64,000 bases of DNA, taken from positions 1,736,001 through 1,800,000 of the forward strand of contig JAGKQI010000098.1 of NCBI GenBank assembly GCA_018806915.1. The letters are read 5' to 3'. The stretch is from Phytophthora colocasiae (lineage: Eukaryota > Oomycota > Peronosporomycetes > Peronosporales > Peronosporaceae). Positions 1 to 64,000 of the stretch are shown here, one piece after another; within the stretch, counting starts at the first letter, position 1; each line of letters starts with the position of its first letter. The notes under the pieces are model-generated. The model saw only the letters and a program-made list of their open reading frames with translations, was not told the DNA's origin and made no database searches. The translations under genes were made by a program, and so were the position numbers.

Positions 1-405
1 TATTCAAGCGGTAATGAGCGTGAGCGATCAATGACGACTCGTTCGTCTCATTAGCACCCATAACGAAGACGTCCGAAGTTGCCTTGGGAGTGTCAGAGGA
101 CGGTATCACCAGCATCGTGCGCTTCATCCGCACACGCGTAAGTTTCATGGATCCAAGTTCTGGACACTCAGGGACGTCCACGGAAGCCATTGCTACGAAA
201 CCAATCTCCTGGCCATTGGTGTTGATCGTATAACCCACCATCTCGACAAAACAAACATCACGTTTACCAGCGAACGAGTTCTCGGCGATCCACTTGAGCC
301 CCAAATAGCTGTCTTTGGTGGCTCGGATTGTGTGTAAGACTGCACCATCGATCACTACAGGCGATAACAACTTCTGCTGCTGGATGAAGTCGACCGAATT
401 GGACG
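1..405 (-). pseudogene. START-like domain protein, C-terminal part (interrupted, runs off window)
   Basis: Read on the minus strand, positions 405 to 1 form one open frame that continues the frame ending at 5012, once the 4.6-kb retroelement and one copy of the 5-bp duplication are removed. The translation contains DGAVLHTI, then LGLKWIAENSF, then KRDVCFVEMVGYT and SVDVPECPEL. This order matches my recollection of oomycete START-like (lipid-binding fold) proteins, in which a region ending in D-x-A-V-L is followed by a KW motif and an R-D-x-C/F-x-x-E block. The ligand is unknown. The gene has no stop before position 1, so the C-terminus lies outside the window. The family assignment is from motif memory and moderately sure; the split by the retroelement is seen directly. 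Confidence 0.6.
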
Positions 406-625
406 TGTCAGCGGAGCCAACAATCTGTGACGCGCGCAAGAGTGGAACGGCACTTCAACCAAGGCCTGTCCAACAAGGACTTGAGTGGTTAGTGTGCTCT
501 AGCGCCTGCCCACCAGCCATCGCAGGAGTAGGTAGAGAAGCTAGAAGAAAACACTCAAACCACCATGAATACATTTAGTTCCCATTTTACATTCAACTAC
601 AACAATCACCAAGCAACTGGTGACA
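406..625 (+). repeat. 5' LTR of gypsy element 1
   Basis: This 220-bp repeat is the same as 4792-5011 as far as I can read and has TGTCA/TGACA inverted ends. Immediately after it, 626-641 is a perfect 16-bp palindrome (TTTTGCTTAAGCAAAA) where a primer-binding site is expected. I see no match to the usual initiator-methionine primer site starting TGGTA. TGG at 619-621, inside the LTR end, may be the start of a primer site for another tRNA. Confidence 0.92.
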
Positions 626-697
626 TTTTGCTTAAGCAAAACTATAGCCTAGTTTGCAACTGGCAAGCCGCACCACCCACGCGTAAGGCACACCAAG

Positions 698-2242
698 ATG
701 GAGGAAGTTACCTTCGAGAAGGTGAAGACCAACGGCGCGACGATCAAGAAGCGCGTACCAGTCTTCCGGGACGGCACCTGGAAGGACTGGTTGGAGTGGT
801 TGCTGAGACTGTCAGAATACTACGTCTTTATGGGCTATCAGCAGACTGAAGAAGACCAATTCGCGTTTGTCGAGGACATTCAAGTCCTTCTCTTCGACGA
901 TGACCTGCTGATGTTTAACGACTTGGTGGCGGAGGAGCAACTGGAGCACCCTGACGTCGCTGTATATGCCCTTCGACAACTAACGATGACCCGTTGCCCC
1001 CCTGGAACTCGGGCAATGATCATCGACGAGCTAATGGACCTCCGGAAAACTCCGTCCATGACGGTCCGAGAGTATAGTAGAGCTTTTCGAAAGCTCAACC
1101 GGATGATCACGTTCATTGATGAGAACGAAGCCATACCAGAAGCAGATCTGGTACGCTTGTACAAGAACGGCATGCCCATCGAGTGGCAGATTGAAGTCAC
1201 TAGACTTTCGCGTACCTGGAACTTCGCGGGACTGGAGCTGCAATTTCAGCTAATCGAGAGGAGTGAAAAAGAGCGAGAAGCGCTTCGAAGCAGACGGCGC
1301 TCGGCCCACGACAGCAATGCCGCCACCAAACCGAATAATAACGGTGGAAAACAGCAACAACAGCAAAAAAGTGACGCACGTCCGGGACGAGGCCAGCACA
1401 AGGGCCAAAACAAAAGCCATCACGAAAATAAGTTTTGCACTTACTGCAAGCGCAACAACCATACGCAGCAGCAATGTTTCCGAGATCCCTCTTCGCCGGC
1501 GTACCGCCCGCGGAACGGGCAGCCAAGGCAACAGAACCGCCCAGCACAAGAACACTTTGCGGCGATGCAGGAGCAGATCAACCAGATGTCTGTAATGATG
1601 GAAACCATGAAGAAGCAACATGAGGAAGAGCTCCGCTTCTACGAAGCCGATGAGAATAACGCGATGAACTTCACCTCGAAAACCTGCAGCGCAGAGACGA
1701 CGTCGCTAGCGCCACTGATTGGGACACGAGTGCCAAGCGAGCGCAGCGAAAGCGTACCGGTGATGGAGATAGAGGTGCGCATCGGGTCAACTCCCTTCAC
1801 CGCGTTGATTGACACTGGCTGCTCTCGTTCTGCTGTCGACCAACGTGTCGTAGACCAAGTTCGGGAAAATTTAGTGCTGCACGCCGAGGAAGCGAGGTTC
1901 AAACAGGCCGACACGTCAGTTGGGAAAACAACCCACACAGCGACAACCCAACTAGCTTTGCCGCTTTTCTCGACGAAGAGAGTGTGCACACACAAGTTCC
2001 GTGTAGCACCGCGACTCCTGTACGCGGTGATCTTGGGGAAGGATTTCTTCGCGGACCAAGGCATCGACTTGTTGTTCTCGAGCAAGGAGCTCGAATGGGA
2101 TGGTCTACGTGTTCCAATGCCAAAGCAACGAGCCCCAGACGCAAGCCCGGTCTGGTTCCGTACCAGTCGAAGGACGAACCTGCGTGCCCCGTGGAAATTG
2201 CGGTGGCAACTGACTGTGGAGATGTCCAGCTTGAGGACATGA
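698..2242 (+). CDS. Gag-protease polyprotein of gypsy element 1
   Basis: This 514-codon frame starts at ATG 698, 72 bp after the 5' LTR. The N-terminal 200 residues resemble a Ty3-type capsid region (tryptophan-rich WKDWLEWLLRLSEYY near residue 30, then helices). A basic, glutamine-rich linker leads to a zinc knuckle, CTYCKRNNHTQQQC (CX2CX4HX4C), near residue 248. After another linker comes a retropepsin with the catalytic triplet in ALIDTGCSRS and a flap/terminal motif VILGKDFF. The protein would form the virus-like particle and process the polyprotein. The frame ends at 2242, well past the point where the RT frame (-1 relative) takes over. The shift may be programmed or a mutation; I see no classical slippery heptamer there. 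Confidence 0.85.
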   Translation: MEEVTFEKVKTNGATIKKRVPVFRDGTWKDWLEWLLRLSEYYVFMGYQQTEEDQFAFVEDIQVLLFDDDLLMFNDLVAEEQLEHPDVAVYALRQLTMTRCPPGTRAMIIDELMDLRKTPSMTVREYSRAFRKLNRMITFIDENEAIPEADLVRLYKNGMPIEWQIEVTRLSRTWNFAGLELQFQLIERSEKEREALRSRRRSAHDSNAATKPNNNGGKQQQQQKSDARPGRGQHKGQNKSHHENKFCTYCKRNNHTQQQCFRDPSSPAYRPRNGQPRQQNRPAQEHFAAMQEQINQMSVMMETMKKQHEEELRFYEADENNAMNFTSKTCSAETTSLAPLIGTRVPSERSESVPVMEIEVRIGSTPFTALIDTGCSRSAVDQRVVDQVRENLVLHAEEARFKQADTSVGKTTHTATTQLALPLFSTKRVCTHKFRVAPRLLYAVILGKDFFADQGIDLLFSSKELEWDGLRVPMPKQRAPDASPVWFRTSRRTNLRAPWKLRWQLTVEMSSLRT

Positions 2243-4683
2243 TTGACAAGACTCGCCTGTCCGACAGCGAGATCCACAGTTTGGTTTCGTTGCTGATCGA
2301 GTTTTACGAGGTTGCTTCTGGTAAACTGGGGAAGATAACCGGAGATCCGTACGAACTACCGCTACCGAAGGATGCTACGCCGTTCGTGTGCAGACCGTAC
2401 CCAGTTCCAAATGTCCACTTAGCAGCGACCAAGCAAGAGATCCATCGACTCGTTCAGCTGGACGTGCTATCACCGGACAACTCATCGCCATGGGCTTCTC
2501 CAGCATTCATCATCCTGAAAAAGGACGGCAGCATTCGACTATTATGTGACTTTCGGCGCCTCAACGCGTTGCTGCTGCGTCGATTCTTTCCGCTGCCGGT
2601 GATTGCAGAAATGCTCCGACAGTTCCAGAGCTGCAAGTACATATCCGCTTTCGACGTACCGATGGGGTACTACGCTCGAGTTCTTGCCCAGAGCAGCCGT
2701 GCAGCTACAGCCATTGTATTTCCTTTTGGCAAGTTTGTTTTCAACCGGCTTCCGATGGGCGTGGCAACTGCGCCTGACGAGTTTCAGGCCGTGATGAATG
2801 AAACACTTGGAGATCTCGACTACGTCTGGGTGTACTTAGATGACTTTATTGTGATGTCGTCGTCTTTCGACGAGCACATGGAGCACCTGCGAGAAGTATT
2901 TCGCCGTTTGCGGGACCGTGGCCTAACGATCCACCCGAAGAAGACGAAGCTGTGTACCAACAGCGTTGCATATCTCGGCTATAAGGTCAGCACCACTGGA
3001 GTACAACCACTGCACGATAAAGTCTCCGCCATTCAGGCGATTGGTGCGCCAAGCACACGCCGACAGCTTCGACGCTTCATTGGCATGGTCAACTACTATC
3101 GAGATATGTGGCCACGCCTAGCGCACATTCTCGCGCCACTGACAGCGTTAACGTCCCCGCAAACGAAGTACCAGTGGACTGACCTGCACCAGCGTGCATT
3201 TGAAGAGATGAAAGATGTGATGACGCAGACCGTGGAGCTCGCGTTTCCGTCGTATGGACAACCCTTTCACATTTTCACTGACGCTTCTGGATATCAACTT
3301 GGAGCAGTGATCACGCAGGACGGTAGACCGCTAGCGTTTTGGAGCAAGAAGTGCACTGAGACACAGAGGAAGTATCCTGCCAACAGACTGGAGTTGCTCA
3401 GCATTCTTCTGGTCCTCCGCGAATACCGGACGATGCTCTTGGGTCAAGAAGTACACATCCATACCGACCATTTGAATTTGACTTACGGGACCTTCAACAA
3501 TATCCAGATGCTGCGTTGGCGGCTGGAGATTGAGGAGTTTGGCCCTCGACTCCATTACATTAAAGGGGAGAGCAACGTTGTTGCAGATGCTTTATCCCGT
3601 TTACCTGGAGTGTCGTCCAAACTGGGGAAGGAGCCTGATGAAAATGTGACGACAACCATTGCCGCGGCGACACCGACAGCTGATACCAGCATGCTTTTCT
3701 CCTTGAACTTGCAAGAGCTTGCTCGAGCACAGTCGGCGACCCCTGTGGAGCTGGGGATCGTCAAGGAGATCAACGGAGTCAAGCTTCGCGTGCACCCGAA
3801 GAACAACTGCATCCTTGTGCCAGTGCACCTACAGGAGCCGGTCGTACGAGCCTATCATGAGTGGCTCATGCATCCTGGAAGCCCAGCAATGTATCAGACG
3901 ATTCGTGCTTCGCTTTACTGGAAAGGAATGGAGAAGCAGATTTACAATTACGTGAGGAACTGCCTAGCTTGCACAAAGAGCAAGCATCCAACGATGAAGT
4001 ACGGCAAGTTGCCGGAGAAGACAGTCGTTGTCCGTCCATGGTTTGAGGTTGCTATAGATTCTATCGGACCGTACGGAAAGCAAAAGTTTAGAGCCATGAC
4101 GATGATCGACACCAGCACTCGTCTTGTGGAAATTCAGCCGGTTGACGACGCATCCAGTGCTGATGCAGCGCTTGTGTTTGACCGATTTTGGTTGTGCCGC
4201 TACCCACGACCAGTGCGAGTTATTTACGACCAAGGCACTGAATTCAAGAAAGAGTTCTTCGAGCTGCTGGATAGCTACGGTATCCACGCCGTGCCAACGA
4301 CGACGCGTAACCCTCAGGCAAATGGGGTGATCGAGCGGCTGCATCGCGTAATTGGAGACAAGCTTCGCACCCAAACGATTACGACGCCGGGAGAGTGGGC
4401 TGCATTCTTGCACGACGCCACCTTTGCTCTCCGAGCCACGCACAACAGCATGCTCAACTCGTCGCCAGCACAGGCAACCTTTGGCCGTGATATGCTCTTC
4501 GACGTTGAGCACGTCACGAACTGGGATGAACAATACCAGCGCAAGGTTCAACAAGTCGCCAAGAACAACACGCGTGAAAACGCCAAGCGCCGCAGCTGGA
4601 CGTACGCGCCCCACGACAAAGTGCTTCTTAGGAACGATGCCGGCCCTCAAGCCAAAATGGCTCCACTCTTTTGGTCCATATGA
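2100..4683 (+). CDS. Pol of gypsy element 1: RT, RNase H, integrase
   Basis: The -1 frame is open from 1984, but homology probably begins near 2100, where the gag-protease frame loses sense. RT is clear, with SPWASPAFIILKKDGS, a first catalytic aspartate in SAFDVPMGYY, and the YLDD box in YVWVYLDDFIV. RNase H has FTDASG, the RLELL glutamate and HTDH. Integrase has the H-H-C-C zinc finger (HPGSP..., then CLAC) and the D,D,E core (VAIDSIGPYG, IYDQGTEF, NPQANGVIERLH). The frame ends early at 4683 just before the integrase GPY motif. That motif continues in the next frame (FGPYEVVAV) to 4816, so a single-base indel near 4668 breaks the integrase tail. Confidence 0.88.
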
Positions 4684-4816
4684 GGTCGTAGCAGTGCGCA
4701 CTAACGGGACGTTGGTCCTTGATAAAGGCCGCTACATGGAGACCGTCCACATCAGGCGTGTCGTCCCTTTCAAGGCCAACGTGGGGAAGACTGTCAGCGG
4801 AGCCAACAATCTGTGA
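4668..4816 (+). pseudogene. Frameshifted C-terminal tail of integrase, gypsy element 1
   Basis: After the indel near 4668 the coding sense continues one frame over with the conserved GPYEVV motif and the segment VLDKGRYMETVHIRRV, ending at a stop (4814-4816) inside the 3' LTR. This is the usual integrase C-terminal module. The break is one base in a short T run (CTCTTTTGG). Confidence 0.75.
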
Positions 4817-5011
4817 CGCGCGCAAGAGTGGAACGGCACTTCAACCAAGGCCTGTCCAACAAGGACTTGAGTGGTTAGTGTGCTCTAGCGCCTGCCCACC
4901 AGCCATCGCAGGAGTAGGTAGAGAAGCTAGAAGAAAACACTCAAACCACCATGAATACATTTAGTTCCCATTTTACATTCAACTACAACAATCACCAAGC
5001 AACTGGTGACA
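4792..5011 (+). repeat. 3' LTR of gypsy element 1
   Basis: This repeat is identical to 406-625 on reading. The shifted pol frame runs into it and stops at 4814-4816, so the last pol codons overlap the LTR, a compact arrangement. Confidence 0.92.
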
Positions 5012-5503
5012 GGACGAGTGGTGCGCGTCGACAATATCCCGATAGTTTCCCTGGACACGACCGAACGTACGGAAGGATCGGAGTGGCGGTCGTGGGTTAA
5101 GAGGATCCCGACGTCCAATAGAGGCCCCAACAGTTCTACGAGAGAGCGACTTCCTCCTGTAGCGACTGCGAGCGCTGCTTCGACTGCGTGTAGCCCAAGT
5201 GTGAGAACCCGAGCTGATTCGGTCGTTGACGTTGCAAGCTGTTGCCCGGTTACTCCGCTCAAGTGTCGTTGCCCATGACGAGGTGGAGCAGAACGAGTCC
5301 GTACCTCGCAGCTTGTAAGTCTTGAGTTGACCGAGTGAACTCACGAATCGCCAGTCCGAATCGAGATGGTTGTCTTTAGATAATTGCGCAGTACGAGCAA
5401 GAACAGCATCTTGCACTTGCTGCTTCATCATCGTCTCAAGTCGTGCAGCTTGAGAGCGCGAGAGCGACACGGGCGCGAATGCAATGGATGTTGGACCAAC
5501 CAT
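5012..5503 (-). pseudogene. START-like domain protein, N-terminal part (interrupted by gypsy element)
   Basis: An open frame starts at ATG 5503 (MVGPTSIAFAPVSLS) and runs exactly 164 codons to the retroelement junction at 5012. It begins with a predicted helix (SRSQAARLETMMKQQVQDAV) and then DWRFVSSLGQLKTYKLRG, a typical pre-START segment. The last in-frame codons (VDAHHSS) join in frame to NSVDFIQQQ at position 405 downward when the element and one target-site copy are removed. So the host gene was intact across this point before insertion. The arginine- and serine-rich middle (residues about 60-150) is unusual for the family and could reflect older frameshift damage. Function is inferred only from the family. 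Confidence 0.6.
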
Positions 5504-6664
5504 GGGTAGGTAGGTACTGTGATGCTCGTTGCAGCGACCTCGGAAGTTAGGAAATGGAGTGCAACGCAGGCTTTGGAGTCCAGTAACAAGCTCATGGCCG
5601 GGTTATTTAATGGTGTGAGTCTGCGACAGCGGCATGTCACCTTGAAAAGGACCGACACATGGTAAAGACGATTGGTGTTGCTTGGCAGGGTTTCTCGGAG
5701 TGTTGATGTTCCCCAACAACCCAGCTGAACCCTTACCCGATACTTTATCAAATGTACCACTGAGTATTGTCCGAACCTCAACATCTGTAAATATGTAACC
5801 AAATTAATGGTTGGATACTTTTGGTACTTTTACGAGAGAGTTTCTGGATCCAGGCTATCCATCGGCGTAACTCATAAGATATCTGCAATATCCACCACTT
5901 CAACCGATCTGCGCTGCTCGAAACCTTCGCTAACGAACTTTGATTTCAATATCTGCGCTGCTCGATACCTTCGCTAACCTGTTCAATGTTTCTCGGCGAT
6001 TTGATCTGTGTAGGAACCGACACGCGAACGTGCGTCCTGGTACACGTAGTTGTGTCTTGAATGTGTGAGCGATGCAGTTGAGGACAAACCGATCATAAAT
6101 CTAGAGCGCAATGTCCAGGATGCCACCTTCACATCGGACTTTGATCGAAGCTCTGCTACCGGTGCCGAGATTGCGCCCGTTAAAGATAACATGCACTACG
6201 AACTAATGCTTCGGTGTTGATCCTTGCATGTTCCACTTCGGCTCACAGTTTGCACGGATAAACCAACCCAGTAAAGGCGTTTTTTTGGATCCCAAGCTAC
6301 CTTTGAACACAGCAAACTGGTTCGATATAACGATGTGCTTCCAGCTTACAACCCGTGGCATCTTGAACGCATAATCCAGGTTCCATTTTCCAGGAGAGGG
6401 TTCGCGATGTGAAAAATGACGAGCTGTAAACTCAAACGTCAAGGCTCCGGGTCCTACATTATTCCTCACCGTTTAACAAACAATCTCGTCTCACTTGGCC
6501 AAAGGTGACCTGGTTCTCTAAGCTCTTGCAGACACTCAAACCCACTAAGAAGTACCGTATATTCTGCGTTTTAGTCTCATCGCATCAGTTTCCTAAAAAT
6601 ATCGCGACTGGTCTTATAATCTGGTGCTGCAAGGGGGCACACCTCAAGCCTCCTCCGCCTTGTC
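5504..6664. other. Intergenic region between START-like gene and START/PDZ protein gene
   Basis: No convincing gene is seen. The stretch should hold the promoter of the START-like gene (minus) and of the next gene (plus). It contains a short direct repeat, TCTGCGCTGCTCGA followed by TACCTTCGCTAAC or AACCTTCGCTAAC, at about 5909-5937 and 5952-5979. ORFs of up to 124 codons occur but show no family features. Confidence 0.5.
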
Positions 6665-9600
6665 ATGAGCTCGTTCGAGGCCCCTAAAGCTGCACGATCC
6701 GGCTCACGCGTGGCAGCGCTGGGCAAACGCCCACCGCTCTTGCACCGCAGCTCGGACCCCGAATTCAGTAGCGCTGAACTCGATGGTACGACTAGCGAAA
6801 TGCTTTTTATTTCCTATGATCCATTGCTAATTTACTGCTAATTTACTGCTCCTTAGATGCCGTGGATATGGGCGAAAACGCTGTGTGGGCCAACCTGGAG
6901 GAGCCCATTTACACTGAGAAGGACGTGGAGATCTTCCGACCAACCCAGAAAGACTCGAGTCTCCCAGTGTACTATGGCAAAGGATGGCTACCTTTTCCAC
7001 CCGACACACTGTTCAATACACTGATGGACGCACGATACCGCAAGTCTTGGGACAAGAATGTGCAACAGGTGCATGTGGTGGAGCACCAACACGTCAGCGA
7101 CGTCATGTACTTTGCTTTGAATCTGCCGTGGCCGCTGGCCAATCGAGACTACGTGTACCGACGTCGAGTCCAATTTTATCCAGCCCAAAATGCCTACGTG
7201 GTGCTATGCCAAGCTGCTCATCATGCTGACGCACCGACTAATGAAGTTCGAGTGAGAGTGGAGACGTGTACACTGCGTCTGTGCATTCGCGGCGTGTCGA
7301 GCTTCAACGATTCGTGCGACTTTCACCTTGAATATGAAGATGATACGAACTTCAGTATTCCCAACTATGTGGTGAATATGCTGCTGCATACGATGATGCC
7401 ATCGTTTATGACCGAGTTACGTAAAGCATGCAAAGGGTATGCGGACTACATCAAGACTTTAGACGACAATGGTGTTCAAAGTATTCCATCCCAGGTCGTT
7501 CGCCATCGCATTGCTGCTTTAGCTGCAGCTACAGCTACAGCTTCAGTCACGGGGAGTGTGAGTTCTATTGGCAGTAAGGGCACAATTCGTGCGTCTTCTA
7601 CGGAAGATAGGAAGCCTGTGCGTGCAAGCCCACGGAACAGTTTCTTCTTTAGAACCAAGAGGAAGCCAGGTCTCGTGCGACGCGAAACGGACCAGCACAG
7701 CAGTATGAGCGACGACTGGGATCTTGACGATGCTCCACGAAGCGAACCCCCGACATCGCGAAGTCTTCGACCGTTCTCGGCCCCCCGGTCTCTCTCAACG
7801 GATATTGATACCAGCTATCACGATGTCGGAGCTCACCTTCATCGATCTTCGACCAGTCTCTCCTATTCTCAAGCGAACTCGGTAGCATCGTCTCAAACTG
7901 GCCCTCGCAGTGTTGACGGCCTGTTGACACCACTGGATGATGACTTTACTATCGAGTTCCGGAAGCAAAAGGTTGGCTTACACTTGGAGACGGATCTCTT
8001 TTCGAACAAGGTGCTCGTAGCTTTCTGTGAGAAAGACAGTGAAGCGGCGGCTTGCAAGGAGCAGATCGAACCAGGATTTCTTGTGACCTCAGTGAACGGA
8101 ATTTCGGCCAGCGATTTCAACTTCACGGATATTCTCGACGAGATCCAACGAGCGCCACGTCCGCTCACACTGGGCTTTACCCATCCCGACCGCGAAGCTT
8201 CTCTTCAGTATCGGCGCTTCAAGGAGCCACAAAATGTTCTCCGCTGTCTCGTATCCCGAGATGAAAACGATCTACTGGGAGCTCTACGCCCACTCGACGA
8301 GGACGCGTCAGTGAGTGCCGTTCTGAAGTGCGATTTCGTCGCCCCTGTAGCTACGAGTGCATCCACTAAGACGAGGTTGTCTCCGGCGGGAAGCAGCCCG
8401 GCGCTATTGGAGTCTCCATCCTCAAAGAACTCCCCACCACCTTCCTTACAACCCTCCGTCTCGTTGCCAGATCAAGTGGGGGTGGAGCGTGTACTCGTAC
8501 CAGCCGGCTACTTAGTCTACGAGATCAACGATTCCTACGTCCTGGATGTACCATTTGCTGAGATCGCCCACTTGTTGCGTCGTAGTGGCAACGTTTGCGT
8601 GGTGACGTTCAAGGCGGCGATGGCAGTTGTAGGCGGAGGCAAGTTAAAATCCAAAAGCAGACACAAAATCTCAAGACGCCTATCAGGCGTGTTCAGAAGG
8701 AAGCGCAGAGCTTCTGACGCCAGCATTACCGCGAGTATGATCTCAGCTTCGTCTCAAGAGTGGGCAAGCGGTAGGGGTTTGTCGTCTCAAGGCAGAAATG
8801 GAGGTTCTGACGGTGAAACAGGACGCCCTGACGATGTGAGTGTGGGGAATTGTGGTCTGGCGGACTATTCGTCGGTCACGGTCACAGCGAGCAACATCGA
8901 CTGGGTGTGGCAGCAGATTCTTCTTTTGAAAGCTACGGAGCGGATCTTCTCTGCTGGCCTTTTGATTGATCGGCTTGAGGCATTTCTAGCTGATGACAGT
9001 AGCGCTAACAAAATCATTGCTGCTACCAAGACGAAGGCTTTACGAGCAATGCATGATGAACAGGAAATGATCGACCATGTCAAAGCCCGACGGGATCAAG
9101 GTGTAGCAGCGCTAAAAGAGTTTAGCGATAAGGAGGGCGACGATGAGTGGCAATTCGGTCAAACAATGCTGGGAGTGACCACGTCCTGGAAACCGGATGA
9201 AGATGGATCCGTATGGATCAAACTGGAAGGCCTCGTAGACGGTGTGGATATCTTCAACACGATCTCCGTCATCCGCGAGGTGGATCTCTACAGCGTGTGG
9301 ACTCCGTTCTGCTCGCAGTCTTTGCTGCTTCAGGATATGGGGCATGTGGAACTTGCAGCATATTTGGCGATCTCATCCCCATTCTTACAGCGCGATGCAA
9401 TCATCCGAGCTTTTGGAATCAATGCCGTGTACGAGAACCGCTGTTTGCTGTTGCTGGGAGGGTCCGTGGATGTGACGTCGGTGACGAGTGTTGTGCCAGT
9501 CCCTACGTTACAAGGATGGAATGCTGGACGCATGGAGATTAAGGGATTCCGTGCACTCATTGAACCTCTCACACGTATGCAAGCCCGTACTTGCATCGTA

Positions 9601-10488
9601 GCTAACATCGACCCGAAATGCGCGATCCCTAAGCCCATGCTGAATTTTGGGATTAAGAAGATGGCGGGTATCCTGCTGTATCTGATTCGCAAAGAGGCCG
9701 AGAAGATCGAGAACGACAACAAGAAACCCACCTCCAGCGCTGCGAATGAGCACATTCGCCGAATCACCAGTGATCCCAGTGGTTTCTACACGTGGTTGCG
9801 ACCAATTGTGGACAAATACTTCCTCGACCAACAGAACGGCAACCTCCCCAAACCTCTGGCGGCCGCAACAGCAGACACCAATCCTTCTCCTGTGACTGAG
9901 AGCAAAACCTCAAGAACTGGCAGTCCTCGACTGGCCAAGCGACGCAGCTCCACGCGCATCGCTGCGTTCCAGCGCAACGGGGTCAGATCGTCATCGGCTG
10001 GCAGAACGGGAAACGAGACGTCCTCTCCTTCCATCAAGGGCAACTGGAGCGACTACTTGCACGACTTCGCTATCTGGCCGTATCTATTGCTATATATCTT
10101 CGCCAAGACATCCGCCGATTTCCCTCTGCTGTACGCGTGCATGATCAAGTTCATCTTCACCTGTAGCTGCACGTGGCTAGCCGTCCCTGGCGCATTTCCT
10201 CGAACTACAAGACACTGGAAACGAACACGCAATGAACTGGAACCTCTTCGACGTCAGTGCGTTGTGCTTGCTGCTGTCTGCGACGTCTTGAGCTCGTATG
10301 CGCTTCGTGTTTGGGTCCGCTGGATGGAGTGCTACCTTGTCACAATGCTGTACGGCTCGACCGCCTCCGCACTTTGCTTCTCCCGCTCTCCTACTGAAGT
10401 ACGCGACTCGGAGCAATTCTCTATGCTTATCTTATGCTTCCTATATGCCAGTGCCATCGTTGGCGTGCAGATTGCAGTCAACATGTAG
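6665..10488 (+). CDS. START-domain / PDZ-like multidomain membrane protein
   Basis: Two exons: 6665-6785 and 6857-10488, joined in phase 1 across a 71-bp intron with GTACGA donor, CTAAT-type branch region and CCTTAG acceptor. The product is about 1,250 aa. The N-terminal START domain (about residues 50-240) has YGKGWLPFPPDTLF, SWDKNVQQVHVVE and the family signature LANRDYVYRRRVQ. A serine-rich linker follows, then a PDZ-like fold around VGLHLETDLF...IEPGFLVTSVNG. After it come a basic stretch and a second lipid-binding-like region (WQFGQTMLGVTTSWKPDEDG onward). The C-terminus has hydrophobic segments (WPYLLLYIFAK, MIKFIFTCSCTWLAV, MLILCFLYASAIVGVQIAV). Most likely it is a membrane-tethered lipid-transfer or lipid-sensing protein; the ligand is unknown. 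Confidence 0.82.
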
Positions 10489-10620
10489 TACATGCACAGC
10501 ATGCACTTCAACTTCCTACTGCAACTTAAAAAACATTATCGCAACATTAAATAAGAAATTATGTTGCTTCAAGCCATACGTCATATAGGAAGAGTCCGAC
10601 ACTTTACATCAAGCAAGAGG

Positions 10621-11676
10621 ATGGCGAAGACGGAGGCGTCCAAGGCGTCCGCTACTGCGGGAGGCCGCTCGCTCAGCCCCATGCGCTTTATGCAGCTGGC
10701 GCTGGCCACGACTGTGCTCTTCTCCCTAGCGTACATGTATCAGTTCGTGTCTGTTAGTGTGACGTTGCGTTCAGAGACGGACTCTGAGGACGAGGACGGC
10801 GGAATTGTACGCAATCGAGTGCTTGGCCACTCCATACTGCATCTGCAGGGCTTTGAGGCTGGACACAAGTTTGTTAGCGAGTATGACGTGGAGAGCCAAG
10901 GACCGTTGTATATTCTGTTTATGAGTGACGCAGACGAAGAGGGCAAATACTGGTGTCCGGACTGTGAAAAGGCCAAGAAACCCGTTATGGACGCGTTTAA
11001 ACGCGCCCCGAGAGGTTCCAGACTTGTGGAGATCCGAGTGGGACCGGTGGCCTATTGGGCGGACTATATGAACGAGTTCCGACAGAATCAGCTTTTTTAT
11101 ATTGATCATATCCCGACGCTTATGCGGTATGAAGGAGGTGGCAATTCGTCCACGATGCTCACGGAATCCTTCTGCACAGACCCGGCCTTGCTGGACTACG
11201 TCTTTAAAGTGAACAAGCCATTGGCGGGAGAACCGAACAAGAACAAGGTGTTGACCATGTATACTCCTGGAGAGGTGACCAATTACTTGGAGACTTACGA
11301 CAACAGCTACCCACTCTTCTTGTTCTTCGTGTCCGGCTATCATGACTTCAACGGACGTCTGTGGTGTCCATACTGCGACCGCGCGGATGTGACTGTGATG
11401 CACAACTTCAACTACACAGCATCTGATAACGCAGTCATGGTACGGGTGGTGGTCAGTGCTACGTACAAAGGCTGGAAGAAGAAGCGCAACGTGTTCAAGC
11501 AGCCTGAGTTCCACGAGAAGGTGGCGCCTGTACGTGGTGTGCCGTACCTGGGCTTCGTCAAGAAGGACGTGCCAGCCAACAAGGTCCACGTCCACCAATT
11601 TATGCCAGATTATCCGGAAACCAACAAGCTGCAGACATTCTTCAAGAACAAACCACGGGTGGCACGACCCACCTAG
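10621..11676 (+). CDS. Membrane-anchored tandem thioredoxin-like (TRP14-type) protein 1
   Basis: The product is 351 aa from ATG 10621; an in-frame ATG at 10561 would add 20 residues, but the paralogues downstream start at the equivalent short basic leader. A single N-terminal membrane span (residues 22-42) is followed by two thioredoxin-like domains. The first has LYILFMSDADEEGKYWCPDC (WCPDC at 111-115, the exact TXNDC17/TRP14 active site) and a cis-proline loop, HIPTLMRYEGG. The second has WCPYC at 248-252 and VPYLGF. It is therefore probably a type II membrane thiol-disulfide oxidoreductase facing the secretory lumen or cell exterior. It heads an array of four same-strand paralogues and is the only one that keeps both CXXC motifs. 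Confidence 0.78.
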   Translation: MAKTEASKASATAGGRSLSPMRFMQLALATTVLFSLAYMYQFVSVSVTLRSETDSEDEDGGIVRNRVLGHSILHLQGFEAGHKFVSEYDVESQGPLYILFMSDADEEGKYWCPDCEKAKKPVMDAFKRAPRGSRLVEIRVGPVAYWADYMNEFRQNQLFYIDHIPTLMRYEGGGNSSTMLTESFCTDPALLDYVFKVNKPLAGEPNKNKVLTMYTPGEVTNYLETYDNSYPLFLFFVSGYHDFNGRLWCPYCDRADVTVMHNFNYTASDNAVMVRVVVSATYKGWKKKRNVFKQPEFHEKVAPVRGVPYLGFVKKDVPANKVHVHQFMPDYPETNKLQTFFKNKPRVARPT

Positions 11677-11875
11677 TTTCAAGCGGGTGCTTGGCCATCA
11701 AGCCGATGAATGCATCAATAAGACAATGTACTTACTCATGTTTTTATTGATAGAGGTTTGTGTATTAGTGATTTGTATCAAAGTTGCGTTAAGGCTTGAT
11801 CATTTTAAAGAATTATACGTTTTCATAGGTGCATTTGCACATCAAAAACTTTAGAAGTATACTACGTAGTAAGAA

Positions 11876-13588
11876 ATGTTTTCGAGCAGCCATCGAGGTC
11901 GCTCTCATGTGCGTGTTTGGGTGCGCCGCAACGTGTGGCTTGTGGCGGCAGTAACGCTCGTGATCGTCTATTGCGTCTTTATGGTGCGTACGACCATGTG
12001 GGCGCACGCGTTCGAGGCGCAACAGGAACGGGAGCGAGCGCAGGAATCAGAAAAATTGACTCGAGATGGTGACGCTATGAAGGAGGCGCTTGCTGTGCTA
12101 AAGGAGATGGGTGCAATCAGAGGGGAAAGCACACATGAACAGGCAGAAGAACAGGCTGAAGAGGCTGTGGAGGATGGACGAGAGCAGTTGGTCAAAGGAG
12201 AAGGAGAACAGGAGGCTGTTGGTGAAGAGGAAACGCACAATGCTCATGCTGCAGCGACAACAGGGCCACGACTCCGTACAGTGGAGGAAGAAGACACAGT
12301 GGCGTATGATGATAAAGTTCCTCTTGAAGATGTTGGAGATATTCCGAATGTTGGTGCGACGATAGCGACTGAAGTGGATACAACGACTAATGCACCTGCA
12401 GAAGACAAATGGACGGCGTTGGACCTCTTACCTGCAGCTGCAGAAGCAGAGAATGAAAAGGAAGAAGTAACAATCCCGCTGATAGAAACACAGTCTACAG
12501 AGAACAAGGGGCCTCCACCGTTGACACCGAGGACAGGTGATCATTTGTGGACTGGAATGGACCAACTACCTGTGGCCGGTAATGAGAATGGTCTCGAAGC
12601 ACCCGTTCCTGAAGTGCCGACAACTATTGCACAGGTGCAACCAAGTGAGTTCAAGTCGAGACGATTTGACAAGTCCAGGCTGAAGTTGGAGTCTTCGAAT
12701 GCGTCAATTCCGTTCGAAAAGAGACACCATGTCATTTTCGGCTATAACGCTACCTTGGCGTATCTTAAACTATACATGAAGCCTGCAGACTCAAAGGAAG
12801 AGCTTTTCCTGTTTTTCACCTGCAGTGACAGCAAAGGAGGTCGAGATGACTGGAATCCCAATTGTGCGACAGCACGTGAGAAGGTGTACGCTACATTTGC
12901 CAAGTCGCCGTCTACAAATCGCCTTGTAACGATTCACGCAGGCCCTCGTGATGATTGGCGGGGCGGCAACGCCTTCACAGACGATGATGATCTTCGTCTT
13001 AAGGCTGTTCCTACCCTAATGCGTTGGGATGGAGGCGCACCCGGTGCTTTGCGCTCAACCTGGGGTGTACTAGTGGACAATTCGATTCTTTATGATCCGT
13101 TGGTGCGCTACCTGTTCCGCAATGGCGATAAACAGGACAAATTGTTGGCGAAAGCAGAAGTCGAGACCAAAGAGATCATCACATTAAGAGGTTATGCACA
13201 GTACCGGACCTTCATGGAAACGTACGCGCGCAACGGAAGTGTTTATCCGCTATTCATGATGATGGTGTCGGGCCGGTTCGAGCGCAACAACCGTCTCTGG
13301 TGTCCCTGGTGTCGGCAGTCTGAAATGCCAGTAGAATACGCGTTCTACGCCTACTCACCGCCTAATGCCAAGCTGGTGCTGGTGGAAACCTACGACAAGT
13401 ACAGCGAATGGCGAAATCCTGAAAACGAGTTTAAACAAGACCCCCAGCTCTCGATGAAGGGCGTACCATGGTTTTATCGGGTATATCCAGGCCCACCTGG
13501 CGCACCTCTCACATACCAACGCGTCAAGAAGAAATTCTACATCCTCGAGGCCTTGCAACAGGTTTTCCAGGACTCCAGTGAGTTGTGA
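11876..13588 (+). CDS. Membrane-anchored tandem thioredoxin-like protein 2
   Basis: The product is 570 aa from ATG 11876 (MFSSSHRGRS). A membrane span lies at residues 20-38. A long acidic, low-complexity stalk (about 45-280, rich in E, A, T and P) precedes the two thioredoxin-like domains. In the first domain the active site reads WNPNC (326-330), so the first cysteine is lost. The cis-proline loop AVPTLMRWDGG is retained. The second domain has WCPWC (475-479) and GVPWFYR. The stalk is absent in paralogue 1. This is one of four tandem copies; the missing first cysteine suggests domain 1 is now a binding or structural module. Family function is inferred from TRP14-like proteins. Confidence 0.77.
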   Translation: MFSSSHRGRSHVRVWVRRNVWLVAAVTLVIVYCVFMVRTTMWAHAFEAQQERERAQESEKLTRDGDAMKEALAVLKEMGAIRGESTHEQAEEQAEEAVEDGREQLVKGEGEQEAVGEEETHNAHAAATTGPRLRTVEEEDTVAYDDKVPLEDVGDIPNVGATIATEVDTTTNAPAEDKWTALDLLPAAAEAENEKEEVTIPLIETQSTENKGPPPLTPRTGDHLWTGMDQLPVAGNENGLEAPVPEVPTTIAQVQPSEFKSRRFDKSRLKLESSNASIPFEKRHHVIFGYNATLAYLKLYMKPADSKEELFLFFTCSDSKGGRDDWNPNCATAREKVYATFAKSPSTNRLVTIHAGPRDDWRGGNAFTDDDDLRLKAVPTLMRWDGGAPGALRSTWGVLVDNSILYDPLVRYLFRNGDKQDKLLAKAEVETKEIITLRGYAQYRTFMETYARNGSVYPLFMMMVSGRFERNNRLWCPWCRQSEMPVEYAFYAYSPPNAKLVLVETYDKYSEWRNPENEFKQDPQLSMKGVPWFYRVYPGPPGAPLTYQRVKKKFYILEALQQVFQDSSEL

Positions 13589-13717
13589 AAAAAATATCGG
13601 AGTTCGTCTACGGGATCCGATACCACTTCGATAGTCTATATTTTGGTAAAAGCAGGTTTTAGTAGCTCAAAAAGCAGATGGCACTCTGGTACGTGGCAGA
13701 AAACTGTGCAGTTGACA

Positions 13718-15010
13718 ATGGCGAAACCAGGAGCACAGCGTAGTGTCGGACGACAGCGATGGCTTGTGGTGGTGGTTGGTGGCTTCGCACTGTACTGTAT
13801 GTTCCTGTTCCAGATGCGGCTGTGGTCGGCAGCGAGTCATGCGGATTTACGTGCAAATGTCATCAGCGCTGAGCGAGACCCCGCGGTTATCGACAGACCG
13901 ACAGTCAAGAGGCCCCGGCACGACCCTCGACAGGACACTGAAATGACGCAACAACCGCAAGTGGAGGAGGTTGCAACTCAGCAGCAAAACTTACGTGCTG
14001 TTGATTCACCTCTGTCGACTCCAGGCGCTGTCATTGTTTCAACGACGAAACCGACTTCACCGGTAATTGCAAGGTTAGATGTTCCTGCTGTGCCGATCGC
14101 GACTACACAAGCAGCACCTTCATTGGCAGATCGGCACAAAATTGTGTCTGGATATGATGCGACTATGAAGTTTCTTGCTAGCTACAGAGTCCCCGAGGGT
14201 TCTGATGAACAACTCTTTTTGTTTTTCGTGTGTGGGGACGAGAAAGGTGAACAGACAGCGTGGCGGCGAGTATGTGTAGATGCAGCAGATTTGGTGTACG
14301 ACGTGTTCGCCAAGTCACCCTCCCGTAACAAACTGCTGACGATCCACGCCGGTTCCAAGAAGGACTGGTCTGCTGCCAACATGTTCTTTAAAGACGGAGA
14401 TCTCAAGGTCAAGATGATTCCTGCACTTATGCAATGGCATGGAGGACATCGTGGTGCGAAACGTGCTACGTCTGGTATGATTATCGAGGGGAGCATTTTG
14501 TATCAGCCGCTGCTCCGTTATCTCTTCAAGAACGAAGACATCCCCGACCCACTATTAGCTCCTGAAAAGATCGCTTCCAAGGACATTGTTGTCTTGAAGG
14601 GGTACAAGAATTATCGACAGTACATCGATGCCATTGCAACTGGATCGCTTACAGCCCCGGAAGGCCCAATGTTCCTCTTTTTAATTGCTGGGCGTCTGGG
14701 TAGCAACGATCGTCTTTGGTGTCCATACTGTCGGTACTCTGAAATTTCAGTCGAATACGCATTCAAGGCCTTTGCACCACCAGGATCAAGGTTAATCAAA
14801 GTGGAGACAGTGAACTCGTACGCTATCTGGAAGAATCCTTCGAACGACTGGAAGGGCGACACTGACTTGATGGTTCGTGGCGTGCCGTGGATGTACCGAG
14901 CGAATCTAGACAAGGAAGCTCGTAGCTTCAGCTTCGAACGTGTGAGCGAGCGTTTCGACCATCCAGATGCGCTACGGGGGATCTTCCAAGGCTGGAAAAA
15001 CCCAGTCTAA
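13718..15010 (+). CDS. Membrane-anchored tandem thioredoxin-like protein 3
   Basis: I chose ATG 13718 (MAKPGAQRSV), which gives 430 aa and puts the membrane span at residues 14-32, as in the paralogues; the frame is open further upstream but without an ATG. A proline/threonine-rich stalk (40-140) precedes the domains. In domain 1 the active site has become WRRVC (182-186), keeping only the resolving cysteine. Domain 2 keeps WCPYC (334-338) followed by RYSEISVEYAFK, which is nearly the same as in copies 2 and 4. Domain 2 is closed by RGVPWMYR. It shares the array with copies 1, 2 and 4. Confidence 0.77.
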   Translation: MAKPGAQRSVGRQRWLVVVVGGFALYCMFLFQMRLWSAASHADLRANVISAERDPAVIDRPTVKRPRHDPRQDTEMTQQPQVEEVATQQQNLRAVDSPLSTPGAVIVSTTKPTSPVIARLDVPAVPIATTQAAPSLADRHKIVSGYDATMKFLASYRVPEGSDEQLFLFFVCGDEKGEQTAWRRVCVDAADLVYDVFAKSPSRNKLLTIHAGSKKDWSAANMFFKDGDLKVKMIPALMQWHGGHRGAKRATSGMIIEGSILYQPLLRYLFKNEDIPDPLLAPEKIASKDIVVLKGYKNYRQYIDAIATGSLTAPEGPMFLFLIAGRLGSNDRLWCPYCRYSEISVEYAFKAFAPPGSRLIKVETVNSYAIWKNPSNDWKGDTDLMVRGVPWMYRANLDKEARSFSFERVSERFDHPDALRGIFQGWKNPV

Positions 15011-15193
15011 CCAAAACATTGTAATAGAGAACCAAAACCTACCGAGTTCCGAACAATAATCGGGGAAACACGCTGCAATGAGATATCCGAGAATGACGCT
15101 TTCGTGGCAAGTTCTAGGTGACTTCCTGTGCCCTTGTCATTCGGCTTTTTTACGCTGTTGTGAACACCCGTCCAACTAGAACCGATCTCAGCC

Positions 15194-15597
15194 ATGACGA
15201 TCTGTCCTTCTGCTGGTTGTCCTAGTTGCTATGCTGAGCTTTGCTCGCTCCAGTCGCTGAAGATACCCCAACAGAGTAGACCCCACCCGGAGTGACACTT
15301 ACCGGAGACCAAGAGCCTGTGCCAAGCAACAAGGAGCAACTAGAGCAATTCATCCGAGGTGGAGGTGGTTTCATCCCGACCAGAGGAATCACTTACCGCT
15401 GGCGCTACACGTACCCGTGGGCCGGAGGATTCCGCTATGGTTGGCGCTACCCTATCGGCTATTGGAACTCGTTCGGCCGCTCGGCTCGAACTGCTTTTTC
15501 GGACGTTCGTTCGGCGGGTTTTTCTACTGCTAAAGACCGCAAGCTTCTCGACTGCAAAGAAGAAGAAGAAGACATTCGAGTTGCAGCAGAAAAATAA
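15194..15597 (+). pseudogene. Possible remnant of a small secreted Gly/Tyr/Trp-rich protein
   Basis: Between thioredoxin-like copies 3 and 4 there is a frame (15277-15597, no ATG) with EQLEQFIRGGGG and then an aromatic repeat of the type YRWRYTYPWAGGFRYGWRYP. About 80 bp upstream, in a different frame, lies a signal-peptide-like run (LLVVLVAMLSFARSS, 15213-15257). The only nearby ATG (15194) is out of frame with both. This could be a secreted peptide gene broken by small indels or one with an unrecognised intron. I cannot name the family. Confidence 0.35.
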
Positions 15598-15745
15598 TAC
15601 ACACAGCAACTCCAACAAGTTTAAATACCTCACCTTGAAGTGAACACGCTGCTTTCGTATTTCTATATCCTTTACAAGTCAATACCTAAAACCCTCTCTA
15701 ATTGAATTGTCTTGCGCCACTTGGAGTTCAGACGCTGACGTAGCA

Positions 15746-17209
15746 ATGGCGTCGCCTCGGTATGGACGTGACCGGCAGTGGCCACGACGCCGCGGTGCAC
15801 CTGGCAAGCGCACCAACCCGTGGTACATTTTAGCGGGCGGGTTCTTCGTCGTGTATTTCATTTTCCTGATCAGTTGGCGGTTTGGAAACGTGACGAATCT
15901 CGAGGGTTCCGCGCCCACTGAACAGCTCAGCAACCTGCGGAAAGCTAGCAACCCCGTGCATGTACAAAGTGATGACGCACTAGACGTGGAGATTGCAGCG
16001 CAGCTCGAAGAACAGCGAAGGAATGAAGAACGAGCGCGTCAAATTCCCATCAAGGTGGTGCTTCCAACGACTGCCCCACCTACCGACGCACCAGTCGCAA
16101 CTACTGCAGCTCTAATGACTGAGAAGCCTAGAGAACTGGAGAAACTGGTGGCTGACCAGAATCTGGAAGGACGTGTACCGGGGATGCCTGTGCAGGTAGT
16201 GGAGGATGCAACCAAGGAGACACCAGTGGTGCAAGTTACGGACGCGGCCACTGCTGCGATACCTGTGGTTGTTACGCGTGCACCAGACTACGTTGCTACG
16301 AAGGCTGTCCCGATGCAGATAGAACCAGCAGCCACACCGGCGCCAACTGCAGCTCGACGCCTGGAAATATCGGGATATGCTGAGGCGAAGAAATTCTTGG
16401 CGAACTACCAGTACAATCCGGATGAGTCGTTGTTCCTCTTTTTCTTGTGCAGCGATGACAAGTTCAAGGCGAATGACTGGTCTGAAGAGTGCTCAGTTGG
16501 CAAGCAGCACGTATACGACGTGTTCTCCAAATCCCCAGGACGCAACCGTCTGGTGACGGTGTTTGCAGGTTCGGAGAACTACTGGAGACACCAAAACGAC
16601 TTTTATAACGATGCCGATTTGCGGGTCAAGGGCGTACCTTCCATTATGCAGTGGGAGGGACGAAGTGGCCGGACTTCTGGAATGCTGGTACAAAGGTCTC
16701 TGTATGATGAACCGTTTCTGAGGTATTTGTTCAAGAACACGGATCAGCCGGGCCTGCTTTTTGCAGCTGAAGACGTCAAGAACAAGCAGATCATTACAGT
16801 GAATGGATATGACGCGTATGTGGATGCAATGATTAAATTCGAGAAGGAGGACAACCCGGTTCCTACTTTCTTGATGATGGTCTCGGGTCGATTCCGGACT
16901 AACAACCGACCATGGTGTCCATACTGTCGGTACTCGGAGTTACCGATCGAGTACGCCTTCTATACCTACGCACCAAAGAACGCTCGGATGATTCGTGTGG
17001 AAGTTACAGACTCATACGCAGAATGGAGGAAACGAACTGAATTTACAGCTGACAAGAACCTCCAGCTCAAGATTGTGCCACTGATGTTTAAAATCAAGCA
17101 GCTGCCCCCTACCAGCCCCAACGGCCCTAGATCGATTGAGTTCACCCAGCACAAAGTTCGCTACGACGAATTGGCCTCGTTACGGCAGCTTTTCTTGAGT
17201 TTTGCCTAG
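15746..17209 (+). CDS. Membrane-anchored tandem thioredoxin-like protein 4
   Basis: From ATG 15746 (MASPRYGRDR) the product is 487 aa. A very basic N-terminus is followed by a membrane span at 26-43, a T/P/A-rich stalk (50-205), and two thioredoxin-like domains. Domain 1 reads WSEEC (245-249) at the active site, again lacking the first cysteine. Domain 2 has WCPYC at 390-394 and RYSELPIEYAFY. The gene converges on the PX-domain gene, with the two stop codons about 95 bp apart. Confidence 0.77.
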   Translation: MASPRYGRDRQWPRRRGAPGKRTNPWYILAGGFFVVYFIFLISWRFGNVTNLEGSAPTEQLSNLRKASNPVHVQSDDALDVEIAAQLEEQRRNEERARQIPIKVVLPTTAPPTDAPVATTAALMTEKPRELEKLVADQNLEGRVPGMPVQVVEDATKETPVVQVTDAATAAIPVVVTRAPDYVATKAVPMQIEPAATPAPTAARRLEISGYAEAKKFLANYQYNPDESLFLFFLCSDDKFKANDWSEECSVGKQHVYDVFSKSPGRNRLVTVFAGSENYWRHQNDFYNDADLRVKGVPSIMQWEGRSGRTSGMLVQRSLYDEPFLRYLFKNTDQPGLLFAAEDVKNKQIITVNGYDAYVDAMIKFEKEDNPVPTFLMMVSGRFRTNNRPWCPYCRYSELPIEYAFYTYAPKNARMIRVEVTDSYAEWRKRTEFTADKNLQLKIVPLMFKIKQLPPTSPNGPRSIEFTQHKVRYDELASLRQLFLSFA

Positions 17210-17304
17210 ATCCAAGTGTCCATTTCTCCATGGGTTGGATTCGGTATGTTGAAATCAATAGAATGCAACCAGTTTTTGTATTTTTTGCTATTCTTGAGAA
17301 GCTC

Positions 17305-18324
17305 TTACGATCTGGATAAACTCGCTTCGGATGCTGATCTATCGTCTGGCCGTCTTCGTAATGAAAGCCTCTGTCTAGCTGACTCGGACAATTGTTCGAC
17401 GATTCCTCGGTCACCTAGGAATTCCAGATATCTGGTAAAGCTCAAACCTAGAAACTCCTCAATCATCCGCAACAGCACGCTAATCTCGCAGGCAGAGCTG
17501 TCTGGCAGTACTCGGATGTGTTGACGGAGGCTTCTAATGGTGTGGAGACACATAGCCACAAAGTGTTGAAGTCGAACTTTACGCTCCGAGATGATTTCGT
17601 CCTCAAGTGCATCCGCAGACGAACTGGAGAAGAGATGTGACCCCCACAGACGCCGTGAGGGGAAAGTAGTCTCTACGATTGAGGACAACACATTATCACA
17701 AATAGCGCAATGTGGTCGACGACGGCGTTTCCCGTGACTGAAGTGCTTGAGCAGTTGACGTCGAAGCGTACGAAACTCAGAGAAGCGACGCGTCACGAGC
17801 CACTGCTGCTTGCTCAAATGTACTTCCATTTCATAGAACACCACTCCGTCCTCTGGACGTTCCAAGTGTTTCCCAGTCACATGAGCTGATAAATAGTCTG
17901 AGTACTCTGCTTCTTCACGGAATAACTGGAGGTCTTCACTGCTGTCTCGCACGAGAATTGAGCTCGATCTAGGTGTCGTAACTTGCTCCCGAGACGTGGA
18001 AATCCGTCGCGCCGACTGCGTATCTCCCGATGTTGAAAAGGGGGAACCATGCGCTTGCCGTCTCGAGCTGTTCCTCTGGACATCACCGCTTCGTTCACGG
18101 GACAGGAGGTTTCGAGCTGACCGGCTGCAGCGCCAGAGGAGTCTTGGGATCTTGCCACGCCGGTTAGAAGTCGTCGAAACCCGGGCTTCGCGATTTCTGA
18201 CGACTGGAAGTCCGAACGGGTCAGCAAGGAAGATCGACTGCCTCAGCGCTTCCTCTAACGAGCTGCAGGTCGAGGCAGTCGAACGCATTGGTGCGTTTGC
18301 ACACGTGGCGTCGCTCAGCCTCAT
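17305..18324 (-). CDS. PX-domain protein
   Basis: A single-exon frame of 339 aa starts at ATG 18324. The first 110 residues are serine/arginine-rich with no recognised domain. From about residue 120 to 260 it reads as a PX domain, with a strand-rich start (YLSAHVTGKHLE...VVFYEMEVHLS), the core WLVTRRFSEFRTLRRQLLKHF containing the RRFSEF motif that binds the phosphoinositide headgroup, and a helical end (KVRLQHFVAMCLHTIRSL). PX domains usually bind PI3P on endosomes. Residues 203-212 carry CAIC, and a basic insert (HGKRRRRPHC) may be a zinc site. The C-terminal tail is basic. It is divergent from the PPR-like gene upstream. Confidence 0.75.
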   Translation of the reverse strand: MRLSDATCANAPMRSTASTCSSLEEALRQSIFLADPFGLPVVRNREARVSTTSNRRGKIPRLLWRCSRSARNLLSRERSGDVQRNSSRRQAHGSPFSTSGDTQSARRISTSREQVTTPRSSSILVRDSSEDLQLFREEAEYSDYLSAHVTGKHLERPEDGVVFYEMEVHLSKQQWLVTRRFSEFRTLRRQLLKHFSHGKRRRRPHCAICDNVLSSIVETTFPSRRLWGSHLFSSSSADALEDEIISERKVRLQHFVAMCLHTIRSLRQHIRVLPDSSACEISVLLRMIEEFLGLSFTRYLEFLGDRGIVEQLSESARQRLSLRRRPDDRSASEASLSRS

Positions 18325-19007
18325 GACCAGAACGTGAATGAAAAGTTTGGACTGCGAGGGTTCAAGCAGAATGAGAAGTGCCAGTGGTGGAATAGGCCAA
18401 AGCTTTTCAGAGAGGACAGACTACGCTGGACTCTTGAGGGTGACACTGGTACATCGCACCTTTTTTCGAGCCATCATCACCAGCGACTTCACCAGCGACT
18501 TGAGCTTTGGGATGCGTATGAATACCGCAACCAACGCGATTGTGTCGGGGCAGAAAATAGCGTTGGAAATCTCTTGCAGGTGTCGCTTACACACTTCACT
18601 TGCTACACTTGCTAGTGATTCGAAACGCTCAACTGCTTGGCTAATCTACCGGATCTTTTGACGAACGCGAGGTGTTGAATTGCCGTTGCATGCCGCCATA
18701 CGTTGCGTTCGGCACACTGCTGTCATGAGGCCAGCAACCGGAAACGGACCGGAGTCACTATCCCAAGGACAGCATTTCAGCTACTTCTGAACACTTTTGG
18801 TGGAGACCATCGACTCCTGAGCTCAAGCAAGCATCTACTGGCAATAGAAACTACTACACGTACAACCGTAGTGGAGCATTGTTGCGCTGAGCTCATAGCC
18901 AACGATCTTACCGCTTCAATGTAGCCATCTGACGACTGTAGCCATCTTATCCATGGAACTTTTGATTGGTTGTTAGAAGTGACATTCACTCTTCAACCGC
19001 ATTCCAG
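18325..19007. other. Shared intergenic region between PX and PPR-like genes
   Basis: The flanking genes diverge from here, so both promoters should lie in these 680 bp. I see no gene; the plus-strand ORFs of 93 and 107 codons overlap each other in different frames and carry no family motif. Confidence 0.5.
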
Positions 19008-20609
19008 ATGAAGCGCTTCCTGCAACTACCGGTACGTGTACGGCCTCTTTACGTGCGCTGGCAGTCCAGTGTGGCGTCTCGTGATTGGCGGCAGGCTATA
19101 GAAGCCTTCCAGCGTAAAGCTAGTGACAACAGTAGGTCACTGACCCTCAAGGACGTCGCGAGCGTCGTCCATGTTTGCACACAGAGCGATCGCACGCGGG
19201 AGGCTCTAGATGCGATCCGAAGGGGAGAAAAGCGCGGCATTACAGCTCAGCTGGAGTCTCACGTACAGATCTGCTGCTCTTGGGCTCGAAAGGGACAAGC
19301 GGAACGTGCATTGGCCAAAATACCGCAACTCTGGAAACAATTCCAACTCACTACAAACCAGTTAAGCGTCTATGACTCGCTGCTGTCGGTATTTAAAGCG
19401 AAAGGGGATTGGAGATCGACTCATGCTGCTATTGCACAGATGAATGAACTGGGGATCACACCCAATTTGCGTGCGTTTCGAGTGCTGATGCTCACAGCTG
19501 CGAAAGCGAAGCAGAAAGATATGCTGATGGCTACAGTGCAATTTGTGGAGAAGAAATTCCCTGGAATTTGGACAGATGTAGCCACATTAACTGCAATGTG
19601 TCAGGCTCTTGTGGATGTTGGTGAGAATCAACGAGTAATGGAGATTTACCGCAAATTGGACGACAACTGGATCCGTGAAGAAGCTAGCACGATGTTGTTT
19701 AACAATTTTCTGCTTGCTGTACTACGAAACGGGGACAAACCTTCGAATAGGAATGGCTTGTCGAGTATTCAGAGTACGAGGGACATTTTTGATCGCATGC
19801 AGGAAGCTCTGAAAGCTGTTCCAGACGATTTCACGTTTTCCATCCTTATGATGGAGCTAGCGAAGCGCAGCCAGTGGACGCAGGTGCTGGACCTCTTCAA
19901 CACGATGCTAGAGACCCAAGCAAGAAGTCAGAATGGGAACGAGTCGGTGATCAACGCGTTGTCGTGCTCCGCTGTGATTCGAGCGCTACACAAACTGCAC
20001 GAAGCCGAGCAGTCTGACAAACAGGATAAAGATCAAAGTAATGATTCGATGAAAGAGGCAAAACAGTTGAAAGACCAAAAGCGTAAGTTGAAGCAGGACC
20101 TGTCGGTCGTCATGAAACAGCTTCGTACAGTGGATCTGCGGAACATTGGCCACGCTTCGACGTTGATTGACACGCTGGATGAGTTCAGACTGTTCACTGC
20201 AGCCCGCCAAGTGTTCAAGCGCGTACTGGATGAAGGTGTTATTCAGAAGACCCCATGGCGCCTCAAAGACGGGTTTGAGATCGATTTGCACACCTTCTCT
20301 CGTGGTGTAGCCAAGTGTGCTGTTGTGTCCGCTTTCGAAGAGATCACACGCTCCCAACAGGGAGTTAGCGCCGTTTCTCTCGCAGGTAACGCACCGCTGC
20401 AAGATCTCCGGATTATCACAGGTGTTGGAAAGCGCAGTCAGACATTTATGAAGCCTGTGTTGAGGCAGGAAATAACTGAGTTGCTGACGAAGTCAAATCG
20501 TCCTCCTCTATGGCCGTCGCCCCATCCAACCAACCCTGGAGTCTTGCTCGTACGCCACAACGCTCTGCGTAAATGGCTGAAGAAAGGTGGTGCTATTCGA
20601 TACTTTTGA
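19008..20609 (+). CDS. Mitochondrial PPR-like protein
   Basis: The product is 533 aa from ATG 19008 (MKRFLQLPVRVRPLYVRWQS), which gives an arginine-rich, acid-poor mitochondrial targeting sequence. The body is made of helical pairs about 35 residues apart with PPR-like spacing, for example LSVYDSLLSVFKAKGDWRST followed by AIAQMNELGITPNLRAFRVL, and FTFSILMMELAKRSQWTQVL. PPR proteins bind organelle RNA. The C-terminal part (HTFSRGVAKCAV..., PGVLLVRHNALRKWL) resembles the tail of PPR-SMR-type proteins, though I cannot confirm an SMR domain. Its stop lies 17 bp from the stop of the convergent PLD-like gene, so the transcripts probably overlap. Confidence 0.68.
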   Translation: MKRFLQLPVRVRPLYVRWQSSVASRDWRQAIEAFQRKASDNSRSLTLKDVASVVHVCTQSDRTREALDAIRRGEKRGITAQLESHVQICCSWARKGQAERALAKIPQLWKQFQLTTNQLSVYDSLLSVFKAKGDWRSTHAAIAQMNELGITPNLRAFRVLMLTAAKAKQKDMLMATVQFVEKKFPGIWTDVATLTAMCQALVDVGENQRVMEIYRKLDDNWIREEASTMLFNNFLLAVLRNGDKPSNRNGLSSIQSTRDIFDRMQEALKAVPDDFTFSILMMELAKRSQWTQVLDLFNTMLETQARSQNGNESVINALSCSAVIRALHKLHEAEQSDKQDKDQSNDSMKEAKQLKDQKRKLKQDLSVVMKQLRTVDLRNIGHASTLIDTLDEFRLFTAARQVFKRVLDEGVIQKTPWRLKDGFEIDLHTFSRGVAKCAVVSAFEEITRSQQGVSAVSLAGNAPLQDLRIITGVGKRSQTFMKPVLRQEITELLTKSNRPPLWPSPHPTNPGVLLVRHNALRKWLKKGGAIRYF

Positions 20610-20626
20610 TGGAGAAAATCGACTGG

Positions 20627-22341
20627 TTACTCGGTTTCTCTTGTACTACCGCTACTGCTGAATGTGCACGTGTCCTGAGGGTCTGAAACCTTTCGGATGG
20701 CGTCTGTGATGGCGAAGAAGTATGAATGGGACTCGATTTCGAGGTTAGCAAACCACGAATCCTCAGCAACCGCTTCTGGAAATTTGTCAGCAGCTTCAAG
20801 GAAAGTCATCGCGTCCAGTTCGTCATAACTTAGCCCCGTCATCTCGACAAACTTGCGAATACGGAAATCACGGGGGACTTTGCCCACTCTAACTCCATCG
20901 GGAGACTTGACTGTCTCAGTATCGACCACATTGGCATTGAGCTCTGAATCCGACGTCATGCTACGGCGATTCCAGTTTGCGGAGCCAATGGTCAAGTAAA
21001 CGTCGTCAATGAGCATGATCTTACTGTGAATGTAGATCTTCCGGTCCGGTTTCGTGGTGTAAATCTTGATTTTGTTGGGAAATTGTGCTCGGATGGGCTG
21101 GACCATTTGATACAGGTATTTGATGTAACCAGCGTTAGTGAATGGGCCTGTTTCTTCGTTGGCGATGACAATGAGACGCTGGATTTTGGGCATCACCTCC
21201 ATGATTGCATCCAGAAGCTCCGGTACGAGAATGAAGTACTGGTCCTCAATGTAGATATAATTCCTGGCGTTCTTCACGGCCTTGATATGTGCGTGGAACA
21301 AGGACGTTTCACTTCGAGGGGCGAATTCCTCGTAGTGCTCGTATAAGCAGCTGAACGTTCGAACAATCTGGACGCTCTGCTTCCCGAGCTTCGCTGTGGT
21401 GTTACTGCTAGCGTAGCCCAACGGAGGCAAACTGTCGTATTTCGGGTTCTTAAAGTCGAGGAGATCGTCGTCCAGTCCCTGACAGGGTAGGTAGGCAGAG
21501 TTCCAGCGGTCGAGGAAGTTATTGGCCACATCCTTCGCTGCAGGGCGGTGAATCCGGATGTGGCCATCCATCCACCCTTTCTCTCGGAATGTAATGTGCC
21601 CTGCGTCTCTGATAGCAGTCGCATTGTGGTAAATCGTATCCCATCGGTCGTTGGCGAGGTCAATTCCTCCAACGTAAGCCACTGGCTGTTTATTGGGATC
21701 AGAGGAACTCTTGGACGCGATAACCATATTCTTTTGGTGGTGGGATGACAGCGCTTTCGGTAAGCGATCATCGAAGATGAAGACTGCTTTAGCGCCGTTA
21801 AGTGGCGACGGAGCGATGCTGTTGATCGCATCACGAGCCTTGACGATGTAGGACGTGTAACCAACAGCGACGTTGGCCCAAGCTGGAATATTGACGCTTC
21901 CTCCCCGCTCCACGATGCCTGAGAACACCTCTTTGAAGCCCGTCTTCTTTCCTGTAGGGTCGATGTCAGGTTTTAAAGGGACGAGAGCTGCCATCCAAGC
22001 TGCGAGCATGACCCTGTCTCCTTCCTTGGTCGACCTGAGATCGTCGTAAACTGCGTTGAAGAATTCGTTGGCCACGGTGTAGGACGTGACATTGTTGCCA
22101 GTCGTGTACACCGCCATGCCATCTCGAGGGATTCCGCCGCGAGAGTCTGTGATCTCTTTTTCCGTAAGGAACCAGTCCTCCGCGTCGAGGAGAGGTTGTC
22201 GTGGCTTGAGGTCCGATCCATCAGAAAGATCAGCACTTCCACTGCCACTAGCACTTGACGCGTCGAACAGGACGAAAAAGAAAACGCCGACGAAGGAAGA
22301 GAATACACTGCCAGTGCAATAACAAATGTCGAGAGAAGCAT
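20627..22341 (-). pseudogene. Secreted PLD-like protein, copy 1 (frameshift after signal peptide)
   Basis: The body (about 570 aa) is a phospholipase D-like protein. The first half-site is SSHHQKNMVIA with GGIDLANDRWD downstream. The second is a full HxKx4D motif, HSKIMLIDD, followed by GSANWNRRSM. The start that fits the paralogues is ATG 22341, giving a signal peptide, MLLSTFVIALAVYSLPSSAF, then SFSS. The body (LFDASSASGSGSADLSDG) is in another frame, so one base is missing near 22275; an intron or sequencing error is possible. The alternative start at 22435 uses a different, poor leader and overlaps the Tc1-like element. In the first motif the Asp is replaced by Ala, as in copies 2 and 3. 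The Tc1-like element sits 61 bp upstream and may disturb the promoter. Confidence 0.75.
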
Positions 22342-22404
22342 CGCTTTTGTGTGCTTTCACCTCCACGATGAAAAGTGGAATGGAATACAGTAAGGATGAA
22401 TATA

Positions 22405-23660
22405 CACTCCGCGCCAGGATAGATCGGCCACCCACGTTGCTGGCCGTAACTCAGTCAATTTTAGGAGTTGGAGCCTGCTATTTAGATATGTTTTGCAGCT
22501 ATTTTTGACTAAAGCGGTGTTTGTGCTAACGAGCTGGATATTGCAATTCATCGGGTGGCTAGCATACAGAGGAGCACTTTTGGCACCTCGACAGGTTAGA
22601 TCGGCCACCAACACAATACAAATCTCAAATCACATGTGACTAAATGATTGCATATCAATAGTGAGTCGTGGCATCGACTCGATGAGGGACTTTAGTAGAG
22701 CTAATGGGATTGATTCCCATGCCTCAAAGAGCGCAACAGTTAAATCTGCTACGCTCTCATACTGTTTTCCATTATTATAGACCCTCCTACTCATAATAGA
22801 CCACAGATTTTCTATGGGATTAAGATCCGGTGACTTTGATGGCCAATCTAGAACATCTACAGCTTGCTCCGTAAAAAAACCCTTAGTTTGCTTGGAGACG
22901 TGAATGCTTGCGTTATCTTTCCGCACTAGCATGGTGCGAGCCCACGCCTTACGAGCGGCCATGTCCTCCAGTTTCAATGGCAACTTGTTCTCCATCTTTG
23001 TGTACATCATCCAGTCTACCCTGGAAAGGGTACACTGTATGGTGCGCACGGAGACGGAGGGTTTCAGCTCGGCCTTGAGCTTAGCGGCAGAGAGGTTGCC
23101 CTTGGACGCTTCGCGCACTAGGCGCCGCGTTTCACGATCCGTTAGATTAGGTGGGGGGGCCAGGGCGCTTTGGTTTCGCAGTGGGAGCTGGGGCAACAAC
23201 ACGGGCGACGGTGTCTCGGCTGCGGGAGGTCAGCAGTGCAGTGTTACGAGCGCTCACACCCGCTTCCCGAAGGCCTTGAATTCTACCCCGCTCATTATCA
23301 GTGAGGCGGGGCTTCTTCTGGGGTTAGTGGGGCATTTTCTTGCGTGGCATCTTGCCAAGTAAGCGCTGAAAGCACCAATACAGACCGCTCGTCTTCATCG
23401 ACTCTTTTAATATGCAATCATTTAGTCACATTTGATTTGAGATTTGTATTGTATTGGTGGCCGATCTAACCTGTCGAGGTGCCAAAAGTGCTCCTCTGTA
23501 TGCTAGCCACCCGATGAATTGCAATATCCAGCTCGTTAGCACAAACACCGCTTTAGTCAAAAATAGCTGCAAAACATATCTAAATAGCAGGCTCCAACTC
23601 CTAAAATTGACTGAGTTACGGCCAGCAACGTGGGTGGCCGATCTATCCTGGCGCGGAGTG
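22405..23660 (-). mobile_element. Tc1/mariner-like element with long TIRs, internally deleted
   Basis: Inverted repeats of about 250 bp (22403-22655 and 23410-23662) match almost perfectly, differing at two positions I could see. The outer ends read TACACTCCGCGCC and its complement, consistent with insertion at TA (TA at 22403-22404 and 23661-23662). The transposase remnant lies between them on the minus strand. The right end touches the Crypton-like element, whose terminal repeat begins 4 bp further on. Confidence 0.88.
22630..23353 (-). pseudogene. Tc1/mariner transposase remnant
   Basis: The N-terminal HTH region (minus strand from 23353; MPRKKMPH, stop, then PRLTDNERGRIQGLREAG) is followed by a frame change. 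The frame 23202-22630 then carries LTDRETRRLVREASKGNLSA (second HTH), SVSVRTIQ and the end of a DDE domain, DNASIHVSKQTKGF and DWPSKSPDLNPIENLW. Sequence between ARTMLVRK and DNASIH is missing, so the first catalytic aspartate and roughly a third of the catalytic domain are gone. A stop codon, a frameshift and this deletion make the copy inactive. It could still be mobilised in trans because its TIRs are well kept. Confidence 0.85.
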
Positions 23661-23769
23661 TAGTGACGGTGCCGACAGATGCAAAACGACTTGGACTCGG
23701 TATGCCATTTTTACCGAATAGGAATAAGGAGTAACCCCATTTTAACCAATCAACATATTTAGGGTTAGG

Positions 23770-23890
23770 GTTAAATGCTGCCGACAGTCGGCAGACAGAT
23801 AATGTCGGCAAGGCAGCAAAAATATGTTTGTCGCCTATACAAAAGTGTTGTATTTAGCGTATAGCTCACATATCCAATCATTTGCCGACA
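23770..23890 (+). repeat. Palindromic TGCCGAC/GTCGGCA repeat cluster, left end of Crypton
   Basis: At about 23778-23792 the sequence TGCCGAC-A-GTCGGCA is a perfect 15-bp palindrome with a single central base. It is followed by TGTCGGCA near 23803 and TGCCGACA near 23881. The same octamer forms the element's termini. Arms of this size around a short core are typical of tyrosine recombinase binding sites, so this may be the crossover or accessory site. Confidence 0.6.
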
Positions 23891-23983
23891 GGTGTCAGTC
23901 TAGTTGTATTTCGAGTCATTTGATATCTGTCGTGTTCCAGCGCTTGACTTCTAAACAATTCACGAGAGAAGGCATCTACAAGA

Positions 23984-26027
23984 ATGAGTCTCCGAGATCT
24001 GGCTCCGATTAATTCACAACGCGCTAAGCAGACTGCTATCAACACGTTTACTCGTTATCTATCTTCTGAAGGTGTAACGATGGGATTTATTGCGAGTGTG
24101 CTACTTGGAGATACTGATGGATCTGTTTTCGTTAAGTTGATGGACCGTTTCGCTGTATATCTGGCGTTTTTGGAAGGGAGAGACAGAAAATATCTGGCTA
24201 AAAACTCTATCATGTCCTACTACAGGCATGTCAAGAACTGGCTGCTTGATTCTTACCCAAAGAACCGGCATGTGATTGAAAAGAAACTCTTAAAAATGGC
24301 TCAGACGTTAGAAAAGCACTGCATGAGAAGGCAAGATGGAGGACCAGCTAAGAAAGCCCCAGCGTGTACGAAAAAAGACTTGAAGATTCTCGTGGATGGA
24401 ATTTACTACGATGCTTCCAGTGCAAAAGACTATCAGGATGCTGCATTGCTTACTTTGATGTGGTTTGCATTCGGGAGAGCCTCAGACTTGGCGATTGTAA
24501 CTAAAGCCAGCCTCTCAGTGACTGCAGACGGAGTTGTTTTCATACGTCTCATCCGGATAAAGACTGCAGAAGAGCAAGGGCTTTCCCTGTACCCAGATAA
24601 GGACTGTTTTATTACGTGCCCGTTGCACGCTCTAGGAATTGCACTTGCAATGCAAGACTCTCCCACTAGTCAACTACTTCAGCACCCCAAGACCAGCTTG
24701 GACAATGATGACGTGTCGTTTGCCCCCACGGAAATTCCCCTTGCTGAAGCGTTAATGAATTGCTCGGATATAATTCCACCCACCGGTGCCCCAGAGAAAA
24801 AAACGGAAGCAGGATGAAAGCATGAAGATGCAAGGTTTCGTGAATAGAATTGTGAAATCAGCTTCTAAATCGCAGGCGCGCGCTAAACCTACCGAAAACT
24901 TATCATCTCACTCGTTTCGGCGAGGTGGAGCGCAGCATGCTAATGGAGATCCTTCTCTGTCAGCGCAGTGGATTTTCGATCGAGGGTCCTGGAATATGAC
25001 TGCTACAAACAAGGCATTTGCTTATGTATTCAATACGGCGACTGAAGATAAAAAGGTTTCACGAGTTTTAAGCGGGTGGAAGTCAAACGAAAAGCCGATT
25101 GTAGCAACATTTTCGGCTTTTGACAGTGCAACCCAGAACGAGATGCACAAGTTGTGCAATCTTTTATTCGCCGCAAGCCTCGAATCTACCGCGGTGGACA
25201 TGAAACTGGATGTTAAAGTCGCCGAGGTACTTACGGCTACTATGATCCAGCATTTTCCCGAAGTTTTGGAGCGCTATCCAATGTGTTTGTATGTCAGTAG
25301 AATGCGGCAGTGTCTCGTTGCCCTTGGAATCACAAAGACGCAGTTATTGGCGTGGAGCTCGGAATTGCAGTGTCTCATTACTACAAAGGAGCTGGAATGT
25401 GCAGGAACTGAGCAGGAGACATTTACACGGGAGGAAAAGCTAATTAATCACCAGAACTGTGTTATCAGTGAGCTTGTAGCGCTGAACCAAGATTTATCTA
25501 AGCGCGTGGAGACTCTGGAGAAGCGCGTAGCTTCACAGGAAGCCGGAGATCCTTGTCGTATCTCTGATGTTGTGCCATCAAGCGATCTTAACCAGACAAA
25601 AGGTGAAAAACCATGCGGATCGAAGGCACATCCAAAGTCGCCTGCCGCAGTTTGGTACGAGTGGTATGCTAAGACACCTCGGATGTGGGATGAGTGTGCA
25701 AACCGGCAGCAGAAGTCAACATACAAGCAGATCACAAATTATCTGAAATTGTTTCTGGCAAAAGGATTCGTGCTTGACCCGTCCTCAAGCAATTACTCAA
25801 GTCAAGTATTTCGCGTTGGGAAAGAAGCAGAAGCTGCTTTGATTGATTTCTTTCTTGTTCACAATATCAAGAGCAGGAACGGCTCGTCAGTGCTGAAGCA
25901 ACTACGAAGACTGCACAGAGAAGGGAAACTCAACCATCTCATCGATGCACATGCTTCCCGAGTCAAGATAGGAGCAGTGGAGGACCCAGCACCAGATAAA
26001 TTTAAGGAATTCTTCACGCGTAGTTAA
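23984..26027 (+). pseudogene. Crypton tyrosine recombinase (one-base frameshift)
   Basis: The gene starts at ATG 23984 (MSLRDLAPIN) and continues to 26027 in two frames that meet in a run of seven A's near 24798-24804. Removing one A restores a single frame of about 680 codons. An N-terminal SAM-like core-binding region (FTRYLSSEGV, YLAFLEGRDRKYLAKNS) is followed by the catalytic arginine box, FAFGRASDLA, a lysine hairpin (IRLIRIKTA), the HxxR box HSFRRGGAQHA, a second H/W site (DRGSWN) and the tyrosine region KAFAYVFNTAT. The C-terminal 100 residues (WYEWYAKTPRMWDE onward) look like an extra DNA-binding module. It would cut and rejoin element ends. The shift may be a mutation, a sequencing error or, less likely, +1 recoding. 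Confidence 0.8.
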
Positions 26028-26112
26028 TCGTATAAATATACGCACTATAGACACTGAGCAATGATCGTTTATCTATCTATGCGTATTCACCAGATCAAAG
26101 GTGTGTCATGGG

Positions 26113-26288
26113 GTTTACTCGCGCGAGTTATGTTGCATTTGTGTCAGACTAGAGTTTACTCGCGCGAGTTATGTTGCATTTGTGTCAGACTAGAGTTTAC
26201 TCGCGCGAGTTATGTTGCATTTGTGTCAGACTAGAGTTTACTCGCGCGAGTTATGTTGCATTTGTGTCAGACTAGAGTTTACTCGCGA
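26113..26288 (+). repeat. 41-bp minisatellite with palindromic core (four units plus partial)
   Basis: Units start at 26113, 26154, 26195, 26236 and a partial one at 26277. They appear identical. Each has the perfect 12-bp palindrome ACTCGCGCGAGT followed by TATGTTGCATTTGTGTCAGA. The array lies between the recombinase stop (26027) and the protease gene start (26381), which is the promoter position. It resembles an operator array rather than random satellite DNA. Confidence 0.9.
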
Positions 26289-26380
26289 GATCTGATTCTA
26301 TATCTGATAAGGGTCTGGCTCTCCGTCAATCTACTCTCTCCACTCATTTCTAGGAATCACCGTCGCAGGTAACGAGAACA

Positions 26381-28186
26381 ATGGCAAAGCGGGTGTGTGT
26401 GCAGCGCTCGGAGTGTGAGAAGCTCGGCTTTCTACGTAGATGGAAGGAGCATCCTGAGTGGGAGATTGCAGAGGCGGCGCATGAGATGAAGGTGAAGGAA
26501 TCGTCGCTCCGTGGTTGGAAGAAAAAATATTGGGACAATTTGGATAAAATAAAAGGATCCGATCGCAAGAGGAAATCGGGTGCTGGCCCGAAGCGGAAGA
26601 TGAAGCCGTATGAAGGGAGAGTGCTGGAGTACTTCGATTCGTTTCAAGAAGACGCAACGTGCACGCCGGCCGATCTTCTGTTTTATTGCAGAAGTATTGA
26701 TGAGTTTAACCGTGATATTCCCAATCCGTACACTCAGAAATCATGGGTTTCTAGATTTATTAAATACTATTCTGAAGGATCTGGTGGTGGTGCACCAAAG
26801 GGTCGGTCCGGTGAGCATCGTGATGGTGGCGATACAGGTGATGAATCTACTTACTGTGATGCTGGTGGAAACGGTTGCGAGCGAAGTGGTAGTGATGGTG
26901 AAAGTCGTGACGATGGCAATGACAAAAGTGTTGGAATTTGTGCCGGTAGTGGAAATATCGATGATGGAAAGGCCAAGAATGACATGGACAAAACTGTTCC
27001 TGGTGATGTTGATAACAACTCAAAAGAGAGTGATGCACCACGAGGCGAAGGCACTCATTCTTCAAGTCCGGCTCCGAAGCGCGTTGCTAGCATGCATGCA
27101 TCAAGTTGTGCTCGTGGCTCAAAGCGTTCTCGTATTCTTTCGCTACGGCTGGTGCTAGATGCGATTAAAGCTGGTGGACCCTTTGTAGAATTTGCTTCGC
27201 GTCTCCGTCAGCTCAGTTGCAGACGCAGAAAACCCACCCACATTTCCGCAAAAACAATTAATGCCACCGCAAAGATGGTGTCTATCGATGGGATCACTGT
27301 TGTTCTGACACCACAAGTCATTCGAACGTGTAAGCAAAAGCTCGTTGCATTCCAAACAAAATCGAAAAAACACAAGCACGACACTCCTATTGCTCGTGAC
27401 AAAATTGCAATCACAGTGGATGACGTTTCATACGATGTCACTTCACTTGATACTATGACTAGTTGGCATGTGTTAATGGAACGCTACAAGATCGTTGATG
27501 AAGCTCTGAAGTGGGTAGCATCAGATGCTCACAAAGGTTTTGCTCCGGAAAACCCATTTGATGCTGATTCCATTTTGCCAGTTGAGGAGATGTCTATAGA
27601 GATCCTGCGGCTCCGTGTACTTCACGAGCAGTGGAGTTTTATTGACTTTTGTGGAAAACGTTTGCTCGATGAAACCTGTCTGGATAGAACGGTCCTCATG
27701 CTTATCAGGCACTACAAAAACCGAATCCATGCTGTTGCCGTACCTTCAAATGTAATCCGTATACCCGGTCTCGACGAAGACGTATTGGCATCGCAAGATG
27801 CATTTGACTATGCTCGAAGAGCTGTCACCCCGGTTGTTGTGTTACTTGCTGTCAATTTTGGCGAAAATCACTGGTGCGGAGTTATAATTGATTGTCGAGA
27901 AAGGGTCGTGATAGTGTTTGACCCGCTACAGAGTCACGATCGCATTGACGAACTCAACCGTCTGGTGAAAAGCAAAATTGAGCCGCTTCTTCTTGCTAAG
28001 AAATATCGCTACAAGACTCACGCCGCGTTTACCCAATGCGACAGCTACAACTGCGGAGTTTCCCTTCTTGTTTTTTTTGAAGCGTTTCTATCTGAAAAAG
28101 TCGTATGTATTGACAATGTCCGCGACGCCATGCAGTTCTTCCGCTATAGATACCTTAGCAAGAATCTCAGAGCTGTTAAGGAATAA
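26381..28186 (+). CDS. HTH DNA-binding protein with C-terminal Ulp1-like (C48) protease domain
   Basis: The product is 601 aa from ATG 26381 (MAKRVCVQRS). The N-terminus has two helix-turn-helix-like blocks of the psq/CENP-B kind (FLRRWKEHPEWEIAEAAHEM...SLRGWKKKYWDNL, then TPADLLFYCRSI...SWVSRFIKYY). A long serine-, aspartate- and glycine-rich linker (about 140-230) follows. The C-terminal domain has the full Ulp1 catalytic set in order: NFGENHWCGVII (His), VIVFDPLQSHD (Asp), FTQCDSYNCGVSLLVFF (Gln and nucleophile Cys). It could remove ubiquitin-like modifiers or act on the partner recombinase. It lies inside the Crypton with an intact ORF, behind the 41-bp repeat array. Confidence 0.8.
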   Translation: MAKRVCVQRSECEKLGFLRRWKEHPEWEIAEAAHEMKVKESSLRGWKKKYWDNLDKIKGSDRKRKSGAGPKRKMKPYEGRVLEYFDSFQEDATCTPADLLFYCRSIDEFNRDIPNPYTQKSWVSRFIKYYSEGSGGGAPKGRSGEHRDGGDTGDESTYCDAGGNGCERSGSDGESRDDGNDKSVGICAGSGNIDDGKAKNDMDKTVPGDVDNNSKESDAPRGEGTHSSSPAPKRVASMHASSCARGSKRSRILSLRLVLDAIKAGGPFVEFASRLRQLSCRRRKPTHISAKTINATAKMVSIDGITVVLTPQVIRTCKQKLVAFQTKSKKHKHDTPIARDKIAITVDDVSYDVTSLDTMTSWHVLMERYKIVDEALKWVASDAHKGFAPENPFDADSILPVEEMSIEILRLRVLHEQWSFIDFCGKRLLDETCLDRTVLMLIRHYKNRIHAVAVPSNVIRIPGLDEDVLASQDAFDYARRAVTPVVVLLAVNFGENHWCGVIIDCRERVVIVFDPLQSHDRIDELNRLVKSKIEPLLLAKKYRYKTHAAFTQCDSYNCGVSLLVFFEAFLSEKVVCIDNVRDAMQFFRYRYLSKNLRAVKE

Positions 28187-28251
28187 AGCACCGACTATAT
28201 TTTTGTTGAACTATTTTTGTCGGCAACTGTCTGTCAGCATGTCGGCACCGT

Positions 28252-29335
28252 GATGGTATGGTAAATCATCAATTTAGGGCCATCAACCATTTTAAGGCCG
28301 TATTTTAACTGCCAATCACGTGAAGTTTTTCACAGAGCAAGTACTTTATTGGCTAAAACACACTAAATACGAATACCTTCAAAAATTAAATTTGGCGCGA
28401 GGTGTCATGGCTCCAGGCGATGACAGATCAGTCGCCTACATGGTTGGCGGCAAGCTTATTGAAGGCACATTATGGGAGCAGGGTTGTCGCGGGTTCAAGT
28501 CCCGTTAATTCTCCGCACTGATTTGGTAAGTAAAGCATCTATTCAACCTCACTGTGCCAGACACTCGACTAACATTTTGTTGTTTAGAATACAGCTGAAC
28601 AAGTGATATGCGCTACATGTACTCTTCTACATCTTTACCTGCAGTTGTAGTAACAGCTTTCTTAGACGACTTGGTTTTGCTGCCAGCCTCAGCAAGCTCC
28701 TGAGCACTTCATGGGTAAACAGCCTCCCCCCAACTGCGACTCGTTTACGCTTTGTCGTCTTCTTCGGCAGGGGCTTCAATTGTTGGCCAGCCACTTGACC
28801 TCCGTAAGTTAATTTCCGTCGAAACTTGATCACAAGTAGAAATATAAAAGGTGAAGGTGGAATAACCCAAACCTCAAATGGTCACAAAAATGACACTCAC
28901 TCAGCGCTTTCAATACTGAAAGCAAGACTAAATTCGGCCGTAAACTGATTAAGTCGATTTTTTTCTTCTCCACGAGCATGTGCTTAATTTCATTGGTCTG
29001 CTACTACAAAAAATCGAGAAAAAATCTCTGGTTTGCGAAGTTTCAGAAACTGTCTCACTTTTTATCAACGCATAAGTAGATGCCGAGTAATTCGAGCATC
29101 TTTTATCTCGGCCCATATTTGATTTTTTACCTTAGTCCTCGAGGTTAGAATCTGATCATTTCTATGGCTAGTCAACTGCTGCAGATTTAGGGCCTGTCTC
29201 TCCAAGTCCGCCCTATTATGCTTGAAAGAAGGCATTCACGCTTGCGGGATCTTTGCTTTGATAGGACCCGCCACAAATCACGAGGAACTTGAGGTTCTGC
29301 GTGTGTGGGTCGTGAACTAAGCAGAAGAACGGCAT
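28252..29335. other. Intergenic stretch between Crypton and piggyBac-type MITE
   Basis: No gene seen. At about 28487-28505 there is a Pol III B-box-like motif, GGTTCAAGTCC, inside a T-arm-like hairpin (GCGGG/CCCGT), but no acceptor stem partner, so at most a tRNA-derived SINE fragment. Minus-strand frames at 28627-28833 are lysine-rich but show no family features. Confidence 0.5.
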
Positions 29336-30107
29336 TTAACCCCTTGGTTCCCAAGAAATATACACCATAACACGCTAATGAACGTCATAAGTACACCATA
29401 CGCACATTACTTCGAGTTTGTATGATGCATAGCCACGACATGAAGATCGGTGTATTAATTTTCAAAAGGTTTTATTTTCAATGTCGTCTAATATACACCT
29501 TTGTCGATCACATTGAGTCCTCAATGTCGTAACTTACCGCCACTACTTCAGATCAGACAAGAAGATAACTGCAGTCATGGCAACAAAAGGTACACCAATT
29601 CAAGGAAGTGTGTGTTACAACTCGACACTTCCTAACACTCATCAATTGACACGCAGGCCTCTTATTGCTTTGAGCGTATACAGTATGTATTCCACTACAC
29701 AATACTGTACTGCACCCTGGCCTACAAAACCCCCCATCAGGCTCCATTCCCGAGTTAAGGACCAACCCACAGGCTTTAGTTGACGCCTGAAATGTCCAAA
29801 ATCAATGTCACGTGCCACCTCGACAGCGGATTCCTTTGTTCTGCGGCTTGTCAGATGTGCGCCATTGAGCTAATGAATGGTTTGTGTGACTGTCGGCACC
29901 TGGATTCTTTCCCGCTTTCAAATCATCAAGATAGATCGTCCTGATTCTGAAGGTGGTCCAAATCACCTCTAGCATCTTATGCTCCAATTTAGACTTGATT
30001 AAAGTATTGCCCGATCCATTTTCTATTGTTAATTGCCGTATGTCGTAACTTACGACATAGTGATTTTGCTATGGCGTAAGATACGACGTTGGGAGTAGAG
30101 GGGTTAA
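29336..30107 (+). mobile_element. piggyBac-type MITE (0.77 kb)
   Basis: The ends are TTAACCCC (29336) and GGGGTTAA (30107), with TTAA on both sides as piggyBac elements require. The inner right end, GCTATGGCGTAAGATACGAC followed by GTTGGGAGTAGAGGGG, is almost the same as the right end of the large piggyBac at 60585. No coding capacity, so it should be mobilised in trans by that family. Confidence 0.82.
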
Positions 30108-30135
30108 ACAATTGCTTCACAGCATATCACTAATA

Positions 30136-31503
30136 TCAGTACTCTGCGCTCATCTGCGTTTCTTCACTACTATCGCTATTGACGTCTACAGTGCCGGTCT
30201 CGACGCGAAGCTGACGGCGCCTCCTTGCCCGACGGTTTGACTCAAGACGCCTTGACGAGGAACTCCTCCCGATCATCACCAATCGACTGAGATAGTCTCG
30301 ATAGTGATCTCCGTCCTGCGCCCGAAGAGGGTGAACTCCAACGTGAAGGTTAGTTAACGCCACGCATGCTCTGAAGTACATCTCGTACTTTTCTTCTTTC
30401 CAACGAAATTTGTCCGAACAGATAGCCCACAACGTACAAAGTCTGCCAAAATAGTTCTCAACGATGACACGGTCCGAGGAGATCTCTTTGTTCACATCCT
30501 CCTCGAGAAACGTCAACGGAGCTGTAGGGCGGCGACGATAGGGAATAACCACGCGCATCTCGTCTGCTATTCCTTGGTAGCCTTTGTCAGCAAGTATGAT
30601 CCACGAGTCCGGGTATTTATCAAGCAGGGGACCTTCGTCCGGCATGGTGTCATCTGTTTCAGCCTTTGTAGATGCCGCTACATGGAACGCCTTATTCTTG
30701 CGAAAGATGGTGATGTCAGCTTGAGAGCCTTTGAAGTGGCGCGAGCAATTGATAGCGAGTCCGGTAGGAATGACAGAGACCTCTGTCTTGTAGCCATGGA
30801 GCTTATGTTTTGCACTGTAATAGGCGGCCCGCTCTGGCTGAGTACCCCCCGGCTTGTTGGCTTGCTGGAAAGTCACGTCCACAGCATAGCGAGCCGTAGG
30901 ATAGTGCTCAAATGCATGCCCAGCTAATACCTCCTTTCTCATCGGTCGATCACGCTCGGCGTGATCGACGAAGATCTTGTACAGATACGGAGATAAAAGC
31001 TCCAAGAAGGTTGTGATCTTGTTCTGAAAAGCAGGAGCCTTGATGTTGAACGTGGATGCCAACACGTCCCAACGTCCGGCGTTCTTCAACACACACAAGC
31101 ACATGAAAAGAATGTCAATGCCAGTCTCCTTGTGCTTGTTGCCCTTCCCCACATTCCACCTTGTCGCCATGAAGCCGCTCACACAGCTCCACAGCCTCGA
31201 AATTTCGTTGATAGTGAAGTTAGAGAGCTTTAACACGTTCCCCGCATTGATTTCTTCTATGCGATCCATGATAGGATGGTCAGCATCTTCCTCATAATCG
31301 CTGTCAGGCAACGAAACCTCATGAGCGCGAGCGCGTTTCCTCTCACGGCGATCCTGCTCCTCTAAGAGGTACAAAATGCCACGTCGAGTACGGTTCAGGT
31401 CCGATGAAGCAGTAGCATTGGGCGTGGGGCTCGATGAAGACGTCCGGGAAGCAGAACGGGCTGATGAGGAAGCGGAGCGGCAGTTTGAAACGGAGCGAGG
31501 CAT
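30136..31503 (-). CDS. DDE_Tnp_4 / Harbinger-like transposase (intact ORF)
   Basis: A single-exon frame of 455 aa from ATG 31503. The N-terminus is a serine/arginine-rich leader with a bipartite basic stretch (RRERKRARAHE) and an acidic patch. A central helical region (ILFMCLCVLKNAGRWDVLASTF) resembles the HTH of DDE_Tnp_4 proteins. The nuclease core has three acidic residues in the expected contexts: RYAVDVTFQQ, WIILADKGYQG and VIVENYFGRL. I could not find matching inverted repeats around it. The gene begins 29 bp from the MITE end and has no stop codons, so it could be an active source gene or a domesticated copy. Confidence 0.75.
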   Translation of the reverse strand: MPRSVSNCRSASSSARSASRTSSSSPTPNATASSDLNRTRRGILYLLEEQDRRERKRARAHEVSLPDSDYEEDADHPIMDRIEEINAGNVLKLSNFTINEISRLWSCVSGFMATRWNVGKGNKHKETGIDILFMCLCVLKNAGRWDVLASTFNIKAPAFQNKITTFLELLSPYLYKIFVDHAERDRPMRKEVLAGHAFEHYPTARYAVDVTFQQANKPGGTQPERAAYYSAKHKLHGYKTEVSVIPTGLAINCSRHFKGSQADITIFRKNKAFHVAASTKAETDDTMPDEGPLLDKYPDSWIILADKGYQGIADEMRVVIPYRRRPTAPLTFLEEDVNKEISSDRVIVENYFGRLCTLWAICSDKFRWKEEKYEMYFRACVALTNLHVGVHPLRAQDGDHYRDYLSRLVMIGRSSSSRRLESNRRARRRRQLRVETGTVDVNSDSSEETQMSAEY

Positions 31504-31965
31504 GAGTATTCTTTGCGAGATGAGATTTTCAACAATTAGCTATAGAGACCCATCAATAAGCCGAGCTGCCTGCTGAAAGACTGCCAAACCAGCCGCGAGG
31601 TGGTTGATTACACAGTAGACCGCAATTGCTCAGCAAAGCCCATGCTTCAATATTGGCAAGCTATTGGGCAAAAATTGAGTATCTAGCCATGTCGCACATG
31701 AGACATCGACAGAGAAGCAGCTAGTGCTGTAGTGATCGATATCTGTTTTGGAGGACTAGTGCATGCTGTCAGGATTGAGATGTGGAAAACATGTGCTGAA
31801 CCTCGCCTCATATTTACATCAGCAGGTTGTGAAGTTTAGCCGGGTCAATTAGAATGCGGCATATTTTTTGAAGACAGTATAAGCTTTGGCATTGTTCTTC
31901 AAACGGCTCCATTGCTCTGCTCTGAATTTACAGATCGCTCGCTTCATGAGTCTAGTCCGTGCCGT
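31504..31965. other. Intergenic stretch upstream of DDE transposase gene
   Basis: I see no gene or clear repeat. It would hold the transposase promoter; it is AT-rich and ends at the TTAA of the next piggyBac element. Confidence 0.4.
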
Positions 31966-34475
31966 TTAACCCCCCAGCCCGAAGCCTTGTATTAGCCACG
32001 ATAAGAAAAGGGTCTTATCGTGTCTAATACAGGATAAGGAATTTAGACTTGGTTTTTGTAAGGATGCATACAAATTTACCGTCAACTAGGGGAAGGTGAT
32101 GTGTGTGCAGACGGGGGATCATGTACAGAAAAGCTGGGCACGTGTACATGGGACGGATTTCCAAAATATTAGCTGAGAGAGGTAACGGGAAGCGCGCCAA
32201 GTACCTCTATTAGAACGTAAAGGTTTTTGGCACGCCAGACCAGACGGTTGGCTGTCATTCGAGATTTTGCGGGGAGAGAGAGATGTCGGCGTTTCGCCGT
32301 CGGTGGTCGGAGCTGCTTAAGGAAGGATGGTCGTCAAAGCGACCGCGGGAGCTCGAGGCCGAGCACACGTATTGCCACCCTCTGGACGAGCTCGACAAAG
32401 GTATTCTGCAGCGTTTAGAGCTGAATGTGCTGATTTCTGACCACTATTGTGTTTTTGCAGCCGATTTGGAGCGCCAGGAAGCAGAGAAGACCACAGAGCA
32501 GCCCTCAAACAGCCAAACTCGTGGACGGTAATGCGTGTGATTTATGTTGTCACGCGTCCAAATACTAACAATCCCGATATTCTAGATGTCGGACAACGCC
32601 TGGCATCGACTCATTCAACGAATTACACTACCGAGCTGGGACACCGAGGACAAGAGTCGGCTGGTTCGAAGACCAAGGTATAATTTTCATTCCTACTTAT
32701 CAAGTACGATACATGCTAACATATTTCTTGTATCGTGTACGGCACCATCGGTTAGCCCTGCCGTTCTTCTCCTATCGCAACGCCACAAGCACCGGTAAGC
32801 AATGGTACGCGCGCTATTGATTACGTGATGTTCGAGGCTTAGTTTTCACGGATGTGTTTGTTTAGCTGTGGTTACAGGTAACCTTACGCAAGAGCAACGC
32901 AACTTGGATGCAGCCTTTGCAGAAGTTGCTTCCGACGACGATACGGAGATACGAATGGGCCCCACATCACCTCATATATCGAACAGTGATAGTGGTAGCG
33001 ACTCCGCTTTTGCAAGCGCAGAAGAGTCTGCTGAAGACTTCGAGTCTGTAGAATCCCAAGTCAACAGGTTTGATATCGTGTCTGATACAAGTTTAGTGTA
33101 CACGATAACAATTTCTAACCTGTATTATATCAGCAGATATCAACGTCACAAAGGCTGGTATCTTGTTGCCAGACTACGCCGCGCTAGAGTCGGAGGGAAA
33201 GAACGATGACGGGTTCAGTAATAAACAAGACGTGGAGTTTGGAGCTCAGCTGCCTTTTCCCTAAATGGAAGGCCCATACGAGGCCCGCCAACCACATGCA
33301 ATGCAAGACGACTGCCCGGACCTTTTTGATGGTTTATACGGTCCCAGTGAGGAAGCTTCCGCCGCCACTAGCCCCGTGAATGCACTGTTCTACTTCATGA
33401 TACCGCGTCTGTGGGAAGATATTGCTACTACCATGATACCGGATACAAACCAACCCGTATCATGGCTTTCGGCGAAGCTATGTTACGTCGAGATCGTCGT
33501 TCAACCGTATGCGAGTGTATATGAAGGACAAGCCGCTCAAATACGGTACCTAGCTGTTTATGCTGTGCTATTCGTACACTGCTTACTGTATTCGGTAGGT
33601 ACACGGGCGTGTCTGCTGACACGCTCGTTTTTTTTTTTTTGACAACTAAAGTCTGTTATCGTGTCTAATACTGATACGTGTTCCTGCTATCTTGTATGGT
33701 ACAGGTTTGAAGCTTACTTAGGTAAAGCAGGAACAATAAACGGCGTATCACTGCGTGAAGAGAGAACTGGTCCTGTGGCGGTAGTGCGCAATCTGCGTGC
33801 GGCTTTTGGAAACGAGCGGCCTAACACAATGCGACTCATCGTCATGGATCGCTTCTACACTTCCATCCCGCTAGCGTGGAGCTACTTACTATGGTGTACT
33901 ATAGCGTTGGGACCGTGGTGACAGGTCGGAAAGGTCTGGACACTCAAGTTGTGCCTGACAAGAACAAAAAGAAGATAGTGCGCGTGCGGGTGACGGACGG
34001 TGGGGAAGTGTCTGACATCGATGGGACGCCACGACGCCGTCGAGTGGCTGCAGATGCCAGCAATCCCTGAATGCTGGCGGGAAGGTGGTCACGCCATCAA
34101 CGATTGCTGGAAGCGTAGAGATTTTGACTTGGTTTGAATATACGCATTGAGCACTGATTTGCGAGTCTAAATATCGACAAAAATAGCAATGTCTCTTTCA
34201 CATGAGCGCATGGTCTCTATTTCTACTGACATTTCTCTCGCCGCTCTGGACATGATAAATCGCACATACCCTGTATAATGTCCATTCACCGCACATGATA
34301 AATACATCGGGACACGATAGCAACGCTGCCCACATCAAGGGGTGGGGGTTCGCATGAGTTTTGTAACCGGACAGGATAAGTTTTATCTTTGATTTAGTAG
34401 CAAAACCCTACCCCTTCAATACACGATAGTTCAGTCGATGGGCGCAAATTTTTTCCTTCGGGCTGGGGGGGTTAA
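31966..34475 (+). mobile_element. Decayed piggyBac-like element (2.5 kb)
   Basis: The ends are TTAACCCCCCAGCCCGAAG (31966) and its near-complement at 34475, flanked by TTAA. Subterminal repeats of CACGATA/TATCGTG occur at both ends (near 31998-32025, and near 34302-34310 and 34423-34432). Plus-strand fragments of a piggyBac transposase lie inside. The family differs from the large piggyBac at 48901-60585 by its terminal sequence. Confidence 0.82.
32283..34080 (+). pseudogene. piggyBac transposase remnant
   Basis: Fragments occur in order on the plus strand. The N-terminal piece (ATG 32283) has FRRRWSELLKEGWSSKRP. A middle piece near 33265-33480 has NALFYFMIPRLWEDIA. A DDE-core piece near 33709-33890 has EERTGPVAVVRNLRAAFG and RLIVMDRFYTSIPLAW, where the aspartate after VM is a catalytic residue. 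A last piece near 33880-34070 has VYYSVGTVVTGRKGLD. They are split across frames with no full-length ORF, so the copy is dead. GT-AG-like edges suggest that one or two gaps were introns. Confidence 0.75.
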
Positions 34476-34639
34476 GGCAACAGGATAAGGATGCACCGTA
34501 CCGGTACCTTGCTTTTCATAAAAAGTCGTTCTAGGTATCGTCTCAGTTCATTGCTGGGGTTAGCTACAAACGCGTCTCCAGACTAGCATAGCATAGAACT
34601 TATTGGGCACTCAATCGTTGACAAATTCACGCTACGACT

Positions 34640-36376
34640 CTACTTTGTTTCCTTGGTTACTTCACTTCCACTGTATGTGCACGTGTCCTGCGGGTCCGAT
34701 ACCTTTCGCATCGCGTTCGTGATGGCGAAGAAATATGCTTTATGCTGAATGTTGTTGTTGGCTAGGATCGTGGATTCCTTGGTAACAGCAATGGGCAATT
34801 GGTCAGCAGCCTCCACAAACGTCATGGCATTTAACTTCTTGTAGCTGAGCCCCGTCATCTCGACGAACTTGCGAATGCGGAAGTCTCGTGGCAGTTTTCC
34901 AACTGTAACCCCCTCTGGAGACTCTACTGTCTCTGTGTCGACCACATCTGCGTTGAGTTCCGAGTCGGACGTCATACTACGGCGGTTCCAATTCGCCGAT
35001 CCAATCGACAAGTACACGTCGTCGATAATCACGATCTTCGAATGGATCAGGATGTCTCGTTCCGTCTTGGTCGTGTACACCTTGAACTTGTTTGGATACT
35101 TGGACCGAAGCGGCTCGACACTCTCGTAAAAGTATTTGATATATCCGGCATTCGTGAACGGGCTGGTCTGCGGGTTGGCAACGACAACGAGACGCTGAAT
35201 CTTGGGCATCACCTCCATCAGTGCGTCCAAAAGCTCCGGTACCAGAACAAAATACTGGTCTTCGATGTATATAAAGTTCTTGGCATTCTTGATGGCCTTG
35301 ATACGCGCTTTGAACAGAGAAATCTCGCCTCGAGGGGCGAATTCCTTGTAATGTTCGTACAAACAACTGAAAGTGCGCGTGATCTGGACACTCTGCTTCC
35401 CGAGTTTCGATGTGGTATTGCTGCTAGCGTAGTCCAGCGGTGGCAGTGGGTCATACTTTGGGTTGTCGAAGTCAAGAAGGGTATCATCGAGTCCTTGACA
35501 AGGGAGATAGTCGGAATTCCATCGCGCTAAGAAGTTGTTGGCAACATCCTTCGCAGCAGGGCCGTGAATACGAATGTGACCATCCATCCACCCTTTCTCC
35601 CTGAATGTAATGTGTCCTGCATCTCGGATAGCAGTGTTGTTGTGGTGGATAGTGTCCCATCGATCATTGGCAAGATCATATCCACCCACATAGGCTACAG
35701 GTTGGTCGTCAGGGTCTGACGACGTGTTAGCAGCAATGACCATATTCTTTTGGTGGTGAGAAGCCAGAGATTTAGGCAACCGGTCGTCAAAGATAAGTAT
35801 CGCTTTGGCACCGTTGATTGGGGAAGGAGGGATACTGTTGATAGCATCGCGGGCCTTAATGTTGTAAGGCGTGTATCCAACTCCAATGTTCGCCCAATTC
35901 AGAATATTAACATTCCCACCTCGCTTTACAACGCCGGCCATGACTTCCTTAACACCGGTTTTCTTTCCGCTTCGATCTACATCAGGTTTGAGAGGCACAA
36001 GAGCTGCTAACCACGCAGCAAGCATCACTCGGTCTCCCTCTTTTGTCGCACTTAAATCCTCGTAAACTGCATCGTAGAACTCGTTCGCAACCGTGTACGA
36101 GGTCACCTTGTTGCCTGTCGTGTACACCGCCATGTCATCGCGAGGGATTCCACCGCGTGACTGTGTGATCTCCTTTTTAGTAAGGAACCAGGCCTTGGCA
36201 TCTAGAATAGGTTGGCGCGGTTTGATGTCCGTACCATCGGACAAGTCAGCACTTCCACTGCCGTTGGTCTGCGCCGACCTCGAGTCGTCGTCGTCGCCAA
36301 ACAAACTCGAAAAGGAAAACGCCGACGCAGGGGCCTGCGCAAGCACCAGCGCTGCGATTAAAGCGATGAAGCGCAT
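34640..36376 (-). CDS. Secreted PLD-like protein, copy 2
   Basis: An intact 578-aa frame from ATG 36376. A signal peptide (residues 1-19) is followed by an acidic linker. The PLD fold starts near residue 55 (KPRQPILDAKAWFLT). The first catalytic motif is HHQK at 207-210 with GGYDLANDRWD at 231-241, but the Asp expected after HxKx4 is an Ala. The second motif is complete: H445, K447, D452 in HSKIVIIDD, then GSANWNRRSM. Secreted PLD-like proteins are expanded in Phytophthora; the substrate here is unknown. The Ala at the first motif suggests altered or lost phosphodiesterase chemistry. Two other copies read the same at this place. Confidence 0.87.
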   Translation of the reverse strand: MRFIALIAALVLAQAPASAFSFSSLFGDDDDSRSAQTNGSGSADLSDGTDIKPRQPILDAKAWFLTKKEITQSRGGIPRDDMAVYTTGNKVTSYTVANEFYDAVYEDLSATKEGDRVMLAAWLAALVPLKPDVDRSGKKTGVKEVMAGVVKRGGNVNILNWANIGVGYTPYNIKARDAINSIPPSPINGAKAILIFDDRLPKSLASHHQKNMVIAANTSSDPDDQPVAYVGGYDLANDRWDTIHHNNTAIRDAGHITFREKGWMDGHIRIHGPAAKDVANNFLARWNSDYLPCQGLDDTLLDFDNPKYDPLPPLDYASSNTTSKLGKQSVQITRTFSCLYEHYKEFAPRGEISLFKARIKAIKNAKNFIYIEDQYFVLVPELLDALMEVMPKIQRLVVVANPQTSPFTNAGYIKYFYESVEPLRSKYPNKFKVYTTKTERDILIHSKIVIIDDVYLSIGSANWNRRSMTSDSELNADVVDTETVESPEGVTVGKLPRDFRIRKFVEMTGLSYKKLNAMTFVEAADQLPIAVTKESTILANNNIQHKAYFFAITNAMRKVSDPQDTCTYSGSEVTKETK

Positions 36377-37193
36377 TGATCAGAGATTAACCGTACGGTG
36401 GACGTGAAAAAAGGAAGTCTCCTTTATCGCAAGAGTTCTTTATAGCCATGATAGTAATTGGGATGAGTAGTTCGAGCCAGAACTTTGTATGCAGATCTCG
36501 AAAGCAGTCCTTTCCATTGTGCAGCAGGTGTCTTCGACGAAGAGTAAATACAGTCATGTACCAGTGTCTTTCACCTTTATATTTGTATATCTGTTTGGAC
36601 ATTTCTCGAAATTCTACATCCGGACTTGCTAAAGTCGATCCCTTTCTAATCGCTACCGTAGTGTTGGACAAATACTACTCATACGCCTCAGTGAGGCGTA
36701 CACCCGGTGAGGCCCTCACCCCACCTCCCACTTTACTTCGCTTTGAACTGCACCAAGGTGGGTTATTGCTGCGAAAGTGGATTACGTCTCTAGTAGATTC
36801 GCCGCAATCTACAATATAAGTAACGTAGGAGGGTACAAGCTTCGTAGGGCATTTTGCACGCTGTACTTTACCTATGCTGAAGGTAACACAGTATAGCTTG
36901 GTAGGCCTTCCGTACATTACGATTACAATTACCACTTTCGACGACAATGGATCTGGAGAATACTGCACACTAGCTCTGTGTAGGTTTTCTATTTGCGCTA
37001 CATACCATCTTCAGTTGTTATGTTTTTTTCATAGATATCAAACGAAAATGCTCTAAGACACTTGCAGTGAATGGGGGGATTTCCCCCAATCATCACTGGA
37101 GTCAAACTAAATGATGCTTGAGCTTATACAAAATAGCAGGGACTCCGACCAGCCAACGCATTCCACGACGAAGACAGTGAAGCACTTGATAAA
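36377..37193. other. Intergenic region, divergent promoters
   Basis: PLD copy 2 (minus) and the unknown gene at 37194 (plus) diverge from here. I see no gene; the ORFs of 90-120 codons on both strands are unsupported. Confidence 0.45.
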
Positions 37194-37715
37194 ATGAAGA
37201 AGGTGAAGGATCTCGTTCAGGAATTGGGTTTCTGGTGCTCCGAGGAAGAGCTGGCAATTACGGAGCCCTTAGACACTGACCGTCGGAACCCCCTTCACCT
37301 CGTGGACGACGTTTGGTTCACCAAGTGTGACCCCGCTTTCTTGAAAACGATCGAATGGTATCTCACTCGATCTTTTGTTGAGAGTCACGAACTGGCCTAC
37401 AGCTTCTGTCGATTCCCAGACTGTTCACTAGCGCTGCAGGAACCTCGAGTTATGGGCGCGTGTACAATGACGGACGGTGTTTATTGCTGGCCTGAAGGAT
37501 ATTGGCACTATGTGAACTATCACCACGTGAAACCCCCAGAGGATTTCCTGAATCACTTGCTCGAGAGATACGGGACTATGATGGAGATGACAAGGAAGGC
37601 GAGGTCTGAGCAGAAGCTGCTGCTTTGGAATGATGCTGAGAAGAAAGCCGAAGTGATGCCACAAGCTATGCAGGATTGGATCACGAGTTACACGACCATC
37701 CAAGCAAAACCTTAA
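37194..37715 (+). CDS. Conserved hypothetical protein
   Basis: A 173-aa single-exon frame from ATG 37194 (MKKVKDLVQE), preceded by stops in frame. I do not recognise a family. The protein is rich in aromatic residues with three visible blocks: WCSEEELAITEPLDTD, PLHLVDDVWFTKCDP and VYCWPEGYWHYVNYHHVKPP, then a helical tail. No signal peptide or membrane span. The balanced composition and the long frame argue for a real gene. It converges on RPL4 with about 200 bp between stops. Confidence 0.65.
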   Translation: MKKVKDLVQELGFWCSEEELAITEPLDTDRRNPLHLVDDVWFTKCDPAFLKTIEWYLTRSFVESHELAYSFCRFPDCSLALQEPRVMGACTMTDGVYCWPEGYWHYVNYHHVKPPEDFLNHLLERYGTMMEMTRKARSEQKLLLWNDAEKKAEVMPQAMQDWITSYTTIQAKP

Positions 37716-37923
37716 GCTTTTTCATCTAAACTGTGAACAACAAGAGTTTGAAGTGCCTCTTTCAAATGGCATTCGTTTCATTGATTGCATCGTTTACTCC
37801 TCCAAAACAGCTAAAGAACTTTACTTTCCTAGCAGAACTACCAATGCAAAGCAGTCAAGCAGCTCCTTCAAAGCAAACGCAACACTCTGAAGCAGAGTGC
37901 TTCCGTAAAGATCCGAAGAACAC

Positions 37924-39087
37924 TTAGTCCGACGAGTTCTTGGCGAACAGAGCACGCGACTGGGCCTTGCGCTTGGGGTCCGTCTCGCACGTGTTCTTGC
38001 GGTTCTTCTTGACCACAGCAGCCTTCTTCTCGGCACGGAGGGCCTCGGCGCGCAGCTCGGCACGACGGGCAACCAGCGTGTATGGGTTGAGCTTGACCAT
38101 GGCACCCAGGTTCTTGAGCGGGTTCTTCTTCTGGAAGCGACGGTGCTTCTGGTACTTGCCAGCACGCACAACCGACTGGATCTCGTCCGAGTTAATCAGA
38201 CGGCCAAGGTTGGCGTTGTTCATCTGGTGGCGCGGAAGCTGGTAGCCAGTCTTGGAGGCCGACTTCTTCGAGTACGTGCCGTACAGGGAGTCCAGCTTCT
38301 GGAACGCAGACTTGGTCCAGATGATGAAACGGCCCAGGTGACCACCAGGGGCCAGCTGCAGCAGGTTCAGGCGCTCGACGTTAGCGAGCTCCACACCGGG
38401 GATGTTGCGGAAAGCCTTCTCGGCGCCGTTGGCGTTGGCGTACACGATCAGAGGACCACGACGGGTGGTGTAGCGACGGTTGCGCGACTTGCCACGGCCG
38501 GTGGTGATCTTCTTGGAGGCCTTGACCTTCTCGATCTCAACGTCAGCGCCGATCTTAGCCAGCACCTTGAGGGCCTGAGCGGTCTTCTGAGTGGCCTCAA
38601 CGGCGTCGTCAAGGACGAGGGGCACCTCCGGCACCTTCTCGATGCGGTGGCCACGGGCCATCACAAGGGCAGGCACAGCCGAAGCAGCGAGAGCCGAAGC
38701 CACCGCAAAGCGGCGCTGGTTCACGTTGATCTTACGGTGCCACTTGCGCCAGATACGCGTAGGGGCGAACATGCGACCACCACGGCACATGTTACCGAAA
38801 GCGGCCTGGCCGGAGCTCTGGTTACCGCCACCCTGGATACGCGGGATACGCGACACAGCGCGACCCGTACCCCACGACTCGGCAGAGTGCTGGTGGCCGG
38901 CCTCACGGGAGACACCGTACGCCTGGCGACGGTTCTTGGCCATGTTCGTGTGCACGAAGTTGACGACATCCGGGCGGATGGGGGCCGTGAACACGGCCGG
39001 GAGCACCACCTGCGAGGCGACAGTGGCAGTCTCGCCCTCTACGGAGAGGACGGACACAACGGGGCGGTTAGCAGCGACAGAAGCCAT
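37924..39087 (-). CDS. RPL4: 60S ribosomal protein L4 (uL4)
   Basis: A 387-aa intronless frame from ATG 39087 ([15 protein letters not shown]). It has the diagnostic uL4 segments: [54 protein letters not shown] (the extended loop lining the exit tunnel), [14 protein letters not shown] and [22 protein letters not shown]. The C-terminal third is the eukaryote-specific lysine-rich extension ([15 protein letters not shown]... to AKNSSD). Codon use is strongly biased to C/G-ending codons, fitting high expression and unlike neighbouring genes. Expected housekeeping role in the large ribosomal subunit. Confidence 0.97.
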
Positions 39088-39406
39088 GGCAGAAAGAGGC
39101 TGAGGAAGGGTAGGCGAACGCGAGGTTACGGCGACAATTCCAATAGTGAGGCGGTGTTTAAAGCTGTATCGATCAAGCGATAGCCGTCAGCCAGTCAAGT
39201 TTATAGTCGTACTTAGAATGGATAAATGGGTGGGTGGGCTAGGAGGACCCATGGGTTTTGTGTCTAAACTCAACCTAGACTTTGATTTGATTGGCCATCG
39301 TTCCCTATACTGTAGGAATTGTCCTTGCGCTCACTCTTCTCCAACGAATGTTCTCTATGATACATCAATGTGTTTAACTTCACGACAAAATACACTAAAC
39401 GTGCTT
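39088..39406. other. Intergenic region upstream of RPL4
   Basis: This holds the RPL4 promoter and the 3' flank of PLD copy 3. I see no gene. Confidence 0.4.
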
Positions 39407-41080
39407 TCATCTATCGTCTGCGCTGCACGTGTCTTGCGGGTCCGAAATCTTTCTCATGAAGTCTCTGATGGCGATAAAGTACAGGTGATATTTGACAACG
39501 TTTGGGGCAAGAATCGTCGTCTTCTCTGCTGCAGCAACAGCGAAACGATCTGCGGCTTCCACGAACGTCATGGCGTCTAATTCGTCATAGCTCAGACCCG
39601 TCATCTCCACAAACTTGCGAATACGGAAATCGCGAGGTAGCTTGCCCACTGTCACGCCCTCGGGGGATTCAACCGTGTCTCCATCCACGACGTCAGCGTT
39701 TAGCTCTGTATCGGCCGTCATACTCCGGCGGTTCCAGTTGGCCGAACCAATAGACAAATACACGTCGTCAATGATCACGAATTTGCTGTGGATGCAGAGG
39801 TCTAGCTCCGCTTTGGTCGTGTAGATGGCGAATTTCTTTGGATACTTCGATCGAAGAGGGTGGACATTTTGATACAAATACTTGATGTAACCAGCGTTCG
39901 TCAATGGGTTCGTCTGCTCTTTTGTGACAACAATGACACGCTGAATCCGTGGCATCACCTCCATGAGTGCGTCAAGTAGCTCTGGCATCAGTACGAAGTA
40001 TTGGTCTTCAATGTAGATAAAGTTCTTCGCGTTCTTGATGGCCTTGATTCTTGCTTGAAGTAATGAGGTTTCTCCTTTAGGAGCAAACTCCTTATAGTGC
40101 TCGTACTTGCAGCTAAACGTTCGCGTGATCTGAATGCTCTGGTTGCCGAGACTAGCCGTTGAATTGCTGCTAGAGTAGTTAAGAGGCGGGATATTGTCAT
40201 ATTTCGGGTTCGAGAAGTCCAGCAAACGCTGTTTCAGGTTTTGGCATGGCAGGAATTTTGAATTCCACCGATCAATGAAGTTTACCGCGACATCCTTTGC
40301 TGCTGGGCCATGAATACGAATGTGGCCATCCACCCAACCCTTCTGCTGGTACGTTATGTGGCCTGCGTCGCGAATGGCCGTATTGTTGTGGTAGATGGTG
40401 TCCCACCGGTCGTTGGCAAGGTCAATTCCACCAACATAAGCCACAGGCTGGCCCTCCAGATCCGTCGAGGTAATGACCATGTTCTTCTGATGCTGAGAGG
40501 AGATGAGTTTAACGCGATCGTCGAAAATGTAGATCGCCTTCGCTCCGTTGACTGGGGACGGGGGAATACTGTTGATGGCGTCTCGAGCTTTGATGTTGTA
40601 CGGCATGTATCCACCGGCGATATTAGCCCAACCAAGGATGTTCACGTCTCCTCCTCGCTCCACTACGCCGCTGAAAACTTCCTTAAACCCAGTCTTGGCC
40701 CCCGTAGGGTCGACATCAGGCTTGAACGGGATAAGCGCAGTCGTCCAGGCATTCAGTAGGACTCGATCTCCTTCTTTCGTCTTGCTGAGGTCTTTGTAGA
40801 CGGCGTTAAAATATTCGTTCGAGGCTGTGTACGACGTCACTTTGTTCCCCGTCGTGTACGTCGCCATGCCAGTTCTTGGAACACCACCCCGCGACTCTGT
40901 GAGCTCTTGCTCCGTTAGAAACCATTTCTCGGCTTCCAGAATGGGCTGTCGAGGAGCAACGTCAGCTTGGTCGGCCGAAGCGGAAGACTTACCAAACAAA
41001 GAACCGAAGGAGAACGCGGACGAAAGTGTCGGGATCACCACAACCAAGACGATCACTACCCCTGGGGTTGGGAACATCAT
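39407..41080 (-). CDS. Secreted PLD-like protein, copy 3
   Basis: An intact 557-aa frame from ATG 41080 with a hydrophobic signal peptide (MMFPTPGVVIVLVVVIPTLS, then SAFSF). The first catalytic region reads SSQHQKNMVITSTD with GGIDLANDRWD following, and the Asp of the classical HxKx4D is absent. The second has HSKFVIIDDVYLSIGSANWN, complete with His, Lys and Asp. The C-terminus ends RKISDPQDTCS as in the other copies, where a conserved Cys may form a disulfide. The linker after the signal is shorter than in copy 2. Same strand as copies 1, 2, 4 and 5. Confidence 0.87.
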   Translation of the reverse strand: MMFPTPGVVIVLVVVIPTLSSAFSFGSLFGKSSASADQADVAPRQPILEAEKWFLTEQELTESRGGVPRTGMATYTTGNKVTSYTASNEYFNAVYKDLSKTKEGDRVLLNAWTTALIPFKPDVDPTGAKTGFKEVFSGVVERGGDVNILGWANIAGGYMPYNIKARDAINSIPPSPVNGAKAIYIFDDRVKLISSQHQKNMVITSTDLEGQPVAYVGGIDLANDRWDTIYHNNTAIRDAGHITYQQKGWVDGHIRIHGPAAKDVAVNFIDRWNSKFLPCQNLKQRLLDFSNPKYDNIPPLNYSSSNSTASLGNQSIQITRTFSCKYEHYKEFAPKGETSLLQARIKAIKNAKNFIYIEDQYFVLMPELLDALMEVMPRIQRVIVVTKEQTNPLTNAGYIKYLYQNVHPLRSKYPKKFAIYTTKAELDLCIHSKFVIIDDVYLSIGSANWNRRSMTADTELNADVVDGDTVESPEGVTVGKLPRDFRIRKFVEMTGLSYDELDAMTFVEAADRFAVAAAEKTTILAPNVVKYHLYFIAIRDFMRKISDPQDTCSADDR

Positions 41081-42279
41081 CGGCTTATGGGAGAAACTCG
41101 GAAATACTGCACGATGATACTTTTGATCTGGGATAACCTTCGAGATGGGGAGTCAAGATTGCCTTCTCTGTTGCTCCACCATGTTTACTTCTGTACATGA
41201 AGCATCAGCACTGCAGCGGTCTACGCGATCCCCACATGCATTCATGTGCAACCACACCAAGGAGCGACGATCTTAAAGACTTCGCGAACTCGAGTCTTAC
41301 TAGCCCAGCGCTTTCATATGAAACTTCAAGACTGGAATTCCACCATTTGATGCCGTGACGTTTTCTCCAATTCAATGGAGCTCCATCAAGTTGCCCTCAA
41401 CCGTCAAGCCTTCAACGCCTTGTTTTTATTCATGCATTGTAGGTAAGAAAGAGCCGGTTCTGGAACTGTACATGTCATTTGTGACTGGCCAAGGATTTCA
41501 TCTTATGACCGTAGCTCGGTACAATACTGTACTTACCGTAAGGGATACGACAGTAAAAAATACTGCGCACTGTACGACATCCAGACGATACTTAGCTTAG
41601 AAGGAGAGAAAGAGTTATATAAAAGATCATCTTGTTCTTCTTCTTTTATGTGACCGGTATTGTGGAAACCGGTCAAAATGTCATCTGGTTAATCCGGCGA
41701 TTGTACGTATTTCACAAAGAGAGTCGACGTATGTAAAAATGAGTTGAGATCAGTACTAGTAGTACTGTACATGTTTCATTAACCTTTCTCTAATTAAGGT
41801 TGGCCGTATACATGTAAGAGCCGGATTAGACATTCTGGTAGTACCGGTACAGTATATACCGGTACTACATGTACACTACGCGACGTGGTCGTGCTTTGCA
41901 TGTTTGCGACTGCCGAATGGGCAGTCGTAACGTAAAAATGAGTTGACTGTAAGCTTTCTCTAATTAAGGTAGGCCGGGTAGTACCAGTACAGTAAATACC
42001 GGTACCACATGTACACTACAGTAATGCGTGAAGTTTACGCGACGTGGTCGTTGCTGTTTTGCTTTGCGACTGCAGAATGGCAGTCGTACACGGCAGAATG
42101 CTACAGCCACATAAAAAGGGAGCATGTGATATAGAATTGTGTATACATATTGTTATCAACCAATCAAATCGCCCGTCGCAGCGTTCAATCGCTAAAATAA
42201 AACTCCACCAGCCACTCGATAAAACGGAGGTATCCAAGCCACTCGATAAAACGGAGGTCTCCACCAGCCACTCGATAAA
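41081..42279. other. Repeat-rich intergenic region without a gene
   Basis: No convincing gene. The part from 41730 to 42080 is built of duplicated pieces (see separate entry). The rest, 41081-41730, shows only short unsupported ORFs. Confidence 0.5.
41730..42080 (+). repeat. Imperfect direct duplication with internal palindromes
   Basis: The segment CTTTCTCTAATTAAGGT then T/A then GGCCG occurs near 41781 and 41953. It is followed in both copies by an element with GGTAC/GTACC symmetry (ACCGGTACAGTATATACCGG in copy 1), then ACATGTACACTAC and GCGACGTGGTCG. GTAAAAATGAGTTGA occurs near 41735 and 41932. The copies are about 130-170 bp apart and partly diverged. Confidence 0.65.
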
Positions 42280-42285
42280 ATGGAG
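42211..42285 (+). repeat. Short tandem repeat, three units
   Basis: GCCACTCGATAAAACGGAGG recurs at 42211, 42238 and 42267 (the last with T for C), with spacers of 7-9 bp. The third copy overlaps the ATG (42280) of a short frame encoding MEAADELSSQPPPPATV, possibly the N-terminus of a transposase fragment. Confidence 0.7.
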
Positions 42286-42474
42286 GCAGCGGACGAGTTG
42301 TCCTCGCAGCCCCCACCACCCGCGACAGTATTGCAGGAGGCAGAGGAGGTTGCCATCACAGGCCTCCTTGACGAGGTGTATGCGCCAGCCAAACGACGCC
42401 GCACGCACTACACAATAAAAGAAAAACTACGTGTCCTTTTAGCGATAGAGCCAACGGATGATCTTTTCGTTTAA

Positions 42475-43930
42475 AGGCAGCGAGAAGACGCTGTCACAAG
42501 CGCCAGTTGCCCCGAAATTATCCTCTTTCGGGGTGAACTTATGCACGCCGTGAGTCCCAGTCACTGACGGTCACTTTGATGATCGCGAGGAGCACCGGGG
42601 GTGGCTGGACAGCTACGCAGAGGGAAAGAAGGACGAGTAAACTGCTTATAATTTTTTACAGCGGTTGCTCCGACGGCACTAGTTTTACACTAACTACAGC
42701 ATTTAGTGTTAGTGGATGAATAGTGTTAGTTTTTATATAGTGTTATTAACACTAATTTGTGTGGGCTACAGGCAGGAAAACTAACACTATTGCACCTGCG
42801 GAAAGCGGCCGTCAGACTTCTGTCAATATGCAGCTCAAACGCCAACATTCTCCGAGCAGACCTCCGCGGCAACCTTTGGATCTATCACGGCACTTCAATT
42901 ATCCTGCCGACCAAGCACGCATCCGTCGATAGCAAATTGCACCACCTACCGTTTCTACTCCGCAAGTGTATCTTGAGGATCAACGTTTTGTCTGATAAAA
43001 TTCGTGAACGCAAAATAGTAGGCGCGATGCGAGACTTCTACAGTGCGCGCCAAATCGATAGGACCCCCCCTGAAAATGCCCATAACTCAGTCAGTTTTTA
43101 TCATTTTAAGTTGCGGTTTTGACAGTAGATCCATAACACTTCAGGAAAACCTACGGGCGTTTGTCCAACACGTTTTGCACAAAGCAAGAGCGATATTCGG
43201 TTATTATTGGATGATTGTTGTGGTCTTGCTACCGTAAATGGCAAGTGGAGAATTGATCAGCTAAATGAAGAGCTTCAAAATGATATGACTGCAGATTTGT
43301 ATGGGGATCATGTTCTAAACCTCTGTAGAGTGAAGGTGAGTGCATGTATCATGACTCTAAATTACACAGAACATTGATAATAGATAAGTGCATATTTGGT
43401 GGAGATCATATATGCTTTAGAGAGTTCTTATGCAAGGAATCGACATTATTATTTTGTCTCTAACATTTGAACGCATTTTGACTATGATTTGCTAAAAAAC
43501 AGCCACTAAATGACTGACTGTTAAAGTGCCAGCAATTACTTTGTAACTCTCTGCCAATGGTTATGGCCTTCTCTACCAAATATGCACTTATCTATTATCA
43601 ATGTTCTGTGTAATTCAGAGTCATGATACATGCACTCACCTTCACTCTACCAAAATCGTTTAGAACATGTCCCCATACAAATCCCCAGTCATATCATTTT
43701 GAGCGGGTTTTATTTAGTAAGCGGCCGTAGCCTTCTGTCAATCTGTGTAAACGCCAACACTGTAGACCTCCGCGGCACTGGATCTATCCGGCACTTCAAA
43801 TTCAGGACAGCCCTCCCTCCGAAGCAAATTGCACCAAAGTCAGTTCGCGTTACAGGTATCTTGAGGATCAACGTTTTGTCTGATAAAATTCGTGAACGCA
43901 AAATAGTAGGCGCGATGCGAGACTTCTACA
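42475..43930. mobile_element. Foldback/duplicated repeat region that truncates PLD copy 4
   Basis: Two features stand out. First, a segment of about 200 bp near 42824-43041 is repeated in direct orientation near 43722-43929; its last 70 bp (42972-43041 and 43860-43929) are identical on reading. Second, between them lies an inverted repeat with arms of about 126 bp (43275-43400 and 43575-43702) and a 174-bp loop. Direct repeats around a foldback suggest an unclassified element. The right copy sits where PLD copy 4 loses its C-terminus. Coding capacity is not evident. Confidence 0.6.
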
Positions 43931-43934
43931 AATC

Positions 43935-45552
43935 TTCTTCTGTAAATGCTGAAGAATGGCTGAGCCGCTGAACGCAGCTGCTTCAAACGCATTGAAAGCC
44001 TCCGCAAGTGTCATAGCGTCCAAGTCCTCATAACTTCTACTCGTCAATTCCTTGAATTTCCGAACTCGAAAGTCGCGAGCAAGTTTGTTCACTGTAACGC
44101 CATCAGGGGACTCAATGGTGTCTTCATCCACTATATTAGCGACCATTTCCGAATCGGATGTCATCCCTCGTCGATTCCAATTCGCAGAGCCCACAGATAA
44201 ATACACGTCGTCAATAACCACAGCCTTACTGTGGACGTAAATGTTCAGCTTCTTCTTGATCGTGTAGATGTTGAACTTGTTCGGATAAGCTTTCAGAATT
44301 GGAGAAACCATGTCGTACAGATAGCGACCGTACCCAGTAGCCTGGTACTTGAATTCCAGCACGTTCACAACGACAACAAGGCGCATGATTCTGGGCATGA
44401 CCTCCATCAGAGCCTCGAGTAATTCCGGTACCAGGATGAAATATTGGTCTTCGATGTACAGTAGATGTAGTTCCTCGCGTTCTTGATAGCCTTGAGACGA
44501 GCCTGGAACAGCGAGTTTTCACCCTTCGGAGCAAATTCCTTGTAGTGTTTGTACTTGCAGCTAAAAGTTCTGACGATCTGGATGCTTTGCTTTCCCAGTC
44601 TCGCACTCGTATTGCTACTAACGTAATCTAGCGGTGGTAGACTCTTGTACGGTGGGTTTTCGTAAGAAAGTAGGTCGTCATCGAGCCCTTGACACGGCAA
44701 ATAGGCAGAATTCCATCGAGCTAGGAAGTTATTGGCCACATCTTTAGCAGCAGGACCATGAATTCTCACGTGAGCATCGATCCAGCCTTTGCGTTCATAC
44801 GTGATCCCTGCTGCGTCGCGTATTGCAGAGTTGTTATGATAAATCGTATCCCATCGGTCGTTGGTGAAGTCAAGACCGCCGACGTACGCAACAGGTTGGT
44901 CCTTGGAGCTATTAACTGCAAATACCAGAGACTTCTGGTGATGTGACGAGGTCATAGTACGAACTCGATCGTCGAAGATGTAGACCGCTTCAGCACCATT
45001 CACCTCGGACGCTGGGATCTTGTTAATGTCGTCTCGAGCTTCGATGTTGATCTTTCGGTGAAGAATGTTGGTCCAGCCCATAATGTGAAAGCTTCCGCCT
45101 CGTTCGACAACCCCCGCCACCATCTCGTGGACGCCAGTGGTTGAACCGGTCGGGTCGACGTCAGGTTTTAGCGGGACAAGACTCACTTCCCACGCTGAAA
45201 GCAGCACCCGGTCACCTTCTTTTGTTGCGAGAAAATCGTCATAAGTCGCGTCGAAGAACTCGTTCGGGACGGTGAGAGACGTCACATTGTTGCCAGTGGT
45301 GTAGACGGCCAGATCAGAGCGAGGAACACCGCCGCGAGACTCTGTGATGGCGTCTTCAGTTAGGAACCAGTCGGTAGCGTCAAGCAGAGGCTGTCGAACG
45401 GGGGCATTGGGACTGTCGGCTGATGTGTTTTGAGAGACATTGGGGCTTAAGGAACCGTCGTCGGCAAACAAAGACGAGAAGGAGAAGGCCAACACCGGAG
45501 TGGAGGTGAACAGGAGCGTTAACGCTGAGAAAACGAAGTTGCGGGCGGGCAT
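43935..45552 (-). pseudogene. Secreted PLD-like protein, copy 4 (frameshift and lost C-terminus)
   Basis: From ATG 45552 (MPARNFVFSALTLLFTSTPV, signal peptide) the PLD frame runs 381 codons and includes SSHHQKSLVFA and GGLDFTNDRWD. It breaks near 44460, where NARNYIY should continue with IEDQYF. About five extra bases (TGTAC) are inserted there. The frame resumes and has HSKAVVIDDVYLSVGSANWN (second motif intact). The last conserved segment seen in copies 2 and 3 (the end with RKVSDPQDTC) is missing; from about 43930 the sequence belongs to the adjacent repeat element. Confidence 0.82.
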
Positions 45553-45606
45553 CTAGGAAATCCCTCTGGCATGCCACAACTTCGTGAGGTGAGTAGAGCG
45601 TTCACT

Positions 45607-45665
45607 GTACTTACTGTACCGTAGTATCGGTGTCATTGACACCGATACTACGGTACAGTAAGTAC
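45607..45665. repeat. 59-bp near-perfect palindrome
   Basis: Arms of 29 bp (left begins GTACTTACTGTACCGTAG) are separated by a single base. A second palindrome (GACACTTGACA/TGTCAAGTGTC around one C) follows at 45669-45691. The inner part, GACACCGATACTACGGTA, recurs near 47417-47435 beyond the neighbouring element, so the two sides share a repeat. Confidence 0.85.
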
Positions 45666-46037
45666 ATTGACACTTGACACTGTCAAGTGTCACCCCCCTC
45701 GGGTCGCCAAATCAAATGATAAGGAAAAGTGCAAGGTGCTGGTTATGGATGGGACAACGATTGCGCTACTAATGCTGACTCTAATCTTTGTGAATGTGTC
45801 TATCAACGACGTCGTCGTCCCAGGAAACTTCTCCTGCGCTGTCATCTAGCCACGACAAAGCTTGTAAGGCATTAGCCAGCTCTTCGTCGATTTTGTCTGC
45901 CCCTACATCTTCGTTTGAAAAGTCCGTGCGCTCGTCGAACACGTCGGTAGCGTTTTAGTTGCGCAGTCTTAGTTTTAGCAGCCATTTCCAAAATGTCAAC
46001 CTTCTTTGACTTCCAGCGTCTAATAACACGTGTTTTA

Positions 46038-47063
46038 GGGCCTGTTCTGCAGATCAGCCTTATCAATAAGGCTGATGGCAAAATAATCACAAGCAGAACC
46101 GTTTGGCTGATTTTTGCATAATCTGTTTCTGCTGCAGAACACGTCTAGCGGACGATCAGCTGTAATCTAAAGCGCACTGCCAGGTGTTATAGTGCGCATC
46201 ACATAAAATCAAAGCAGTATATTCAATTATGAAGTTGGCTACCAGACAACAAAAGCGTGAAGTATCCTTGTATACTTGAGCTGGCGAACGAGAGCAGCTA
46301 ACGAATGTTTTTTTGTCGTTGTTAACAGGAAAATATTATCTAGGTGATGCTGGATATGCTCTAAACAGCTACACGTTGACTCCGTACCGCGGCACTCGAT
46401 ATCATCTGAAAGAGTTCGGCGAAGGAACACTGAGACCACAAAACAAAGAAGAGCTATTCAACTTGCGCCATTCATCACTCCGAAATGTCATTGAGAGGAC
46501 GTACGGCTTGATAAAAAACAAGTTTCCTATCTTGTCGAGGATGACATCATACTCTATGGACGAACAAGTGGGTCTCGTCCAAGCAGCATTCGTCATCCAC
46601 AACTTCATTCGCATGCATCGGGACGGTTATGCAGATTCGGAGCTGCCAAGCGAAGACTACATTGACAACCTTCCTGCATCTACAACCATACCAGCAGCCA
46701 GCAATCATGAGCCTGATAGTGAGACGATGGCGACCTATCGAGACAAAATCGCGGAAGACATGTGGCGAGACTACTTGATGGAGTTGGCGGAGCGCCACGG
46801 TGAGGTAGTTATCTAGCTAGGTCCAAAACCATTCCCCATCAATGACCCATCAATGAATTTGCTTTTAAAGGTGACCACTGACAACCAGTTTGGCTGATCA
46901 TCTATACGCCGGAATTCGGGCTGGTGAGATAATCCAAATGAGGGCATGTATTTAGATGTCTGGTGCATGCAGAACACGACAGATTATCGGAAAATCAGCC
47001 AAACCAATAATACCATCTGAAAGAGGCCCGATCAGCCATAATACGTGTCTGCAGAACAGGCCC
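46038..47063 (+). mobile_element. Harbinger-type element, internally deleted (1.0 kb)
   Basis: Inverted ends GGGCCTGTTCTGCAGA (46038) and TCTGCAGAACAGGCCC (47063) are flanked by a TTA duplication (46035-46037 and 47064-47066), as PIF/Harbinger elements make. It carries the 3' part of a transposase and is inserted in the HTH gene fragment described above. Confidence 0.88.
46328..46816 (+). pseudogene. Harbinger transposase, C-terminal part
   Basis: The open frame reaching 46816 has YYLGDAGYALNSYTLTPYRG, including the second catalytic Asp, and then LFNLRHSSLRNVIERTYGLI, holding the catalytic Glu. The end is FVIHNFIRMHRDGY and an acidic tail. The N-terminal half with the DNA-binding and first Asp regions is missing, so it is non-functional. 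It differs clearly from the complete DDE gene at 30136-31503. Confidence 0.82.
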
Positions 47064-47639
47064 TTAGACTGATATGTCGTGCTAGCTGGGTCGATTCCAG
47101 GCCACAACGTCCGAATCACGACCCGCATTTCTCGGGTTTCGTACAGACGGAGTGCAGCAGCCTTGAAAGCGAAAGTCTCCGACGTCAGCTTGAGCTGCGT
47201 AGGTTTCCGGCCTCCGCCTCGCCACGACACCCGCATTCGAGTCCTTGTTCGCCGGCTTCTTCTCTATTCTGCGGTTGTTCTGGTTATGCTGCACTGGCTT
47301 CAAGGAACTCGGGGCTGACACTTAACAAAACGGTGCAAATCCTACTTGTCCAACCCCCAATACACAGCTTTCATTGGTCAATATAGGGGGGTGACACTTG
47401 ACAAATGCGGACACTTGACACCGATACTACGGTATACCGGTACCTACTCCCACACCAGCATCGTAAGCAACGATGTCAAGATAAAACTGGGATGTGATGC
47501 CTGGTCGGAGTCCGACTCGGACGTGCTGCACACCCAGATTGTACTCTCGAAAGAAAAGAAGAGAACACTGACTGTTCTCTTCTTTTCAATGGGCGTCCTA
47601 GTGTCGTTTTCTCCTCTCTGTGAAGCAAATGTCTTGTGG

Positions 47640-48900
47640 ATGGATCTGCTACTTTTCGAAGAATTTCGGTGATGGCGATGTAGTAAGCGTGATACTTGAT
47701 CTCCAGATGCTGCAGTACAGTCCTGCACCTCCAATTCGGCAGAGTGGGACATATCAAGATGCAAGGCTTATTACATGTGTTCAGGCACCCGACTCAACAC
47801 AAAATGTACTGATTTGGTTAATTAGCTAAGGATGAAGCGAACATCCGCTCGAATGGTGAACGTCGACCACCACAATAAAACCTCATAAATCAGTTCATTG
47901 CGTCCTACCCGCCCATCACCGTCCATCACCCTTGGTCTGGACCGCCATTAGTTCGTACAGGTTATAATGTGACATAGGTGCCGAATTGGAGGTGCAGGAC
48001 TGTATACATGTACTCGCTTTATCGGAAGCCGCCTCAAATGTCACAGCGTCCAACTTGTAAAACTGCAGCCCTGTTGTTGCTTCCGATGGAAATATAGAAG
48101 TGATATGTATTAAGCAGTTCCTCAACTTTCACTAGCTGCTCTTGTTTCCTATGTATGTCCTTGAAGAGCACACGACCTGCAAAGCAACCGTCCATGCTAA
48201 CAACCTTTGTCTAACTGTCCGTGTTCCTTGCATGTGCTTTAACCGTCTGTACTTACCGCAGCAGTCGCGTCGTAGTGCTGTTGATGAGCCAAATCTCAAC
48301 AACGGCAGTACGGTGTTGCTTCAGCAACAACAAGCCCTGTCATTTCCTGAAATTTGCGAATACGAAACTCTCGAGCCATCTTGTTCACGATAACCCCCTC
48401 CGTAGCTTTCATTGTATCTCCATCGACAATACTCGCAGCGATCTCCAATTCGGACGTCATACTACGGTGATTCCAGTTGGCCAAGCCCATCGACAGATAC
48501 ACGTCATCTAACGTAAATATCTCGCTCTGTCTTGGTCGTGTACAGGTTGAATTTATTCGGAAAAGCCTTCAGCATCATCTCGTAGCGGTATTAGTGTACC
48601 CTCCAGTGCTAAACACCTCCGTCTGTGGGTTTGTGACGACAATCAGTCGCTGGATCCTTGGCAAAGCTTGCATCCTGTAGCTCCGGAACAAGAATAAAGT
48701 ACTGGTCCACGATGTAAATGGCATTTTTGATGGCCTTAAAATATGCTCTAAATAACGAGTTTTCACCGTGAGGAGCGAATTCGTAGTGCTCGTACTCACA
48801 ACTGGAAGTTCGCAGGATTTGGACGCTTTGATTGCCGAGTTTGGCCGAGATTTTGCTGCTGGAATAGTCCAGAGGAGGCACGTGATCGTAGGGTGGATTC
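47640..48900 (-). pseudogene. PLD-like copy 5, decayed and cut by piggyBac insertion
   Basis: Pieces in PLD order lie on the minus strand. From 48890 down there is DHVPPLDYSSSKISAKLGNQ; then VDQYFILVPELQD and RIQRLIVVTNPQTEVF; near 48490 MGLANWNHRSMTSELE (the HKD2 tail) and FRIRKFQEMTGL. Near 48060, TGLQFYKLDAVTFEAA follows, and near 47700 LEIKYHAYYIAITEILRKVADP. Frameshifts and small deletions separate them, and the HSK core of the second motif is lost. The upstream half is missing; the TTAA of the piggyBac element falls in its coding region at 48901. Confidence 0.8.
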
Positions 48901-49251
48901 TTAACCCCCCGGATCCCAAGAATGAGACCCCAGAACGGCCTAATTTATGCCGTATCTTACGGCTTAGTGTTAGACTACAAAATTGTAAGGAGCAAAGACA
49001 GCCTTAGCAAACGAAGTATTAGTTGTCAACAGGTCTGCTGAGCAATGTCGTCACTTATACACCTTACTGTCAACAGCCCTGAGCTCTATGTCGTAACTTG
49101 CCCCGAATACGTGCAGAGTCAAAAAAGAAAGTCCAAAGGTTGGCCTGTCATTTGCAAACAGGAAGGATAAAACGCACATATCTTCAAGGTACGGTGTATT
49201 ACAATCTCTGATCGCGGTGGACTCATCAATTATTGACTAGCATTTCTTACT

Positions 49252-51488
49252 CTACTCTGCCTCATCATCAGCTTCTTCAGCCTGAAGCCGGAGTTCCCGG
49301 CGTGTCATTTTACGCCTTCCTGCTTCTTGGCCCGGGCGTCTCAGCACAATTCGCTTCCCTAAGGTCGCTGGAATAGCATCTCCAGCGTCGAAGTCGTCAT
49401 GCCATATCTCAAAGCAGGTTTTGGCCACGCCCTTGTACTCCCTCCGTATTTTGTTGCATAACCAGCATTTAGCATCATCCACAGAGCACCGCTCGCACAA
49501 GAAAGTCGTCGCGTATGACTTCTTCTTCCTGTCGGTCCGAAGCAGAGCACAAACTTTGCAACAGCGCTGGCGGCGCTTTTGGACGTTGGAAACGGTAACC
49601 CAGTCTTCCGACTGCTCTAACACATGCGTAAGTCGGACCGGAGCACGCTTGCGCTTGGAGGTGGTGGGTGGAGGTGTTGCCACTACACCCGAAAAGTCTT
49701 CAGCCTTCAATTGGAGGAGCTGGTTCTGAAGCACCCCAAACCATTTCCGACGGCCCATAGGTGTAGTACCAGCGATTTTTGCTGCTTCTGTGTGAGAGAT
49801 ATAGGAGTTCACGAGGACCAGGTCGACAAAGCCTAGAAACAGCCCTTTGTAGTACTTCTTGAATCTTGTAGAAGTCTGCAGAGAATAGGCCTGGAGGCGG
49901 AGTTGGTCATGAACATCAACTCCTCCCATCCAGCCTTTGTAGTCATTGACTGCGGTGGGGCACGGCACGGAAACGGCACCAACTTGTTTCACCTTCCTTT
50001 GAATAGACGAAGCGGTCATCACAGCCCCGGTGCAAAGGTAATGGACCGGTTTGCGGTCCCACCAATGGAACGCAACCATTGATGGGATCGCGACAGAACG
50101 GGAAAAGGTAAATGTTCCGCGAGGAATATTGGCAGGCCGTGTTGCACTCTTCACCTTCAGGTTCTTGTCCAGTCCCAAACGGTTCACCATTACTGTACCC
50201 ACCACGTAGATGTTCATTTTGAGAAGCTCGACGGCGAGGAGAATGGAAGAGTAGTACCGGTCTACTACAACTGCATGCCAGCGATGACGCTCGTTCTGAG
50301 CAAGAACGATTCTCAGGTTTCGAACAACCGCCGCTGCTCCTGTCTTGTGGTCAAATGTGGAGCTGCCATCTTCCTCGGTGTTGCGCTTGCCGGCGTACAT
50401 CTCAAACCTGGTAAGTTACGCCATAAAATGCCAGTCAGCAGCTAGATGGGGTAAGTTACGACATAAATAAACGTACCTATGACAATATGCGGTACGTGAG
50501 TCACATGTCATGAACATCTTCGTCCCATAGCGGTGCGGTTTATCTGGCATAAACATTCTTGTGGTGTTCCGCTTAGACGTTGCAGGAAGAACGCCTTCAT
50601 CAAACGAAAAAGACGCCTGGTAACGACCAGCCCTCAAGGAAGCGTTGCTGCACCTTAGTGATGACCGGTCGGAGCTTCCAGAGCTTGTCCCGGTTCCTCT
50701 CACTCTGATTGTCTACGAAATGTAGATCCCGCAGGATATCTTGGCATCTGTTGCGTCCCATGAAGTGGCCGAAGCTTCCGGCTGGAACCGCTCCATCCGC
50801 CACCATTGACCAGTGCGACCGAAAGTTCTTCTGCGGGCACAACATCCGGGCGACAAGTAGGCCAATTACATGCAGGATTTCGTGTGTTTGGTATGGTGTC
50901 TTCGCCTTCAACCGTCGCTGAATGTTCTTGAGAGTCTCCTGCCGACGGTCCCCTTGTTTTGCTTGCCGTCTCTGAATTTCTCCAGCTCGCCGGTCAACTT
51001 GCTGTAGGGCGTACACGTTCGACTCGTAGTTGATCATCACCCACATGGATTTGGGCATGAAATAGAAGAACGTCAAAAGCGGTGAGTGGCACAGTCTGCG
51101 CAGCTCGCTGACGGGCTGTGCTTGCTCCATGTTGAGTCCTGGATAAGCGTCCACATCCGTCTCGTAAGAAGACGACACAGGCGTCCACTCTGTGCCACGC
51201 AGCGCGTCCTGACGCTGTTGTACGCTGCGTCTGTCCAGAGCGTCCATCTGAAGAGAGGAGATATACGCCTCATCCATATCCGCAGCGTCGCCGTCAGAAA
51301 TGACATCGTCACTGTCATCATCTTGCCGAGCGTTATCGGTACCTTCTTCCGAATCCTGGTAGGCTACGCCGTCGCTCTCACTTGAGCTGAAACTCTCGTA
51401 CAGGCTGGGGTTTTCATCGTCCGGTACAAAGTTGATGTCCTTTTCAGCTTTCAGTGGGTGGCATCGACGTGGACGTCTTGATTCTCCA
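49252..51488 (-). pseudogene. piggyBac transposase, main part (split, frameshifted)
   Basis: Minus strand from 51488. An acidic, serine-rich region (SFSSSESDG...) leads to a DDE_Tnp_1_7 domain: SPLLTFFYFMPKSMWVMIN, LHVIGLLVARMLCPQKNFRSHW, and after a one-base frameshift near 50612, ASFSFDEGVLPATSKRNTTR. A 69-bp intron (50476-50408) with GTACGT and CCAG borders joins CHR to FEMYAGKRN. The core continues with VVVDRYYSSILLAVELL and DYKGWMGGVDVHDQL, carrying catalytic aspartates. The tail is a cysteine-rich domain (CCKVCALL, CERCSVDDAKCWLCNK) typical of piggyBac end-binding. The frameshift alone should inactivate it. Confidence 0.87.
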
Positions 51489-51948
51489 TGTAACGGGGTT
51501 ACACGTACAAGTGGTTGTACCACTTGTAACTCTAACAGTTAGGATAACTGTTAGAGGTTGGAAATGGGCCTCAGACCTTGGTGTGCTGTACACATCAATG
51601 GATACATGGGCGAACCACATTATTGGATGGTTCGTGTGCATTTGTGCATATTATTGGTAGAAAGTAACGGATTTCTACCAATCACTGAGCAGAGTTTCTG
51701 CCAACCACACGTTGGCAGACCCTTTAGAAATAGATAACAAACAGTTTTAGGAGGTCCATAATTGGCTTATGCCAAATTCAATAACAGTTCTCAATTTACG
51801 GTATTTTGCAGTTTAATTTAGTTATATTTGATTTAATTATACTTATTTAAATAAGTATACTTAAATTAAGTCTATTCTAATTGCACGCTTCCTCATACAC
51901 GTAAGTGCACGTGTACGCCACCTAATAGGTCTAGGTAGACCCATTACA
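51489..51948 (+). repeat. 5' LTR of gypsy element 2
   Basis: 460 bp. It contains several hairpins: TACAAGTGG/CCACTTGTA (51506-51528), CTCTAACAGTTA/TAACTGTTAGAG (51530-51556), a pair with ATTGGTAGAAA arms, and TCTGCCAAC/GTTGGCAGA. Confidence 0.93.
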
Positions 51949-51997
51949 CCTGGTAGCACTTTGTAGTCCGTCCCACGACCGACTGCTGTTCGTTCGT

Positions 51998-52984
51998 ATG
52001 GAGTCATACGAACGCGGGGTAGAGAACTCCCCAATGGATGAGGGATCCGCTGGGACCCCTCAAATGTCCGTGACGCGCACGGACTGCGCCCACCTGTCCG
52101 TTCCAGAGTGGGAGGCTCTCCAAAGACTCTCGCGAGTCATTGGAGAGGCAGCGGTAGCTACGATGCTTCGTACGCTATCGCCGACAGAGCAACATGGTGT
52201 TGCTCTGGGGTACATTGTTAAGGAGCAACGAGATGTTGCTGCCTCGGTGGCTTCCCCGAAGCCACGCGTGGAGTCGTTGAAACTCCACGTGAGTACCTAC
52301 ACGGGGAAGGAGGACGAGACCCTCCTTCGTTGGCTTGTCGAACTTGACACAGCCGTTGCGGCTCGACGTATCGTCGATCCGATGTCGAAGGTCGCGTTCG
52401 CCATGTCATGTCTTGGCGGACGTGCGAGGAGTTGGGCCTATGGGCGCCGACTCTCGGATCCTACGTGCTTCGGCACGTACGAGGTGTTCAAAGAGGAGCT
52501 CAAGCTTGCGTTTGAGCCCCCGAAGAACGAGTTCAGATCGAGAGCGGAGTTTCTCGATCTGCAACAGGGCAAGGATGATGTTCACACCTTTGCCCAGCGT
52601 GCTCGATACTTGGTATCGAACATAGTGGCCAACCCGATCGACGAGGCGACCAAGGTCGTCACGTTCATGAAGGGACTAAGAGATGGTCCCGTCAAAACAT
52701 ATCTCTTCCGAGAGTATCCGAATACTCTCGAAGAGGCGATCAGCCTTGCGATGCAAGAGGAGTTTAGCCGACGTCAAGCTAAACTCCATGCGAACGCGCC
52801 GAAGCCGGTGCGTCCTGTTGTGAAGACGGGAGGTCCGGAACCTATGGACCTCTCGAGTGCTACGACTGCTGGTCAACAGCAGCGTAGGAACAGCAAGGTT
52901 CGATGTTACAAGTGTAGTAACATCGGTCACTATGCACGCGAGTGCACAGCGGGCGGGCGTTCAAAAAACGCCAAGGACCAGTAG
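51998..52984 (+). CDS. Gag of gypsy element 2
   Basis: A 328-aa frame from ATG 51998 (MESYERGVENSPMDEG). The capsid-like region (residues 90-240) has LKLHVSTYTGKEDETLLRWL, LGGRARSWAY and FRSRAEFLDLQQGKDDVHTF, a classical retrotransposon gag pattern. The zinc knuckle is CYKCSNIGHYAREC (CX2CX4HX4C) near residue 305. The frame ends at TAG 52982-52984, inside the stem of the frameshift signal. Intact in this copy. Its coding sequence is full of hairpins, for example at 52185-52207. Confidence 0.88.
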   Translation: MESYERGVENSPMDEGSAGTPQMSVTRTDCAHLSVPEWEALQRLSRVIGEAAVATMLRTLSPTEQHGVALGYIVKEQRDVAASVASPKPRVESLKLHVSTYTGKEDETLLRWLVELDTAVAARRIVDPMSKVAFAMSCLGGRARSWAYGRRLSDPTCFGTYEVFKEELKLAFEPPKNEFRSRAEFLDLQQGKDDVHTFAQRARYLVSNIVANPIDEATKVVTFMKGLRDGPVKTYLFREYPNTLEEAISLAMQEEFSRRQAKLHANAPKPVRPVVKTGGPEPMDLSSATTAGQQQRRNSKVRCYKCSNIGHYARECTAGGRSKNAKDQ

Positions 52985-53817
52985 GCGCGGGGCGTCCTAC
53001 TGGTGATGCAGTCTCGCGTGTCGAGCTTGGACACGCGACGATGAGGACTGCTGCCCCCAGCGAGAAGGTTTCTCGCTGTAAGCTGCAAGATGACAAGCCA
53101 AACCTTGTCATCCTGAACGTGATGTCGAAGAGAGTAAACTCTCTTCGTGCCCTAGTGGACTCGGGCGCGTCGAACCACTTTGTTCGACAGGGAAGTCTTC
53201 GAAGACTTGACTTCGAAGAGGCCGACACGCCTCGCAGCGTGTTGGAGGTGCGGTTGGCAACGGGTGCCACCGTGAGGACTGAGAAGCGCGTAGTCCGTGT
53301 GCGCTTCTCTTACAAACGAAGGACGTTTGTAGAAGATCTTATCGTCTTGGATCTAGACGATAAGTTCGACTTGGTATTAGGCATGCCGTGGCTTGCACGG
53401 CATGACCCGGTGATCAACTGGGAGAAGCGTACGCTCGTACGCTTCAACAACACATGCGCGACAGAGAGCGATGGCCCAGTCAGTGCTGCACATGCACCGG
53501 CCGGTGCATGTGGATCCCCAGTTGAGGCAGCAGCGGCCGCCGCTGCCTCCGATCGCCGCCGGCGACCATCAACGACTCCGGGAGTCGTTGTGAGAAAATG
53601 TGTGTCGACTCAGAAATCTGAGCCGAAGGGTCGCGGTCACATGAGTGATGGTCAGGTGAATGTGAATCACCTGACGCGTAAATATCTGAATGATGTTTGT
53701 CACATGAGTGATGGTCAGGTGAATGCGATTCACCTGAGAGAAGGTAAAATACCGGTATTACCGGTATCCTTGGAGGTAGTTCAAGCCTCCAAGGGTCGCG
53801 CCGACGACGTCGCATAA
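52942..53817 (+). CDS. Protease region of gypsy element 2
   Basis: This 291-codon frame is -1 to gag and entered through the frameshift signal. The retropepsin core has SLRALVDSGASNHFVRQGS (the D-S-G triplet), a flap-like middle and DLVLGMPWLARHDPVINW. The C-terminal third has a near-duplicate repeat, HMSDGQVN with HLTRK or HLREG, at about 53639-53740. It ends at TAA 53815. The next frame (RT) lies +1 and overlaps it by 38 nt, so another recoding event or a one-base mutation is needed to reach RT. Confidence 0.82.
   Translation: MHSGRAFKKRQGPVGAGRPTGDAVSRVELGHATMRTAAPSEKVSRCKLQDDKPNLVILNVMSKRVNSLRALVDSGASNHFVRQGSLRRLDFEEADTPRSVLEVRLATGATVRTEKRVVRVRFSYKRRTFVEDLIVLDLDDKFDLVLGMPWLARHDPVINWEKRTLVRFNNTCATESDGPVSAAHAPAGACGSPVEAAAAAAASDRRRRPSTTPGVVVRKCVSTQKSEPKGRGHMSDGQVNVNHLTRKYLNDVCHMSDGQVNAIHLREGKIPVLPVSLEVVQASKGRADDVA
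52963..53004 (+). promoter_or_regulatory. Programmed -1 frameshift signal between gag and protease
   Basis: The heptamer A-AAA-AAC (52963-52969) is in the gag frame (TCA AAA AAC). A 7-nt spacer follows, then a 9-bp stem, ACCAGTAGG (52977-52985) with CCTACTGGT (52996-53004), and a 10-nt loop. Slipping back one base enters the protease frame exactly (AAA CGC CAA). The heptamer type and spacing match known retroviral -1 sites. Confidence 0.8.
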
Positions 53818-54205
53818 AATTCGGGGAACCGAAAGGCGTGCGTCAGCTCTGGGAGCTGACGCCACTGGCGCGTCGCCGCTAGTTCTGGGAACTAGCGATC
53901 GTGCATCAGCTCCGGGAGCTGATGATGCGTGTACAGGCGAACATTCGCTGCTAGTTCCGGGAACTAGCGATCGTGCGTCAGCTCTGGGAGCTGACGATAC
54001 GTGCATAAGCGAACACTCGCTAGCGCAGGAAGCTAGCGAGAGCACGTCGACTCCGGGAGTCGACGATGCGGTTGCTTCATCCGCTCCGGGAGCGGATGGA
54101 GGCGCAGCGGTTCAGGGAACCGACTGCGCGGCAGGAGGTGCTGGCGGTTGCAAACGCCCAGCACCCGAACAACCTGCGTGCTCACGTGCAGCAGCGCTGC
54201 ACGCG
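53818..54205 (+). repeat. Degenerate tandem repeats between protease and RT
   Basis: The open frame here repeats SAPGADDA/LVPGTSDRA-like units. At the DNA level, copies of TCAGCTC..GGGAGCTGA and CTAGTTC..GGGAACTAG (each a hairpin) alternate about every 40-60 bp. The stretch is in frame with RT and probably encodes a linker. Confidence 0.7.
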
Positions 54206-56353
54206 ATGAGCGGCACTCAAGCAGGGCTTGATAGTGCGAGTCAGCGGAAGGAATCCGCTGACGATTGCGATAACGTCCCGTCCAAGGTGCGATGCCTTGG
54301 ACGTGGAGCACCTGGAGCCGGGCTCCACGGTAGATCTTCGCGGCGCAAGCTCAGGGAGCTGCGCGAGTCTCATTCCGGGACTGAGACGGGTGTGTCTGCA
54401 GTGCAGACACCGAGTGTCGAGACGTTGAACGTCTTGACACGTACTGGTACTGGGTTACAGTACCAGAGGATGCGGTTGGAGAATCCGCCGACGAGTGCGT
54501 CGGCGTTGACCGCACTTTCAACGATGAGTTGGAAGCGCTTCGCGCGAGACTTGTACGATGGACGCATCGAACAAATTTGCATTCTCTCGGATATCGAGAG
54601 AGTGGATCGCGAAGCCGAAGAGCTGAAGCAGCTCGTCGTCGATGGCATCACTGAGGGGGATGACCCCCTCAGTGCGAAGACCAAGAAGCAATGCTTCGAG
54701 GAGCAGAGTTGGGACTCGTTGAAGTCGAGTCCCTATTACGAGATTCTGCGGGAGTACAAGGATGTACTCCCGGACGAGATTCCTTCGGAGCTTCCGAAGG
54801 ATAAGGGCGTACAGCACGAGATTGATCTCGTGCCGGGCACGAAGTACTGTGTTACACGGCAGTGGCCACTGCCGCGTGAACAAGTGCAAGCGATCGACGA
54901 CTTCTTTGAAAGTCGTCGTCTTGCAGGTCAAGTGCGGGAGTCAAAGTCCCCGCACAGTGCCCCAACGTTCTGTGTTAAGAAACCACAGGGCGGCTGGCGC
55001 GTCGTTCATGCGTACAACAAGTTGAACGATGCGACGATACCGGCGCAGACGCCGATACCGCGAAAAGATGTTATCATCGATTCGATGGCCTTGAGCACTA
55101 TTTTCAGTGCTCTAGATCTGCGTGATGGATTCTATCAGATCCTCATGCGTGAAAGGGACATCCCTCTCACAGCGGTAAGCACTCCAAGCGGTATGCTTTG
55201 GGAGTGGCTCGTCATGCCACAGGGGCTTAAGAACGCCCCTGCGACGTTCAATAGATGCGTGACACATCTATTGCGCTCGGTGCGCGACTTCGCACCGAGC
55301 TACTTCGACGACGTGTTCGTCCACAGCCGGGCTGTGAACGGGAAGACGGACATTGAGATGCACAAGGTGCATCTCCGGAAGCTGCTAGAACTTATGAGGA
55401 AACATAAGCTCTATGCGAACCTGAAGAAGTGTATCTTCGGGGCGAGCGAGATACCCGTGCTGGGGTGTCTCGTGGGGAAAGACGGCGTGCGCCCTGACCC
55501 AGAGAAGGTCAGAGTGATCAATGAATGGCCCACGCCATCCAATGTGAAGGAACTGAGGCAGTTCCTTGGGCTTGCCACGTACTTGTGCAAGTACGTGGAC
55601 AACTATGCGGGCAAGATTCGCCCGTTGTCACAGCTTCTTAAGAAAGAAGCTGAGTGGATTTGGACGACCGAGTGCGAGGATGCATTCGGTGCAGTCAAGC
55701 AGGGCTTGACTGAAGCGCCGATCTTGGCCGTGGCGGACCAAGATCGTCCATTCCACGTAGTGTGTGATGCATCCGACTTTGCAATCGGATGTGCATTGAT
55801 GCAGCACGATCACGAAGGGCGTGATCGTGTGGTCTACTATCAATCGCGTCAGCTGAAGCCAGCTGAGCGTAACTACCCCGTACATGACAAGGAGCTCCAT
55901 GCCATGAAGTATGCACTCGCAAAGTTCCGAGTGTATCTACTTGGGAGTAGACCGTTCGTGGTCTATACAGACCACGTATCATTGCGTACGGCGATTAAGT
56001 CGCCGCACATCTCGCAACGTATGGCGAGATGGTTGTCCTTCTTCGCGGAGTACAACTTCCGGGTGGAGTACAAACCCGGAAGACTCAATGTAGTGGCCGA
56101 CACGTTATCGCGTCGACCTGACTATGCGGAGACGGTCGACGCCAACGCTGTTGGCGTCGTGAGGACAAGTGTGCCGTCGTCAACGTTGATTGACGACGTG
56201 AAGAACGCGTATGCAAGGGATGCAGACGCGAAGGGGCTGCTGGAGTTCCTCGCAGCACCTTCCGACGTGGCACGTCGGAAGCTAACCCTCATCTTCGAGC
56301 TCGTGTACACCGCTATCGTGTACACGAAGGCCTACTGTTGTACAGTGCAGTAG
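54206..56353 (+). pseudogene. Pol of gypsy element 2: RT and RNase H (frameshift at end)
   Basis: The frame is open from 53780; the first ATG is 54206. RT motifs: LPDEIPSELPKDKGVQHEID, KSPHSAPTFCVKKPQGGWR, IFSALDLRDGFYQI (first Asp) and YFDDVFVHS (the catalytic box, F in place of I/V). RNase H follows with FHVVCDASDFAIG, DKELHAMKYAL and YTDHVSLR, then the linker ending NVVADTLSRRP. Near 56284 the sense moves to the -1 frame (HLRARVHRYRVHEGLLLYSA), and the old frame stops at 56353. One base is missing or added there, so this copy cannot make full-length Pol without help. Confidence 0.85.
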
Positions 56354-58155
56354 ACGACAATGCGGATCGCATTGTCGTTCCGAATGATCATGACCTCCGG
56401 TTGAGGATCATGTTCGAGTATCACGATGCCCCCACGGCAGGGCATCCGGGTCGTGAGAAGACATACACTCTTCTCACGCGTGACTTCTACTGGCACCACC
56501 AGTACAAGTGGGTGCGCAAGTACGTACGTGCTTGCGAGGTTTGTCAACGCGTGAAGCCTGCGCAGTTCTCGCAGGCTCCTCTTCAATCACTACCGACTCC
56601 GTCGGAGTGTTGGCAGTCCATGTCCATGGACTTTGTCTTCGGTCTTCCGCCTGACAGCAAGCGGAGGACGGGTATCGTTGTCTTTGTGGACCGATTCAGC
56701 AAGATGGTTCATCTTGCTGCCGTCCCGGCTACTGTTACAGCCGCGCAGACTGCGCGACTGTTTGTTGACATGGTGTTCAAACACCATGGCATGCCGCTCG
56801 ACATTGTGTCGGACCGTGATCCACGCTTCACAGCGCGGTTCTGGCAAGAAGTGTTTACACTTCTTGGTTCACAGTTATCAATGTCGACTGCGGATCATCC
56901 GCAGACGGACGGACAGACCGAACGTGTCAACCGTGTATTGGGCGACACGTTGAAGAGCTACGCTCACTCGTTCCCGCATTGGAGCGAGTGCTTGCCGATG
57001 GCAGAGTTTGCCATCAACAACTCGGTGCATGCCTCGACAGGGCATACACCGTTCTACGTGAACGCCATGAGGCATCCACGATTGCCGAGCATGCTCGGCG
57101 GAGTAGCTTCCTCCTTAAGTGGGGGAGGATCTACGGTTGCGTCCGAACAACCGCAGAATGCAACTGATAGCAGCACACTATCAGCTGCGGTGACGCGTGC
57201 GACGTCTCGTTCGAGCAGGAACGAGCGCGCGATGTCTGTGCCGGGCACAGACATGAGAGATGATAGCGAGCAGGCAGGGCCTGCTGCTGACAAGGGCGAC
57301 AAGCTGAAAGGACTCAGCTCGGGTGCGCTAGACTTTGTCCAGCGAAGACAAGCCGTCATACGGTTTGTCCAGGATGCTATCGCAGCTTCTGTCGATCGAC
57401 AGAAGCTGAACGCTGATAATGTTGGTAGGGGCAACATAAATGAATTCAAAGTGGGTTCATTAGTTTTGTTAGCTACACAAAACCTACCTAAACATGCAGT
57501 GTCTGACTTTGGAGCAAGCAAGCTTGCTCCAAGATTCATTGGGCCGTTCAAAGTACTTGAACGGCATGGTAACGCGTACCGGCTGGACATACCGTCCAGC
57601 ATGAGGCTCCACCCGACCTTCTACGTCGGGCGGTTGAAGCCGTACGTGCAGCACGGACTACCTAAGGTTGGTAGTCCGACTGAGGAGTGCGAGAGGCCTG
57701 GAAGGCCTTCTCGAGACCGTCGACACGGTCGATCAACCGGTTCACTCTCGTCCCAAGACCGGACGAGAGGTTCGAGGCAGTCTGAGCTGCCTCGCAGACC
57801 TCAGCACGGAGGACACGAACCTCCTGCTTCAGAGCCGCTATCTCAGCGCTCTGTGTCTGCTCCAGCGCAGCAACTCGATCGTGCAGGGCACGATCGTCAT
57901 GGTCATAGCGTTGACCATGCGGAGGGAGTGTTCCCACCCCCTCCGCCGCCGTTGCGCGACGCGCGTGGAGCGATCCGCTGGATTGTGGAGCGGATCGTGG
58001 CTCATAAGAGAACGAACTCTCAAGGGGTTCGTTTTCGTATTCGTTGGAGAGGATTTCCTCCCCATCGAGATACATGGGAGCCGCGGAACGTCCTGATGGA
58101 GGATGTTCCGGAAATGGTGAGGGCGTACGAAGCCCACCATAACTTGCAGGGTTAA
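56286..58155 (+). CDS. Integrase with chromodomain, gypsy element 2
   Basis: The frame continues from the RT break to TAA/TAG at 58155 (first ATG 56338). The zinc-binding region is HPGREKTYTLLTRDFYWHHQ and CEVCQRVK. The catalytic core has SMDFVFGLPPDS, IVSDRDPRFTARFW and ADHPQTDGQTERVNRVLGD (D, D, E). After a variable linker comes a GPF/Y-like module (ASKLAPRFIGPFKVLER). The C-terminus is a chromodomain: WIVERIVAHKRTNSQGVRF then WRGFPPHRDTWEPRNVL. Chromodomain integrases target the element to heterochromatin marks. The last 490 bp are also coding on the opposite strand. Confidence 0.87.
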
Positions 58156-59212
58156 ACCCTGCACGAGGAGTGCTGCGGTCAGCCACAGCACTCGGAGCTT
58201 CGCGTGGCACAATACGACCACGGAGTTCCTTGATGTGATCGGGTACACGGACGACCGTGTACCCCAGGAGATCACTTTCGGTGAGACGTGTTGCCAAGGG
58301 TGGGCAACACGGACAGGGTGTGCCAAAGGGAACGGCACATGGGATCCCCGCTTCCATGGACTGATCATGGAGGCGTTCACACTTACCACGTGTAGTGTAA
58401 GTGTAGTAGCGATCGCGAGCCGCAGCAACGCGCTCGCGATATGCCTTCGGGTCTTTGTTGAAGTTATCAACAAAGGCGTTCCACGACTGACAAAGTGCCT
58501 GCCACTCGGGCACTTTGCTCTTGCGCGAAGTCTTCTTCGCTGCATAGTATCGGAGCTCATGGAAGAGCCCGATATAGTAGTCGCGTCTTTGAGTCTCGGA
58601 CTCAAAGACAACCTTAGCGGCGACGTCGTCGTCGTTGATACTGTTGCATGAGTACAACAGTATCGGGTTCGGTGGTGAACTTGCACCGAACCGGTCATGG
58701 ATCTCAGCCTCAGTAGGCATCCATGGTGTGCGCACTGGCGGATCAGTGCGCGGTGCAGTGAGCGCCCTCGACATGGGGGACGCTTCATCATCACTGCGCG
58801 GACGCTTCGAGCTTGAAGCGTCCGAGGCCTCATCACCACGAGGTCGTCGAGATCCCACGGGTGGGTCTGACGTGTCTTCAGACGAAGACACGGGAGCGGG
58901 AGCCTTGACATCAACCTCCCCCTCCTCGACATCCTCCTCGTAGTCGAGGATGTCTTCGTAGTCCTCTCCAAAGAGTTCTTTGAGAGGGACAGCAGGATTC
59001 TTAATCTCTGCTAGAGAAGAAGACTTCTTCTTCTTCTCATGCTTCTCCTAATGGAGAGCATGGTACTTGGTGACAGAGAGCTTCTCTGTCGGACCGCTGG
59101 AAGCAGCAGTGCTAGTGGGCACTGCTGAGGTCGTTGTTCCTGCTGCAGAGGCAGCAGGTGAGGCTTGCGCGTCCGCAGAAGCGGACGGAGACGTGGGCGT
59201 TGGCGAGTCCAT
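57662..59212 (-). pseudogene. Antisense ORF of gypsy element 2 (one in-frame stop)
   Basis: From ATG 59212 (MDSPTPTSPSASADAQASPA) a frame of 516 codons runs antisense to pol, broken only by TAG at 59050-59048 (codon 55). The N-terminus is alanine/serine/threonine-rich, then lysine-rich and acidic. A middle region has RRDYYIGLFHELRYYAAKKT and PEWQALCQSWNAFVDNFNKD, both rich in aromatics. A cysteine cluster (CPCCPP) follows. The C-terminus is a heptad coiled coil (VAALEQTQSAEIAALKQEV, GLGTRVNRLIDRVDGLEKAF). It overlaps the end of the integrase gene by about 490 bp. I do not recognise the family; some plant gypsy elements also carry antisense genes. Confidence 0.7.
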
Positions 59213-59313
59213 TGCGAAATGAACTCGGATTTCTCTCGGGAACTTGACGGTCTTGTCAAGTTCTGTTGATTGACGTATCGAGACCGATGCGTCGAATCTT
59301 AACGGGGGGATGG

Positions 59314-59773
59314 TGTAACGGGGTTACACGTACAAGTGGTTGTACCACTTGTAACTCTAACAGTTAGGATAACTGTTAGAGGTTGGAAATGGGCCTCAGA
59401 CCTTGGTGTGCTGTACACACCAATGGATACATGGGCGAACCACATTATTGGATGGTTCGTGTGCATTTGTGCATATTATTGGTAGAAAGTAACGGATTTC
59501 TACCAATCACTGAGCAGAGTTTCTGCCAACCACACGTTGGCAGACCCTTTAGAAATAGATAACAAACAGTTTTAGGAGGTCCATAATTGGCTTATGCCAA
59601 ATTCAATAACAGTTCTCAATTTACGGTATTTTGCAGTTTAATTTAGTTATATTTGATTTAATTATACTTATTTAAATAAGTATACTTAAATTAAGTCTAT
59701 TCTAATTGCACGCTTCCTCATACACGTAAGCGCACGTGTACGCCACCTAATAGGTCTAGGTAGACCCATTACA
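59314..59773 (+). repeat. 3' LTR of gypsy element 2
   Basis: This is the 460-bp partner of 51489-51948, with about 99.6% identity by my reading (two differences). It implies a fairly recent insertion, though not as recent as gypsy element 1, whose LTRs look identical. Confidence 0.93.
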
Positions 59774-60329
59774 CTCCAGCTGGGGATTCATCGTCTGCTT
59801 CGTCAACGCTTTCAGCACCAGATGCCCCGGACAATAACTGCAATCCTGCGGCAGCTTCTTCCACTTGGGACGCATCGAGTACCAGGCCTTCTGGGGGCAA
59901 GTCAAATGCCCGTGTAACGGCAGACTGCGAGAGGTCAGGCTCTGACTCACTAGAAGAGCCGAACAAGTCGTCCATGGTGCGTTGAGAAAGCTGTATGCTG
60001 GTATCAATCTGCGATGCTCTAACGCCTTCTTCTGTGCTGCTGTCACTCAGGCCGTTCGCCTCGTTGTCGCTCTCTCTGGGCCCGTCCTCGTCGATCAATC
60101 CGGCCTTCAGCGCATGCGCGACAACTGCATCCTCACCGACAAAAATCTCAGCACTACCGGGGGCCGAGTAACTCCATTCCGTCTGGAGACCACTAGGTTT
60201 TTTAGCAGTCCATCCAGCCGCTCGAAGCTGGCGCCAAAAGTGGCCGAAGTCTATATTGCGTGCAGTGGTGGTTGTGGCAGCGGCTGTGGCAGCGGCCTTC
60301 CCCCGACGACTGGACCGGATACGCGCCAT
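59774..60329 (-). pseudogene. piggyBac transposase, N-terminal part
   Basis: From ATG 60329 (MARIRSSRRGKAAATAAATT) the frame is open to the gypsy junction. It contains FGHFWRQLRAAGWTAKKPSG, a common N-terminal motif of oomycete piggyBac proteins, then an acidic serine-rich region. At the junction the codons SPAGE continue in frame at 51488 (SRRPRRCHPL) once the gypsy element and one CTCCA copy are removed. The insertion therefore hit an intact frame here. Confidence 0.85.
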
Positions 60330-60585
60330 GGGGAAAATTCTGGAATGAGCTGTTGGCATTGCTGCGTATCCGAGAAACTGATCCCCTTCACCTACGCTTC
60401 CCGCTCTCCCTGTTTCTAACAATTTCAAAAAAACCTGTTGAATCTAATGTTTGTAAAGTGACTTGATTAAAGTATGAGAAAAAACTTTTCGAGCCAAATC
60501 CTGTTGTGACGCATCCTATGGCGTATCTTACGCCATAGAATTTTGGCTATGGCGTATCTTACGACGTTGGGACTGGAGGGGTTAA

Positions 60586-61076
60586 AGTCCATCAGTTTAT
60601 CAGTCGAGGCGCTGTTTCCGGGTTATCATGAGTGGATGGAGCTTCAGAGTCATCAGTTTTCGAATAAACTGGAGAAGGAGAAAGCTGAAGAAGGAGGCGC
60701 CACTACTACGCAAACCAAGAGAAGAGGCTTGCAGCCATGAATGAACACCATCGGAGTCCAATTTGTCAAACTGGGGCGATGAAGTTTACCTGGAAAATGA
60801 ATGGATCACTTCCGTAGCGAGGGTCTACTCAGTTATGACAACAGATTGAGATGAGATGATCCGCATGAACTCGAGTGTTCCAAATTTCTTCTTGCATCAA
60901 GTATGATAGCCTGAACAGTACGTGTACTTTTGTTTGTTTGGACACTGTAGGTGGTCTATTTTATAACGTCACGTCCACGTGATTTGTAAAGGATAATATT
61001 CTACTAGACCACAGAAGAGAGATGAGCGCTAGGAAGTAGAACCTTTCACGTCGAGTTGGCGTCTTGATGGAGTCTA
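60586..61076. other. Flank of piggyBac element, no clear gene
   Basis: A short plus-strand frame (about 60588-60740) encodes a helical, charged stretch (SISLSVEALFPGYHEWMELQ, then KLEKEKAEEG) that could be the 3' exon of an unrecognised gene cut by the insertion. The remainder is the 3' flank of the glucosidase gene. Confidence 0.35.
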
Positions 61077-63263
61077 CTAGTGCGTGCGCGTCCAGAATTT
61101 GACATCCTCTTGGGCTTTGGCTAGCACTTGAGCAGTGCAGGCCAACGGCGTGCGAATCGTCATCTCGTAGACGCAGGTCGAAGGTTCATCCACGTCCAGG
61201 ATCTCCTCGTCATCACCACATTCAAACTTTACCAATACAGACCTATGTAACACAGTATTGCTAGTCAGTCAAATAATGTGGGGATCAACAATTGTCCACT
61301 TCAAACTGACCTCTCTGGACCCTTGTAGCACTTCTGACCCTTTGAGTAATTCATCATAGTGTGATCCACTGCACCTTCACCCTCCTTAGCTGCCCAGCCA
61401 TCCCATTTGCCAAGCTTTGTATAATCCTGCTTTATTTCTTCAAAGGCACAGAATTTGTAGTTGTATTTCTGAAAGACAGTGTCAGAAGAAGTGTACAGAA
61501 GATAGGAACTACTAGTACATACCTCAATGCGCTTCTCAACGCACTTGTTCTTCAACGCGAAGTACGCGCGGTCCGGCCCGTAGTCCATTTGCGCAGCCTC
61601 ACGCTTGTCCTGTTGTTCTTTCTCCAAGCTTGCAATGTCGTCGTCGATCTCGCGCAGAACCTTCCGCAATGACTCGGCCACCGGCAATTTCAACTCGTCA
61701 TCTAGCTTCGGGCTTGGGTTCACAACAGCTCTTGTTAGTAAGCCATTGCAGAGTTTCGAAAGAAGGAAACAACTGCTCAAACTTACAATAAATAGTGGTA
61801 AGCATACACTGGTGCATCCCAGACAACCCGTGCGCCCCACATCATCGAGCTGTATCCATCGTAGACGCTGCCTCCTCCTAATTGGCGGAACCAGACTGAA
61901 CGCGACGGGTACGGAAAGCCCGGTAGCTTGTTGATAGCGGACCCAGCAATTTCAGGAGAGGACAACACGTTCCACAAGGTTTTGGGAGAGAATAGCACCA
62001 GTTCAACCAGCGCACGGACAGGAGAAATGACGATACCTTCGACAAGACTTTGGTAAATCAAACAACCTGGCATCATTGTGTATGGTAGGGGTTCGTACCA
62101 ATCGTTCGCAGTGCATACAACCCAATCTTCTTTCGGCCTTCAGGCCCTCCATTGAACAGGGGGCCGAGGAAATCTTCTCGTCGCATTTCTTCAGCAGTGC
62201 GAGGAGCTCTCCTGCACATTTACAAACCATAACTGTTAGTCAACAACAAAATTCCGTTTACCTGGAATGAAATCCACGCGCACAACTTCTTGGTAGGGTC
62301 TTGTTTGTTGTGGTTCATTCGCAAGTAGTCCGACAGAGGAATCCGCGTGCCATCAGGCAACTCAATGAGGCTCTTCACCGTGTCTTTCCTGGAGTTGAGA
62401 ATCTCAGACGCACGTTCGTCTTCCGCGGAATTCACCGGTGTGTTATCATCCGCCACTCGAATGGCATCGAGGCCTTCGAAATCCAATGCTTCGACAGCTT
62501 CTTTCTCTTCAGCATCCGAGAACTGCTGCTTGCTCGTCTGTTCATGACCCTGAGCCTGCTTCTGTCGTGCTACTTCCATCCTGTACTTCTTTTCCTTCAA
62601 CTCCTCCCGATCCTTGTGCATCGTCACTCTTTCCTTCAGCAACTGAAGTCCTGCAAGCTCCTTCTGTGTCGCTGATTCTGCGTCTTTTGCTCCACTGAAG
62701 TATGGTGCAATTTCCTCATTGATCGTTGCCTCCCGCTTCCCGAAACCAGCCTTCACGACTTCCAGTCTCTGCTCTGCCTCCTTCTGGAACTTAGCCGCAG
62801 CTACAACGCATGTATTCGGGCAGGGAGACTTGCCATTCACTTCTTCATCTGACCCATCACAACAGTCACAAATACCGTCGTGAATTCGTGACGTGTGGAT
62901 CTAAACAACCACGAAACGTATTGTCAATGACAATTTTTACGCTAAAACCCACTAAATCAGCTTCATTTCTCTCACCTTTCCAGGGAAGAACCCACCATTC
63001 TCGCAATGAAACAGAGAAGTTATCAAGTGCGAGCAGGCAGCTGTGCCTGGTTCATCCTGGCCGTCATCACAGTCGCAGAACTCATCGTTCACTCGACTAA
63101 TGGGCAAATTGGTGGATTTACCGCCCACAACGCACGAAAACTCGGCTGAACGGTACTTAGACTGATCAGATGGAGCTACGCCATGAATATGCACGGAGGA
63201 GGAGGCGTAGGAGGCAGCGGGGAGCAGCGTAAGCAGCGCTAGGGGGTGCAGCAAGCGCGTCAT
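61077..63263 (-). CDS. Glucosidase II beta subunit-like protein (seven exons)
   Basis: Exons on the minus strand: 63263-62976, 62900-62284, 62212-62099, 62066-61787, 61730-61523, 61468-61311, 61242-61077. Most introns are 54-76 bp with GT-AG ends; the third would be only 32 bp, so that junction is less sure. The product has a signal peptide (MTRLLHPLALLTLLPAASYA), two LDLa-like repeats (NDEFCDCDDGQDEPG, DGICDCCDGSDE), a charged coiled coil (exon 2) and a C-terminal MRH domain with CVYEMTIRTPLAC. This is the layout of the ER subunit that guides glucose trimming of N-glycans. Exon 4 encodes a hydrophobic stretch (IVISPVRALVELVLF) that I do not know from other members. Confidence 0.87.
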
Positions 63264-63360
63264 GTTGCTACACGTTGCGGAATTGCATAATAATGTTCGG
63301 ATTGGTTGAAAATGAAGCTTTATTATTGACCAATTATCATGTTGAAGACAAAGGAGGACA

Positions 63361-64000
63361 TTAAGCGTCCTCCGAATAGTTGCAAGCGTCCTCTCCACAC
63401 TGACACTGGCACTCGCATTCGGCCTCATGTTCTTGTTCGAAGTTCCTTGCGTTCGGCTGCGTGTACATCGTGGCTCCAACAGCTTTAAACTTGGACATCT
63501 TGAACTGTTCCCGCACAGGCACTCTTGGATAATTGCGGATGTCCTTACCGATGGAGCATCGTGTCTCTCGAGGCAACGGTAGTTTCTATCAAAATCAAGA
63601 GTTAGTTGGAGATCAATAGTGCAAGGTGATGCAAGCAGAACGCACTCCTTTCGTCTTCATGGAGCTGAGATCTGGGTAGTCGGCGTTGTCGTTGCTGAAT
63701 GAAGTATACCGGGCTTGCACCAGTCCCCAAATGTCTTCAGACTCCCTGTAGATACAGAAACAACAGTTGACAAAAGCTCCTTATAACCGACAACTGCTGC
63801 TTTATCGATCACTTACTTGGACTTGATGCCGTACGTCGTATCATTTGTTGGGACGAAGCCTCCTTTGCACTTGGCAACGGGTCTCACCACAATATCCGGA
63901 TGTTCGTTCGCAAACTTGCGTGTGTCACCTGCACTTATATATCTTTTTCACAAACAAACAAGTTAAAGTCTTTTCACCAAAGTTACCGTCAAAGATCAAG
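63361..64000 (-). CDS. Cysteine-rich-tail protein of unknown function (3' part, runs off window)
   Basis: Exons on the minus strand: beyond 64000 to 63987, 63928-63817, 63745-63646 and 63585-63361, with introns of about 58-71 bp that keep the frame. The partial protein has FANEHPDIVVRPVAKCKGGF, GLVQARYTSFSNDNADYPDL, LPLPRETRCSIGKDIRNYPR and a tail ending ECECQCQCGEDACNYSEDA. I do not recognise it. Short YTSF..DYPDL-type motifs recall ciliary microtubule-associated proteins, but that is a guess. The start is outside the window. Confidence 0.6.

Follow-up and report, generated by a model that had tools for sequence, protein, structure and literature searches.

A Ty3/gypsy retrotransposon of Phytophthora colocasiae tiled over its whole length with short hairpins that are probably kept by selection

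The locus raises the question of why a retrotransposon should be tiled from end to end with short perfect hairpins. The window is a 64,000 nt stretch of Phytophthora colocasiae contig JAGKQI010000098.1 (assembly GCA_018806915.1, positions 1,736,001 to 1,800,000). The analysis placed the host close to P. citrophthora within Phytophthora. The element lies at 51489-59773 and was classed as a young, multi-copy Ty3/gypsy-type LTR retrotransposon with a chromodomain, a filing based on Pfam domains and their order. RT-RNase H precedes integrase, gag and protease are encoded, the LTRs have TG...CA ends and a 5 bp target-site duplication (CTCCA) is present on both sides (Table 1). The LTRs are 460 bp each, with 2 differences between the 5' and 3' copies. 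The chromodomain (PF00385, E 8.6e-12) covers residues 548-599 at the C-terminus of the integrase ORF. Many other copies have long open frames running through the spacer and RT, which suggests that the spacer may be read through in those copies. No known structured RNA was matched in Rfam at gathering cut-offs (51400-59900) and no relatives of the element were found in an IMG/VR scan.

Table 1. Coordinates of the element and of selected hairpins (positions in the window)
Feature	Position	Strand	Remark
Target-site duplication CTCCA, 5' copy	51484..51488	.	
5' LTR	51489..51948	+	460 bp, TG...CA; seven hairpins, arm 7-12; compared with 3' LTR
Example hairpin in LTR	51530..51556	.	arm 12, loop 3
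Putative primer binding site	51951..51966	+	TGG start, 2 nt past LTR; inferred from sequence
gag ORF	51998..52984	+	Retrotrans_gag, Ty3_capsid, CCHC zinc knuckle; 13 hairpins
Protease ORF	52942..53817	+	RVP_2; 19 hairpins (count starts at 52985)
Perfect palindrome	53489..53512	.	24 bp
Hairpin with inverted loop	53715..53737	.	of 30 copies, 14 have the loop GCG and 9 its exact inversion CGC
Spacer	53818..54205	+	array of related hairpin units, core TC[CT]GGGA, covarying arms
Hairpin with extended arm	54185..54203	.	arm 8 to 17 bp and loop inverted in one copy (L028)
Reverse transcriptase/RNase H ORF	54206..56353	+	37 hairpins
Hairpin with inverted loop	55805..55829	.	5-nt loop exactly inverted in one copy (L010)
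Integrase ORF	56338..58155	+	H2C2, rve, Tf2-1-like SH3, chromodomain
Longest perfect arm of element	57383..57408	.	13 bp, no loop
Antisense gene	57662..59212	-	overlaps integrase ORF 3' end; in-frame TAG at codon 55 here
Putative polypurine tract	59304..59313	+	inferred from sequence
3' LTR	59314..59773	+	
Target-site duplication CTCCA, 3' copy	59774..59778	.	

Non-overlapping hairpins with an arm of at least 7 and a loop of at most 10 were counted, bases 1-697 of the window being left out. The element with one LTR contained 132 hairpins in 7,825 nt (16.9/kb). The density was 0.81/kb at 4684-51488 (38 hairpins in 46,805 nt), 0.71/kb in the right flank (3 in 4,227 nt) and 0.75/kb in the ORFs of gypsy element 1 (3 in 3,986 nt). 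The original prediction that the whole element is tiled was therefore correct, 16.9/kb standing against 0.7-0.8/kb in the examined remainder of the window, and those low densities also agree with its claim that gypsy element 1 and the host genes lack the pattern. Its nine arm/loop examples were all exact reverse complements in the places it gave. The 24-bp palindrome exists and is perfect, at 53489-53512 rather than 53487-53510. About twenty hairpins had been counted for 54810-55830; there were 20 non-overlapping ones with an arm of at least 6 and a loop of at most 10, of which 17 had an arm of at least 7. Hairpins, loops included, cover more than 40% of the element.

Synonymous-codon shuffles (200 per ORF, overlapping hairpins counted) gave mean densities of 0.74/kb for gag (maximum 3.04), 1.59 for protease (5.71), 1.08 for RT (4.19) and 1.05 for integrase (3.85), compared to 12.2, 22.8, 17.7 and 15.4/kb in the natural ORFs. 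Antisense ORF 57838-58971, mostly not the conserved frame, had 15.9/kb (shuffle mean 1.27, maximum 4.41). Fourteen other ORFs had 0-1.94/kb and none exceeded the maximum of its own shuffles. Chance and composition were ruled out by the shuffles and control regions. Counts against codon-preserving shuffles and gypsy element 1 had been proposed as the check, with a density equal to that of shuffles or of other gypsy elements counting against the idea; within the window the element lay far above them all. In a comparison with up to 120 homologous proteins over residues 166-640 of RT/RNase H, mean identity was 0.857 for stem-codon residues and 0.830 for those outside. Residues in stem codons are as conserved as the others, with no visible damage to the encoded proteins. 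The synonymous shuffles abolished the hairpins, and the claim that codon choice is bent toward hairpins while protein motifs are kept holds.

Arm length peaked at 9 among 184 hairpins (both LTRs, loop up to 12), with 41, 29, 22, 50, 27, 11, 3 and 1 hairpins for arms of 6 to 13 bp. Many of the 6-bp arms in this count will be due to chance. No regular spacing was found, the distance from one hairpin start to the next being broadly distributed (median 46 nt, SD 28). The codon phase of the hairpin axes was mildly uneven (44/34/23) and not decisive. A typical hairpin has an arm of about 9 and a predicted RNA energy of about -13 kcal/mol. The SD of stem energy was 2.68 compared to 3.83 ± 0.23 in composition-random stems, none of 100 being as low, under a null that takes no account of codon constraint. 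Arms were shorter where GC was higher (rho -0.29, p=0.002), and the outer pair was G/C in 87/108 stems compared to 412/789 inner pairs. Strictly non-coding AT-rich stems had arms of 10.3 compared to 9.2 in coding stems (6 stems, p=0.03). Their energy was -11.4 compared to -13.2 (p=0.24), and no arm exceeded 13. Longer arms at like energy with none beyond 13 fit an energy optimum; longer non-coding arms would also fit unconstrained growth by copying. Equal arm length in non-coding and coding stems (9.5 and 9.3) was rejected, the non-coding class having included antisense-coding and spacer DNA.

The first search gave 30 family loci (that of the window and 29 others), which lie on many contigs. 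Every one of them had the tiling, as did every locus of this family (family A) that was fetched. A sister family (family B) had 2.7-4.9/kb, and 13 loci of other gypsy-like elements had 0-0.3/kb. Of the pol hairpins of family B, 15 could be aligned, and 1 of these lay on a family-A axis (0.15 expected). Hairpin positions turn over between the families and none is fixed. Loci L007, L015 and L019 were rejected as divergent family-A subfamilies, since they contain segments that are rearranged or foreign; the 27-copy stem comparisons exclude them. Loci L064-L066 were rejected as older copies, being 97-98% identical.

The copies allowed shared changes to be separated from private ones. At pol third codon positions, changes found in at least 3 of 27 copies (the copy of the window included) affected 9/491 stem sites compared to 53/703 non-stem sites (p=5e-6). 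Copy-private changes affected 77/491 and 120/703, respectively (p=0.58). The level of constraint at stem third positions (1.8%) was close to that at first and second positions outside stems (20/1432, 1.4%). Shared changes in the spacer and its surroundings (14 copies) affected 3/304 stem sites compared to 27/462 outside. The 3' LTR region gave 2/181 and 9/376 for changes shared by at least 2 copies, a test low in power. Stems were defined by column majority or from one copy, so that some polymorphic pairs fall out of the stem class; in our judgment this bias cannot yield a fourfold to fivefold effect. Stems are conserved in the transmitted lineage and not after insertion. As private changes are similar in stems and outside them and shared changes are fourfold rarer in stems, selection is taken to keep the hairpins in the transmitted lineage. 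Constraint in family B was weak (24/326 stem sites compared to 313/2944 outside, p=0.07), its copy-private changes were likewise fewer in stems (23/326 compared to 318/2944, p=0.035), and its energy test was not significant (0.11, 27 stems).

Of the stem pairs in the copy of the window, 824 were compared over 27 copies; 3 shared compensated pairs were found against 18 single-side states (at least 3 copies), or 4 if one occurring only in other copies is added. Two of the 3 belong to a single spacer unit, which in 12 copies is different throughout and may have been exchanged as a unit. The pair 54223/54225 was C-G in 18 copies, A-G in 6 and A-T in 3, a two-step path. An absence of compensated pairs is true just for the spacer of 14 length-matched copies (none shared, 1 in a single copy) and was rejected for the 27 copies. 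The spacer units show compensated pairs, a covariation partly ascertained since the units were chosen by a pattern allowing up to 3 arm mismatches. Compensated pairs made up 5 of 17 varying pairs in the family-B subgroups.

Selection, and not mutation bias, is probably the maintaining force. We conclude that many local hairpins, rather than particular ones, are kept by selection, and what counts is apparently the folding as such. The reading favored here, tentatively and at somewhat under an even chance, is that selection holds short local Watson-Crick hairpins wherever the sequence allows, with silencing evasion as the benefit. Our best guess is that the hairpins may keep sense and antisense RNA apart. 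Each RNA would fold on itself into numerous small hairpins, and the two would then anneal poorly to each other. The dsRNA/small-RNA silencing of Phytophthora transposons would find in such folded RNAs neither good substrates nor good targets, each stem being presumably too short for Dicer. Phytophthora transposons are described as giving abundant 25/26-nt small RNAs (PMC3804510). In Q-beta, strong structure throughout the RNA is described as preventing a dead-end template/product duplex (PMC5362092). A bolder version, doubtful but conceivable, is a genome-wide armor of hairpins in which selection on synonymous sites would be about as strong as that on amino acids, both RNA strands would be Dicer-proof, the property rather than single hairpins would be inherited and template switching would supply new ones. 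Against silencing evasion, the hairpins are everywhere, whereas antisense transcription across the whole element is hypothetical.

The antisense gene may give a reason for antisense RNA. Its conserved frame runs from 59212 to 57662, with 57662-58891 open, and ORF 57838-58971 lies mostly in another frame. Its product shares 84% identity with a predicted protein of P. citrophthora and 54% with one of P. cactorum, and it matches the antisense ORF of family B weakly. Both-strand coding had been suggested as the cause of the pattern. The conserved antisense frame does exist, but hairpins are about as dense in the LTR, gag, RT and spacer as inside the antisense gene, so both-strand coding cannot cause the whole tiling.

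The strongest rival, which is unlikely rather than negligible, is mutation, also suggested originally as quasi-palindrome templated correction. A strand being made by reverse transcription or replication would fold back or switch template at imperfect inverted repeats and copy arm from arm, and repeated cycles would fill the element and erase stem mutations. Template-switch mutation, as spacer inversion and arm homogenization between close relatives, does occur at the hairpins. Six of 96 loop variants at 74 hairpins were exact loop inversions, one of 5 nt and two of 1 nt, which could be plain changes. One copy (L028) has an arm lengthened from 8 to 17 bp together with an inverted loop, and in another a 9-bp arm was lengthened to 13. 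Of 139 clusters of at least 3 changes, 10 (four separate sites) matched the reverse complement of the neighborhood over at least 5 nt beyond the change; controls gave 0 reversed, 2 complemented and 2 forward. Copying would also account for strand symmetry, the turnover of positions, the presence of hairpins in all regions and the longer strictly non-coding arms. These events are very few beside the 1,351 column-by-base changes private to a copy (30 copies, three rearranged ones included) and seem too rare to maintain the hairpins. Symmetric copying should give doubles about as often as single-side changes; this was not seen in the small sample of 3 (or 4) against 18, nor in the spacer of the length-matched copies. 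Copying alone predicts neither uniform stability nor G/C outer pairs, and it does not account for the other gypsy-like families of the genome being untouched unless the RT of the hairpin family is unusual. The signature is therefore present, as that of a rival and not of the lead.

Improbable, though the folding is strong, is a structured sense genomic RNA alone, serving compaction, dimerization, packaging, RNA stability or translation control as in genome-scale ordered RNA structure of RNA viruses. Mean MFE of the sense strand was -88 per 200 nt compared to -53.5 and -55.5 in two controls, and the stems are conserved in the transmitted lineage. In the 3' LTR region the two stem mismatches shared among copies were G-T. 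A sense RNA should nevertheless favor G-U, yet one-mismatch stems (31, overlapping stems merged) had A-C in 12 and G-T in 10, and G-U extension at stem ends showed no bias (22 and 21). An antisense-wobble signal (A-C 27, G-T 13 with overlapping stems) was rejected as it disappeared on merging. The loops of 1-4 nt were diverse and shared no motif of the packaging-signal type that would be readable by a capsid protein. Selection on structure, which had been proposed for the genomic RNA, is supported by stem conservation and uniform stability; the lack of G-U bias speaks against its sense-only version.

Folding z was -5.5 for the sense and -5.3 for the antisense strand (12 mononucleotide shuffles for each of 20 windows of 200 nt). 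The pairing is strand-symmetric and fits DNA-level causes equally well. Folding of single-stranded cDNA into hairpins, or formation of cruciforms in the integrated DNA, with effects on chromatin, silencing marks or integration, would explain this symmetry, the strict Watson-Crick pairing and the hairpins in LTRs and non-coding parts. This explanation is nonetheless slightly less probable again. Stems in integrated copies decay about as freely as other sites, so DNA structure is not maintained there, and extrusion from duplex DNA is inefficient for arms as short as about 9 bp. Chance, composition or an assembly artefact has next to no probability in view of the shuffles, the copies on many different contigs and the normal neighboring DNA.

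Nothing comparable to a hairpin-tiled retrotransposon was found in the literature searched. The element is an extreme natural case of coding sequence shaped at synonymous sites by structure, and its many copies allow selection to be separated from decay. A role of the structure in evading RNA silencing would make it a new counter-defense of transposons; if reverse transcriptase makes the hairpins, this would be a new mutational force. It bears on why oomycete genomes contain so many gypsy elements.

Genome-scale ordered RNA structure, for which shielding from host defense has been proposed (PMC9784701), likewise extends along the entire genome beyond coding needs, and the folding energy of the element, with a mean z of -5.5, lies far below that of shuffled sequence as it does there. 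The element differs in its discrete, perfect, short, strand-symmetric hairpins and as a DNA-integrated retroelement. Q-beta type RNA phages share strong local structure throughout, described in Q-beta as parting new and template strands (PMC5362092); replication is different and the analogy is of working principle only. Quasi-palindrome template switching in yeast (PMC8604942) resembles the arm homogenization and spacer inversion among the copies, but is described there for single mutations in genes and not as a force tiling an 8-kb element. Chromodomain Ty3/gypsy elements of oomycetes such as Chronos share gag, protease, RT, RNase H, integrase, chromodomain and the 5-bp target duplication, but only the present element is tiled over its whole length. 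Chronos is reported to have an additional archaeal-type RNase H (PMC5348765), whereas no second RNase H model was found at E ≤ 0.001 in the four sense ORFs here. In the Retand paper (PMC11963269) the terms "hairpin" and "secondary structure" do not occur. Plant Retand, Grande and RIRE2 have an antisense ORF between pol and the 3' LTR, but unlike the plant antisense genes no TRP28 or other Pfam domain was found in 57662-58891, ORF 57838-58971 or the family-B ORF. The antisense gene here has relatives in other Phytophthora. The relatives found in other oomycete species were proteins.

The element is a young LTR retrotransposon with termini TG...CA, LTRs of 460 bp differing at 2 positions and a CTCCA duplication on either side. 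Pfam identified gag with a zinc knuckle, protease, RT with RNase H, integrase and a chromodomain, and judged by their sequence the proteins look intact. The element is tiled with hairpins. Non-overlapping hairpins were counted with an arm of at least 7 and a loop of at most 10, one LTR being included, and 132 were found in 7,825 nt (16.9/kb). Under the same criterion gypsy element 1, another gypsy element of the window, had 0.75/kb, positions 4684-51488 had 0.81/kb and the right flank had 0.71/kb. Density (arm at least 7) was 13.7/kb in the LTR plus leader, 23.2/kb in the spacer and 13.2-22.8/kb in the coding stretches. Spans including loops made up 48% of the element (arm at least 6, loop at most 12), or 42% with a stricter score. 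The nine arm and loop examples printed in the original prediction were all exact and correctly placed; the coordinates of its palindrome were wrong by two positions. Its proposal that codon choice is bent towards hairpins held up: all five element ORFs lay far above all 200 of their own synonymous-codon shuffles, and not one of 14 control ORFs rose above its own.

Features of the window and their positions
Feature	Position	Strand	Remarks
Hairpin-tiled LTR retrotransposon	51489-59773		
Stretch including the spacer	53600-54240		425 to 729 nt across fetched loci L001-L030, apparently through gain and loss of hairpin units
Spacer between protease and RT ORFs	53818-54205		Array of related hairpin units
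Compensated pairs of one spacer unit	53977/53995, 53980/53992		Each in 12 copies; unit may have been exchanged whole
Compensated pair	54319/54321		3 copies
Further pair	54223/54225		C-G 18, A-G 6, A-T 3; two-step path via a mismatch
Conserved antisense frame	57662-59212	-	Start at 59212, read leftward; one in-frame TAG in window copy
ORF mostly in another frame than the antisense gene	57838-58971		C-terminal part also in gene models
Palindrome pair outside element	45606-45692		61-nt perfect palindrome (arm 30, loop 1), a second directly after (arm 12, loop 1); perhaps a small hairpin transposon
Lone long perfect hairpin outside element	47553-47587		Arm 15
Lone long perfect hairpin outside element	41838-41868		Arm 12
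Host thioredoxin-like gene	11876-13588	+	Protein 97% identical to a Phytophthora citrophthora one, putting the host close to it

Protein conservation was compared between codon classes using up to 120 homologous proteins. Across RT/RNase H residues 166-640, the 135 stem codons had a mean identity of 0.857, the 42 loop codons 0.868 and the 298 remaining codons 0.830. For the less conserved first 165 RT residues the values were 0.581 (n=50), 0.416 (n=12) and 0.545 (n=99), respectively. Identity is thus similar in stem codons and outside, indicating that the hairpins arose mostly through codon choice.

The tiling is shared among the copies of a family, here family A. At least about 60 places in the 92.5-Mb genome (105 contigs), counting the one in the window, encode this RT with 90-98% identity, a lower bound as scoring covered 62 of 4929 first-look candidates. 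Phytophthora provided the majority of the named RT relatives among the 120 matches listed. The first search gave 30 loci, one of them in the window, and these carried 12.2-15.2 arms of at least 8 per kb. A domain search listed 150 matches, of which 30 loci were fetched: nine belonged to family A (7.6-13.0/kb; two overlap first-search loci), eight, with 2.7-4.9/kb, belonged to the sister family B, and the remaining 13 were other gypsy-like elements with 0-0.3/kb. Six later loci were consistent, with three of family A (13.6-14.3/kb), one of family B (3.6/kb) and two others (0). Gene order in family B is similar to that in family A, antisense ORF included. Two fetched copies were judged by eye to be rearranged. 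In L007 the segment adjoining protease resembles gag in reverse orientation, and L015 has foreign, hairpin-free sequence at its integrase end.

The stems are conserved among copies. A change private to one copy was read as mostly post-insertion mutation, and one found in several copies as passed through a replicating lineage. Over 30 copies and 5.1 kb, private changes per column were nearly equal in stems and outside (352/1424 and 999/3659), while changes in at least 3 copies were rare in stems (19/1424 compared to 173/3659). At third codon positions of 27 copies, three rearranged ones being excluded, shared changes numbered 9/491 in stems and 53/703 outside (Fisher p 5e-6), and private changes 77/491 and 120/703 (p 0.58). 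Defining stems on the window copy gave 7/463 and 55/731 for shared third-position changes (p 1e-6). First and second positions outside stems had 20/1432, so stem third positions are constrained about as strongly as amino acids. In the spacer and its surroundings (14 length-matched copies) shared changes were 3/304 in stems and 27/462 outside, and private ones 22/304 and 51/462. The signal in family B was weaker and less clean (9 copies; shared by at least 2: 24/326 and 313/2944, p=0.07; private: 23/326 and 318/2944, p=0.035). The 3' LTR region gave 2/181 and 9/376 for changes shared by at least 2, and 38/181 and 134/376 for private ones, too few for power; these 11 sequences comprised the window's own and 10 from a fetched set of 12, from which two non-matching ones were dropped, and one of those used was poorly aligned.

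Stem stability is uniform. The predicted energies of 108 family A stems (arm at least 8) had an SD of 2.68 compared to 3.83 ± 0.23 in random stems matched on length and pooled composition (0/100 as low). Longer arms had a higher AT content (rho -0.29, p 0.002), and G/C occupied the outer pair in 87/108 stems compared to 412/789 inside pairs. Strictly non-coding stems (n=6, GC 0.35) had longer arms than coding ones (n=93, GC 0.58), at 10.3 and 9.2 (p 0.03), with energies of -11.4 and -13.2 (p 0.24). Spacer stems (n=9) were the same as coding ones (arm 9.3, energy -13.1). The longest arm anywhere in the element was 13. From these few stems an energy optimum fits better than a length optimum. For the 27 stems of family B, energy uniformity did not reach significance (0.11). 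Stems of L062, a family B locus, had G as their outer 5' base in 21/27 cases, and those of family A had C in 59/108.

The two strands are symmetric. Structure in sense RNA only should favour G-U, whereas A-C and G-T were about equally frequent among non-overlapping one-mismatch stems (12 and 10; all others 9) and among pairs adjoining stem ends (21/142 and 22/142). The requirement or cause therefore looks symmetric, concerning both RNA strands, or DNA. Folding z was about equal per strand in family A (sense -5.5, antisense -5.3); in family B the antisense strand folded better (sense -1.0, antisense -2.4).

Hairpins also turn over. Of the family B pol hairpins aligning gap-free to family A, 1/15 lay on the same axis as a family A hairpin (0.15 expected). 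Template switching occurs at the element's hairpins. Among 96 loop variants (74 hairpins, 39 loci including the window's own) six inverted the window's loop exactly, two of these being 1-nt loops; among the inversions, CCCTT replaced AAGGG in a single copy and CGC replaced GCG in 9/30 copies. In one copy 17 bp of an arm were rewritten from the opposite arm and the loop was inverted, and in another an arm grew from 9 bp to 13. Clusters of at least 3 changes matched a nearby reverse complement in 10/139 cases (four sites; controls reverse 0, complement 2, forward 2), leaving 129/139 without this explanation. Such events can be a source of new hairpins, and that template switching itself maintains the tiling keeps an appreciable probability. 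Compensated doubles should then about equal transmitted single-side changes, but they were fewer: when 824 stem pairs defined on the window copy were followed through 27 copies, 3 pairs had a shared compensated state compared to 18 single-side states in at least 3 copies, which argues against this source of maintenance. Between family B subgroups (about 90% identical) 5/17 pairs with a shared second state were fully compensated. Ten spacer units, each in at least 3 copies, retained 98.9% of pairs, and 7/9 pairs changed on both sides. This covariation is partly ascertained, as the unit pattern allowed at most 3 arm mismatches; 4/500 shuffles were as high for the 7 pairs and 0/500 for the 25 cells.

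We infer selection as the force behind the hairpins, favouring numerous small hairpins in both the sense and the antisense RNA. Small hairpins on each strand would avoid a sense-antisense duplex and thereby silencing; this benefit is a guess by analogy with Q-beta templates (PMC5362092) and with GORS viruses (PMC9784701). It also rests on the small RNAs that arise from Phytophthora transposons (PMC3804510). Searches of the open-licence PMC literature listed no report of a hairpin-tiled retrotransposon. In the sections examined, a 2026 inverted-repeat survey of 118,019 genomes (PMC13155455) names none and urges that such repeats be studied in transposable elements.

Predicted proteins from P. 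citrophthora and P. cactorum are 84% and 54% identical, respectively, to the product of the antisense frame, which shares about 490 nt with the integrase ORF of the opposite strand. The family B antisense ORF is a weak match to this frame, being 24-27% identical along a stretch of about 90 residues (E between 7e-5 and 6e-4).
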